Of a stretch of 41,684 nt of DNA, positions 1 to 41,684 are shown one piece after another; the first letter of the stretch is position 1; each line of letters starts with the position of its first letter. Origin of the DNA: Clostridia bacterium DTU025 (GTDB taxonomy: Bacteria > Bacillota > DTU025); assembly GCA_001513145.1 (NCBI GenBank), contig LFSP01000010.1, positions 1 through 41,684 on the forward strand, written 5' to 3'. Both the position numbers and the translations under genes were made by a program. The notes under the pieces are model-generated. The model was given only the letters and a program-made list of their open reading frames with translations, did not search any database and had not been told where the DNA came from.

Positions 1-89
1 TGGGAGGGGTCCCCTATGCGCTGATGTGGGGGGCGCATCTGGTGCGACGGGCCATGGGGGAGGGCGCAGGCAGGGACGAGAGCCGATGA
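1..89 (+). CDS. 3' end of upstream gene, probably a spore germination permease (GerAB type)
   Basis: The third reading frame is open from the window edge to a TGA at 87-89. It encodes 28 residues that begin hydrophobic (GGVPYALMWGAHLVRRA) and end in a charged tail. The stop overlaps the ATG of the Ger(x)C gene as ATGA, the usual sign of translational coupling. Germination operons commonly run A-B-C, and the B subunit is a multi-pass permease ending in a membrane helix and a short basic tail, so a GerAB-type permease is the best guess. The fragment is too short for a family assignment by itself. Confidence 0.4.
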   Translation, partial: GGVPYALMWGAHLVRRAMGEGAGRDESR

Positions 90-1438
90 GGGGCGATGGT
101 GGCGCGGGGGCAGGGGCTGGCCGCGCGATTAAGGCCATGAGGGCGGCCGTGGCGCTAGTGTTGTTGGCCCTGGCTGCATCGGCCTCAGGGTGTTGGGACA
201 GCCGGGAGCCCAACGATCTGCTGTACGGTCTCGCTGTCGGCTTCGACCTGGACGACGAAGGACAGTACATCGCATGGGTACAGTTCGCCAACCCGTCGGC
301 TGCGGGAGGAAGCGGGTCGCAGACGACGCAGGGCACCCCCACCCAGCCGTTTTGGGCGTACTCCGGCAAAGGCCATTCCCCGGCTGAAGCAGTTGCCGCG
401 ATCTCTCCTGGGCTGAGCCGCAACATCTCGCTCTCGCATGCGGAGGTGCTCCTGGTGTCCGAGAGGCTGGCGAGAGAGGGCATCGGTCCGGTTGTGGACT
501 ACATGTCCCGCAACCCGGAGATGCGCCTTAATGTGAGCACCGCGGTAGTCGATGGAGACCTGAGGACGCTGATGGAATCGGAGTTTCCCGTGGATCCCAT
601 CCCCGCGCTCTCCATTCGCCGGATGCTCACGAAGCCGCAGACTGTGGACCCGTCGCCGGCGGCGGCTGACTTGCTCACCCTGGCCATCGGCCTTCGCAGA
701 CCCGGAAGCGACCTGATACTCCCAGTGCTGAAGGTGGACGAGGAAGGCGAGGGGGATGGAGGACAGGAGTCGAGCGGGGCCGGAGACGAGACAAGCGGCA
801 ACGGTGGCGGCCAGGTCGACGCAGGGAGCCGTCAAGGGAAGCAACCGCCGAAGGCGCCGGCGGAGCACATAGGCGGTGCCGTGTTTCGCGGTGAGCGGAT
901 GATGGGCTTCATCGATGGCCACGCGTCGCGGGGAACGAATTACGTGCTGGGTGCAGCGATCGCGGCATCGTTTCACGTGGATTCGCCTCGAGGAGGTGGG
1001 CTCAGCATCCTCGTGGAGAGGACCACAGCGAAAGTGATCCCGTCCTTCGACGGTGAAAGGGTGTCAGTGCTGATACAGGTGGCGGCCCAGGGCTACGTGG
1101 AGGCGAAGGTGTCTCGCGAAGGCGGAGGCGGAGAGGGTGGGATGGAAGGCCTGATAGGCCAGAAGGCGGGCGGACAGAGGATGTCGGAGGAGGAGTTCAA
1201 CCGCAGCGTGCGCTCGCGCATAGCTCAGGCCATGCGCGAGGACATCCTAAAGGCTCTGGCTAAGTCGGTGGAGTACGGCTCCGATTTCCTGCAGCTTGGC
1301 AACGCTGTGTACAGACGTCTCTACAAGGTTTGGCAGTCGGGAGTAGGGGAGAGATGGTACCAGCTGTTGCCGGAGGTGGACGTGGAGGTACAGGTGGAGG
1401 TGGTGCTGACCCACCCGGGGCTGGTCCGGGAGGAGTAG
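86..1438 (+). CDS. Ger(x)C family spore germination lipoprotein
   Basis: Probable C subunit of a nutrient germinant receptor, a lipoprotein on the outer face of the spore inner membrane that acts with the A and B subunits. A hydrophobic signal (MRAAVALVLLALAASASGC) precedes a lipobox-like ASGC, and the mature protein begins CWDSREPND, the typical Ger(x)C opening. The ATG at 86 overlaps the upstream stop as ATGA and gives 450 aa. The ATG at 137 would start right at the signal peptide and is an alternative. Residues about 219-260 are a Gly/Glu/Ser-rich low-complexity insert that is not typical of the family and makes this protein longer than the usual 370-400 aa. The C-terminal half (AMREDILKALAKSVEYGSDF and onward) matches the conserved GerC core. 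Family assignment is firm; the germinant is unknown. Confidence 0.88.
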   Translation: MRGDGGAGAGAGRAIKAMRAAVALVLLALAASASGCWDSREPNDLLYGLAVGFDLDDEGQYIAWVQFANPSAAGGSGSQTTQGTPTQPFWAYSGKGHSPAEAVAAISPGLSRNISLSHAEVLLVSERLAREGIGPVVDYMSRNPEMRLNVSTAVVDGDLRTLMESEFPVDPIPALSIRRMLTKPQTVDPSPAAADLLTLAIGLRRPGSDLILPVLKVDEEGEGDGGQESSGAGDETSGNGGGQVDAGSRQGKQPPKAPAEHIGGAVFRGERMMGFIDGHASRGTNYVLGAAIAASFHVDSPRGGGLSILVERTTAKVIPSFDGERVSVLIQVAAQGYVEAKVSREGGGGEGGMEGLIGQKAGGQRMSEEEFNRSVRSRIAQAMREDILKALAKSVEYGSDFLQLGNAVYRRLYKVWQSGVGERWYQLLPEVDVEVQVEVVLTHPGLVREE

Positions 1439-1508
1439 GCTCTTCGGGATGGGGCTGAGATTGGGCTGGGATGGGTTTGCAATGGGGGCGGGACGGGGCG
1501 AAGAGCGG

Positions 1509-1531
1509 TCGGCGACAACGACCGACCCACT
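1509..1531 (+). repeat. Copy 1 of intergenic repeat motif CGGCGACAACGACCCAC
   Basis: Fourteen bases here (TCGGCGACAACGAC) are the exact reverse complement of 28961-28974. Over 22 bases (1510-1531) the match to the reverse complement of 28952-28973 is 19 of 22. A third copy lies at 9361-9382. All three copies are intergenic. The function is unknown. Confidence 0.55.
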
Positions 1532-1591
1532 GGCCGATTGCACGCGAAGCGCTCCGCCCCCGCCGCGGCCCGGGTGTGGGAGTTGAAGGAG

Positions 1592-1617
1592 GAAGCCGGC
1601 GCCTCAGTGCCGGCTTC
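1592..1617 (+). terminator. Stem-loop, possible terminator after the germination operon
   Basis: GAAGCCGGC at 1592-1600 pairs perfectly with GCCGGCTTC at 1609-1617 around an 8-base loop. It lies 154 bp after the Ger(x)C stop. The run that follows (ACATCTTACC) is only weakly T-rich, so intrinsic termination is plausible but not clear. Confidence 0.4.
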
Positions 1618-1707
1618 ACATCTTACCAGTTTCGTACGATGTGCGATTGGGACATGCGCACGAGGCGTGCCAACGCACGACTCCCCCGGAGGCAGGTGGC
1701 GGGGGGG

Positions 1708-1757
1708 CGACCCACCGGTAGGTCGGTTTTGCGTGACATCGACCTACCCGTGGGTCG
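1708..1757. repeat. Inverted pair of 18-bp near-palindromes
   Basis: CGACCCACCGGTAGGTCG (1708-1725) and CGACCTACCCGTGGGTCG (1740-1757) are reverse complements of each other at 17 of 18 positions, with a 14-base spacer. Each arm is also nearly palindromic by itself. A related unit, CGACCCTCCGGTGGGTCG, lies at 28979-28996. The DNA could form one long hairpin or two small cruciforms. It may be a REP-like element or a protein-binding array. Confidence 0.65.
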
Positions 1758-1822
1758 GCCTGGGGAGCCGCAACGGGGCTGTCCAGCGTTGGTCTGACGC
1801 TCACGTTGGACGTTTACGCTTG

Positions 1823-4408
1823 CTACGCCGCTTCGAACTCCAGTGATCCGCCGTCACGGGACACCTTCACCTGGATTACGTCTCCAGGGTTGAACTTGCC
1901 CTCCAGTATCTGCATGGCCAGCGGGTTTTCCAGCTCGCGCTGGATCGCGCGCTTGAGCGGGCGCGCCCCGTACACCGGGTCGAAGCCAGCCGCGGCCAAG
2001 TAATCGGCGACGTCGTTGCCCCACTTCATGGCATAGCCCTTCTCCGCGATGCGCTGGCTCACCCGGCCCAGCTGGATCGCGACGATCTTCCTTATCTCGC
2101 CCTCGCCCAGGCTGTTGAAGATGAGCACCTCGTCTATCCTGTTTAGGAACTCCGGCCTAAAGTGCTGCTTCAGCACTTCCATCACGGTGTCGTGTATTCT
2201 CTCCCTGTTGCCGGCCAGCTCCATGATGGCCTGGCTGCCCAGGTTGGAAGTCATTATCACTACGGTGTTCCTGAAGTCAACGGTGCGGCCGCGGCCGTCA
2301 GTGAGCCTTCCGTCGTCAAGCAGCTGCAGCAGCACGTTGAACACCTCGGGGTGGGCCTTCTCGATCTCGTCCAGCAGTATCACGCTGTAAGGCTTGCGCC
2401 TCACCGCCTCCGTCAGCTGTCCGCCTTCGTCGTAGCCGACGTATCCCGGCGGCGCCCCTATTAGGCGGGCCACCGTGTGCCGCTCCTGGTATTCCGACAT
2501 GTCGATCCTGACCATGGCGCGCTCGTCGTCAAACATGAACTCCGCCAGCGCCCGGGCCAGCTCGGTCTTGCCCACACCTGTTGGCCCCAGGAACAGGAAG
2601 GACCCGATGGGCCTGTTCGGATCCGATAGGCCGGAACGCGCACGTCTCACGGCGTCCGACACCGCCCTGATGGCCTCGTCCTGCCCGACAACCCGCTTCG
2701 TGAGCAGCTCCTCCATGCGAAGGAGGCGCTGGGTTTCGCCTTCCATCAGGCGCGCCAGGGGGATGCCGGTCCATTTGGCCACTATCTCGGCGATGTCCTC
2801 CTCGTCAACCTCTTCCTTGAGGTAGCGCCTCTCCCTTGTGAGCTCGGCTATCCTCGCCTGGGCCTCCTCCAGCTCCTTTGACAGGCTCAGCTGCACTCCG
2901 TAGCGTAGTTCCGCTGCCCGCCCCAGGTTGCCGGCGCGCTCGGCCGCCTGCTCTTCCACCTTGGCCTCCTCGATCCTCTGCTTGATCTGCCTGATCTTCG
3001 CGATGGTCTCCTTCTCGTTCTGCCAGTGGGCCTTCATCGCCGCGGACTTCTCTCGCAACTCGGCCAGCTCAGCCTGGAGCTTCTCGAGACGCTCCCTGGT
3101 CGCCGGGTCGTCCTCCTTTTCCAGCGCGTGGCGCTCTATCTCCAGCTGCACGATGCGCCGCTCCACCTCATCGATCTCCGCAGGCATGGAGTCGATCTCC
3201 ATGCGCAGTTTGGAAGCGGCTTCGTCCACAAGGTCGATGGCCTTGTCAGGCAGGAACCTGTCGGAGATGTACCTGTTGGAAAGCACCGCCGCCGCCACCA
3301 GCGCCGAGTCCTTGATGCGCACGCCGTGGTGCACCTCGTACCTCTCCTTGATCCCCCGGAGTATCCCGATGGTCTGCTCCACGGTGGGCTCGTCCACCAG
3401 CACCGGCTGAAACCGGCGTTCCAGCGCGGCGTCCTTCTCGATGTGCTTCCTGTATTCATCGAGGGTGGTGGCGCCAACCGCCCTCAGCTCTCCCCTGGCC
3501 AGGGCGGGCTTAAGCATGTTCGAGGCATCCATGGCGCCTTCCGCGGCGCCGGCGCCCACCAGCGTGTGCAACTCGTCTATGAACAGCACTATCTCGCCGT
3601 CAGCGTCCTGGATCTCGCGGAGCACCGCCTTGAGCCTGTCCTCGAACTCCCCGCGGTACTTCGTGCCTGCGATCAGGGCTCCCAGGTCAAGGGCCATCAC
3701 CTGCTTGTTCTTGAGGCTTTCAGGCACGTCTCCTGCGACGATACGCTGGGCAAGCCCCTCCACGATAGCAGTCTTACCGACGCCCGGTTCGCCGATGAGA
3801 ACCGGGTTATTCTTGGTGCGCCTTGAAAGAACCTGTATGACACGGCGTACCTCGTCGTCGCGGCCGATCACAGGATCCAGCGCGCCCTTGCGGGCCAGCG
3901 CGGTGAGGTCGCGGCAGTACCTGGCGAGAGCCTGGTACTTCTCCTCTGGGTTCTGGTCGGTCACGCGGCTACTGCCCCGAACTTCGGCCAGGGCGCGGTA
4001 GATCCCGTCCCGCGTGGCGCCGTGAGACTTCAACAGCCTGCCGGCATCGTCGTCCCTGGTCGCCATGGCCAGGAGCAGGTGTTCGACGCTGACGTAGTCG
4101 TCGCGCAGGCGGTCGGCCTCGGAGCCGGCTTCATCCAGCATCGCCGAGGCGCCCTGCGAGAGATACTGCCCGGGCTCCTGCCCGTACACCTTGGGCAGCT
4201 TACTGAGGGCGTCTTCGACATCGCTCGACAGCGCCGTCGCCCGCGCCCCCAGCTTCTCCAGTATCGGCCTGGCGACCCCATCTTCCTGTTCCAATAGGGC
4301 GAATAATACGTGCAAGGGCTCTATGCTCTGGTGCTGATGCTCGCGGGCCAGGCTCTGAGCTCGAGCCAGAGCCTCTTGCGACTTTATCGTTAGCTTCTCG
4401 AACCTCAT
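1823..4408 (-). CDS. clpB: ATP-dependent chaperone ClpB
   Basis: Hexameric AAA+ disaggregase that works with DnaK, DnaJ and GrpE to recover aggregated proteins in the cytosol. The 861-aa length is normal for the family. Clp N-terminal repeats come first ([18 protein letters not shown]), followed by AAA module 1 with Walker [10 protein letters not shown] near residue 204 and Walker B FIDELH. A long coiled-coil middle domain covers about 400-525, which separates ClpB from ClpA and ClpC. AAA module 2 has Walker [10 protein letters not shown] near 606 and [12 protein letters not shown]. The start has GAGGAGG upstream. It is the last gene of the heat-shock cluster, 108 bp after the dnaJ-like gene. 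I see no separate strong promoter in that gap. Confidence 0.98.
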
Positions 4409-4516
4409 GGCATCGAGCCTCCTCTGTCGTTACCTCAGCAAGGCAAGGCATTGGTTGGTTTGCCCGTGATCCGTCAATCGTTCACCATGGTTCATCCATA
4501 GTCCGCCCAAGCCTTG

Positions 4517-5497
4517 TCAACTCACGCTGCCCCTCGCTGCGGCCAGCTCCCTGAACAGCTCCTTCTCTCGCTCAGTAAGGGCCATGGGCAGGACCACTTC
4601 CACGCGAACCATCAGGTCGCCACGCTCGCCGGCCTGAGAAGGCATGCCCTTGCCGCGCAGGCGCAGCGTGGCGCCGTTCTGGGTCTCGGGCGGGATCTTC
4701 ACCATGATAACCTCGCCATCGAGGTTGGTGAAGCGTACCTCGCCGCCTAGCACGGCGTGGGTGAGTGGCACCTGAAGCGTGGAGTGCAGCACCCCGTCCC
4801 TCAGCTCGAAGCTGGGGTGCGGGCGTATCTTGATGCGGAAGTACAGGTCGCCCCGACGCCCGCCCGACGACCTTCCCTTGCCGGACATGCGCAGCTTCGC
4901 GCCGTCGCGGACGCCTTTGGGTATGGTGAGAACGACCCGTTCCTGGGAGCCTGAGCCATCCGACAGGTTGAGCTGGCGCTGGCTGCCGCTGAAAGCCTCC
5001 TCCAGGCCGATCTCAAGCTCCTCTTCCACGTCCAGGTCCAGGGCGGCTGCTGACGCCCCGGCGCGCCGAGTGCCCACTCTGAACCATCTGCCTCCCAGGC
5101 TGCCTCCGAAGCCGCCCAGGCCATCGCCGGGGTCGCCCCCGAGGCCGCCCCCAAGACCGCCTCCCAGATCGAAATCGCCGAAGAAGTGACGGAAGAACTC
5201 CGAGAAATCGCCGACGTCGCCGAAGGTGTAAACCGTCTGCCTCCGGCCCTGCGACTCGGCGGTACGGCTGTAGAAATCCCAGTTAGACCCCAGCTCGTCG
5301 TAGCGCTTGCGCTTCTGGGGATCCGACAGCACCTCGTAAGCCTCGGAGATCTCCTTGAAACGCTCCTCAGCCGATTTATCTCCGGGGTTCATGTCGGGAT
5401 GGTACTTCCGCGCCAGCTTTCTGTAGGCGGCCTTTATCTCCTTGTCGCTCGCGGACTTACTCACGCCCAGGGTCTTGTAATAGTCCTTGAACTCCAT
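4517..5497 (-). CDS. DnaJ-family co-chaperone (CbpA-like, no zinc finger)
   Basis: J-domain co-chaperone that stimulates DnaK ATPase and delivers clients. The J domain occupies about residues 1-70, with the HPD motif in [14 protein letters not shown] Gly-rich linker (repeated GGGLGG and GDGLGG) follows, then the two beta-barrel client-binding domains ([15 protein letters not shown] to the end). The four CxxCxGxG zinc repeats of classical DnaJ are absent, so it is a CbpA or class B protein, yet it sits in the dnaK cluster where classical DnaJ is expected. The ATG at 5497 is preferred because a GGGGGG run lies 7 nt upstream. The ATG at 5503 is only about 1 nt from that run. It lies 45 bp after grpE. 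Confidence 0.92.
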
Positions 5498-5542
5498 GCT
5501 CATTCCCCCCGACGTCGTCGCGCCGCCGCACTTACAGGCCGA

Positions 5543-6133
5543 CTATTGCCCCTCTTCGTGCTTGGGAATGGCCACCACGGCCAGTGTAGGCCGCAGCACG
5601 TCTTCCTCGAACGTGTAGCCCCGGCGCAGCTCCTGCACGACGGTATGTACCGCCACGGTCTCGTCCTCCCGTCCGCTCACGGCATCATGCAGCCTGGGGT
5701 CGAACGGCTGCCCCACCGCCTCTATGGGCTTCACCCCATGGCGGGCCAGCACGTCCAGGAGCTTGCGCGTGATGATCTCCACGCCCTCCCGCATCGACGC
5801 CTGGTCGTGCTCGCAGCCTAAGGCTCGTTCCAGGTCGTCAACGACCACCAGAATGTCCAGCACCAGGTCGCGTATGCCGCACCTTATGTTGAAGGCCAGG
5901 TCCCGGGCCGTACGTTTCTGGAAGTTCTCCAGCTCAGCCCTGGCGCGCAGGTACAGGTCCCAGTTCTCTGCGGCCTTGGCCTCCGCCTGTGCCAGTCTCT
6001 CATGAAGCGCGGCCACCGAGTTCACGCTCCCACTTTCGCCCTCGTCGGTAGCGGGCCTGCACGCAGCCTCGCCCAAGGATCCACACTCGACGTGCTGGCC
6101 ACTGGTTCGGCAACGCTCTCTCTCGTCAGTCAT
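5543..6133 (-). CDS. grpE: Nucleotide exchange factor GrpE
   Basis: Dimeric exchange factor that releases ADP from DnaK. The 196-aa protein has an acidic, poorly conserved head, then a long helix (AALHERLAQAEAKAAENWDL, RARAELENFQKRTARD), and a C-terminal beta-wing (HTVVQELRRGYTFEEDVLRP followed by TLAVVA) that matches the GrpE signature. The start at MTDERERC was chosen because the open frame upstream of it encodes unrelated sequence across a GC-rich hairpin. The Shine-Dalgarno is weak (GGCGG). It lies between hsp20 and the dnaJ-like gene on the same strand. Family assignment is strong; the exact start is less so. Confidence 0.93.
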   Translation of the reverse strand: MTDERERCRTSGQHVECGSLGEAACRPATDEGESGSVNSVAALHERLAQAEAKAAENWDLYLRARAELENFQKRTARDLAFNIRCGIRDLVLDILVVVDDLERALGCEHDQASMREGVEIITRKLLDVLARHGVKPIEAVGQPFDPRLHDAVSGREDETVAVHTVVQELRRGYTFEEDVLRPTLAVVAIPKHEEGQ

Positions 6134-6181
6134 CTGATACACCGCCGCTCTGTGTTTGTTTTGTGAGGCCGTATGAAACCC

Positions 6182-6201
6182 CCGGCACCACGCGGTGCCG
6201 G
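6182..6201 (-). other. Stem-loop between hsp20 and grpE
   Basis: CCGGCACC (6182-6189) and GGTGCCGG (6194-6201) form a perfect 8-bp stem with a 4-base loop, next to further GC-rich inverted repeats up to about 6228. It lies inside the heat-shock operon and has no U-tract on the minus strand. It is more likely an RNA-processing or partial-attenuation hairpin than a full terminator. Confidence 0.4.
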
Positions 6202-6266
6202 CGTCGCCGGCGCCGCGCACGCCGGGGGATCCAGTCAGCCAGTTGCTACACGTTGGCCTATCCTGC

Positions 6267-6716
6267 CTACTCGGTCCTTATCGTGATCTGCTTGGGCACG
6301 GTCGACTGGACCTTGGGCAGGTGAATCTCGAGCACCCCATCGCGGTAGCTCGCGTCCACCTTGTTGGCGTCCACGGGAACGCCCAGGGAGACGGTGCGGG
6401 AGAAGGTGCCGAACCGGCGCTCCGAGCGCACGTAGTTCACGCCTTTCTCCTCTCGCGACTCGTCACGGCGCCCCTTTATGGTCACCTGGCTTTCGGTGAC
6501 GGTGACCTCGATGTCCTCAGCGCGCATGCCGGGCATCTCAGCCTTCAGCACGTACTTGTCGGCGGTCTCGGCCACGTCCACCGGCATGTACCAGCTTGCA
6601 GCGCCAAGCTGGGCGTCGCCGGGCAGGCGCGGCCAGAGCCCCTCGCCGAACACCCTGTTGTAGATGGAACGGATGTCGGCGAGATCACGCCACGGATCCC
6701 AGTTCATCAGCGTCAT
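6267..6716 (-). CDS. Hsp20/alpha-crystallin small heat-shock protein
   Basis: ATP-independent holdase that keeps unfolding proteins soluble for DnaK and ClpB. The 149-aa protein starts MTLMNWDPWRDLADIRSI, a usual bacterial Hsp20 opening. The alpha-crystallin domain spans about residues 41-140 (MPVDVAETADKYVLKAEMPG, then SERRFGTFSRTVSLGVPVD, then YRDGVLEIHLPK). The C-terminal PKQITIRTE carries an I-T-I tail related to the IXI oligomerisation motif. GGAGGG lies 8 nt before the ATG at 6716. It is inserted between dnaK and grpE, 45 bp after dnaK, so it is probably co-transcribed with them. Confidence 0.95.
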   Translation of the reverse strand: MTLMNWDPWRDLADIRSIYNRVFGEGLWPRLPGDAQLGAASWYMPVDVAETADKYVLKAEMPGMRAEDIEVTVTESQVTIKGRRDESREEKGVNYVRSERRFGTFSRTVSLGVPVDANKVDASYRDGVLEIHLPKVQSTVPKQITIRTE

Positions 6717-6761
6717 CAGCGTATCCCTCCATCCGTGATCATTCTCGTTCTTGTAGACCGG

Positions 6762-8675
6762 TTAGTTGTCCATCGTCCTGAAGTCAGCGTCTATGACGTC
6801 GTCGTCGCGCCTGGGGCCGCCAGCCTCGCCCTGAGACTGCTGCCCTCCGCCGCCTTGGGCACCCGACGAACCGACGTTCTTGTAGAGCTCCTCAGACATC
6901 TTGTATGAGGCCTGACGCACGTCCTCCATGAACCTGCGAATCTGGTCCATGTCGTTGTCAGCCATGGCCTTCTTCAGTTTGGCCAGTTCGGCCTCGACCT
7001 TCTCGCGGTCGGCGGCTGATATCTTGTCGCCCATCTCGCGGAGAGTCTTCTCGGTGGCGTATACGAGGCTGTCTGCAGCGTTCTTCAGCTCGATCTCCTC
7101 GCGGCGCCTCCTATCCTCGTCAGCCGCCCGTTCGGCCTCGCGAACCAGTTTCTCCACCTCGTCCTTGGAAAGCTGCGTTGAAGCGGTGATCGTGATGCGC
7201 TGTTCCTTGCCGGTGCCGAGGTCCTTGGCGCTCACGTTCACGATGCCGTTGGCGTCGATGTCGAACGTGACCTCTATCTGAGGCACTCCCCGTGGCGCCG
7301 GAGGTATGCCTTCCAGTCGGAACCTTCCCAGGGTGCGGTTGTCCCTGGCGAACTCGCGCTCACCCTGCAGCACGTGGATGTCCACGGCGGTCTGGCCGTC
7401 CGCAGCAGTCGTGAATACCTGGCTCTTGCGCGTGGGTATCGTGGTGTTCCTCTCGATCAGCTTAGTCGTGATGCCGCCGAGGGTCTCGATGCCCAGCGAG
7501 AGGGGAGTGACGTCCAGCAGCACGATGTCCTTGACCTCTCCTGCCAACACGCCGCCTTGGATCGCAGCGCCAATGGCCACCACCTCGTCGGGGTTCACTC
7601 CCCGGTGAGGCTCCTTGCCGGTGAGCCTCTTGATAAGCTCCTGGATGACAGGCATCCTCGTGGCGCCGCCCACTAGGATCACTGAGTCGATGTCCTCAAC
7701 ACGCAGCTTCGCGTCGCTCAGCGCCTGGTTGAACGGGCCGGTGCACCTGCGGGTGAGGTCGTCGGTGAGCTCCTCGAACTTGGCACGGGTAAGCTTCATC
7801 TCGAGATGCTTCGGCCCGGTTTGGTCCGCCGTGATGAACGGCAGGCTTATCGTTGTCTCGTACACCGACGACAGCTCGATCTTGGCCTTTTCAGCCGCCT
7901 CGATCAGGCGCTGTAGAGCCTGGCGGTCACGCTTGAGGTCGATGCCCTGGTCCCTCATGAACTCGCTGGCGATGTAGTCCACGATCCTCTGGTCGTAGTC
8001 GTCGCCACCCAAGTGCGTGTCGCCTGCGGTGGACTTGACTTCAAACACTCCGTCTCCAACCTCAAGTATCGAGACGTCGAACGTGCCGCCTCCCAGGTCC
8101 CACACCAGGATGGTCTCGTTCTTCTTCCTATCGAGCCCATACGCCAGCGCTGCCGCTGTGGGCTCGTTGATTATCCTGAGGACCTCCAGGCCAGCTATCC
8201 GGCCTGCGTTCTTGGTGGCCTGCCTCTGGGAGTCGTTGAAATACGCAGGCACCGTGATGACGGCCTTGGTCACCTTCTCGCCGAGGTACTTCTCCGCGTC
8301 CGTCTTTAGCTTCTGAAGGATCATCGCGGAGATCTCTTCCGGCACGTAGTCCTTGCCAGTTGCGGGCACGTCGATCTTTATCCCGTCGTTTTCGGCGGCC
8401 TTCACCCTGTAGGGAACCCTGGACCGCTCATCCTGCACCTCGGAGAGGTTGCGGCCCATGAACCGCTTGATGGAGAATACGGTGTTCTCCGGGTTAAGCA
8501 CCGCCTGCCTGCGGGCCAGCTGGCCGACGAGGCGCTCGCCGGACTTTGCGAATCCCACCACTGACGGCGTGAGCCTGGACCCTTCCGCGTTGACGATGAC
8601 CTTAGGCTCGCCGCCCTCCATCACAGCGATGACGGAGTTGGTGGTTCCAAGGTCGATACCTACCACTTTACCCAT
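6762..8675 (-). CDS. dnaK: Molecular chaperone DnaK (Hsp70)
   Basis: Cytosolic Hsp70, 637 aa. It begins [20 protein letters not shown], with the phosphate-binding DLGTTNS loop at residues 6-12. Other actin-fold ATPase signatures are [33 protein letters not shown] and [14 protein letters not shown]. The substrate-binding domain starts after the linker ([20 protein letters not shown]), and the tail ends in a Gly/Gln-rich stretch plus [14 protein letters not shown], a common bacterial DnaK ending. GGGGGAGAA precedes the ATG. It is 78 bp downstream of hspR, so the repressor gene is promoter-proximal and probably shares the transcript. Confidence 0.99.
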
Positions 8676-8753
8676 GCGTTGTTCTCCCCCTCAAAGACCT
8701 CGACTGCACGGTACATGATGAAGCGTGTGTGCAGCCAAAGCACAAACTCATGT

Positions 8754-9071
8754 TTACCTGCGATTTCGCCTTTCGATATCTCCATTCACTATCGTCTCTT
8801 CCACGCTCACCGATGTACGGCCACCCCTAGACTCCATCTCCAGGATCAGCCGGACCCCGCGGAAGTTCACGCCCTCCTCACGAACGAGGAAGCAGATGCG
8901 CTTCAGCAACAACAGGTCGTTCTCTGAATACAACCTGATGTTCGCCTCGGTTCTGGCAGGCTCAAGCAGCCCCTCCCTCTCAATGGCCCTCAGGGTTTGA
9001 GGGCTCACACCGAGCAGGCGAGCGGCGACCCCAATGGTGTACACCGGCTCATCAGGGCCGTGTAGCCTCAA
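8754..9071 (-). CDS. hspR: MerR-family heat-shock repressor, HspR-like
   Basis: Small DNA-binding protein of 105 aa. The MerR winged helix-turn-helix occupies roughly residues 10-78 (VYTIGVAARLLGVSPQTLRA, then REGLLEPARTEANIRLYSEN). As in HspR, the protein stops soon after the DNA-binding region and lacks an effector domain. It is first in the dnaK operon, directly behind the promoter, which suits an autoregulated repressor that uses DnaK as co-repressor (known for HspR in actinobacteria, inferred here). The start is TTG at 9071, with AGGGGTGAG about 5-7 nt upstream. A different MerR role cannot be excluded, but the context is strong. Confidence 0.85.
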   Translation of the reverse strand: MRLHGPDEPVYTIGVAARLLGVSPQTLRAIEREGLLEPARTEANIRLYSENDLLLLKRICFLVREEGVNFRGVRLILEMESRGGRTSVSVEETIVNGDIERRNRR

Positions 9072-9107
9072 CTGAACTCACCCCTGGTTTCATAGGCTTG
9101 CATTGCC

Positions 9108-9136
9108 ATTATAGGACGTATGTACTTCTGTGTCAA
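9108..9136 (-). promoter_or_regulatory. Consensus sigma-70/sigma-A promoter of the heat-shock operon
   Basis: On the minus strand TTGACA (9136-9131) and TATAAT (9113-9108) are both perfect consensus and separated by exactly 17 bp. Transcription would start near 9101, about 30 nt before the hspR TTG codon. A promoter this strong is expected to need repression. Confidence 0.9.
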
Positions 9137-9168
9137 GATTCCTATAGGCTGAACATAAGAAAGTTATA

Positions 9169-9193
9169 TCAAGAGTGCAACTCTTATACTTGA
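9169..9193. promoter_or_regulatory. Candidate HspR-type operator (inverted repeat)
   Basis: AAGAGT-GCA-ACTCTT (9171-9185) is a perfect 6-3-6 inverted repeat nested within TCAAG (9169-9173) and CTTGA (9189-9193). It lies about 35 bp upstream of the heat-shock -35 box. The half-site ACTCTTG resembles ACTCAAG of the HAIR element bound by actinobacterial HspR, but spacing and arrangement differ, so the assignment is tentative. Confidence 0.4.
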
Positions 9194-9290
9194 ACGCAGA
9201 CAACCAGCCTGCCGCAGTGTCGGGGCCGACCGCGCCCGTTCCCACAGGTCTATTATTGCGACATGGCGCCCAGATTATCGGAGCGTGTGA

Positions 9291-9357
9291 GCGTCAAGTC
9301 AACACGAGAGAGCCCCCTCCAAGCCAGCGCGGAGGCTTTCTCGTGCTGATTTGACGC
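9291..9357. repeat. Long imperfect inverted repeat (24-bp arms)
   Basis: The arm at 9291-9314 starts GCGTCAAGTCAACACGAG. The arm at 9334-9357 is its reverse complement at 21 of 24 positions, and two of the three differences would be G-U pairs in a plus-strand RNA. The loop is 19 bases. There is no T-tract after either arm. It could be a structured RNA, a processing site or a small mobile-element remnant. Confidence 0.7.
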
Positions 9358-9360
9358 TTG

Positions 9361-9382
9361 CGGCGAAAGCAACCCACCCATG
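9361..9382 (+). repeat. Copy 2 of intergenic repeat motif CGGCGACAACGACCCAC
   Basis: Matches the reverse complement of 28952-28973 at 19 of 22 positions (CGGCGAAAGCAACCCACCCA...). It lies directly after the long inverted repeat 9291-9357. Confidence 0.45.
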
Positions 9383-9631
9383 AGTCGCCCCACCGCGTGC
9401 CCAAGTAGGTGCCATTTGAGGCATACCCTCGTCGCCATCCATGCTCTCGAACCGGCCTTTGGGCCCGCGGCTCGATGCGGTGGCTTCCTAGCGCTCACCC
9501 TTGCAGCGATGGCCCTGGATACCGAGCCGTCGTGGATGCCAGCAGTTCCCTTGGCGCACAGGCAGGGTAGGATTCGTCTAGACCATTGTAGAATAGTGCG
9601 ACCGACGGGGAAGTGGAGGGTTTGCGGCTAG

Positions 9632-10510
9632 ATGAGGATGATCGCGTCCGCCAGGATCGTGAGGTTCGCGACGATGGTGCTGTTGACGATGGCGGCCTTG
9701 GCTGCGGTGGCGTGCGCGTGGGGAACGCTGCTCGGGCTGGTTATGCCTCAGGCTGCTTCTCACCCGGGCGCGCCCGTCGTTGATGCGCTCCCTCGTCAGG
9801 CGCCTGGCGATGAGGCGCCCGAAGGGGTAGCCGGCCAAGCCGGCCCAGGCATCCCTGGTCAGGTGTCGAGCCAGCCCGTACAGAACGCGCCTTCAGGTAC
9901 CGCCGACGTCCTGACGCAGCTGCAGGCCCTTGCTGGGCAGGGGCCATATCTGGAGGCTGCGGTGCTGAGCCTCGCCCGGGTGAGCCTTGAGGCGTCGGTG
10001 CTGGGCACCACGATACCCGAACCCCACGGGCTTCTGCAGGACGTGTTGCCCGACCACGCTGCCGAAGCGCTGCGAGTCCTAACCTCAGCCAGCGCCGGCG
10101 CCTTCGTTACCGCCCTGTCGCAGAACAAGGTCAGGGCGTGCGTGGGCTCCATGTGGCCAACCACCAGCAGTATCGCCAGGGAGATCGGCCACTTCGCGGC
10201 GATGGCGGCCGCGCGCGACCTGAGGAGGTCTCCGCTGGATCCGGCAGAGCTCGATGGGATCGAGCTTGCGGTGTCCATCGTGGGGAGGATCGAGCGCGCA
10301 CAGCGGGGCGACATGTGGGATCCCGCGGCCTTCGGCATCTTCGTCAGGGCGGGCCAGCGCACAGGCGTGATACTGCCAGGCGAGGCCCTGACCCACGCCA
10401 AGCAGCTCAGCTGGGCCCTGGCAGAGGCTGGGATCCCCGAGGGGTCTCCATACGAAGCGTATCGGTTCCAAACGGTCAAGTTCGGCGCCTCGCTTGAGAT
10501 ACGACATTAG
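9632..10510 (+). CDS. Membrane-anchored or secreted AMMECR1-like domain protein
   Basis: 292 aa. A basic start and hydrophobic helix (FATMVLLTMAALAAVACAWG, about 12-35) form an uncleaved anchor or signal, followed by a Pro/Gly-rich linker to about residue 85. The rest resembles an AMMECR1 domain: KVRACVGSMWP corresponds to the family's RGCIG-x-P region, then SPLDPAELDGIELAVSIV (family pattern PLSPEEL..LEIEVSVL), GVILPGEALTHAKQLSWAL, and the ending EAYRFQTVKF. AMMECR1 proteins are usually cytosolic, so an exported version is unusual. It is probably the first gene of an operon, 30 bp before the alpha-2-macroglobulin gene. The molecular activity of the domain is not known. GGAGGG lies 11 nt before the ATG. 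The domain call rests on pattern memory, not a search. Confidence 0.7.
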   Translation: MRMIASARIVRFATMVLLTMAALAAVACAWGTLLGLVMPQAASHPGAPVVDALPRQAPGDEAPEGVAGQAGPGIPGQVSSQPVQNAPSGTADVLTQLQALAGQGPYLEAAVLSLARVSLEASVLGTTIPEPHGLLQDVLPDHAAEALRVLTSASAGAFVTALSQNKVRACVGSMWPTTSSIAREIGHFAAMAAARDLRRSPLDPAELDGIELAVSIVGRIERAQRGDMWDPAAFGIFVRAGQRTGVILPGEALTHAKQLSWALAEAGIPEGSPYEAYRFQTVKFGASLEIRH

Positions 10511-10540
10511 GCTGCCGCCAGGCAGTTGGAGGTAATAGCT

Positions 10541-13500
10541 TTGAGCTCGTCAGTGCCGAGAACGTTCAGAGTGTCTCACATATCTGTGGCCGCCCTCGCG
10601 GCCCTCGCGGTGACTTGCGTCATCATGCTGGCGGCGGCCCCGCTGGCACAGGGGGCAACCCAGACGCAGGCTTGGCTCTTCGCCACTGCACGAACCTACC
10701 ATCCAACCCAGAAGCCCGAGATAGGCGTGCGCGGGCAGGGCCTCAAGTCCCTGTGGGTTGATGTGTACTCCTTCGATGGCGCCTCCTACTTCTCAGAGGC
10801 CGGCCAGGAGGGCTTCTGGAACATGGACGTCGCGAAGCTTCCCGGGCGTCAGCTGGCAAAGAGCGTCTCGGTGCCCATCGACAGGGCAGGGAAGCCGGCC
10901 GTCAGTTCGGTGGTGCTTGACCCACTGCCTCCCGGCTGTTACGTGGCGCTCCCGCGGTCTTCAGGGATCCGATCCGCTTATCCGGTGTGGTTCACCGTGT
11001 CGGCGTTCGGGCTTGTGACGAAGCAGTCCGCCAGTGCCCTCCTGGTGCACGCCGTCGATATCCTCACAGGCGCCCCGGTGGCTGGCGTCGAGGTGAAGGC
11101 GTCTCTCTATCCCAGTGGATGGCAGGAGCCTGCCGAGGCCGCGCCAGGCCCGGTTAGGCTCGCCGGAACCACCGGAAGCGACGGCCTGTGGCGCGCGGCC
11201 GCATCCAGCCCCTCGTCGTCTGCGGTGATCATAGGCGTCCGCGGCCAAGAGGTGCAGGTGGCCAGCTCGTATCACTGGTTCGACTCTAGGCAGCACGCGG
11301 CTTACGTATACACCGACAGGCCCATATACAGGCCGGGCAACACCGTGAGCTTCAAGGGCATCGTCAGACGGATCCTGGATCCGGGCTACTCCATCCCCGA
11401 AGGCTCCACCGTTGATGTGGAAGTCACCGACTCCAAGGGCAACCGTATATACCGCCAGCAGCTGCCCCTGAGCAGCTGGGGCTCTTTCGATGGCTCTCTG
11501 GTCCTCGCCGACGAGCCGGCGCTGGGCAGGTACTCCATCGCGGTCAGCGTCGACGGGGAGCAGCACTGGTCCAGCTTCGACGTGGCCGAGTACCGCAAGC
11601 CCGAGTGGTCCGTGGAGGTGAGGTTCGACCGGGACCGCTACATCGCCGGCGACGCGCTGGAATCCGAGGTATCAGCGGTGTACTATTTCGGCTCCCCAGT
11701 GCAGGACGCGCAGGTAGACTACAGGGTGTACCGGCAGCGCACCGGCTTCTTGGGTGACCTCGGCGCATCGGCCGCCGGCGGCTTCCGCCACGAGTATTAC
11801 GGCTACTACCAGGGGCAGGAGCTCTACTGGCAGGAGTTCGTGACCTCCGGCACGGCGCGCACCGACTCCTCCGGAAAGGTGCACCTCAGCTTCAAGGCTC
11901 CGCTGTCGTCATACGGCGACGGCAACTACGTGTACATGCTGGTGGCCGATGTCACGGATTCCACCGGCAAGGTAGCCTCCGGCTCCGGAAGCGTCCTGGT
12001 GGCAGGCGGCACCTTCGACGCCCAGGTTGTCGCCGACCGCTGGATTGTCTCGCCCAACCAGGAGTTTTCCGTGAAGGTGCTGACGGTGACTTCCGATGGC
12101 TCTCCCGCCAGCCGCCAGCTGGCCCTGGACGTCTTGCGCCGAAGGTGGCACAAGGACGGTTACACCGACACCCCCGTGTCGCGTATGGACGTCTCGACTT
12201 CGGCCCGCGGCGAGGCCGCCGTGGGCGTGACGGTGCCTGAGGCGGGGGAGTACATCATACTGGCGTCCGGCACCGACGAGCGCGGCAACCGCGTGGAGGC
12301 CTCCACGTGGATATGGGCCTCCAGCCGCGAGGGCGGCGTGCGCTCGGAGCGTTCCGACATGGTGCTGGTGGTCGACAGGGAGCGGTACAGCATAGGCGAT
12401 ACGGCACGAGTGGTGGTATCTGGCCCATCGGAGCTGGAATCCGTGCTCGTGACCGTGGAGGACAGAGAGCTCAGATTCGCCCAGGTTGTGCCCATGCGTG
12501 ACGGCTCAGCGTCTATAGATGTAGAGATAAAGCCGGAGTACGCGCCGAACACCTGGGTGTCGGCAACCGCGGTGAGCGACGGCGTGATGCAGACCGCCTC
12601 CCGCGAGATTGCCGTGGATGACCCAGATACGTCCCTCGTGGTGGAGATAAGCCCAAACAAGGCTGAGTATCGCCCTGGGGAGACCGCCACGTTCACCATC
12701 AGCGCCCGCGACGCGAAAGGGGAGCCAGTCAGCGCTGAGCTGTCATTCGCCCTGGTAGACGAGGCCGTGTTCGCAGTGAGGGCAGACTCCACCCCCGACA
12801 TCACGCAGTTCTTCCACGGCAGGCGCTATCAGGCGGTGACCACGGAGAACTCGTTCCCCGTGACGTACTACGGCGGGGCCGACAAGGAGGGCGGGGCGCA
12901 GTCCGACAGGAAGTACTTCCCCGACACCGCCACGTGGCTGCCGTCGGTGGTCACCGACGCCAACGGCCGCGCCGTGATCAAGCTGAAGATCCCTGACAGC
13001 CTCACCACCTGGCGCGCCACGGTGCGGGCGCACTCCCGCGACACCCTGGTGGGGCAGGCCGTCGCCAAGGTGAAGGTATCGCTGCCGCTCGCCGTGAGGC
13101 TTGGGCTCCCCAGGTTCTATACACTTGGAGACAGCGGTTCCGTGGCCGGCGTGGTGCATAACGACACCGCAAGCAGCCGGAGGGTGTCGGTGACGCTGCA
13201 GGCGCAGGGCGCAGACATAGACGGGCCCGCAAAGCGGTACGTGACCGTGCCGGCGTTCGGCAGCGCCACCGTGGAGTGGACCATCAGGCCGCGGGCGGTG
13301 GGAGAGGTGGTGCTGTCGGCGCGGGTCAGGTCGTGGTTCACCACTGACGGCGTGGAGATGCGGGTGCCGGTGAACCCCTTCGGTGAGCCCGGCGGCGCCA
13401 CCATGGCCGGAGAGACGGATGGCGCCGGAGCAGAGGTAAGTCTGGAGCTGCCCGAGGCGCTGGTGCCTGGATCGGTGGGCGCGTGGGTGGACCTGTCTCC

Positions 13501-14971
13501 AGGTTACCTGGGGCTGGTAGCCGAGGCGCTGGAGCAGCTGGTGGCGTACCCGTACGGGTGCGTGGAGCAAACCATGAGCGCCTTCCTGCCGGATCTTGTG
13601 GCGCAGGAGGTCCAGAGGAAGCTGGGAGTGCCGTCGCCTCGCAGCGACGAAGAGCTCTCGAAGATGGTGAACGATGGTCTTGCCAGGCTCTACCGGCACC
13701 AGCACGATGACGGGGGCTTCGGCTGGTGGGAGTACGACAGTAGCGATCCCTGGATGACGTCGTACGTGCTCTACGGCTACGCCGTAGCCAGGCAGGCGGG
13801 ATACGACGTTGCCGAGGGCAGCGCACGGCGGGCAGTGGACTACCTGGGGTCGGTCGTGTCACAGCTGATCAACCAGCGCGACCAGGCTTTCGCCGCGTAC
13901 GCGCTGGCGCTGCACGGGGCGCTCGCCGGCGATGGGGTTAAGGCCCTTGAAGGCCTGGCGGAGAGGGTCACCGACGCTCAGGCCACCGCCTTCGTGGCGC
14001 TGGCCGCGCACGCCCTGGGTGATGCGGAGCTGGCGGCACACGCTGTGGGGAAGCTTGCGGCCCAGGCTGTGCGCGGCGACGGGCAGGCCGTCTGGAGGAC
14101 CGAGGATCCCGATAGACCCTGGAGGAGCGAGTCGGCGGAGTCCACGGCGTGGGCGCTGATGGCGCTCGCGTCAACCGGCGCTGACCGGGAGCTGGCCAGC
14201 GAGGCAGCGCGGCATCTGGCCAACGCGCGACAGGGCGCGTGGTGGCAATCCACAAGGCACTCCGCCGCGGCGGTGATGGCGCTGGCCAAGTTCGTGGACT
14301 ACACCGGCGAACGGGGGGATTCCGGCGCGCCCACTGTAACCGTGTTCGTCAACGGCGAGCGGCTGAGCAGCGTCAAGGTGGCCGGCGCCACCAGAGTGAA
14401 CATCGACGCGGCCAAGCTCAGGCAGGGGCGAAACACCGTGCGCATCCAGTCAGACGGGGGCAGGGCTTATTTCGCGGTGGAGGCACAGTGGCACCGAGCG
14501 GCCCAGCACGTCGACGCGTCCGGCGAGAGCGCCCAGATCATCCGCGAGTACCTCCTGATAGACCGCACCACGCCTGCGGACGAGCGCGGCAACCCCGCAA
14601 CCCTGCCCTTGGGCGATTCCCACGCGGTGAGAGCGGGGCAGGAGGTGCTGGTGCGCGTGCGCATAAGGGCCAATCAGAACCTTGAGTACATGGCCTTCGA
14701 GGACCCCCTCCCTTCGGGGTTCGAGGTGTCGGACGGCTTCGACGATCCGTACTCCTGGACGTATTGGTACAGTCGCAAAGAGGTGCGCGACAACCGCGTG
14801 GTGGTGTTCGCAGGTTCCATCCCCAAAGGGGAGGAGCGGGTGTACGAGTACGTGATGGTGCCGGAGCGGCCCGGCGACTACCTGGTGATGCCCACCACCG
14901 CGTGGTCGATGTACTACCCTGACCAGCACGCCCGCGGCGCCAGCGCACGAATAAGGGTGGTGCCGCGATGA
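10541..14971 (+). CDS. Bacterial alpha-2-macroglobulin family protein with thioester
   Basis: Large exported protease-trapping protein of 1476 aa. A signal peptide (VAALAALAVTCVIMLAAAPL) is followed by macroglobulin beta-domains, including AYVYTDRPIYRPGNTVSFKG near residue 256, typical of A2M_N. The bait-type region is about 480-650. The A2M core TWLPSVVTDANGRAVIKLKI is about residue 795. The thioester motif YPYGCVEQ has its Cys at 1007, followed by an alpha/alpha toroid (WWEYDSSDPWMTSYVLYGYA). The C-terminal domain carries FEDPLPSGFEV. The TTG at 10541 is chosen because GGAGG lies 8 nt upstream; an earlier in-frame TTG overlaps that ribosome site. The intact CVEQ means covalent trapping is possible. 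The usual partner pbpC is not seen. A VanW gene overlaps the 3' end. Confidence 0.95.
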   Translation: MSSSVPRTFRVSHISVAALAALAVTCVIMLAAAPLAQGATQTQAWLFATARTYHPTQKPEIGVRGQGLKSLWVDVYSFDGASYFSEAGQEGFWNMDVAKLPGRQLAKSVSVPIDRAGKPAVSSVVLDPLPPGCYVALPRSSGIRSAYPVWFTVSAFGLVTKQSASALLVHAVDILTGAPVAGVEVKASLYPSGWQEPAEAAPGPVRLAGTTGSDGLWRAAASSPSSSAVIIGVRGQEVQVASSYHWFDSRQHAAYVYTDRPIYRPGNTVSFKGIVRRILDPGYSIPEGSTVDVEVTDSKGNRIYRQQLPLSSWGSFDGSLVLADEPALGRYSIAVSVDGEQHWSSFDVAEYRKPEWSVEVRFDRDRYIAGDALESEVSAVYYFGSPVQDAQVDYRVYRQRTGFLGDLGASAAGGFRHEYYGYYQGQELYWQEFVTSGTARTDSSGKVHLSFKAPLSSYGDGNYVYMLVADVTDSTGKVASGSGSVLVAGGTFDAQVVADRWIVSPNQEFSVKVLTVTSDGSPASRQLALDVLRRRWHKDGYTDTPVSRMDVSTSARGEAAVGVTVPEAGEYIILASGTDERGNRVEASTWIWASSREGGVRSERSDMVLVVDRERYSIGDTARVVVSGPSELESVLVTVEDRELRFAQVVPMRDGSASIDVEIKPEYAPNTWVSATAVSDGVMQTASREIAVDDPDTSLVVEISPNKAEYRPGETATFTISARDAKGEPVSAELSFALVDEAVFAVRADSTPDITQFFHGRRYQAVTTENSFPVTYYGGADKEGGAQSDRKYFPDTATWLPSVVTDANGRAVIKLKIPDSLTTWRATVRAHSRDTLVGQAVAKVKVSLPLAVRLGLPRFYTLGDSGSVAGVVHNDTASSRRVSVTLQAQGADIDGPAKRYVTVPAFGSATVEWTIRPRAVGEVVLSARVRSWFTTDGVEMRVPVNPFGEPGGATMAGETDGAGAEVSLELPEALVPGSVGAWVDLSPGYLGLVAEALEQLVAYPYGCVEQTMSAFLPDLVAQEVQRKLGVPSPRSDEELSKMVNDGLARLYRHQHDDGGFGWWEYDSSDPWMTSYVLYGYAVARQAGYDVAEGSARRAVDYLGSVVSQLINQRDQAFAAYALALHGALAGDGVKALEGLAERVTDAQATAFVALAAHALGDAELAAHAVGKLAAQAVRGDGQAVWRTEDPDRPWRSESAESTAWALMALASTGADRELASEAARHLANARQGAWWQSTRHSAAAVMALAKFVDYTGERGDSGAPTVTVFVNGERLSSVKVAGATRVNIDAAKLRQGRNTVRIQSDGGRAYFAVEAQWHRAAQHVDASGESAQIIREYLLIDRTTPADERGNPATLPLGDSHAVRAGQEVLVRVRIRANQNLEYMAFEDPLPSGFEVSDGFDDPYSWTYWYSRKEVRDNRVVVFAGSIPKGEERVYEYVMVPERPGDYLVMPTTAWSMYYPDQHARGASARIRVVPR

Positions 14972-15888
14972 CCGGAGCGCCGGGGCGCCTGCATCGGACG
15001 GGCATCGTAGTCACGGCGCTGGCTGTGGCCTTTGCGGCGCTGGCCTTCACCGCCGCCACGACTCCCTGGCCGCCGTCTAGGGCTGGGGGCGGTGCGCCTG
15101 CCGGCCTGGCCACCGGCGAGCTCGGCTCGGGCGACGATCCCGGCGGGCGCGGCGACCGAGGAGCGGGGCCCCCTGGGGTCGATGGAGGCGCCGTGGTGAT
15201 GGGAAGGTGCGTCACGCCCCTTGTGCAGGAGCAGAGGAGCCGAACCGACAACGTGGCGCTGGCGGCCAGGATCCTTGACGGCGCCGTGGTCGGGCCGGGG
15301 GAGGAGTTCTCGTTCAACGCAAACCTGGGCCGGCGCACCGAGGAGGCCGGATACAAGCCCGCCAGGGTGATAGTGGACGGGCGGAGCGAGGCAGGCCTGG
15401 CCGGGGGGATCTGCCAGGTGTCGTCCACGCTGTATAACGCGGCGCTGCTTTCGGGCATGGAGATCCTGGAGCGGCACCCGCACTCCAGGCCAGTGCCGTA
15501 CCTGCCGATGGGACTTGACGCCACGGTATCGTACGGCTCCCTGGATCTCAGGTGGAGGAACCCCTGGAGCTTCCCGGTGACGGTGAGGGCGCAGGTGATC
15601 GGTGCCGGCTCCGAGCTTGCGGTGTGGATAGAGGGGGCCGAAGAGCCTGAAAAGGTACAGCTGGTATCGGAAGTGGTGGAGGTGGTGCCGCCCAGGCCTG
15701 CAGGCGAGCCGGGATACACAGGAAGGCCGGTGGCAGGCGCACCCCTTGCCGGCGGGGAGATCGTGCATGCAGGCGCCTCGGGCTACCGCGTGAGGGTGTG
15801 GGCAGAAACCCGGGGCGCGGGCGGCGAGAGGTGCAGGAGGCTTGTGTCGGAGGATTTCTACGAGCCTGTACTGGCCGTGGCGCGTTGA
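14968..15888 (+). CDS. VanW family protein, membrane-anchored
   Basis: 306 aa. An N-terminal hydrophobic segment (TGIVVTALAVAFAALAFTAA, about 12-33) anchors the protein, and a Gly-rich linker follows. The VanW domain runs from about residue 90: RTDNVALAARILDGAVVGPG, EEFSFNANLGRRTEEAGYKP, then GGICQVSSTLYNAALLSG, which carries the conserved GGGxCQVSTTLYNA-like core, and RWRNPWSFPVTVRAQ. VanW proteins occur with cell-wall and vancomycin-resistance loci, but their biochemical role is not settled. The ATG overlaps the upstream stop as ATGA, so translation is coupled to the alpha-2-macroglobulin. The 3' end overlaps the convergent EamA gene by 31 bp. Confidence 0.93.
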   Translation: MTGAPGRLHRTGIVVTALAVAFAALAFTAATTPWPPSRAGGGAPAGLATGELGSGDDPGGRGDRGAGPPGVDGGAVVMGRCVTPLVQEQRSRTDNVALAARILDGAVVGPGEEFSFNANLGRRTEEAGYKPARVIVDGRSEAGLAGGICQVSSTLYNAALLSGMEILERHPHSRPVPYLPMGLDATVSYGSLDLRWRNPWSFPVTVRAQVIGAGSELAVWIEGAEEPEKVQLVSEVVEVVPPRPAGEPGYTGRPVAGAPLAGGEIVHAGASGYRVRVWAETRGAGGERCRRLVSEDFYEPVLAVAR

Positions 15889-16808
15889 CTGGCGTCAACG
15901 ATGAAGATCCCCGATATCACCAGCACGCCGCCGGCCAGCTGTACGGCTGACAGCGGCTCGCCCAGCAGCGCGGCGCTTCCGAGCACGCCGAAGACGGGAA
16001 CAAGGTTGATGAAGCTCGAGACGGTGGTGGAGCCCAGCGCCCTGAGGGCGTGGAGGTACAGGCCGTACGACAGGGCGGAGCAGGCGACGCCCAGGTAGAG
16101 AAGGTTCAGGAGCACGTTCGGCGCCCGCAGCGAATCGGCCCACGGAGTCGGTTTGCCTGTAAGCCAGGATGCCGCCGCCAGCACCAGTGTGGCGGCGGGC
16201 ACCTGGTACGAATTCACGGTGAACACGCTGTATCGCGCGATGATGGGCCGGTTCACGATGGTGTATACCGCCCAGGACAGCGACGAGAGCAGCAGCATCA
16301 ACGCGCCCTTGAGGAAGTAGTCCATTCCCGCGCGCGACGCGGCCGCCTCCATGGCGCCCGCCCTCACCACCAGCGCCACCCCTGCGGCGCTCACGAGGAT
16401 TCCCATCCAGCCCCAGGCTGGAAGCCGCTTGCCCCGATACAAGGTCTCCATTACGGCGGTGATGGCCGGAGTGGACGCCGTTATCATCGACGCGGTGGCG
16501 GCAGGCAGATAGAGGAGTCCGGTGTTCTCGAAGTAGAAGTAGACGGGGATGCCTATGATGGACGCAGCCAGCATCCTCGGCATGTCAGATGGGCGAACCT
16601 TGAGGGACTGGCGCGTCGCCACTGCCACGGCCAGGGTCGCTACAGAGGCTATCACGTGGCGCATGAAGGCCACCTGAACCGGCAAGAGGGTTCTCAGCAG
16701 TGCCTTGGTGCTCACAAAGGAGAGGCCCCACAGAGCGGTAGCAAGAGTGATGCCCAGCAAGGCCGAGGGTCTGTCGGATCTTGCCGGGCTAGTCTCCATC
16801 TGTAACAT
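15858..16808 (-). CDS. EamA (DMT superfamily) transporter
   Basis: Inner-membrane transporter of 316 aa with about ten hydrophobic segments in two homologous halves. The first half has LGITLATALWGLSFVSTKAL and YFENTGLLYLPAATASMITA. The second has LMLLLSSLSWAVYTIVNRPI and FGVLGSAALLGEPLSAVQLA, the last being a hallmark of the second EamA repeat. Drug/metabolite transporters of this type export amino acids or metabolites; the substrate here cannot be predicted. The ATG at 16808 is chosen because AGGGA lies 5 nt upstream; METSP at 16799 is an alternative. It is a single gene facing away from the 223-aa protein gene. Confidence 0.92.
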   Translation of the reverse strand: MLQMETSPARSDRPSALLGITLATALWGLSFVSTKALLRTLLPVQVAFMRHVIASVATLAVAVATRQSLKVRPSDMPRMLAASIIGIPVYFYFENTGLLYLPAATASMITASTPAITAVMETLYRGKRLPAWGWMGILVSAAGVALVVRAGAMEAAASRAGMDYFLKGALMLLLSSLSWAVYTIVNRPIIARYSVFTVNSYQVPAATLVLAAASWLTGKPTPWADSLRAPNVLLNLLYLGVACSALSYGLYLHALRALGSTTVSSFINLVPVFGVLGSAALLGEPLSAVQLAGGVLVISGIFIVDASQRATASTGS

Positions 16809-16838
16809 ACTAGTCCCTGCCAAACGTGTGTTTAGGCA

Positions 16839-16868
16839 ATTATACCCCAATGTCGGCGCAGCTTTGAA
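16839..16868 (-). promoter_or_regulatory. Promoter of the EamA gene
   Basis: On the minus strand TTCAAA (16868-16863) is followed after 18 bp by a perfect TATAAT (16844-16839), about 30 nt before the chosen ATG. Its -35 box lies on the same bases as the -35 of the opposite promoter, so the two divergent promoters share one face. Confidence 0.6.
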
Positions 16869-16892
16869 GGGATTATCGTCTTCTGGTAGAAT
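16864..16892 (+). promoter_or_regulatory. Promoter for the 223-aa protein gene
   Basis: TTGAAG (16864-16869), a 17-bp spacer and TAGAAT (16887-16892) match sigma-A with one mismatch per box apart from the last base of the -35. It lies 70 bp before the start codon. Confidence 0.6.
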
Positions 16893-16962
16893 TGAAATGC
16901 AAAATGTAGTCGTTAATTTCGTCATTATCGCCACTGTTGTCGTGCGGTTCGGAGGTGACTGA

Positions 16963-17634
16963 ATGGATCGGGACCGTGAGCTGAAAATCGCCGTGGCGCA
17001 GGAGCACCTCCGACTCCTGCCCAACGTGGTCATGGCAAGGATAGTTGAAGGTGCCGACGGCGATGAGATTCACGTCATGGTCAACCAGCGTCTCGACCAG
17101 GACGGCATCAAACGCCTCAAGAAGGATATCGAGACCATTTACCTTCTTGACACGGGGGAGAGGATCGACTATCGAAAGGTGAGCATCGCCCAGGTCCAGG
17201 GCGAGGCGGAGAAGGGAGATCTCGGTGGCACACGCGTCATCCGTCGTCCAGTGCTGGCCAGCGTGGCGCTGGAGTACGGACCCAGAGGTTCCATGAGCGC
17301 CAGGGTGGTGCTGGAACACTCGGGTTGCTCCTATGTGGGAAACGCATCGGGATACGCCCACGAGCATGAGATCTGCGACCTGGTTAGGGCGGCCACCGTC
17401 GATGCGGTACAGCAGATGGCCGGCGAGGCCGTGCGCGTGCAGGCCAACTGCCAGCCCCATGGCGACAAGGTGATCGCCGAGGTCACAGTGGTCGACTCCG
17501 CCTCAGGCACGCGACAGCGCTACGTGGGGGCGGCGTTCCATCGGGACGATCTGCCCACCACGGTTGCCAGATCGATACTGCACGCGCTCAACAGACAGTT
17601 CGAGGTGCTTCTGAAACCTGTGGTGTCGCTGTGA
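16963..17634 (+). CDS. Conserved-looking protein of unknown function (223 aa)
   Basis: I do not recognise a family. The protein is soluble, with no signal peptide or membrane segment. It reads as two modules. Residues 1-75 (LLPNVVMARIVEGADGDEIH, then LKKDIETIYLLDTGERIDYR) have an alternating strand-helix-strand look like a small ferredoxin-like or ACT-like fold. Residues 100-223 (VALEYGPRGSMSARVVLEHS through HRDDLPTTVARSILHALNRQ) look like two strand-rich repeats each followed by a helix. The start has an excellent GGAGGTGA 4 nt upstream. It lies 89 bp before a tiny exported-peptide gene and a membrane HD-GYP gene on the same strand, so a signalling role is possible but is only inference. Confidence 0.75.
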   Translation: MDRDRELKIAVAQEHLRLLPNVVMARIVEGADGDEIHVMVNQRLDQDGIKRLKKDIETIYLLDTGERIDYRKVSIAQVQGEAEKGDLGGTRVIRRPVLASVALEYGPRGSMSARVVLEHSGCSYVGNASGYAHEHEICDLVRAATVDAVQQMAGEAVRVQANCQPHGDKVIAEVTVVDSASGTRQRYVGAAFHRDDLPTTVARSILHALNRQFEVLLKPVVSL

Positions 17635-17723
17635 TATATCAGAGTTCCCGTCGCAGCGGGAGATGAGATCATAAGCTGAGCTGAGCCTCCGGAAGTTCTA
17701 CCACTTTCTAGGAGGTGACGCCA

Positions 17724-17819
17724 GTGAAGAAGTTCACGCTGGTAGGGCTGATCACCGCCGCTCTGACCGTCCTGATGTCGGTCGTGGCGCTCGCGGGTGA
17801 TACTTTCCTCATGAAGTAG
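17724..17819 (+). CDS. 31-aa candidate exported peptide
   Basis: GTG start with a perfect AGGAGGTGA 4-5 nt upstream (17710-17718), stop TAG at 17817-17819. The product starts with Lys-Lys, has a hydrophobic core (FTLVGLITAALTVLMSVV), and ends in a signal-peptidase-like VALA followed by GDTFLMK. If cleaved after ALA it would release a heptapeptide; if not, it is a single-span membrane microprotein. It lies 101 bp before a membrane HD-GYP gene. I know no named family for it. The best ribosome site of the neighbourhood in front of such a short frame argues that it is translated. Confidence 0.6.
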   Translation: MKKFTLVGLITAALTVLMSVVALAGDTFLMK

Positions 17820-17920
17820 TCGGGAGGTAGGGCCCGTTCTCTACTGGGCGTTAGTCGCTGCGGCGGGATCTTTTGATGTCCTTCTCGCACACCGTCCCAT
17901 AGATCCGGAGGTGGGATCTA

Positions 17921-19174
17921 GTGCGCCTCATGCGCCTGCTACACGACTTATACATAGCACTCCTCATAGCAGCATCCGCAGCCCTGATCGCGCAAACGTC
18001 CACATGGGCGGTGCCTCTTCCCACCGCCATCGTGTGCGTCGGAATGCTCTGGATTTCGTCGCTATCAGTCATCAACTTGAGGCGCACCGTGGTGGTGATG
18101 GTTTTCCCTGTGGTGTTTGTGCTCCTGATGAAGTACGATCCCGGCTCCGCCGCCCTGGTGGCAGCTCTGGGGAGCATGAGCGCCCAGGAGTTCCGCATAA
18201 TGCAGGAGAACAACCCTCCCCTCGGGGCGCTGCTGAAGTTCATCGGCAACAGGGCCGTAACCGCCTTGAGCGCGTTCGCCGCATGGGGTGCGTTCAAACT
18301 AGTCTACCCCCATGATCCGTTGAACTTCGGCGACCCTGTCTTCCTCCTGGCCTCCGCTGCTGCAGGGATGACGTGGGTCATCACGTCCGGCCTCATAGTG
18401 AACCTCCAGATTGTGCTTTCCCGGCCGTCCTTCAGGCTGAGGCTGGAGCCAAGCATCGTGTTCGGGTCAGTGTACTCCACGCTACCGTCGGTGGTGATGG
18501 GGCTGATGGGGGCGGCCATGTACGAGCTGGGCGGCCTTCTCCCATTCGCCGTCACCCAGGCGTTCTTCATCTACAATAAGCACTACACCCATTGGGCGAT
18601 GGTCCAGAAGGAGAACGCGGAACAGATCAACCTCGCCCTCGCCCGCATTATCGACTCGAAAGACCACTACACCGCCGGCCACTCGGAGCGCGTGGCGGAG
18701 CTGGCTCGCAGGCTCGCCGAGCACTGCAGGCTGCCCAGGGCCGATGTGGAGCGGCTCGAGTACATCGCGCGTTTGCACGACCTCGGGAAGATCAACGTGC
18801 CCAACGAGATACTGACGAAGCCGTCGGCGCTGACGCCGTCGGAGTTCGATGCCGTGAAGATGCACAGCGAGTGGGGAGCTGAGCTCATCCGCGGCATGGA
18901 CAAGATCTACAGCGAGCGCGATTACCGTGCCATCCTGGAGCATCACGAGAGGTACGACGGCGCAGGATATCCTCTGGGGAAGAAGGGCACCGAGATCTCG
19001 CTATGGGCAAGGATACTGTGCATCTGCGATGCGTGGGACGCCATGACCAGCGAGCGAGTGTACCGTCCTGCGTTGCCCGAGGCGGAGGCCATCGAAGAGC
19101 TCCGGAGGAACGCCGGCGCGCAGTTCGATCCGGAGCTGGTCGAGATCTTCATCAACAAAGTCCTGAGCGAGTGA
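17921..19174 (+). CDS. Membrane-anchored HD-GYP domain phosphodiesterase
   Basis: 417 aa. The N-terminal ~220 residues hold about six hydrophobic segments (LYIALLIAASAALIAQT, TAIVCVGMLWISSLSVINL, VVVMVFPVVFVLLM, and LPSVVMGLMGAAMYELGGLL), forming a membrane sensor without a known extracellular domain. The HD-GYP domain follows from about 238: HYTAGHSERVAELARRLAEH, HDLGKINVP with the HD pair at 286-287, and HHERYDGAGYP at 341-351, so metal ligands and the GYP loop are intact. The family hydrolyses cyclic di-GMP or related dinucleotides. GTG at 17921 has GGAGGTGG 6 nt upstream. The stop overlaps the next gene by one base. A tiny peptide gene lies just upstream. Confidence 0.93.
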   Translation: MRLMRLLHDLYIALLIAASAALIAQTSTWAVPLPTAIVCVGMLWISSLSVINLRRTVVVMVFPVVFVLLMKYDPGSAALVAALGSMSAQEFRIMQENNPPLGALLKFIGNRAVTALSAFAAWGAFKLVYPHDPLNFGDPVFLLASAAAGMTWVITSGLIVNLQIVLSRPSFRLRLEPSIVFGSVYSTLPSVVMGLMGAAMYELGGLLPFAVTQAFFIYNKHYTHWAMVQKENAEQINLALARIIDSKDHYTAGHSERVAELARRLAEHCRLPRADVERLEYIARLHDLGKINVPNEILTKPSALTPSEFDAVKMHSEWGAELIRGMDKIYSERDYRAILEHHERYDGAGYPLGKKGTEISLWARILCICDAWDAMTSERVYRPALPEAEAIEELRRNAGAQFDPELVEIFINKVLSE

Positions 19175-20823
19175 TGCAGATGGCGAGAGATATGGTTTTC
19201 GGGCTCCTTGGGGGCCTTGGTCTTTTCTTGTACGGCATGACGCTGCTGGGTGAGGGGCTGCGCCGGGCGGCGGGGGACAGGATAAGAAGCGTGCTGTCGG
19301 CTCTCACGTCGACGCTGCTTAGGGGCGTTGTGGTTGGAGCCGCCGTCACAGCCGTCATCCAGAGCAGCAGCGCCACCACGGTCATGCTAGTGGGCTTCGT
19401 CAACGCAGGCCTGATGACGCTGCGCCAGGCCATCGGCGTGATAATGGGGGCCAACATAGGCACCACCGTCACCGCGCAGCTCATAGCGTTCGACCTGGCA
19501 GACTACGCACTTCCCGCCATAGGCCTGGGTTTTCTCGTTGTCATGGCGTCAAGGCGGCGTATGTGGAAAAACGCAGGCGAAGTGCTGCTCGGCTTCGGTC
19601 TGCTCTTCCTGGGCCTTTCGGTGATGAGCGGCGCCGTGGTGCCGCTGAGGCACAGCCCTGCCTTCGCCCAGGCCATGCACACCTTTGGGAGGAACCCGGT
19701 GCTGGGAGTGATTCTAGGGCTAGTGATGACTGTGGTCATCCAGAGCAGCTCCGCGACGGTGGGCATCCTCATGGCCGTGGCGGCTGCCTCGCCTGACGTG
19801 ATAACCCTGAACGTGGCGATCCCGATGCTGTTCGGCAACAACATCGGGACGTGTGTCACTGCAATACTGGCGTCAGTGGGGGCGAACCGCACCGCCAAGC
19901 GCACGGCCGTGGTGCACCTTCTCTTCAATGTGCTGGGCGCTGCCATCTTCATCATCTTGCTCGGGCCTTTCGCGCGGGCCATCGCCGCGATGTCGCCCGG
20001 CGCGCACATCCAGCGCCAGATCGCCAACGCCCACACCCTGTTCAACGTTGCCACCACCCTGGTTCTGTTTCCCAGCGCAGGACTGCTTGAGAGGCTGGCC
20101 ACCAGGCTTGTCCCTGGTGCGGACATCATCGAGGAGGCGGCTCCGAGGTATCTGGACTGGCACGTCCTGGGCACGCCTGGCGTCGCGCTTGACCTGGCCG
20201 TGAAGGAGCTGGCTCGCCTAGCCGAGATAGCCCAGAAGATGTTGTCGTACGCGCGTCGCTCATTCCTCGAGCCGTTTTCCCGCGAGCTCGACCGTGAGCT
20301 CGCGTCCATGGAGGAGATCGTCGACAGGGTGAGCCGCCAGGTGGCACTGTACTTGTCGCAGATGGTGTCCTCCGGAAGACTCACCCAGGCTCAATCTCAG
20401 CGTCTCGCAGGGCTCATGCACGTGGCCGGGGATGTGGAGCGCATCGCCGACTGCGCGGAGCAGCTGATGAAGTATGCGTACGAGCGGTCTGAAGAGAGGA
20501 TACCCCTGTCAGATGTGGCCCTGGAAGAGATCAAGCAGGTGTTCGAGATGGCGGAGGGTATGGTAGCCACCGGGATCGTGGCTCTCGGAGAGCACAACCC
20601 CGACGCTGCCATGGAAGTGTATAATGTACATCCGGAGCTTGACGCGCTCACCGAATCCCTCCGTAACAACCACATCGCCAGGCTCAACGAGGGCGTCTGC
20701 GTGCCACCTGCAGGCGTGATCTTCGTGGAGATCATGAACACCCTGGAGCGAGTGGGCGATCTTGCGGTGAACCTGGCCGATGCGGTTATGGGCAGGAAGA
20801 GCCCGAGGGTGGAGGGGGACTAG
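19174..20823 (+). CDS. Na/Pi cotransporter family protein with PhoU-like tail
   Basis: 549 aa. The two inverted-repeat signatures of the NaPi-II family are present: VIQSSSATTVMLVG (QSSS from residue 63) and VIQSSSATVGILMA (from 190), each followed by an asparagine-rich motif (GANIGTTVTA and GNNIGTCVTA). About nine membrane segments reach residue ~310. The C-terminal ~200 residues (LARLAEIAQKMLSYARRSFL, VAGDVERIADCAEQLMKYAY, EIMNTLERVGDLAVNLADAV) are a PhoU-like helical domain. The function is sodium-coupled phosphate transport or regulation by inference from the family. The ATG at 19174 overlaps the TGA of the HD-GYP gene (TGATG); ATG 19180 is an alternative. Confidence 0.93.
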   Translation: MQMARDMVFGLLGGLGLFLYGMTLLGEGLRRAAGDRIRSVLSALTSTLLRGVVVGAAVTAVIQSSSATTVMLVGFVNAGLMTLRQAIGVIMGANIGTTVTAQLIAFDLADYALPAIGLGFLVVMASRRRMWKNAGEVLLGFGLLFLGLSVMSGAVVPLRHSPAFAQAMHTFGRNPVLGVILGLVMTVVIQSSSATVGILMAVAAASPDVITLNVAIPMLFGNNIGTCVTAILASVGANRTAKRTAVVHLLFNVLGAAIFIILLGPFARAIAAMSPGAHIQRQIANAHTLFNVATTLVLFPSAGLLERLATRLVPGADIIEEAAPRYLDWHVLGTPGVALDLAVKELARLAEIAQKMLSYARRSFLEPFSRELDRELASMEEIVDRVSRQVALYLSQMVSSGRLTQAQSQRLAGLMHVAGDVERIADCAEQLMKYAYERSEERIPLSDVALEEIKQVFEMAEGMVATGIVALGEHNPDAAMEVYNVHPELDALTESLRNNHIARLNEGVCVPPAGVIFVEIMNTLERVGDLAVNLADAVMGRKSPRVEGD

Positions 20824-20855
20824 AGCGGGTCGCTGGAAGGAGAACGTACGCGCGT

Positions 20856-22256
20856 ATGCAGACTAGAGGCATAACCGACTTCACCACGGGAAGCATTCCA
20901 CGCCATCTCATCAGGTTCGCCATGCCGATGTTCCTCGGCAACCTGCTGCAAGCCGCATACAACACGGTGGACAGTATCTGGGTGGGCAGGTTCCTAGGGC
21001 CCGATTCCCTTGCCGCGGTGTCGGTGGGGTTTCCCATAATATTCGCCCTCGTGGCGCTGGTGGCGGGCCTCACCATGGCCACCACCACTCTCGTGTCGCA
21101 GTACTACGGGGCGAAGGACAATCAGATGGTGAGCCTCACGATAGCCAACTCCATGACCGTGATGACTGCAGCCGGCATCGTCCTGGCTGTCCTCGGATAC
21201 CTGGTGCGCTGGCCCATGCTACGGCTGCTCAGGGCGCCGGTGAACATCATGGATGAGGCAGCGACGTACCTGGGGATCTACATGCTTGGCCTCATACCTA
21301 CGCTCATCTACAACGTCAGCAGCGCGATACTGCGCGGGCTCGGCGACTCGCGCTCGCCCATGACGTTCCTGGCAGCAGCCACGCTCACCAACATAGTGCT
21401 TGACCCGCTGATGATCTTCGGCATCGGTCCGTTCCCGTCCATGGGGGTGGCCGGCGCGGCGTGGGCGACGGTGATAAGCCAGACGCTCTCTGCGGTACTG
21501 GCCGTGCAGCACATGCTTGGAAAGCTAGGCGTGGCCAGCCATCTGAGGGACCTGGTGAGGTTCGACGGCAAGCTCACCGCCACCACCGTCAGGATCGGCC
21601 TGCCCGCAGGCGCCCAGCAGATGCTGGTGTCGCTTGGCATGATGGCGGTGATGTCCACGGTGAACTCCTTTGGCAGCGTGGTGGTGGCCGGGGCGGGTGC
21701 AGGTTCCAGGATCGAACAGTTCGCTTTCATGCCGTCGATGAGCGTGAGCCTGGCGGTTACCGCGCTGGTCGGTCAGAACATAGGGGCTAACAGGTACGAG
21801 AGGGTGCCGCTGATCGTCAGGTGGGCGCTGATCTTGGGTTGCTCCATAGCGGCTGTGGCGGCGGCTGTGGCTCAGTTGGTGCCGAAAGTTGTGTTGTCGG
21901 TGTTCACTGACGATGCGGCGGTGCTGGCTGCCGGTGCTGGTTACCTCAGGTGGCTTAGCATGGCGTGGGTGCCGTTTGCGGCCAACTTCGTGTTCATGGG
22001 CGTGCTGCGCGGCGCCGGCGATACCCTCCCTACGCTGTTCATCACCTTGGCGGGCCTGTGGGCGGTGCGCGTGCCGCTGGTGAAGGTGCTGGCCCGCACG
22101 GATCTGGGTGCCGTAGGAGTGTGGATCGGCATGGCGTCGAGCCCGGTGTTCAGCGTCATCGCCAGCTACGCGTACTACCGGTCGGGCAGATGGCGCCGGC
22201 GCAGGCTGGTGCCGGAGGAGCGTCCGCCGCAGGGCGGCACGATACCGGAGAATTGA
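20856..22256 (+). CDS. MATE family efflux transporter
   Basis: 466-aa inner-membrane protein with about twelve hydrophobic segments in two halves. It opens MQTRGITDFTTGSIPRHLIR, then MFLGNLLQAAYNTVDSIWVG, the classical first MatE helix. The second half repeats the pattern (IGLPAGAQQMLVSLGMMAVM, then LVGQNIGANRYERVPL). The family exports drugs or metabolites with Na or proton antiport; the substrate is unknown. GGAAGGAGAA lies 11 nt before the ATG, somewhat far. It is 32 bp after the Na/Pi gene and 17 bp before pepF. Confidence 0.95.
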   Translation: MQTRGITDFTTGSIPRHLIRFAMPMFLGNLLQAAYNTVDSIWVGRFLGPDSLAAVSVGFPIIFALVALVAGLTMATTTLVSQYYGAKDNQMVSLTIANSMTVMTAAGIVLAVLGYLVRWPMLRLLRAPVNIMDEAATYLGIYMLGLIPTLIYNVSSAILRGLGDSRSPMTFLAAATLTNIVLDPLMIFGIGPFPSMGVAGAAWATVISQTLSAVLAVQHMLGKLGVASHLRDLVRFDGKLTATTVRIGLPAGAQQMLVSLGMMAVMSTVNSFGSVVVAGAGAGSRIEQFAFMPSMSVSLAVTALVGQNIGANRYERVPLIVRWALILGCSIAAVAAAVAQLVPKVVLSVFTDDAAVLAAGAGYLRWLSMAWVPFAANFVFMGVLRGAGDTLPTLFITLAGLWAVRVPLVKVLARTDLGAVGVWIGMASSPVFSVIASYAYYRSGRWRRRRLVPEERPPQGGTIPEN

Positions 22257-22273
22257 AGGAGGATGGTGCGCCA

Positions 22274-24088
22274 ATGTCGGAAGCGCGTTCCGCGTCGGCA
22301 CTGCCTGGCCGCGCCGACGTTCCGGATCACCTCAAGTGGAGACTGGAAGATATCTACGCCACAGACGAGGCGTGGGAGGCCGACATGGCCAGGGCGGCGG
22401 AGACCATTCCGAAGCTTGTGGCCATGTCAGGGACTCTGGGCCAGAGCGCCCATAGGCTCTTCGAAGCCCTTTCGCTCCGCGACCAGCTGGCCGAGCTGGT
22501 GGAGAAGCTGTACACGTACAGCAGGATGAGACGCGACGAGGACAACGCCAACCCCAAGTACCAGGCCATGGCGGACCGGGCGACCAGCCTGGCGGTGCAG
22601 GCGCAGTCTGCGGCGGCGTTCTTCGAGCCCGAGGTGCTGGAGATCCCAGAGGACGTTCTCGATGGCTACATGTCGGAGCTTCCTCAGCTGGGCGTCTACA
22701 GGCATGACCTGCATGACATAACGCGGAGGCGGCCGCACACGCTGTCAGCTGCCGAGGAACGGATAGTGGCCATGGCCAACGAGGTGGGCGCCAGCGTCCG
22801 GTCGGTATTCACCATGTTGAACAACGCGGACATCACCTTCCCCAGCATAGAGGATGAGCACGGCAACAAGGTGGAGGTCACGAAGGGCCGGTACCTGGCG
22901 CTCGTGGAGAGCAGGGACAGGAGGGTGAGGAAGGACGCGTTCACCGCGCTGTACTCGTCATATAGATCGCTGGCGAACACCATCGCCGCGTGCTACGCTG
23001 CGTCGGTGAAGGACGACGCGTTCGTGGCGAGGGTGAGAAGGTACCCGGATTCCATAACGGCAGCCCTTGATCGGTTCAACATCCCGGTGGCGGTGTACGA
23101 CAACCTGGTGAAGGCCGTCAGGGACAACCTGCACCTTATGCACAGGTACGTGTCGCTCAGGAAGCGGGCGCTGGGCGTGGACGAGCTGCACATGTACGAC
23201 GTGTATGTGCCCATCGTGCCCGAGGTGGACTGGAAGGTCAGCTACGAGAAGGCCAAGGCGGCGGTGGTGGAGGGTCTCGCCCCGCTGGGCGAGGACTACA
23301 TCGGCGAGATGGTGAAGGGGCTCGACTCCGGCTGGGTGGACGTGGTGGAGAGCCGCGGTAAGACCTCCGGCGCGTACTCGTGGGGCGTGTACGACGCCCA
23401 CCCTTACGTGCTGCTCAACTGGAACGACACCTTCAATGACATGTTCACCCTCGCGCACGAGCTGGGCCACGCGATGCACTTCTACTACTCATGGAAGACC
23501 CAGCCTTTCGTGTACGCTGACACCCCCATCTTCGTGGCTGAAGTGGCGTCCACCGTCAACGAGGTGCTCTTGCTCAAGCACCTGCTGAAGACCATTGAGG
23601 ACAGGCGGCGCAGGATGTACCTGCTCAACTACTTCCTAGAGTCGTTCAGGGGTACGGTGTTCAGGCAGACGATGTTCGCCGAGTTCGAGCGGCGCGCCCA
23701 CGAGATGCACGAGGCTGGCATGGCGCTTACGCCGGAATCGCTCAGCGAGATGTACCGACAGCTGAACGTGGATTACTTTGGGCCCGAGATGGTGATCGAC
23801 GACGAGATATCCGTGGAGTGGGCGAGGATACCCCATTTCTACACGGCGTACTACGTGTACCAGTACGCCACAGGGTTCTCGGCGGCGGTGGCCATCGCCG
23901 ACGCGCTGATCAGCGAGGGTAGACAGGCGCAGGAGAGGTACATAAGCTTCCTCAAGGGAGGCAGCAGCGATTACCCGCTGGAGTTGCTGAAGCGCGCCGG
24001 CGTGGATATGACCACTCCGAACCCAATGCTGAGAGCGCTTAGGGTGTTTGAAGATACCTTGGAAGAGCTGGCGAGACTTCTCGGGTAG
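22274..24088 (+). CDS. pepF: Oligoendopeptidase F (M3B family)
   Basis: 604-aa cytosolic zinc oligopeptidase that cleaves short peptides. The zinc-binding HELGH is at 395-399 within FTLAHELGHAMHFYYSWKTQ, with the third ligand expected in EVASTVNEVLLLKHLL. The N-terminal oligopeptidase F domain (LSLRDQLAELVEKLYTYSRM) and the C-terminal YYVYQYATGFSAAVAIAD are family hallmarks. AAGGAGGA lies 10 nt before the ATG at 22274; the open frame further upstream only overlaps the MATE gene. It closes the HD-GYP, Na/Pi, MATE run of tightly packed genes. Confidence 0.96.
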   Translation: MSEARSASALPGRADVPDHLKWRLEDIYATDEAWEADMARAAETIPKLVAMSGTLGQSAHRLFEALSLRDQLAELVEKLYTYSRMRRDEDNANPKYQAMADRATSLAVQAQSAAAFFEPEVLEIPEDVLDGYMSELPQLGVYRHDLHDITRRRPHTLSAAEERIVAMANEVGASVRSVFTMLNNADITFPSIEDEHGNKVEVTKGRYLALVESRDRRVRKDAFTALYSSYRSLANTIAACYAASVKDDAFVARVRRYPDSITAALDRFNIPVAVYDNLVKAVRDNLHLMHRYVSLRKRALGVDELHMYDVYVPIVPEVDWKVSYEKAKAAVVEGLAPLGEDYIGEMVKGLDSGWVDVVESRGKTSGAYSWGVYDAHPYVLLNWNDTFNDMFTLAHELGHAMHFYYSWKTQPFVYADTPIFVAEVASTVNEVLLLKHLLKTIEDRRRRMYLLNYFLESFRGTVFRQTMFAEFERRAHEMHEAGMALTPESLSEMYRQLNVDYFGPEMVIDDEISVEWARIPHFYTAYYVYQYATGFSAAVAIADALISEGRQAQERYISFLKGGSSDYPLELLKRAGVDMTTPNPMLRALRVFEDTLEELARLLG

Positions 24089-24115
24089 CGACTGGCGGAA
24101 GCTGGGAGTGGCTTG

Positions 24116-24145
24116 TTTACAGGCCTGAAGCGTATGCTGTATCAT
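24116..24145 (+). promoter_or_regulatory. Candidate promoter of the pullulanase operon
   Basis: TTTACA (24116-24121), an 18-bp spacer and TATCAT (24140-24145) lie in the 114-bp gap between pepF and the pullulanase gene, about 58 bp before the start codon. The spacer is one base longer than ideal and each box has one mismatch. Confidence 0.5.
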
Positions 24146-24202
24146 GACTGTACGCATCTATGATGCAGCTAGACAGGGTTTAGCGGAAGGTGGGTGCGAA
24201 AG

Positions 24203-26131
24203 ATGAGCATAGGAGCGCAGAGCGCGGCAGCCGTGGGTCAGAACGTTCTCGAGCTGTACTACCCCGGTGATGACCTCGGCGCCACTTACACTCCCAGCTC
24301 CACTTCATTCCGCGTGTTCTCCCCGTTGGCTTGCGGCGTTTCGGTGGTGGTGTACGAGTCGCCGGACGATACGGATGGCCGCGAGACGGCGATGCGCCCC
24401 ATAGGCGACGGGGTGTGGATGGCCGAGGCAAAGGGCGATCTGGCGGGGAAGGCCTACACGTACAGGGCAAGGCACGGCTCGACGGTGGTCGAGGCGGCGG
24501 ACCCGTATGCGAGGGCGCTGATCGCCAATGGTCGCAGGTCGGTGGTGGTGGACCTGGACTCGACGGATCCACCGGGATGGAAGGGTGACACGCGTCCGCC
24601 TTTCGACAGGGCGACGGACGCTGTGATATACGAGCTGCACGTGCGCGACTTTTCTATATTGCCTGAATCGGGGATACCTTTCGGCGGCAAGTACCTTGGT
24701 CTTGCGGCGAGGGGCGCCCTATGTGATGGGCAGCCTACAGGGCTTGACCACCTGGTGGAGCTCGGTGTCACCCATGTCCATCTCATGCCGGTGCAGGACT
24801 TCGCCTCGATAGACGAGAAGGACCCTTCGGCGTACAACTGGGGCTACGACCCGTACCACTACTTCGTGCCGGAGGGGTCGTACTCGCTGTTCCCTGACAG
24901 CCCCACCGCGCGCATCACCGAATTCAAGCGGATGGTTCAGGCACTGCACCGCGCCGGCCTGCGCGTGGTGATGGACGTTGTGTACAACCACACGTACACG
25001 GTGGCCGACAACCCGCTGAACATGATGGCTCCAGGCTACTACTATCGGACGTGCGCAGGGGGCAGGCTGGCCAACGGGTCGGGGTGCGGAAACGAGATCG
25101 CTACGGAACGGCCGATGGCCCGCAAGCTCATACTTGACTCGTTGCGATACTGGGTCGAGGAGTATCATGTGGACGGGTTCAGGTTCGATCTGATGGCGCT
25201 CATCGATGAGCATACGATGCGGCAAATAGCCGCTGAGCTGTGGGCGCTAGAGCCGAGCCTGCTTATCTACGGCGAGCCCTGGGCTGGAGGGCCTTCGGGG
25301 CTTGATCCGGCTAGGATGTTCACCGCGGGCAAGCAGAGGGGCACCGGGATAGCGGTGTTCAACGACGTGTTCCGCAACGCCGTGAAAGGCGACAACGACG
25401 GCACTGTGCCCGGGTTCGTTCAGGGTGCCAGCGGAGTGGAGTCGCAGGTTGCCCTGGGGGTTGTGGGGGGCATCAACTACAACTCCGTTCTGTGCGGGCA
25501 CGCCGAGTCGCCCGCGGAGACGGTGAACTACGTCTCGTGCCACGACAACCTGACCCTGTGGGATAAGATGGGCAAGACGTGCCCCGAGGACAGCAGGTTG
25601 ACGAGGGTGCGCATGGCTATGCTGGCTCACGCCATGGTGCTGACGAGCCAGGGCATACCCTTCATGGAGGGCGGAGCTGAGATGCTCCGTACCAAAGGAG
25701 GGGACTGCAACAGTTACAGGTCGGGGGATGCGGTCAACGCCTTCAACTGGCGGCGCAAGGCCAAGTACAGGCATGTGTTCGACTATGTGAAGGGGCTGAT
25801 CAGGCTCCGGAAGGAGCATCCGGCCTTCAGGATGTCCAGCGCTGACCAGGTACGCGCGGCCCTGAGTTTCCTTCGGGTTGAGCCCGGCCTTGTGGCTTTC
25901 AGGATAGACGGCCGGATCGCCGGCGACACCTGGGATGACATCGTGGTGATATACAACGCCCGTCGCCATGGCGTGAACGTGGAGCTTCCTGGCATGAGGC
26001 GCTGGGAGGTGGTGGTGGGGGATCAGATGGCTGGCACTGAACCCCTGGATCCCGCGGCTTTCACGGTGGCCGGTGCCGAAGGATCGGCAGTGTTCGTACC
26101 GGCCCTCAGCGCCATGGTGATGCATTCCTGA
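24203..26131 (+). CDS. pulA: Type I pullulanase (glycogen/maltodextrin debranching enzyme)
   Basis: 642-aa glycoside hydrolase family 13 enzyme that cleaves alpha-1,6 branches. An N-terminal carbohydrate-binding (CBM48-like) domain spans about 1-130 (STSFRVFSPLACGVSVVVYE). YNWGYDP, the type I pullulanase signature, is at 211-217. The catalytic core has DVVYNHTY, DGFRFDLM with the nucleophile Asp329, YGEPWAGG with the acid Glu358, and SCHDN with Asp448. There is no signal peptide, so it acts on intracellular glucans. The ATG at 24203 is preferred because GGAAGGTGG lies 9 nt upstream; a GTG at 24194 abuts that site. It heads a four-gene run with 16-, 23- and 11-bp gaps. Confidence 0.95.
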   Translation: MSIGAQSAAAVGQNVLELYYPGDDLGATYTPSSTSFRVFSPLACGVSVVVYESPDDTDGRETAMRPIGDGVWMAEAKGDLAGKAYTYRARHGSTVVEAADPYARALIANGRRSVVVDLDSTDPPGWKGDTRPPFDRATDAVIYELHVRDFSILPESGIPFGGKYLGLAARGALCDGQPTGLDHLVELGVTHVHLMPVQDFASIDEKDPSAYNWGYDPYHYFVPEGSYSLFPDSPTARITEFKRMVQALHRAGLRVVMDVVYNHTYTVADNPLNMMAPGYYYRTCAGGRLANGSGCGNEIATERPMARKLILDSLRYWVEEYHVDGFRFDLMALIDEHTMRQIAAELWALEPSLLIYGEPWAGGPSGLDPARMFTAGKQRGTGIAVFNDVFRNAVKGDNDGTVPGFVQGASGVESQVALGVVGGINYNSVLCGHAESPAETVNYVSCHDNLTLWDKMGKTCPEDSRLTRVRMAMLAHAMVLTSQGIPFMEGGAEMLRTKGGDCNSYRSGDAVNAFNWRRKAKYRHVFDYVKGLIRLRKEHPAFRMSSADQVRAALSFLRVEPGLVAFRIDGRIAGDTWDDIVVIYNARRHGVNVELPGMRRWEVVVGDQMAGTEPLDPAAFTVAGAEGSAVFVPALSAMVMHS

Positions 26132-26147
26132 CAAGGAGGGAGCGCGC

Positions 26148-27092
26148 ATGCCCGCCAACCTCACCCCGCAGTACCTGGAGGCGGAGGAGGCGTACAGGCG
26201 AGCTAAGACGCAACAGGAGAAGCTGGCTGCCCTCGAGGAGATGCTGCGGAGCATCCCGAAGCACAAGGGCACCGAGAAGATGCAGGCCGACATCAAGCGT
26301 CGCATCGCGAAGCTCAGAGATGAGGCCGCGAGGGCGGCCAAGAAAGGCAAGGCCGATCCGTACCGAGTGGAGAGGGAAGGGGCCGGCCAGGTGTTTGTGG
26401 TCGGCCCGCCGAACAGCGGCAAGTCGTCGGTGGTGGCTGCGCTGACCAGCGCCAAGGTGGTGGTGGCGGACTACCCCTTCGCCACCTCGGCCCCGGTTCC
26501 CGGCATGATGAAGCATGAGAACGTTCTCATCCAGCTGGTGGACACCCCGCCCATCACGCCTGACACGTTCCCGCCTGCCATGGCCGCTGCTCTGCGTGGG
26601 GGCGACGGACTCCTCGTTACCATCGATGCCTCCAGCGACGACTGCCTTGACATGCTTGAGGAGTGCGTCGGCCTCTTGCGGGAGGGCCGGGCCACCCGGG
26701 ACGGCCAGTTCCTGGACGTTCTCGCCACCAAAGTGGATTTGGCTGGAGCCGCAGGCAACGCCGAGCTGTTGGCGGAGGTCTTTCCTGACCTGCATATCCA
26801 GCCGGTGTCATCCCAGACCATGCAGGGAATGGACCTGCTGCCGCGGAACGTGTTTCTGAGGCTGGGAGTGATCAGGGTTTACTCCAAGCCCCCGGGCAGG
26901 CAGCCCGACCTTGAAGCTCCCTTCGTGCTGAAGGAAGGCAGCACGGTGGACGACTTGGCCAGAGCGATACATAAGGATCTTCACAGGAACATGAAGGCCG
27001 CCCGTGTGTGGGGCTCGGCTCGGTTTGACGGGCAGCCGGTGCCAAGGGATTACGTACTGGCCGACGGGGACATCGTGGAGTTCAGGACCTAG
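26148..27092 (+). CDS. DRG/Obg-like GTPase with C-terminal TGS domain
   Basis: 314-aa P-loop GTPase. An N-terminal basic coiled coil covers 1-75 (EKLAALEEMLRSIPKHKGTE, then IKRRIAKLRDEAARAAKKGK). The P-loop GPPNSGKSS is at 86-94, the switch I region has YPFATSAPVPG, the G3 motif is DTPP at 132-135 in place of DxxG, and G4 is TKVD at 194-197. The TGS domain lies at about 250-312 (LKEGSTVDDLARAIHKDL through VLADGDIVEFRT). The layout matches eukaryotic and archaeal DRG proteins, which act on ribosomes; this bacterial relative is uncharacterised as far as I know. It sits between the pullulanase and flavodoxin genes. Confidence 0.88.
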   Translation: MPANLTPQYLEAEEAYRRAKTQQEKLAALEEMLRSIPKHKGTEKMQADIKRRIAKLRDEAARAAKKGKADPYRVEREGAGQVFVVGPPNSGKSSVVAALTSAKVVVADYPFATSAPVPGMMKHENVLIQLVDTPPITPDTFPPAMAAALRGGDGLLVTIDASSDDCLDMLEECVGLLREGRATRDGQFLDVLATKVDLAGAAGNAELLAEVFPDLHIQPVSSQTMQGMDLLPRNVFLRLGVIRVYSKPPGRQPDLEAPFVLKEGSTVDDLARAIHKDLHRNMKAARVWGSARFDGQPVPRDYVLADGDIVEFRT

Positions 27093-27115
27093 CCACATGA
27101 AAAGGGGGTAATCCC

Positions 27116-27619
27116 ATGAGAGTGCTGCTCATCTACCACTCGCGCTCAGGTGTTACCCACAGCCTCATGAAAGCCATCGGGGCGGAGCTGGAGGCGCGGA
27201 ACCACCTCACCACGTACGTGCGGCTGGAAGCCGAGCGTCCCCTGTCGATCCTGGGAGCTTGCTGGGCGGCTCTCAGACGGAGGGGCGTTAAGCTCCGAAC
27301 GGAGCTGCCCAGGTCGCTTATGGGATATGACCTGGTGCTGATAGCCGGTCCGGTGCATGCGGGGCGGCCGTCCGCGGAGCTGAACACGTTCTTGGATAGC
27401 ATGCCCGACGCCATCGGCAGGCGTGTGGCTGTGTTCGCCACCCACGGCGGAGGCAACTCCGACGAGCACCTGAGGTCCGTCAAGGTGAAAGTTGAACGCG
27501 CGGGCGGGCTCATCATATACGAAGATGCTGTGAGCCGCGGCACGGTGTCGAAGCCTTTGGAACTCGCCGGCTGCGCTCGGAACATCGTCGAGCAGGTGCT
27601 GCGGCCGTCGGTGTGGTAA
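27116..27619 (+). CDS. Flavodoxin-like protein
   Basis: 167-aa FMN-binding fold. It opens with a short strand and the phosphate-binding loop YHSRSGVTHSLMKAIG, followed by LVLIAGPVHAGRPSAELNTF, which matches the aromatic or glycine-rich second FMN loop, and VAVFATHGGGNSDEHL for the third. Probable role is electron transfer or quinone reduction in the cytosol; the partner cannot be told from sequence. AAGGGGG lies 7 nt before the ATG. It is the third gene of the pullulanase run, 11 bp before pepT. Confidence 0.88.
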   Translation: MRVLLIYHSRSGVTHSLMKAIGAELEARNHLTTYVRLEAERPLSILGACWAALRRRGVKLRTELPRSLMGYDLVLIAGPVHAGRPSAELNTFLDSMPDAIGRRVAVFATHGGGNSDEHLRSVKVKVERAGGLIIYEDAVSRGTVSKPLELAGCARNIVEQVLRPSVW

Positions 27620-27630
27620 GGAGGATGCTC

Positions 27631-28878
27631 ATGGACGCTAAGACCCTTATCAACGAGAGCGTGGCGGACAAGTTCATGCGGTACGTGCAGGTGGATACTA
27701 CCAGCTCCGAGCTGAGCGACGAGACGCCCAGCACGCCGCAGCAGTGGGACCTCGCCCGGATGCTCGAAGCGGAGCTTGAGGCGATGAGGCTCGAGGATGT
27801 GGAACTTGACGAGCACTGCTTCGTGCTGGGAAGGCTCCCGGCGAGCCCAGGAGTGACGGGCCCTCCCATTGGCTTAGTAGCGCACATCGACACGGTGAGC
27901 GGGATCCCGGGTTCCGGGGTGACGCCCGTTCTCCACCGCTCGTACGGCGGGGGTCCGATCCAGGTGGGCAACGGCGTGGTGCTGGATCCGGCGGACAGTC
28001 CGGCGCTGGCCGGCGCGGTGGGCTGCGACATCGTCACGTCCGACGGTTCCACGCTCCTGGGCGCCGACGACAAGGCGGGCATCGCCGATATCATGCGGGC
28101 GCTGGCCATCCTGGTCAACGATGCCTCCATCCCTAGGCCAGACGTGTGGGTGTGTTTCACGCCGGACGAGGAGACGGGCAAGGGCGTGCTTAAGTTCCCT
28201 TACGACCGTTTCAAGGCGAAGATAGCCTACACCTTCGACGGCGGCGAGCTGGGAGAGCTTTCGGACGAGACCTTCAACGCGGTGAACGGGACCGTGACGA
28301 TAGCGGGACGGTCGGTCCACCCCGGCAGCGCCAGGGGCAAGATGGTGAACGCGCTGCACCTTGCGGGCGAGGTGCTAGCCAGCATCCCGGCGGGCTGGCG
28401 GCCTGAGACCACGTCCGAGCGCGAGGGGTTCATACATCCCACCGACATCGAGGGCAACGTCGAGCAGGTGAAGATCAAGATGATCCTGCGCGACTTCGAC
28501 CAGGGTTTCCTCGAGGCGAAGGAGGCGGCGCTGGTGCGGACTCTGGCTGCCATCCAGGAGCGCTACCCCGGGGCCAGCGTAAGGTGGGATGGGAGCATGG
28601 GCTACCGCAACATGAAGGCGGAACTGAACAAGGATCCGAGGGTCGTCAAGATGGCCCTGAGGGCCATGGAGATGGCGGGAATACGGCCTGTGATCAAGCC
28701 CATCCGGGGCGGCACCGACGGGGCGCGTATGACCTTCAACGGGGTGCTGACTCCCAACATCTTCACCGGAGGCGGCGACGCCCACAGCAGGCGCGAATGG
28801 GCGTGCGTTCAGTGGATGGAGAAGGCGGCTGAGGTCGCGGTGAATCTTGCCAGGCTGTGGGCGCAGGAGACCCAGTAG
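27631..28878 (+). CDS. pepT: Peptidase T (tripeptide aminopeptidase)
   Basis: 415-aa M20B zinc peptidase that removes the N-terminal residue from tripeptides. The metal-binding series is present: AHIDTVSG (His and Asp), LLGADDKAGIADIM (bridging Asp), FTPDEETGKG (catalytic and metal Glu), TFDGGELGEL (Asp), and GGGDAHSRREW (His). The dimerisation domain has VHPGSARGKMVNALHLAGEV. The start at ATG 27631 is set by AAGGAGG 6 nt upstream; ATG 27625 abuts that site. It is the last gene of the pullulanase operon. The facing terminator at 29038-29066 serves the next, minus-strand gene. Confidence 0.97.
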   Translation: MDAKTLINESVADKFMRYVQVDTTSSELSDETPSTPQQWDLARMLEAELEAMRLEDVELDEHCFVLGRLPASPGVTGPPIGLVAHIDTVSGIPGSGVTPVLHRSYGGGPIQVGNGVVLDPADSPALAGAVGCDIVTSDGSTLLGADDKAGIADIMRALAILVNDASIPRPDVWVCFTPDEETGKGVLKFPYDRFKAKIAYTFDGGELGELSDETFNAVNGTVTIAGRSVHPGSARGKMVNALHLAGEVLASIPAGWRPETTSEREGFIHPTDIEGNVEQVKIKMILRDFDQGFLEAKEAALVRTLAAIQERYPGASVRWDGSMGYRNMKAELNKDPRVVKMALRAMEMAGIRPVIKPIRGGTDGARMTFNGVLTPNIFTGGGDAHSRREWACVQWMEKAAEVAVNLARLWAQETQ

Positions 28879-28946
28879 CGTCGCCGGCTACCGCGTTCAG
28901 CTCCCGCGTCCGGGCCGAGGCAGCGACGGAGCACTTCCCGTGTAAA

Positions 28947-28996
28947 CGGCCCATGGGTGGGTCGTTGTCGCCGAGAAGCGACCCTCCGGTGGGTCG
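28947..28996. repeat. Intergenic repeat array, copy 3 plus palindrome
   Basis: CGGCCCATGGGTGGGTCG (28947-28964) runs into GTCGTTGTCGCCGA (28961-28974), the exact reverse complement of 1509-1522, and is followed by the near-palindrome CGACCCTCCGGTGGGTCG (28979-28996), a 16 of 18 match to the reverse complement of 1708-1725. Both motif types of the 1439-1822 region occur here together. Confidence 0.6.
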
Positions 28997-29037
28997 TCGC
29001 AAGCTCTCTTTGACGATCACGTGGATAGAGATAGATA

Positions 29038-29066
29038 GAAAAAGCCCCTGCCAGTCGGCAGGGGCT
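29038..29066 (-). terminator. Intrinsic terminator of the zinc-ribbon gene
   Basis: AGCCCCTGCC (29043-29052) and GGCAGGGGCT (29057-29066) form a perfect 10-bp stem with a 4-base loop. Read on the minus strand the stem is followed by TTTTT (29043-29039) and an AT-rich run. It lies about 60 bp after the stop of the minus-strand zinc-ribbon gene. Confidence 0.9.
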
Positions 29067-29126
29067 CCCTCGTGCTCTATCGGGCTCTTGCAGCCACGTC
29101 AGACGCTGCCAGCCTGCAAGCTAGGG

Positions 29127-29417
29127 CTATCTGCGTGCGCTTCTGTGGGTCGCAAAGCACTCGCTGCAGTAAACCGGCCTGTCGCCGCTGGGAACGAACG
29201 GCACGGTGCAGGTCTGGCCGCAGGCCGAGCAGACAACCTCGTGCATGGTGCGGGCGCCGCCAGCTGCCTGATTGGCCCTGCGGGCGCGCCTGCAATCGGG
29301 GCACCTGGAGGGCTCGTTCTGGAAACCGTGATCCACGTAGAACTGCTGCTCGCCGGCGGTGAACACAAACTCCTGTCCGCAATCCCTGCAGACCAAAGCC
29401 TTGTCCTGGAATGCCAA
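29127..29417 (-). CDS. Small protein with two zinc ribbons
   Basis: 96 aa. The first module has CRDCGQEFVFTAGEQQFYVD, then CPDCRRARR, as in the zf-trcl type of zinc ribbon. The second has VVCSACGQTCTVPFVPSGDR, then YCSECF. That gives four CxxC pairs and two metal sites. Proteins of this layout are common in Bacillota and Chloroflexi; their role is unknown, perhaps nucleic-acid or protein binding. The TTG at 29417 (LAFQDKALVC) is preferred because AAAGGAG lies 11 nt upstream and because relatives start just before FQDK. The longer frame adds about 39 unrelated residues. It is a single gene with its own terminator. Confidence 0.85.
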   Translation of the reverse strand: MAFQDKALVCRDCGQEFVFTAGEQQFYVDHGFQNEPSRCPDCRRARRANQAAGGARTMHEVVCSACGQTCTVPFVPSGDRPVYCSECFATHRSARR

Positions 29418-29810
29418 CTTGAATCGCGCTCCTTTGCTTAGGTAATTGAGCTCTTGGTCAAGTCGGCACTCTTGGATAAGGCGCGCTTGAACAACAGCCA
29501 ACACTAGACTATCATTAGCCGTCTGAAATTGCAAGATCTATCAGTGAAAGGCAGCGGGGCACCGGGGTAGCGGGTCCGTGGGGCGGCTGACGTCAGGCCA
29601 CATCCTCCCGCCACCTCGCGCGGGCCTGCGACAGGCCATGCCCGGGGTTGGCGAATATCGCCCAGGTGGGCGATGTTCTCAAGGAGCCGCCTGGGGTAAC
29701 CTTGACTTGGCCGGAGTCTGGCGCGTACCGTGACGACCTTGAGGCTTCAGGAAGGGGCGGTGGTGTGCGGTGAGCGCCGATGGGTTATGCCTCAGGGAGG
29801 GGAGATCGAC
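29418..29810. other. Intergenic region between the divergent zinc-ribbon and ABC genes
   Basis: About 390 bp. I see no gene. It should contain both promoters. TTGACT at 29703-29708 is a possible -35 for the ABC operon but has no good -10. ATCGCCC-AGGT-GGGCGAT (29657-29674) is a perfect small palindrome that could be an operator or hairpin. Confidence 0.4.
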
Positions 29811-30848
29811 GTGGCTGAATCGGCGGTCAGGGCGGAGGGCGTGACCAAGGTGTATCCTGGAAGGCGCCGGCAGGAGCGGCGCGTGGCCGTGGCTGACCTT
29901 GACCTTGACGTGAGGCCCGGCACTGTGCTGGGGCTGCTGGGGCCCAACGGGGCCGGCAAGAGCACCACCATCGGCATGCTGGCCGGCCTGGTGTCGCCGA
30001 CGCGAGGGCGGATACGGATATGCGGGCGGTGCATGCGGCGCGCCAGGCAAGAGGCGGTCGCGAGGGTGGCGGTGGTTCTGGACAGGGCGAGGGCGCTATA
30101 CCCGCGCCTCACTCCGGTGCAGAATATCCGGTACTTCGCGTCGGCCAGGGGATGCCCGAAAGGGGCGGTGAAGAGGGGCAGGCAGTGGCTCAGCCGTTTC
30201 GGCGCTGCCCAGTACGCGGATGCCCCGGTTTACCGGCTGTCCCTCGGCACTCAGCAGAAGGCGGTCTTGGCGTGCGCCCTGGCCATGGAGCCCGACGTGC
30301 TGCTCCTGGACGAGCCCACAGTGGGCCTGGACGTGCCGTCTTCGCTGGAACTGAGATCAGCCATGAGGATGCTGGCCGAGGAGGAAGGCAAGTGTGTCAT
30401 ACTCAGCACCCACCAGATGGACGTTGCGCAGAGCGTGTGCCACGATGTGTGCGTGCTGGCGCAGGGTCGCGTGATGGCATACGGCAGCGTGAAACGGCTT
30501 CTGACGATGTTCGCCGCCAGGGCGTACCGCATCGCCGTCAGGGGCGCCGTCAGCGCGGAGCTGAGAAGGGCTCTGTCCTCGGTGGCGACCGTCAGGTGCT
30601 GCTCGGCTTACGCCAGCGCCGCCGGCCACCACGCATCGATGCAGCTGGAGGTTGACTCGGAGCGCGCCTTCTATGAGGTCATTGGCATCCTACATGGGGC
30701 GGGCCTGGAGATCGAATCGGTAACGAGGGAGGAGCCATGCTTGGAGAGGGCCTACTTGAAACTGGTGGCCGGAGGCGATGACGATGGTATCGTTGGTCGC
30801 GTCGGAGATCGTAGCGGAGTTGCAGAAAAGGGCAACAGGTCCGCTTGA
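29811..30848 (+). CDS. ABC transporter ATP-binding protein (ABC-2 type)
   Basis: 345-aa nucleotide-binding subunit that energises the adjacent permease. Walker A GPNGAGKST is at residue 44. The signature near 143 reads LSLGTQQK in place of LSGGQ. Walker B is VLLLDEPTVGLD, and the switch His is in ILSTHQMD. After about residue 225 there is an extra C-terminal regulatory region (RAYRIAVRGAVSAELRRALS to the end), as in DrrA/CcmA-like exporters. The GTG at 29811 has GGGAGGGGAG 6 nt upstream; the frame is open further up without a better site. Its last ~65 bp overlap the permease gene. The substrate is unknown. Confidence 0.9.
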   Translation: MAESAVRAEGVTKVYPGRRRQERRVAVADLDLDVRPGTVLGLLGPNGAGKSTTIGMLAGLVSPTRGRIRICGRCMRRARQEAVARVAVVLDRARALYPRLTPVQNIRYFASARGCPKGAVKRGRQWLSRFGAAQYADAPVYRLSLGTQQKAVLACALAMEPDVLLLDEPTVGLDVPSSLELRSAMRMLAEEEGKCVILSTHQMDVAQSVCHDVCVLAQGRVMAYGSVKRLLTMFAARAYRIAVRGAVSAELRRALSSVATVRCCSAYASAAGHHASMQLEVDSERAFYEVIGILHGAGLEIESVTREEPCLERAYLKLVAGGDDDGIVGRVGDRSGVAEKGNRSA

Positions 30849-31539
30849 GTTCATCGCGGAGAACGCAGCCGCCTTGGTGTTCCTGTGCGTGGCGGTGGCA
30901 TCGGCTGAGCGCGCCTCAGCCGGCGGCGCCGAGTTTGCCAACAGGTTCGCGCTGGCCTTCTTCTCCATCGGTGCTGTGCAGACTGTGGCGCGGATGGTCA
31001 CGGAGGAGCCTGGGGCGGCGGTGTTGCCGCAGCTCTGCATGTCCAGGCATCCGCTGTGGCGCCTGGCGGCGGCAAGAGACGCCGCGGCGGCCGCGCTGTT
31101 CGTGCCGGTCATGGCGGCGATGCTTGCAGCCTGTAAAGCCATCACCGGAGTGCACATCCCCCTGCCTCCGGCGCGAGCATTGCTGCCCATAGCCTTGATG
31201 CGCCTGGGGATGCTCGGGGTGGGTTTCGCCGTGGGCGCTGTGGCGCTGCTGAACCGTGGAATAGTGCCCCTGATCAACCTCGCCTCCATGGGTCTTCTCG
31301 CCACGGCGCTCGTGCCAGCTTCGCGGCTTTCAGACAGCATAGCTGCGATGCTCTTCCCGTTCACGGCCTGGCTGGGGCCGATCTCGGCAGCCTGCGGTGC
31401 TCCGTCGGCCGGAGCCTTGCCGGCGTGGCGCGCCGGCACTGCGGTCGCGGTGAGTGCGGCGTACCTTGCATGTGGAGTATCCCTCTTCAACGCGGCGTTC
31501 CGAAGGGCGCTGGTCACCGGATCCCTCGCCAGATGGTGA
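30784..31539 (+). CDS. Probable ABC-2 type permease
   Basis: 251-aa membrane protein with about six hydrophobic segments (AAALVFLCVAVASAERAS, RFALAFFSIGAVQTVARM, AAALFVPVMAAMLAACKA, LGMLGVGFAVGAVALLN, LINLASMGLLATALVPAS, TAVAVSAAYLACGVSLF). It is assigned mainly by position directly behind and overlapping an ABC-2 ATPase gene, as sequence conservation in this class is low. GGAGG lies 8 nt before the ATG at 30784; the ATG at 30778 is only 2 nt from it. Ala and Gly content is very high. Exported substrate unknown. Confidence 0.75.
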   Translation: MVSLVASEIVAELQKRATGPLEFIAENAAALVFLCVAVASAERASAGGAEFANRFALAFFSIGAVQTVARMVTEEPGAAVLPQLCMSRHPLWRLAAARDAAAAALFVPVMAAMLAACKAITGVHIPLPPARALLPIALMRLGMLGVGFAVGAVALLNRGIVPLINLASMGLLATALVPASRLSDSIAAMLFPFTAWLGPISAACGAPSAGALPAWRAGTAVAVSAAYLACGVSLFNAAFRRALVTGSLARW

Positions 31540-31576
31540 AGCCGGCAAGGCGCTGGAATACTAGGCACCGTTGCGG

Positions 31577-31600
31577 TATGATAGTCGTTACCACAGTGGT
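31577..31600 (+). promoter_or_regulatory. Possible -10 box and palindromic operator before the TGS-kinase gene
   Basis: TATGAT (31577-31582) could be a -10 box with a weak -35 (TGGAAT) 18 bp upstream. ACCAC-A-GTGGT (31590-31600) follows, a perfect inverted repeat placed where a bound repressor would block transcription start. Confidence 0.35.
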
Positions 31601-31623
31601 TATCGTTGAGGGGGATGGCAGTC

Positions 31624-33303
31624 ATGGCTGATGCTTCGGGCACCGTCGTTGTCACCCTGCCCGACGGCAGCGAGCACGGGGTACCAAAGGGTTCCACCCT
31701 GGAGAGCATCGCCAGGTCAGTGCCGCACGGTTGCCGATGGCCGGTCATCGGTGCGAAGGTCGACACTGAGCTCCGGGAGCTCACGTGGAAGCTGCACGAG
31801 AGCGCCGGCGTGAAGTTCATCGACCTGGGCACCGAGGACGGGATGAGATTCTACCGGCGTACAGGCATCCTCGTGTTGGTCATGGCGGCACGGGAGGTGC
31901 TCCAAGGCTGCCGGGTGCTGATAAAGCACTCGCTTTCCAACGGGCTTTACGGCGAGATCAAGTGGCGCAAACCCCTTACCGAGGCGCATGTGCGCAGCAT
32001 CGAGGAGAGGATGCGTGAGATCGTCGAGGCCAACAAGCCCATCGTGAGGAAGCGGATGCTGTTGGGCGATGCCATCGAGCTGTTCAGGGCAGATGGGCAA
32101 CAGGACAAGGTGCGCCTGCTGAAGTACAGAACTTCCGACTATGTTAACATCTACCAGTGCGGCTGGCTCAGCGATTACTACTACGGCTACATGGCGCCCA
32201 GCACTGGCTACCTCAAGAGCTTCAGGCTCAGGCACTACCTGCCAGGCTTCATACTGGAGTTCCCTACGATTCATTCGCCTCTCGAGATCCCCGAGTACGT
32301 GGAGCAGGGGAAGCTCGCCACCGTGTACTACGAGTCGGAACGGTGGGGAAGGCTCATCGGCGTCACCGACATCGCGTCCCTCAACGCCGTGATCGAACAG
32401 GGAGACCTGGACGCGCTGATACAGACAGTCGAGGCGCTTCACGAGAAGAAGATCGCGCAGATCTCCGACGCCATCTCCGCTGACAGAGATAGGATCAAGG
32501 TTGTGCTCATCGCGGGGCCCTCGGCATCGGGGAAGACAACGTTCGCTCAGCGGCTCCTGGTGCAGCTCAGGGTGAACGGCCTGAATCCGGTGCCCATATC
32601 CCTTGACGACTACTTCGTCGACAGGGCTATGACCCCCAGGGCGGAAGATGGCGAGCACGACTTCGAATCGCTGGACGCGATCGATCTCGCGCTTTTCAAC
32701 GACCACCTGGTCAGGCTGGTTCAGGGAGAGGAAGTGGAGATGCCGGTGTACGACTTCGTCGCTGGCAGACGGAGGTCAGTGGGCAGAACCATCCGTCTCG
32801 GACGCGACCAGATGCTGATCATCGAGGGGATACACGGCCTCAATGACAGGCTCACCGCGTCGATACCCATGGGCAGGAAGTACAAGATCTACGTGTCGGC
32901 GCTGACGCACCTCAACATCGACGACCACAACAGGATTCCCACTACCGATGTGCGCATCCTCAGGAGGCTGGTGAGGGACCACCTGTTCCGCGGCCACAGC
33001 GCGGTGGAGACCCTCCGCAGGTGGCCGAGGGTTCGCGCGGGGGAGGAGAGCAACATATTCCCCTTCCAGGAGTCGGCTGACATCATGGTCAACACCGCCC
33101 TTGCGTACGAGCTGGCGGCGCTGAGGCCCCACGCCGAGCCTCTCCTGGAGGACATCCAGCCTGAACAGCCGGAGTACGTGGAAGCCAAGCGACTGCGCAA
33201 ATTCCTCAAGTACATCATTCCCGTCTCTGCAGACGGTGTGCCCCCGAACTCCATAATGCGGGAGTTCATCGGAGGGTCGTGTTTCCATCCGCCCAAACCT
33301 TGA
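31624..33303 (+). CDS. TGS-domain uridine kinase / phosphoribulokinase family protein
   Basis: 559-aa three-part protein. Residues 1-60 form a TGS domain (VVVTLPDGSEHGVPKGSTLE). Residues about 60-260 resemble the second additional domain of threonyl-tRNA synthetase (VLIKHSLSNGLYGEIKWRKP, SIEERMREIVEANKPIVRKR). The C-terminal uridine kinase-like domain has P-loop GPSASGKTT at 298-306, then SLDDYFVDR, and GIHGLNDRLT. The full fusion is recurrent in bacteria, but its substrate is not established to my knowledge. The ATG at 31624 has GAGGGGG 9 nt upstream; ATG 31615 abuts that site. It is followed within 36 bp by a phosphoribosyltransferase, consistent with nucleotide salvage. Confidence 0.93.
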   Translation: MADASGTVVVTLPDGSEHGVPKGSTLESIARSVPHGCRWPVIGAKVDTELRELTWKLHESAGVKFIDLGTEDGMRFYRRTGILVLVMAAREVLQGCRVLIKHSLSNGLYGEIKWRKPLTEAHVRSIEERMREIVEANKPIVRKRMLLGDAIELFRADGQQDKVRLLKYRTSDYVNIYQCGWLSDYYYGYMAPSTGYLKSFRLRHYLPGFILEFPTIHSPLEIPEYVEQGKLATVYYESERWGRLIGVTDIASLNAVIEQGDLDALIQTVEALHEKKIAQISDAISADRDRIKVVLIAGPSASGKTTFAQRLLVQLRVNGLNPVPISLDDYFVDRAMTPRAEDGEHDFESLDAIDLALFNDHLVRLVQGEEVEMPVYDFVAGRRRSVGRTIRLGRDQMLIIEGIHGLNDRLTASIPMGRKYKIYVSALTHLNIDDHNRIPTTDVRILRRLVRDHLFRGHSAVETLRRWPRVRAGEESNIFPFQESADIMVNTALAYELAALRPHAEPLLEDIQPEQPEYVEAKRLRKFLKYIIPVSADGVPPNSIMREFIGGSCFHPPKP

Positions 33304-33339
33304 GCGGCGGATGATATATGGCGTAAGGAGTGATCGCAC

Positions 33340-33834
33340 CTGGAGAGGACGTATCTTACGTGGGACGACATCGAAAGACTGGTTGACATCCTGTACAAGA
33401 GGATCGAAGGCAAGTTCGACGCCATACTCTGCATCACCAGAGGCGGAATGGTGCCGGCAGCCCTTCTGTCGGAACGGGTGGGTCAGAGAAACGTGATGAG
33501 TGCTGCCGTAATGTTCTACGTCGGCGACGGGGAAACCCTTGACAAGCCCGTGTTCCTTCAGTTCCCTCCCGATCCGCAGCTGACCGGGAAGCGAATCCTG
33601 GTGGTGGACGACGTGTGGGACTCTGGCCGAACCATCGTGGCCGTGTGCGAGAGGGTCAGGATGGTTGGCGGCGAGCCGGTGACGGCGGTCTTGCATTACA
33701 AGCCGACGCATTCGGCTTACGCGGACGTCCGCCCGGATTACTACGCGGCCGAGATCGCTGGATGGATCCAGTACCCGTGGGACCCGAAGTCCCTGGAGAA
33801 GAACGCCGCGGAAGGTGCATCCCGTTGCGAGTAG
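33340..33834 (+). CDS. Phosphoribosyltransferase, probable CTG start
   Basis: 164-aa type I phosphoribosyltransferase of the hypoxanthine/xanthine-type fold. The N-terminal ERTYLTWDDIERLVDILYKR and CITRGGMVPAALLSE fit the family opening. The PRPP-binding loop is VVDDVWDSGRT at about 88-98. No ATG, GTG or TTG exists in frame between the upstream TGA (33331) and the internal ATG at 33448, and starting there would delete the conserved TRGG motif. AAGGAG lies 9 nt before CTG 33340, so CTG initiation is the best model. The stop lies inside the start region of the YchF-like gene (10-nt overlap). Base specificity cannot be told. Confidence 0.85.
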   Translation: MERTYLTWDDIERLVDILYKRIEGKFDAILCITRGGMVPAALLSERVGQRNVMSAAVMFYVGDGETLDKPVFLQFPPDPQLTGKRILVVDDVWDSGRTIVAVCERVRMVGGEPVTAVLHYKPTHSAYADVRPDYYAAEIAGWIQYPWDPKSLEKNAAEGASRCE

Positions 33835-34922
33835 GAATCGTTGGGATGCCCGGCTCAGGGAAGACAACCTTGTTCAAGCTGCTGACCGGAGCGGCTGGAG
33901 CCGGAGGTGGCAGGCAGGATTCGGCAATAGGGATCGCTCGAGTGCCCGACAGGCGCATCCAGGTGCTTGCGGGCATGTTCAAGCCCAGGAAGGTCACGTA
34001 CGCGCAGATCGAGGTCGTGGACGTCGCGGGCATGTCGCTGGGGCAGTCGAACGGCGCCGACGACGCCGATCCGCGGGCGCATTCCAGGGCGTTGACGGTG
34101 CTCACCAACAACATGCGAAACTGCGATGCGCTGCTGGTGGTCGTGAGGGCTTTCACGTCGCCTCTGGAGGGCGATGCCGATCCCGTGGCGGCGGTATCTT
34201 CGCTGGCAGATGATCTGATCTTGGCGGACATGGTCGTGGCCGAGGGCAGAAAGGAACGGCTCAGCGCACAGCGGCGTCGAAGTGCCGACGAGGAGTCCGA
34301 GCTTGAGCTCATGACCAGGCTGTGCCAGGGCTTAGGCCAGGGGCTCGGCATACGGCAGCTGGGCCTTTCCGGGGAGGAGCTGGCCAGCCTCAGGGGGTAC
34401 GGGTTGCTATCCGTGAAGCCCATGGTGGTGGCGGTGAACGTGGATGAGGAGCAGTACGCCGCCGGAGACTACCCCAGGCGCGCTGCGATGGAGGAGTGGT
34501 GCCGCGAGCGCGGGGTCCTGCTGGTGACCCTCTGTGCCAAGATAGAATCGGAAATCGCGGAGCTGCCGGAGGAGGACCGAGAGGTCTTCATTAAGGAGTA
34601 CGGCATATCCCGCACGGGGATCGAGCAGCTGTCAGAGGCGGTCTACGGGAGCCTGGGCCTGATATCCTTCCTCACCGTGGGTGAGGACGAGGTGAGAGCC
34701 TGGCCCATCCGGCGGGGCCTCACGGCCCGGCAGGCCGCCGCCGCCATACACTCCGATATCGAGAGAGGCTTCATCAGGGCCGAGATCGTGTCGTACGACG
34801 ATCTCATGCAGGTGGGATCGTACGCAGCCGCCAGGGCTGCTGGGGTGTTCAGGCTCGAGGGAAGGGACTACGTCATGCGTGACGGTGACATAGTCAACTT
34901 CAGGTTCAGCCCAGCGAGGTGA
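33825..34922 (+). CDS. YchF/Obg-like GTPase with C-terminal TGS domain
   Basis: 365 aa. The P-loop is at the extreme N-terminus (VGIVGMPGSGKTTLFKLLTG), the G3 equivalent is VVDVAGMSLGQS, and the NVDEEQ motif (about 205) replaces NKxD, as in YchF/OLA1 where NxxE changes nucleotide preference toward ATP. A helical segment (ERLSAQRRRSADEESELELM) is inserted as in YchF. The TGS domain is C-terminal (LTARQAAAAIHSDIERGFIR, then YVMRDGDIVNFRFS). It is divergent from standard YchF in MPGSGKTT instead of LPNVGKST, so it may be a paralogue. The start is TTG 33825, with GGAAGGTG 7 nt upstream. The 3' end overlaps the convergent ABC gene by 17 bp. Confidence 0.88.
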   Translation: MRVGIVGMPGSGKTTLFKLLTGAAGAGGGRQDSAIGIARVPDRRIQVLAGMFKPRKVTYAQIEVVDVAGMSLGQSNGADDADPRAHSRALTVLTNNMRNCDALLVVVRAFTSPLEGDADPVAAVSSLADDLILADMVVAEGRKERLSAQRRRSADEESELELMTRLCQGLGQGLGIRQLGLSGEELASLRGYGLLSVKPMVVAVNVDEEQYAAGDYPRRAAMEEWCRERGVLLVTLCAKIESEIAELPEEDREVFIKEYGISRTGIEQLSEAVYGSLGLISFLTVGEDEVRAWPIRRGLTARQAAAAIHSDIERGFIRAEIVSYDDLMQVGSYAAARAAGVFRLEGRDYVMRDGDIVNFRFSPAR

Positions 34923-36915
34923 TCCGGGGGCCGGAGGCGCCGGAAGCGACTCCGGCCTCCTTTTTCTCGTACTGCAGCCTGTACAGGTCGTAGTAGAAGC
35001 CGCGCTTCGCGAGAAGCTCCTGGTGGCTGCCGATCTCGCGGATCTTGCCTTTGTGCAGCACGATGATCTTGTCGGCGTGCTGCACTGTGGAGAGCCTGTG
35101 GGCCACAACGATGGTTGTCCGACCGGCGATCAGCCGCGGTAGGGCGTCCTGGATCAGCATTTCTGTTTCGGTGTCGATGTTGGACGTGGCCTCGTCCAAC
35201 ACCAGGATGGCGGGGTCGAAGGCCAGGGCCCTGGCGAAGGCCAGGAGCTGGCGCTGGCCGGCTGACAGCGTCGATCCGCGTTCGGTGACCGGCTCGTCGT
35301 AGCCGTTTGGCAGGCGCCTGATGAAGTAATCTGCGTTGACCAGCCTTGCGACCTCCGCTATGCGCTCGTCGGATATCTCTTCGTTGCCCAGCCTGATGTT
35401 ATCGCGGATGTCCCCGGTGAACAGGAACACGTCCTGTAACACCGTGGCGATGCTCCTCCTGAGGTCCTCAAGGCGCAGGCGCTTGACGTTGACGCCGTCC
35501 AGCAGTATCTCGCCCCTCTGGACGTCGTAGAACCGGTTGATCAGGCTGATGATGGACGTCTTGCCGGCGCCGGTGGCCCCGACGAAGGCCACAGTCTCCC
35601 CAGGCTCTATAGTGAAGCTCACGTCCCTGAGCACCCAGTCCTCGCCGTTGTACGCGAACCACACGTTCTTGAACTCGATCCTGCCCTCCACCTTCTCGAG
35701 GCTGACGGCGTCAGGGGCGTCTTCGACCTTGGCAGGCGTGTCTAGGAGCTGGAATATCCTTTCCGACGAGGCCATGGCCGCCTGGAGGGTGTTGTACTTC
35801 TCCGTCAGGGCGTTGATGGGTCCGAAGAACATGTCTACATAGTTGATGAACGCATACACCAGCCCGAAGGGCATCCTCCCACCCAGCACCCTGAGGCCAC
35901 CGTACCACACCAGCAGCGCCAGGGCGAGCGTGCCGACGAACTCCGTCAGCGGCCTGAACACCGCGTACACCATCATCTCGCCTACCCCGGCCCGGTAATA
36001 CTCCTTGTTGGTGGCTTCGAACTCTGTGTACTTGTGCTGCTCCCTGTTGAACACCTGAACGATGCGCATGCCCGTGATGTTCTCGTTCAGCTCGGCGTTG
36101 ATGCGGGCCAGCGCCGTGCGCACCCTCCGGTACGCGGCGCGAGCTTTGGTTCGAAACATCACCGTGGCCACGGCTATGAGAGGCAGGGTGGTCATCGATA
36201 CCAGCGCCAGCTCCGCGTTGAGCCGGAACATCACCACGACTATCCCCACCAGCATCAGGACGTCCTTGAAGAGGCTCACCAGCACGTGACTGTACATGTG
36301 GCTTAGGTTCTCGGTGTCGTTAGTGAGCCTTGTGACCAGCCTGCCCACGGGGTTTCTGTCGAAGAAGGCGAGGTCCATGCGCTGAAGGTGCGAAAAGAGG
36401 TCGCCCCTGATGGTGAGCACGATGTTCTGGCCCAGGTGATGCAGCAGGATGTTCTGCCCGTAGTTGAGGCCGAACGCCACGGCGCTGGCGGCCACCAGGA
36501 GCATCGCCAGGCGGCCCACCTGCGCGGCGTTCTGCCGGCGGAAGGCCTCCTGGGCGTCGGGATGGTCCGCGACATGGATCACGTCGATGCCCGGCTGGTC
36601 GGTGTCGAATCGGTCCGGCAGGTAGTGCGCGGCGACGAGTACCTGCTCGTTCCACGTGACCTGCACCCGCGCCGGCACCGCATCAGGAACGCGCTCGGGG
36701 GCCATCGCCACCCCCCACTGAGGCGGACCCGAGAGGTGGTCGTCGATGGCCAGCTTGATCACGTAAGGGCGCACCAGCTCGATGCCGGCCACCGCCATCA
36801 GCAGCACGAAGGCCAGGGCGAACCCGGTGGCGTACGGGCGGGCGTATGCCAGCAGCCGCCGCATCAGCCGGGCGTCGTATGCTTTTCCGATGATCTCCTC
36901 GCTCTGTTGGCTCAT
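34906..36915 (-). CDS. ABC exporter subunit with canonical catalytic site
   Basis: 669-aa half-transporter with an N-terminal type IV exporter membrane domain and C-terminal nucleotide-binding domain. Walker A GATGAGKTS is near 447, the signature is LSAGQ, and Walker B is ILVLDEATSNID with the catalytic Glu. Between the first two helices there is an unusual soluble insert of about 60 residues (72-135), predicted outside the cell (VPARVQVTWNEQVLVAAHYL, then DVIHVADHPDAQEAFRRQ). The ATG overlaps the stop of the partner gene as ATGA. With that partner it should form a heterodimer like TM287/288 or BmrCD. Substrate unknown, often drugs or peptides. Confidence 0.94.
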   Translation of the reverse strand: MSQQSEEIIGKAYDARLMRRLLAYARPYATGFALAFVLLMAVAGIELVRPYVIKLAIDDHLSGPPQWGVAMAPERVPDAVPARVQVTWNEQVLVAAHYLPDRFDTDQPGIDVIHVADHPDAQEAFRRQNAAQVGRLAMLLVAASAVAFGLNYGQNILLHHLGQNIVLTIRGDLFSHLQRMDLAFFDRNPVGRLVTRLTNDTENLSHMYSHVLVSLFKDVLMLVGIVVVMFRLNAELALVSMTTLPLIAVATVMFRTKARAAYRRVRTALARINAELNENITGMRIVQVFNREQHKYTEFEATNKEYYRAGVGEMMVYAVFRPLTEFVGTLALALLVWYGGLRVLGGRMPFGLVYAFINYVDMFFGPINALTEKYNTLQAAMASSERIFQLLDTPAKVEDAPDAVSLEKVEGRIEFKNVWFAYNGEDWVLRDVSFTIEPGETVAFVGATGAGKTSIISLINRFYDVQRGEILLDGVNVKRLRLEDLRRSIATVLQDVFLFTGDIRDNIRLGNEEISDERIAEVARLVNADYFIRRLPNGYDEPVTERGSTLSAGQRQLLAFARALAFDPAILVLDEATSNIDTETEMLIQDALPRLIAGRTTIVVAHRLSTVQHADKIIVLHKGKIREIGSHQELLAKRGFYYDLYRLQYEKKEAGVASGASGPRITSLG

Positions 36916-38663
36916 GCTCTGCTCTCAAGCTCCTCTTCCAAGAGCTGCCTCTCGTACATGTCGGCGTACAGCCCTCCGGCCGCCAGCAGGGACTCGTGTG
37001 TGCCCTGCTCTACGAGCTTCCCGTCGTCCAGCACGATGATGTGGTCTGCGTGTTTCACTGCGGAGATCCTGTGCGACGATATCACGCACGTGCGGCCTTT
37101 CATGTACTCGCGGAGCTGCGCGAGTATTCTGGCTTCGGTCTGGGTGTCAACAGCGGACAGGCAGTCGTCAAGAAGCAGTATGGCGGGGTTGCGGATGAGG
37201 GCTCGGGCGATGCACACCCGCTGCCTCTGCCCGCCTGATAGCGTGACTCCGCGCTCACCGACGACGGTGTCGAAGCCGTCCGGGAAGGCCTCGATGTCGT
37301 CTTTCACCTGGGCCATCTCGGCTGCGGCGGCTATCTGGTCCCGGCCGTAGGTCCCGTCTCCAAAGGAAATGTTGTGGGCTATGCTGGTGGAGAAGAGGAA
37401 CGCCTCCTGCGGCGCAAGGCCGATGTGGCTCCTGAGGCTATGCAGCGAGATATCCAGGATATCAATGCCGTCAATGAAGACTGTACCTCTCGGTGGGTTG
37501 TACTGCCTTGTCAGGATACCCATCAGTGTAGACTTGCCGCACCCGGTGCGACCCACCACCGCCAGAATCTCGCCGGGGCGCAAGTGGAACGAGACGCCGT
37601 CAAGAGCAGGGGGGAGGTCGGGTGCGTAGCGGAACGTGAGGTTCCTGACTTCTATGTCGCCGAGGGCCGCCGGAAGGTCGATGGCGCCGGGCTCGTCGCG
37701 GACCTCGGGAACCTCGTCGAGGATGGCGTTGAGCCTGTCGAGGCCTGCGAAGCCCCTCTGAACCACGTTGATGACCCACCCCATGGCGATCATGGGCCAC
37801 GTCAGCATCGCCAGGTAGCTGGTGCAGGCGACGAAGTCGCCCAGGGATATCTCGCCGCGGATGATCATGGCGCCGCCGAAGCCGAGCACCAGCGCGAAGC
37901 CTACCAGGGAGGCGAGGGTGGCCATGGGCTCCATGAGGCCCCACACGCGCGTCAGTCCCATGTTTTCGGCCACGTTTTCTCTGGCAGTGGCGACGAAGCG
38001 CGTGATCTCGGCCCGCTCCTGGGCGAAGGATTTAACCACCCGGATCCCCGAGATGTTCTCCTGGGCCCTGTCGGTGAGACGCGCGAAGGCCTCGTGGACG
38101 CGGCGGTGTCTGATGCCAGCCAGCCTGCTGAGGAGTGCCGTACCTGCCGCCAGGAAGGGGAAGGGAAGCAGACTAACGGCAGCGAGCTTCAGCGGGACGG
38201 TTCTGAGAAGCGCGAAGAGTGTGGCTGCGGTCATGAAAATCGCGTCTACGAACAGCATCAGGCCCTGCCCCATGGCCTGGCGCACGGCTGGGATGTCGTT
38301 GGTGGCGTGGGCCATAAGGTCGCCTGTCTTGTGGTGGTTGAAATAGCTCGCGGGAAGCTTCTCAAGGTGCGCGAAGAGCTTGTTCCTGAGGCAAAAGTCG
38401 GCCTTCCGCGCGGCGCCGTTGATGAAGATGCGCCAGAGGAAGCGGCCCGCGGCGATGGCGCTGGCCAGGCCGAGGAGAAGGAAGACGTGACGCTTCAGCC
38501 CTGCCGGCGTCAGCTGGCCGTAAGCCAGCGAGTCGGTGACGTTGGCGAGCAGGCGGGGAATGATGAGCTGAAGCACGTCCACTGCCAACAAACACAGCAC
38601 CCCCAGGGCGTACCGCCAGAGGTGCTTGCGTAGGAAGCCGCGAAGATGCTTGAAACGCTTCAA
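36912..38663 (-). CDS. ABC exporter subunit with degenerate catalytic site
   Basis: 583-aa half-transporter, first gene of the exporter pair. Six membrane helices come first, then Walker A GRTGCGKST near 373, signature LSGGQ, and Walker B ILLLDDCLSAVD near 494. Asp stands where the catalytic Glu is expected, the mark of the inactive-site subunit in asymmetric heterodimers; the canonical LSGGQ here would serve the active site of the partner. The TTG at 38663 (MKRFKHLRGF) is preferred, with GGGGGA 7 nt upstream. The longer frame from ATG 38714 begins inside a TATAAT box and lacks a ribosome site, so it would not be translated from that promoter. Confidence 0.93.
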   Translation of the reverse strand: MKRFKHLRGFLRKHLWRYALGVLCLLAVDVLQLIIPRLLANVTDSLAYGQLTPAGLKRHVFLLLGLASAIAAGRFLWRIFINGAARKADFCLRNKLFAHLEKLPASYFNHHKTGDLMAHATNDIPAVRQAMGQGLMLFVDAIFMTAATLFALLRTVPLKLAAVSLLPFPFLAAGTALLSRLAGIRHRRVHEAFARLTDRAQENISGIRVVKSFAQERAEITRFVATARENVAENMGLTRVWGLMEPMATLASLVGFALVLGFGGAMIIRGEISLGDFVACTSYLAMLTWPMIAMGWVINVVQRGFAGLDRLNAILDEVPEVRDEPGAIDLPAALGDIEVRNLTFRYAPDLPPALDGVSFHLRPGEILAVVGRTGCGKSTLMGILTRQYNPPRGTVFIDGIDILDISLHSLRSHIGLAPQEAFLFSTSIAHNISFGDGTYGRDQIAAAAEMAQVKDDIEAFPDGFDTVVGERGVTLSGGQRQRVCIARALIRNPAILLLDDCLSAVDTQTEARILAQLREYMKGRTCVISSHRISAVKHADHIIVLDDGKLVEQGTHESLLAAGGLYADMYERQLLEEELESRA

Positions 38664-38712
38664 CTCACTATCCCCCGATTCGCTCAAAGCAGCACGGTTC
38701 GGCGCAATTCCC

Positions 38713-38740
38713 ATTATAGACTATGGGTGCCAGGTTTCAA
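38713..38740 (-). promoter_or_regulatory. Promoter of the ABC exporter pair
   Basis: On the minus strand TTGAAA (38740-38735), a 16-bp spacer and a perfect TATAAT (38718-38713) lie about 50 bp before the chosen start. The -35 box overlaps the last codons of the DUF255 gene, so the exporter can be expressed separately from it. Confidence 0.7.
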
Positions 38741-40326
38741 GGGCCGTGGTCGTAAGCTGGTCGGTCGCCAGGCCTGCATACCCCTCCTTCACATTGGATG
38801 CCATGGGGGAGGCCGGACTCGGCGGCAGTTGCGTGCGCGTCGAGGTACCTCTCCAGCGCCAGCCCGTAAGCGGCGCCGTGGATGCCGTAGCGAGGATAGA
38901 GGCGGTGGCATACCGCCAGACACTCCAGGGCGGAGGAGCGCAGGGCCGCAGCGTCATGGGGCGAGTCGGCCAGCTGCGCGGCGCGGGTGAGCCACATGGC
39001 GCCATAGGCGTTCTCGTGGAAGTCGCGAACGGGCCTTTCGAACCCTGGAGGATCGTCCGGGGTGGGCAGCCTTGACACCAGCCCCTGGTTTCCGTGGGTG
39101 GAGACGATCCTTGATGCCAGGAGGAGGCTTCGCTCCTTCCACATCGGCTCGTCGGTGGCGTCGAAGGCGTGGAGGCAGGCGGCGCCATGGGCAATGAGAT
39201 CGTGTGCCAGACCCCATATTCCGGGTTCGCCTTCCCACACGTGGCCCATGCCATGTACCGGATCGAAGCAGAGGTCGTGGATGTTCCTCAGCACGGCCAG
39301 CCCATGTTGTACCCAGGCGGGCTTATCCATGGCCGCGCCGCAGGTTATGAGGGCTCCGCCGGCGATGCTGTTCCAGTCCGAGTAGACGCGGCGGTCGATC
39401 CTGGGAGACGCCGAGCGTGCCCGAAGCTCCGGGGTCTGAAGGCGGTAGTAGGTATCGTCGGCGTCCTGGGAGCCTGCGAAGACGCCTGGAATGTCCATGA
39501 AGAGCGTGTTGTTCATGTATGAGACTGTGTTTTCGGCGACGCTCACGAGCCAGGGCTCGGAGGTGGCTCGGTATGCCTGCCCACAGATCGAAAGGAGAAG
39601 GGCGTTGTCGAGCAGCATCTTCTCGAAGTGCGGGACGCTCCAGTCGCGCGTCGTGGAGTACCGGAACAGACCGCCTTCCACGCGGTCGTAGGTCCCACCG
39701 CCGGTCATCGAGGCGAGGGTGGAGAGGAGCATGTTCCGCCACCGCGCCTCGCCTGTGGCGTCGTACTCGCTGGCGATGAGCGCGAGGCAGTCGAACATCG
39801 GGAACTTTGGCTCCGTGCCGAACCCGCCGTAGGTCTCGTCGTACGCGTCTTCGATCCACGAGAGGAGGTCGGATCGGGGTTTCAGGTTGGGGGTGAAATC
39901 GGTGAGGCCCCGGGGGGCTACCCTGGAGGGCCGGGGCTTCTCGCGGCCCACCGTGCGCAGCGGGTACGTGGATGACGTGCGCTGCAGCCACTCCAGCATG
40001 CGCGGAGCCGGCAGATACGTGGCACCGCTTAGAATGCGCCCGTCGTGGTCGAGAAGCGCCACCGTGGGCCATCCGCCCATGTTGTACATTGCGTTCACGT
40101 CAGGGCGCACGTCCGTGTCGACGCGGATGGGAACGTAGTCCGAGTTGATGACGGATACCACTTCCGGATCGCTGAAGGCTTCTGAGTCCAGAACGTGGCA
40201 CCAGTGGCACCAGCTAGCCGAGATTGAGAGGAGCACCGGCACTCCCCGTGCCTCCGCCAGCTCGAAGGCGTCCCTGTGCCACTGGTACCACTTGATTCCT
40301 CTGGGTGCACTGATGTCAGACTGCAC
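38737..40326 (-). CDS. DUF255 / thioredoxin-domain protein (YyaL/spermatogenesis-associated-20 type)
   Basis: 529 aa. The N-terminal thioredoxin-like domain has CHWCH with the CxxC at residues 40-43 (SASWCHWCHVLDSEAFSDPE) and GGWPTVALLDHDG, the cis-Pro region. The rest is an alpha/alpha-barrel of the six-hairpin glycosidase type (DETYGGFGTEPKFPMFDC, YDRVEGGLFRYSTTRDWSVP, HFEKMLLDNALLL). The biochemical role is unknown. It is shorter than the 600-700 aa common for the family, with a compact linker after the thioredoxin domain. The GTG at 40326 has GGGAGGG 7 nt upstream, and ATG 40347 lies before that site. Cytosolic, with no signal peptide. Confidence 0.93.
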   Translation of the reverse strand: MQSDISAPRGIKWYQWHRDAFELAEARGVPVLLSISASWCHWCHVLDSEAFSDPEVVSVINSDYVPIRVDTDVRPDVNAMYNMGGWPTVALLDHDGRILSGATYLPAPRMLEWLQRTSSTYPLRTVGREKPRPSRVAPRGLTDFTPNLKPRSDLLSWIEDAYDETYGGFGTEPKFPMFDCLALIASEYDATGEARWRNMLLSTLASMTGGGTYDRVEGGLFRYSTTRDWSVPHFEKMLLDNALLLSICGQAYRATSEPWLVSVAENTVSYMNNTLFMDIPGVFAGSQDADDTYYRLQTPELRARSASPRIDRRVYSDWNSIAGGALITCGAAMDKPAWVQHGLAVLRNIHDLCFDPVHGMGHVWEGEPGIWGLAHDLIAHGAACLHAFDATDEPMWKERSLLLASRIVSTHGNQGLVSRLPTPDDPPGFERPVRDFHENAYGAMWLTRAAQLADSPHDAAALRSSALECLAVCHRLYPRYGIHGAAYGLALERYLDAHATAAESGLPHGIQCEGGVCRPGDRPAYDHGP

Positions 40327-40356
40327 GGTTCGACCCTCCCGTATCATACGTGGGGT

Positions 40357-40389
40357 GGCCCTGGCGTCGGCGCCGGCGACGCCAGGGCC
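40357..40389 (-). terminator. Strong GC-rich hairpin after the DUF1540 gene
   Basis: GGCCCTGGCGTCG (40357-40369) and CGACGCCAGGGCC (40377-40389) form a perfect 13-bp stem around 7 bases. It lies 20 bp after the DUF1540 stop. There is no U-tract on the minus strand, so termination may be factor-assisted or partial, with read-through into the DUF255 gene. Confidence 0.55.
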
Positions 40390-40408
40390 GGGAATGCTTT
40401 CTGACTGA

Positions 40409-40657
40409 CTACATGCTGGTTCCGCCGCTGCCGTGATACGACCCTGTGATCCCGGAGGTGCCGCCCTTATCTTTGAAGGTCTTGCAACAGGTGTCAGAAC
40501 TGTGGCCGGCCGGCGTGGTGGCTGATGACAGCAGCGACACGTCGTGGACTGACGAGGCGTTGGCGTCAGAGGTCACCAGGATCTGCTGAGCCGTGCAGTC
40601 GTTCCCCTTCTGCCAGTATACGCAGTTGCTTACGGAACACTTGATGCGGTTGTCCAT
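40409..40657 (-). CDS. DUF1540 domain protein
   Basis: 82-aa Cys-rich small protein. IKCSVSNCVYWQKGNDCTAQ followed by ILVTSD is the DUF1540 pattern (CxVxxCxYW..GN.CxA..I.V), and the later SDTCCKTFKDK supplies two further Cys, as in relatives from spore-formers. It probably binds a metal; the function is unknown. The ATG at 40657 (MDNRIKC) is preferred because GGAGGAG lies 11 nt upstream and relatives begin close to this point. The open frame from 40729 starts at the foot of a terminator hairpin. It stands between two strong hairpins and is likely a separate unit. Confidence 0.88.
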   Translation of the reverse strand: MDNRIKCSVSNCVYWQKGNDCTAQQILVTSDANASSVHDVSLLSSATTPAGHSSDTCCKTFKDKGGTSGITGSYHGSGGTSM

Positions 40658-40736
40658 GTAGTTCCACGCTCCTCCACGCTTGTATTGGACGGTTCCACGG
40701 TAGTATGTCCCAACGGCCTGCACGAACATAACGAAA

Positions 40737-40770
40737 CGCCGGCGGCGGGCCTTTCGGTCCGCCGCCGGCG
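40737..40770 (-). terminator. Intrinsic terminator of the repeat-protein gene
   Basis: CGCCGGCGGCGG (40737-40748) pairs with CCGCCGCCGGCG (40759-40770), a perfect 12-bp stem. On the minus strand it is followed by TTTCGTT. It lies 33 bp after the stop of the repeat-protein gene. Confidence 0.75.
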
Positions 40771-40802
40771 CACAGGGCCGGGGTCAACTGCCTGTTAGCC
40801 TC

Positions 40803-41684
40803 CTAGAAGGACCAAGGGAACGTTGGCAGGTCCAGCCTGGCTTCCACCACGGGAACGCCCGCAGGCACCTCCAGGGACTCGATGGTGCCTGGCAAGAACC
40901 CTGCCATGGTCGGGATGGCCATGATCATGTAACTGCCAGCAGGCACTTTCATTTCAAACCGGCCGGTTGAGACTTCCGCAAGCGTTCCCAGCCACTCCTC
41001 GTCCGCAGTGAACAGTTCAACGGTGGCCTCGGAGGTGGGTTGGCCGTTGGCCGTGACGATCACCCTAAGGGTCGGAACGCCTCCCAGGTCGACGGTTCTC
41101 TCTACGGTGCCGCCTGCAACCTGAACGCCGCGGATCGTTCTTCTCGTGTGGCCCTCAACGTAAGGCTCTATCTGGATGTCGTGCGTGCCCTGAGGCACCG
41201 TGAGCTCGAACACTCCCGGGGACACCTGACTCATCGAATCCCAATCGTCAGAGCCACCGAAGATCACTGAGATGTAGGCGTTCTCGACCGGCCTGCCGTC
41301 GTTGAGGAGGATCAACCTGAGCAGTGCGGTACCGCCGATGTCGATGGTCTGCTCGATGGTAGCGCCGCTGGGAACGTTGATGCCCCGCAGGCGCTTGTGC
41401 TCCATGCCACCGGTGTAAGGACTCACCTGAACGTCGTGCGTGCCTTCTGGTACCTTGAGCTCCCAGGTGCCCGGTGAGACGTGCTCCATGTAGTCCCAGT
41501 CGGTGCCTCCGTTGAAGTGGACCTGCACGGAGGCGTCGTCATACGGCTTGCCGTCACTCAGCACCTTGATCCTGAGCAGTCCGGCGCCGCCCATGTCGAT
41601 GGTGTGCTCTACGGTGGCGCCACCGGCGACGACGATGCCGCGCACGCGCTTGGGCTCCATGCCGCTGATATTGGGGCTTACTTC
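40803..41684 (-). CDS. Partial protein of tandem beta-sandwich-like repeats
   Basis: The frame is open to the window edge, so the N-terminus is missing; 293 residues are visible. There are three full modules of about 80-90 residues and the end of a fourth. Each has the order GGATVEHTIDMGG-like strand, LLRIKVLSDGKPYDDASVQV-like strand pair, WDYM or WDSM, VSPGTWELKVPEGTHDVQV, and GMEHKRLRGI. The closest idea is carboxypeptidase-regulatory or PEGA-like surface modules, normally extracellular stalks. Modules 1 and 2 are much more alike than module 3, which lacks the WD pair (DEEWLG instead). The internal ATG at 41658-41660 is not the start, since the repeat pattern continues upstream (EVSPNISG). 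It ends LPTFPWSF. Confidence 0.75.
   Translation of the reverse strand, partial: EVSPNISGMEPKRVRGIVVAGGATVEHTIDMGGAGLLRIKVLSDGKPYDDASVQVHFNGGTDWDYMEHVSPGTWELKVPEGTHDVQVSPYTGGMEHKRLRGINVPSGATIEQTIDIGGTALLRLILLNDGRPVENAYISVIFGGSDDWDSMSQVSPGVFELTVPQGTHDIQIEPYVEGHTRRTIRGVQVAGGTVERTVDLGGVPTLRVIVTANGQPTSEATVELFTADEEWLGTLAEVSTGRFEMKVPAGSYMIMAIPTMAGFLPGTIESLEVPAGVPVVEARLDLPTFPWSF

Follow-up and report, generated by a model that had tools for sequence, protein, structure and literature searches.

The membrane HD-GYP gene studied here belongs to a conserved three-part unit, composed of up223, a structured RNA that carries its own microprotein gene, and the membrane HD-GYP phosphodiesterase. Comparison of sequences across the phylum establishes the gene, the RNA helices and the linkage to HD-GYP, while gating in cells, membrane location, contact with the enzyme and c-di-GMP as its output are what we infer from them. 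The structured RNA around the short frame goes beyond what the initial annotation of this DNA had described. The RNA and the peptide family both appear to be undescribed, although each component has familiar counterparts: structured RNAs that carry small frames, small membrane proteins and HD-GYP enzymes. A search of the open-access PMC literature, where absence is weak evidence, gave nothing relevant on an HD-GYP-linked RNA or microprotein, on DUF5317 or on MASE9. With this unit come a microprotein family and a structured RNA family that the databases searched do not list, both associated one-to-one with an HD-GYP enzyme in many anaerobes.

The short frame and its linkage to HD-GYP

In the window (the whole 41.7 kb stretch of DNA analysed, to which all positions refer), a 31-codon frame is located between up223 and the membrane HD-GYP gene. 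The genes and the ribosome site are as follows:

16963–17634, + strand: up223, 223 aa, two domains, no known family (Pfam/NCBIfam, AlphaFold, Foldseek)
17710–17718, + strand: Shine-Dalgarno AGGAGGTGA, five bases 5' of the GTG at 17724 (sequence)
17724–17819, + strand: microprotein gene, 31 codons, GTG start (homologues, pN/pS, sole such frame)
17921–19174, + strand: membrane HD-GYP phosphodiesterase, 417 aa, MASE9-like region (Pfam HD_5, structure model)

The product of the short frame is VKKFTLVGLITAALTVLMSVVALAGDTFLMK, with its stop (TAG) at 17817–17819. Sequence and coordinates agree with the initial annotation, which had placed a 31-codon frame, preceded by a strong ribosome site, ahead of a membrane HD-GYP gene. 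Among the window's frames of 20–45 codons, taken from both strands, no other unites a perfect ribosome site with an N-terminal Lys/Arg and a segment of strong hydrophobicity.

Conservation of such frames upstream of homologous HD-GYP genes, proposed at the outset as the way to check the gene, was found both in the window's order and at distant loci. Within the order, a check for stops, frameshifts and conserved position found the frame just upstream in 9/9 genomes with an HD-GYP orthologue, where it falls into two families, one (f1) of MK(K/R)F(T/A)L...FADTFLMK-type peptides and another represented by MKKLTLAAVVAAIVTLAGSVAAFADLMLFK. Codon substitution patterns indicated purifying selection: pN/pS was 0.21 among six frames compared from the window's family and 0.27 among eleven from Desulfosporosinus. 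In both sets the differences were mostly at third codon positions, and the two shifted reading frames gave ratios above 1. On this comparative evidence the 31-codon frame is confirmed as a genuine gene, conserved and under selection, whose presumably translated product is a tiny hydrophobic peptide.

Outside the window's lineage, the peptides are built from a basic start, a hydrophobic core, LAGGA, a variable residue, an aromatic residue, K/R and W, and the typical peptide across the phylum reads M(S/A)KLFKAITVLVTLVLAGGA-x-(F/Y/W)-(K/R)-(W/I). Those of the window's order present a good signal-peptidase-like motif, AFA/DTFLMK. Conservation is strongest in the hydrophobic core and the LAGGA patch, and the tail retains aromatic and basic residues; outside the order it is usually 4–6 residues long, with F, Y and W swapping freely, as do K and R. 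In Desulfosporosinus the tails differ and the core is constant. Three loci (L197, L204 and L211) encode versions of 19–20 aa, those in L197 and L211 identified by eye from the sequence, which keep the ...(K)W end (NYKW, VWKW and YLKW) and have lost most of the hydrophobic core; their reduced length or their charge probably prevents these peptides from spanning a membrane. Six peptides compared with Pfam and NCBIfam matched no family above the curated cut-off, and profile and homologue searches for further genomic copies of the gene produced none that was convincing.

Taking up223 as an anchor, we screened the region immediately downstream at each locus for a short frame preceded by a ribosome site. 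A frame of 23–34 aa was matched automatically in 92 of 106 loci, several of the misses being due to the filter, to the end of a contig or to a masked stretch. In this first set, in which six frames were assigned by hand and 81 distinct peptides were collected, the frame was present in 93/93 loci with an HD-GYP gene downstream and in 0/7 without one, the loci not all being independent because some genomes had been fetched twice. A seeming exception, L061, has up223 in tandem, the first copy being followed by a second up223 with the HD-GYP gene further on. A second set of 20 loci, drawn from genomes in which the peptide profile had given no hit, contained the frame in 4/4 loci with HD-GYP (one typical, three of the short versions) and in 0/16 without. 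By eye, the next gene in these 16 was mostly secA, and spoVS-like in two; two of the 16 duplicate genomes of the first set, and the independent negatives number about 20 in all. Conversely, a search of 200 whole genomes with the peptide profile gave matches in 52, of which 51 had a single hit and the other had two, the second within a 502-aa frame. Of 30 hits whose surroundings were fetched, 29 lay between up223 and HD-GYP, and the remaining one was at a contig end beside HD-GYP. The claimed pairing of the short frame with the membrane HD-GYP gene is, by all three counts, specific, and gene order across these loci demonstrates that the frame tracks HD-GYP and not up223 by itself.

Named isolates carrying the locus include Desulfosporosinus, Carboxydocella, Geosporobacter, Caloranaerobacter and Thermosediminibacter. 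In two Thermincola-type loci (L061 and L154), up223 is tandemly duplicated and the RNA and frame follow solely the copy adjacent to HD-GYP.

Neighbouring genes

The up223 protein has no family above cut-off in Pfam or NCBIfam; it was found in 159 of 399 genomes of the phylum, and the genome collection yielded at least 490 relatives. Its AlphaFold model (pLDDT 91) has a C-terminal half similar to the regulatory domain of LeuA/citramalate synthase (Foldseek E 8e-6 to 5e-4, 14–18% identity), in line with LeuA_dimer matches below the cut-off, and an N-terminal half with a weak resemblance to RBM/KH-like folds. An RNA-binding or amino-acid-sensing role for up223 might be entertained as an idea. The gene often stands directly before secA (by eye) and sometimes after the ribosome hibernation factor gene hpf, up223 loci having been noted in the window and in L101, L107, L157, L195, L202 and L210.

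The HD-GYP protein matches HD_5 in Pfam (E 7e-37) and has the complete HD / HHE-DGxGYP signature. Every position of the HD and HHExxDGxGYP signature, metal ligands included, is invariant in 44 orthologues. Its model (pLDDT 92) matches the c-di-GMP phosphodiesterase 4mcw over the HD-GYP part (Foldseek), and the predicted output of the enzyme is c-di-GMP. The membrane region is classified as MASE9 by Pfam in two relatives and bears a weak likeness to ECF S-components, so that the earlier statement that the enzyme has no obvious sensor domain needs correcting, a candidate sensor region being present.

In several scanned loci outside the window's order the gene sequence is hpf, up223, the RNA with its frame, HD-GYP and DUF5317, with secA next in L105; the window and several further loci do not have secA in this place. 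DUF5317 was seen directly after HD-GYP in L068 (7232–7852), L088 (7068–7679), L105 (7134–7712) and L063 (7396–8016), all of them outside the order. The genes downstream of HD-GYP within the order are, in turn, one for a Na/Pi cotransporter, one for a MATE protein (in most genomes), pepF and a pullulanase-type gene. The initial annotation had linked the peptide to pepF, the peptidase M3 / oligopeptidase F frame found in the window at 21965–24088. Since pepF lies downstream within the order and DUF5317 directly follows HD-GYP elsewhere, we consider pepF a case of order-level synteny that falls outside the conserved unit, and as a partner of the microprotein it is unsupported beyond the order. 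Further upstream, the window encodes a large bacterial alpha-2-macroglobulin-like protein of 1481 aa (10526–14971), followed by a VanW-domain protein (14968–15888).

A structured RNA enclosing the frame

The RNA elements identified in the window are the following:

17646–17659, + strand: 5' arm of the closing helix P1 (unconstrained fold; cross-clade covariation)
17660–17687, + strand: repeated motif GAGATGAGA..GCTGAGCTGAGCC, conserved in the order, AGCGRAGCGR in other clades
17685–17716, + strand: hairpin P2 over the ribosome site, GCCTCC with GGAGGT (window fold; permutation test across loci)
17855–17868, + strand: 3' arm of P1, pairing with 17646–17659 (cross-clade covariation)

P1 encloses the whole short frame, an arm located after up223 being complementary to an arm located after the frame, and the domain that it closes measures about 190–310 nt. 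The letters of the arms differ by clade (GGCCGACAGATTTG/CAAATCTGTCGGCC in L138, TTGGATCGGCAGG/CCTGCCGATCCAA in L098, TATTTTAGGTCGGC/GCCGACCTAAAATA in L088 and CCTGTCGCAGCGGG/CCCGCTGCGACGGG in L142). Over 44 non-redundant loci the mean arm score was 32.3 for matched versus 20.8 for mismatched arms; 0/2000 permutations attained the matched mean, the highest among them being 23.5, and 21.7 was the score of a control region lying further downstream. RNAalifold, applied to a 21-locus alignment in which the helix was not supplied and the input was cut at the predicted arms, which aids the aligner, returned P1 as 12 pairs, 10 of them with compensatory changes on both sides. In this alignment 99.6% of cells were paired, as against 24–55% when it was slid by one to three columns, and 0/500 shuffles equalled it on four of the five measures. 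The permutation test is independent of the alignment. In three loci of the Carboxydocella type (L062, L159 and L160), no P1 was detected.

Of 78 loci, 34 have a T-rich run where P1 ends on its 3' side, against a background of 13%. The distance from the stop of the short frame to the start of HD-GYP has a median of 51 nt, and P1 does not overlap that start. We rejected P1 as a universal intrinsic terminator, given that the T-rich run follows it in less than half of the loci; a subset of the P1 elements could act in this way.

The second helix, P2, pairs the region near or after the AGCGRAGCGR motif with the ribosome site or with bases beside it (CGAGTATAGCCT/GGGCTATATTCG in L110, TTTATAGCCTGCTTA/TAGGGAGGCTATAAA in L121 and GAACAGCCC/GGGCTGTTT in L149). 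Matched pairs averaged 17.9, compared with an average of 15.4 and a maximum of 17.3 in 5000 permutations. The unconstrained fold of the window holds both P1 and the P2 hairpin (z-score -2.4).

Comparison with Rfam returned no match at gathering score for the window, none relevant for the element at E values up to 10, and nothing but tRNA for nine relatives. The odc1 motif is a structure located largely upstream of an 11-aa frame that governs the choice between two starts (PMC8632094). This motif and other uORF RNAs resemble our element in that a conserved short frame has its ribosome site within a conserved RNA structure; here, in contrast, the helix encloses the entire frame and the downstream gene is unrelated to odc1.

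Possible roles of the microprotein

The explanation that we favour, to which we would give about an even chance of being right, is a mini-gene, gated at translation, whose product is a membrane microprotein acting with the adjacent MASE9-like HD-GYP enzyme. P1 folds the RNA back and closes a domain around the entire short frame, and P2 masks the ribosome site. As P2 covers this site, we propose that the microprotein is made solely when P2 opens, which might be brought about by a ligand, by a protein binding the repeated AGCGRAGCGR motif, or by other means. The microprotein would most likely reside in or on the membrane beside the MASE9-like region and tune the activity of the enzyme. We count in favour of a membrane microprotein its exclusive linkage to the enzyme, the selection on the peptide, the conserved core and LAGGA, and the aromatic and basic tail, which resembles a membrane interface; against it we count the short variants and the three loci in which P1 was not found. 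Small membrane proteins such as KdpF, AcrZ and CydX tune a neighbouring membrane protein, and they share with this peptide a size of roughly 25–50 aa, one hydrophobic helix and linkage to a membrane partner. Unlike them, the candidate partner here would be an HD-GYP enzyme, proposed from linkage, and the gene lies within a structured RNA. If the microprotein does regulate the enzyme, it would provide a direct handle on the control of membrane HD-GYP proteins. A broader version, in which an RNA-enclosed, RNA-gated microprotein serves as the dedicated partner of HD-GYP and links the breakdown of c-di-GMP, phylum-wide, to an input for which the RNA or up223 is the sensor, is one that we hold tentatively and judge somewhat improbable.

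Linkage to HD-GYP would also arise from control of enzyme expression purely in cis. The frame could be a leader peptide, whose translation, or pausing upon it, alters the folding of P1 and thereby controls HD-GYP expression, perhaps with the peptide as a sensor of membrane insertion or of another input. We regard this as the main rival, albeit an unlikely one, because P1 brackets the frame, ends shortly before HD-GYP and carries a T-rich run in part of the loci; the occurrence of short variants that probably do not span a membrane, and of secA downstream in L105, also speaks for it. Selection over the entire hydrophobic core, with no fixed set of residues at the stop codon, argues against it, as do the variable length and sequence of the tail, the lack of a T-rich run in more than half of the loci and the absence of overlap between P1 and the HD-GYP start. 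SecM, MifM and VemP are secretion-monitoring leader peptides that similarly combine a signal-peptide-like nascent chain with RNA structure, and in L105 secA does follow HD-GYP and DUF5317; here, however, there is no conserved C-terminal arrest motif, and the window lacks secA at this position. An amino-acid attenuator was rejected, since the frame contains no codon run despite the frequent Trp near its stop. Should control in cis be correct, the architecture would be unusual, a regulatory RNA whose closing helix encloses an entire gene.

The initial annotation had also raised a peptide signal. In this reading, a pre-peptide would release a tail of 4–7 residues through signal peptidase and the sensed tail would alter second-messenger turnover. 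Its signal-peptide-like layout, with AFA/DTFLMK in the window's order, keeps company with streptococcal SHP/ComS pheromones, which have 20–30 aa, a basic start, a hydrophobic core and a short variable tail, some of them with paired Trp, and there is a likeness to SHP and XIP pre-peptides in general. Because the tails vary within a genus, as in Desulfosporosinus with its constant core, we have kept this possibility in play, at a distinctly low probability. In contrast to SHP/ComS, no cognate cytosolic receptor gene is adjacent and the neighbour is a membrane HD-GYP protein; among the loci no receptor, exporter, protease or other processing gene is conserved (pepF being linked within the order alone), what is conserved around the frame being up223 and HD-GYP, joined outside the order by DUF5317. 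The interchangeable F/Y/W and K/R of the tail are moreover as in membrane-interface anchors, and the three short variants have poor signal-peptide cores. In the mRNAs of type I toxins such as hok, aapA1 and tisB, a small hydrophobic peptide is likewise encoded between pairing ends with a covered ribosome site, and this self-inhibited layout is seen at our locus, where long-range 5'–3' pairing surrounds such a peptide. That the frame encodes a toxin of this type, controlled by antisense RNA, is nevertheless very improbable, and the resemblance is anatomical only: the gene occurs as one copy per genome at a fixed chromosomal locus tied to HD-GYP throughout the phylum, unlike mobile, lineage-specific toxins, and a simple consensus scan of the window's element revealed no antisense promoter-like site. 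Short frames are common, yet a chance frame devoid of function deserves next to no credence, contradicted as it is by the conservation, the pN/pS values and the exclusive linkage to HD-GYP.
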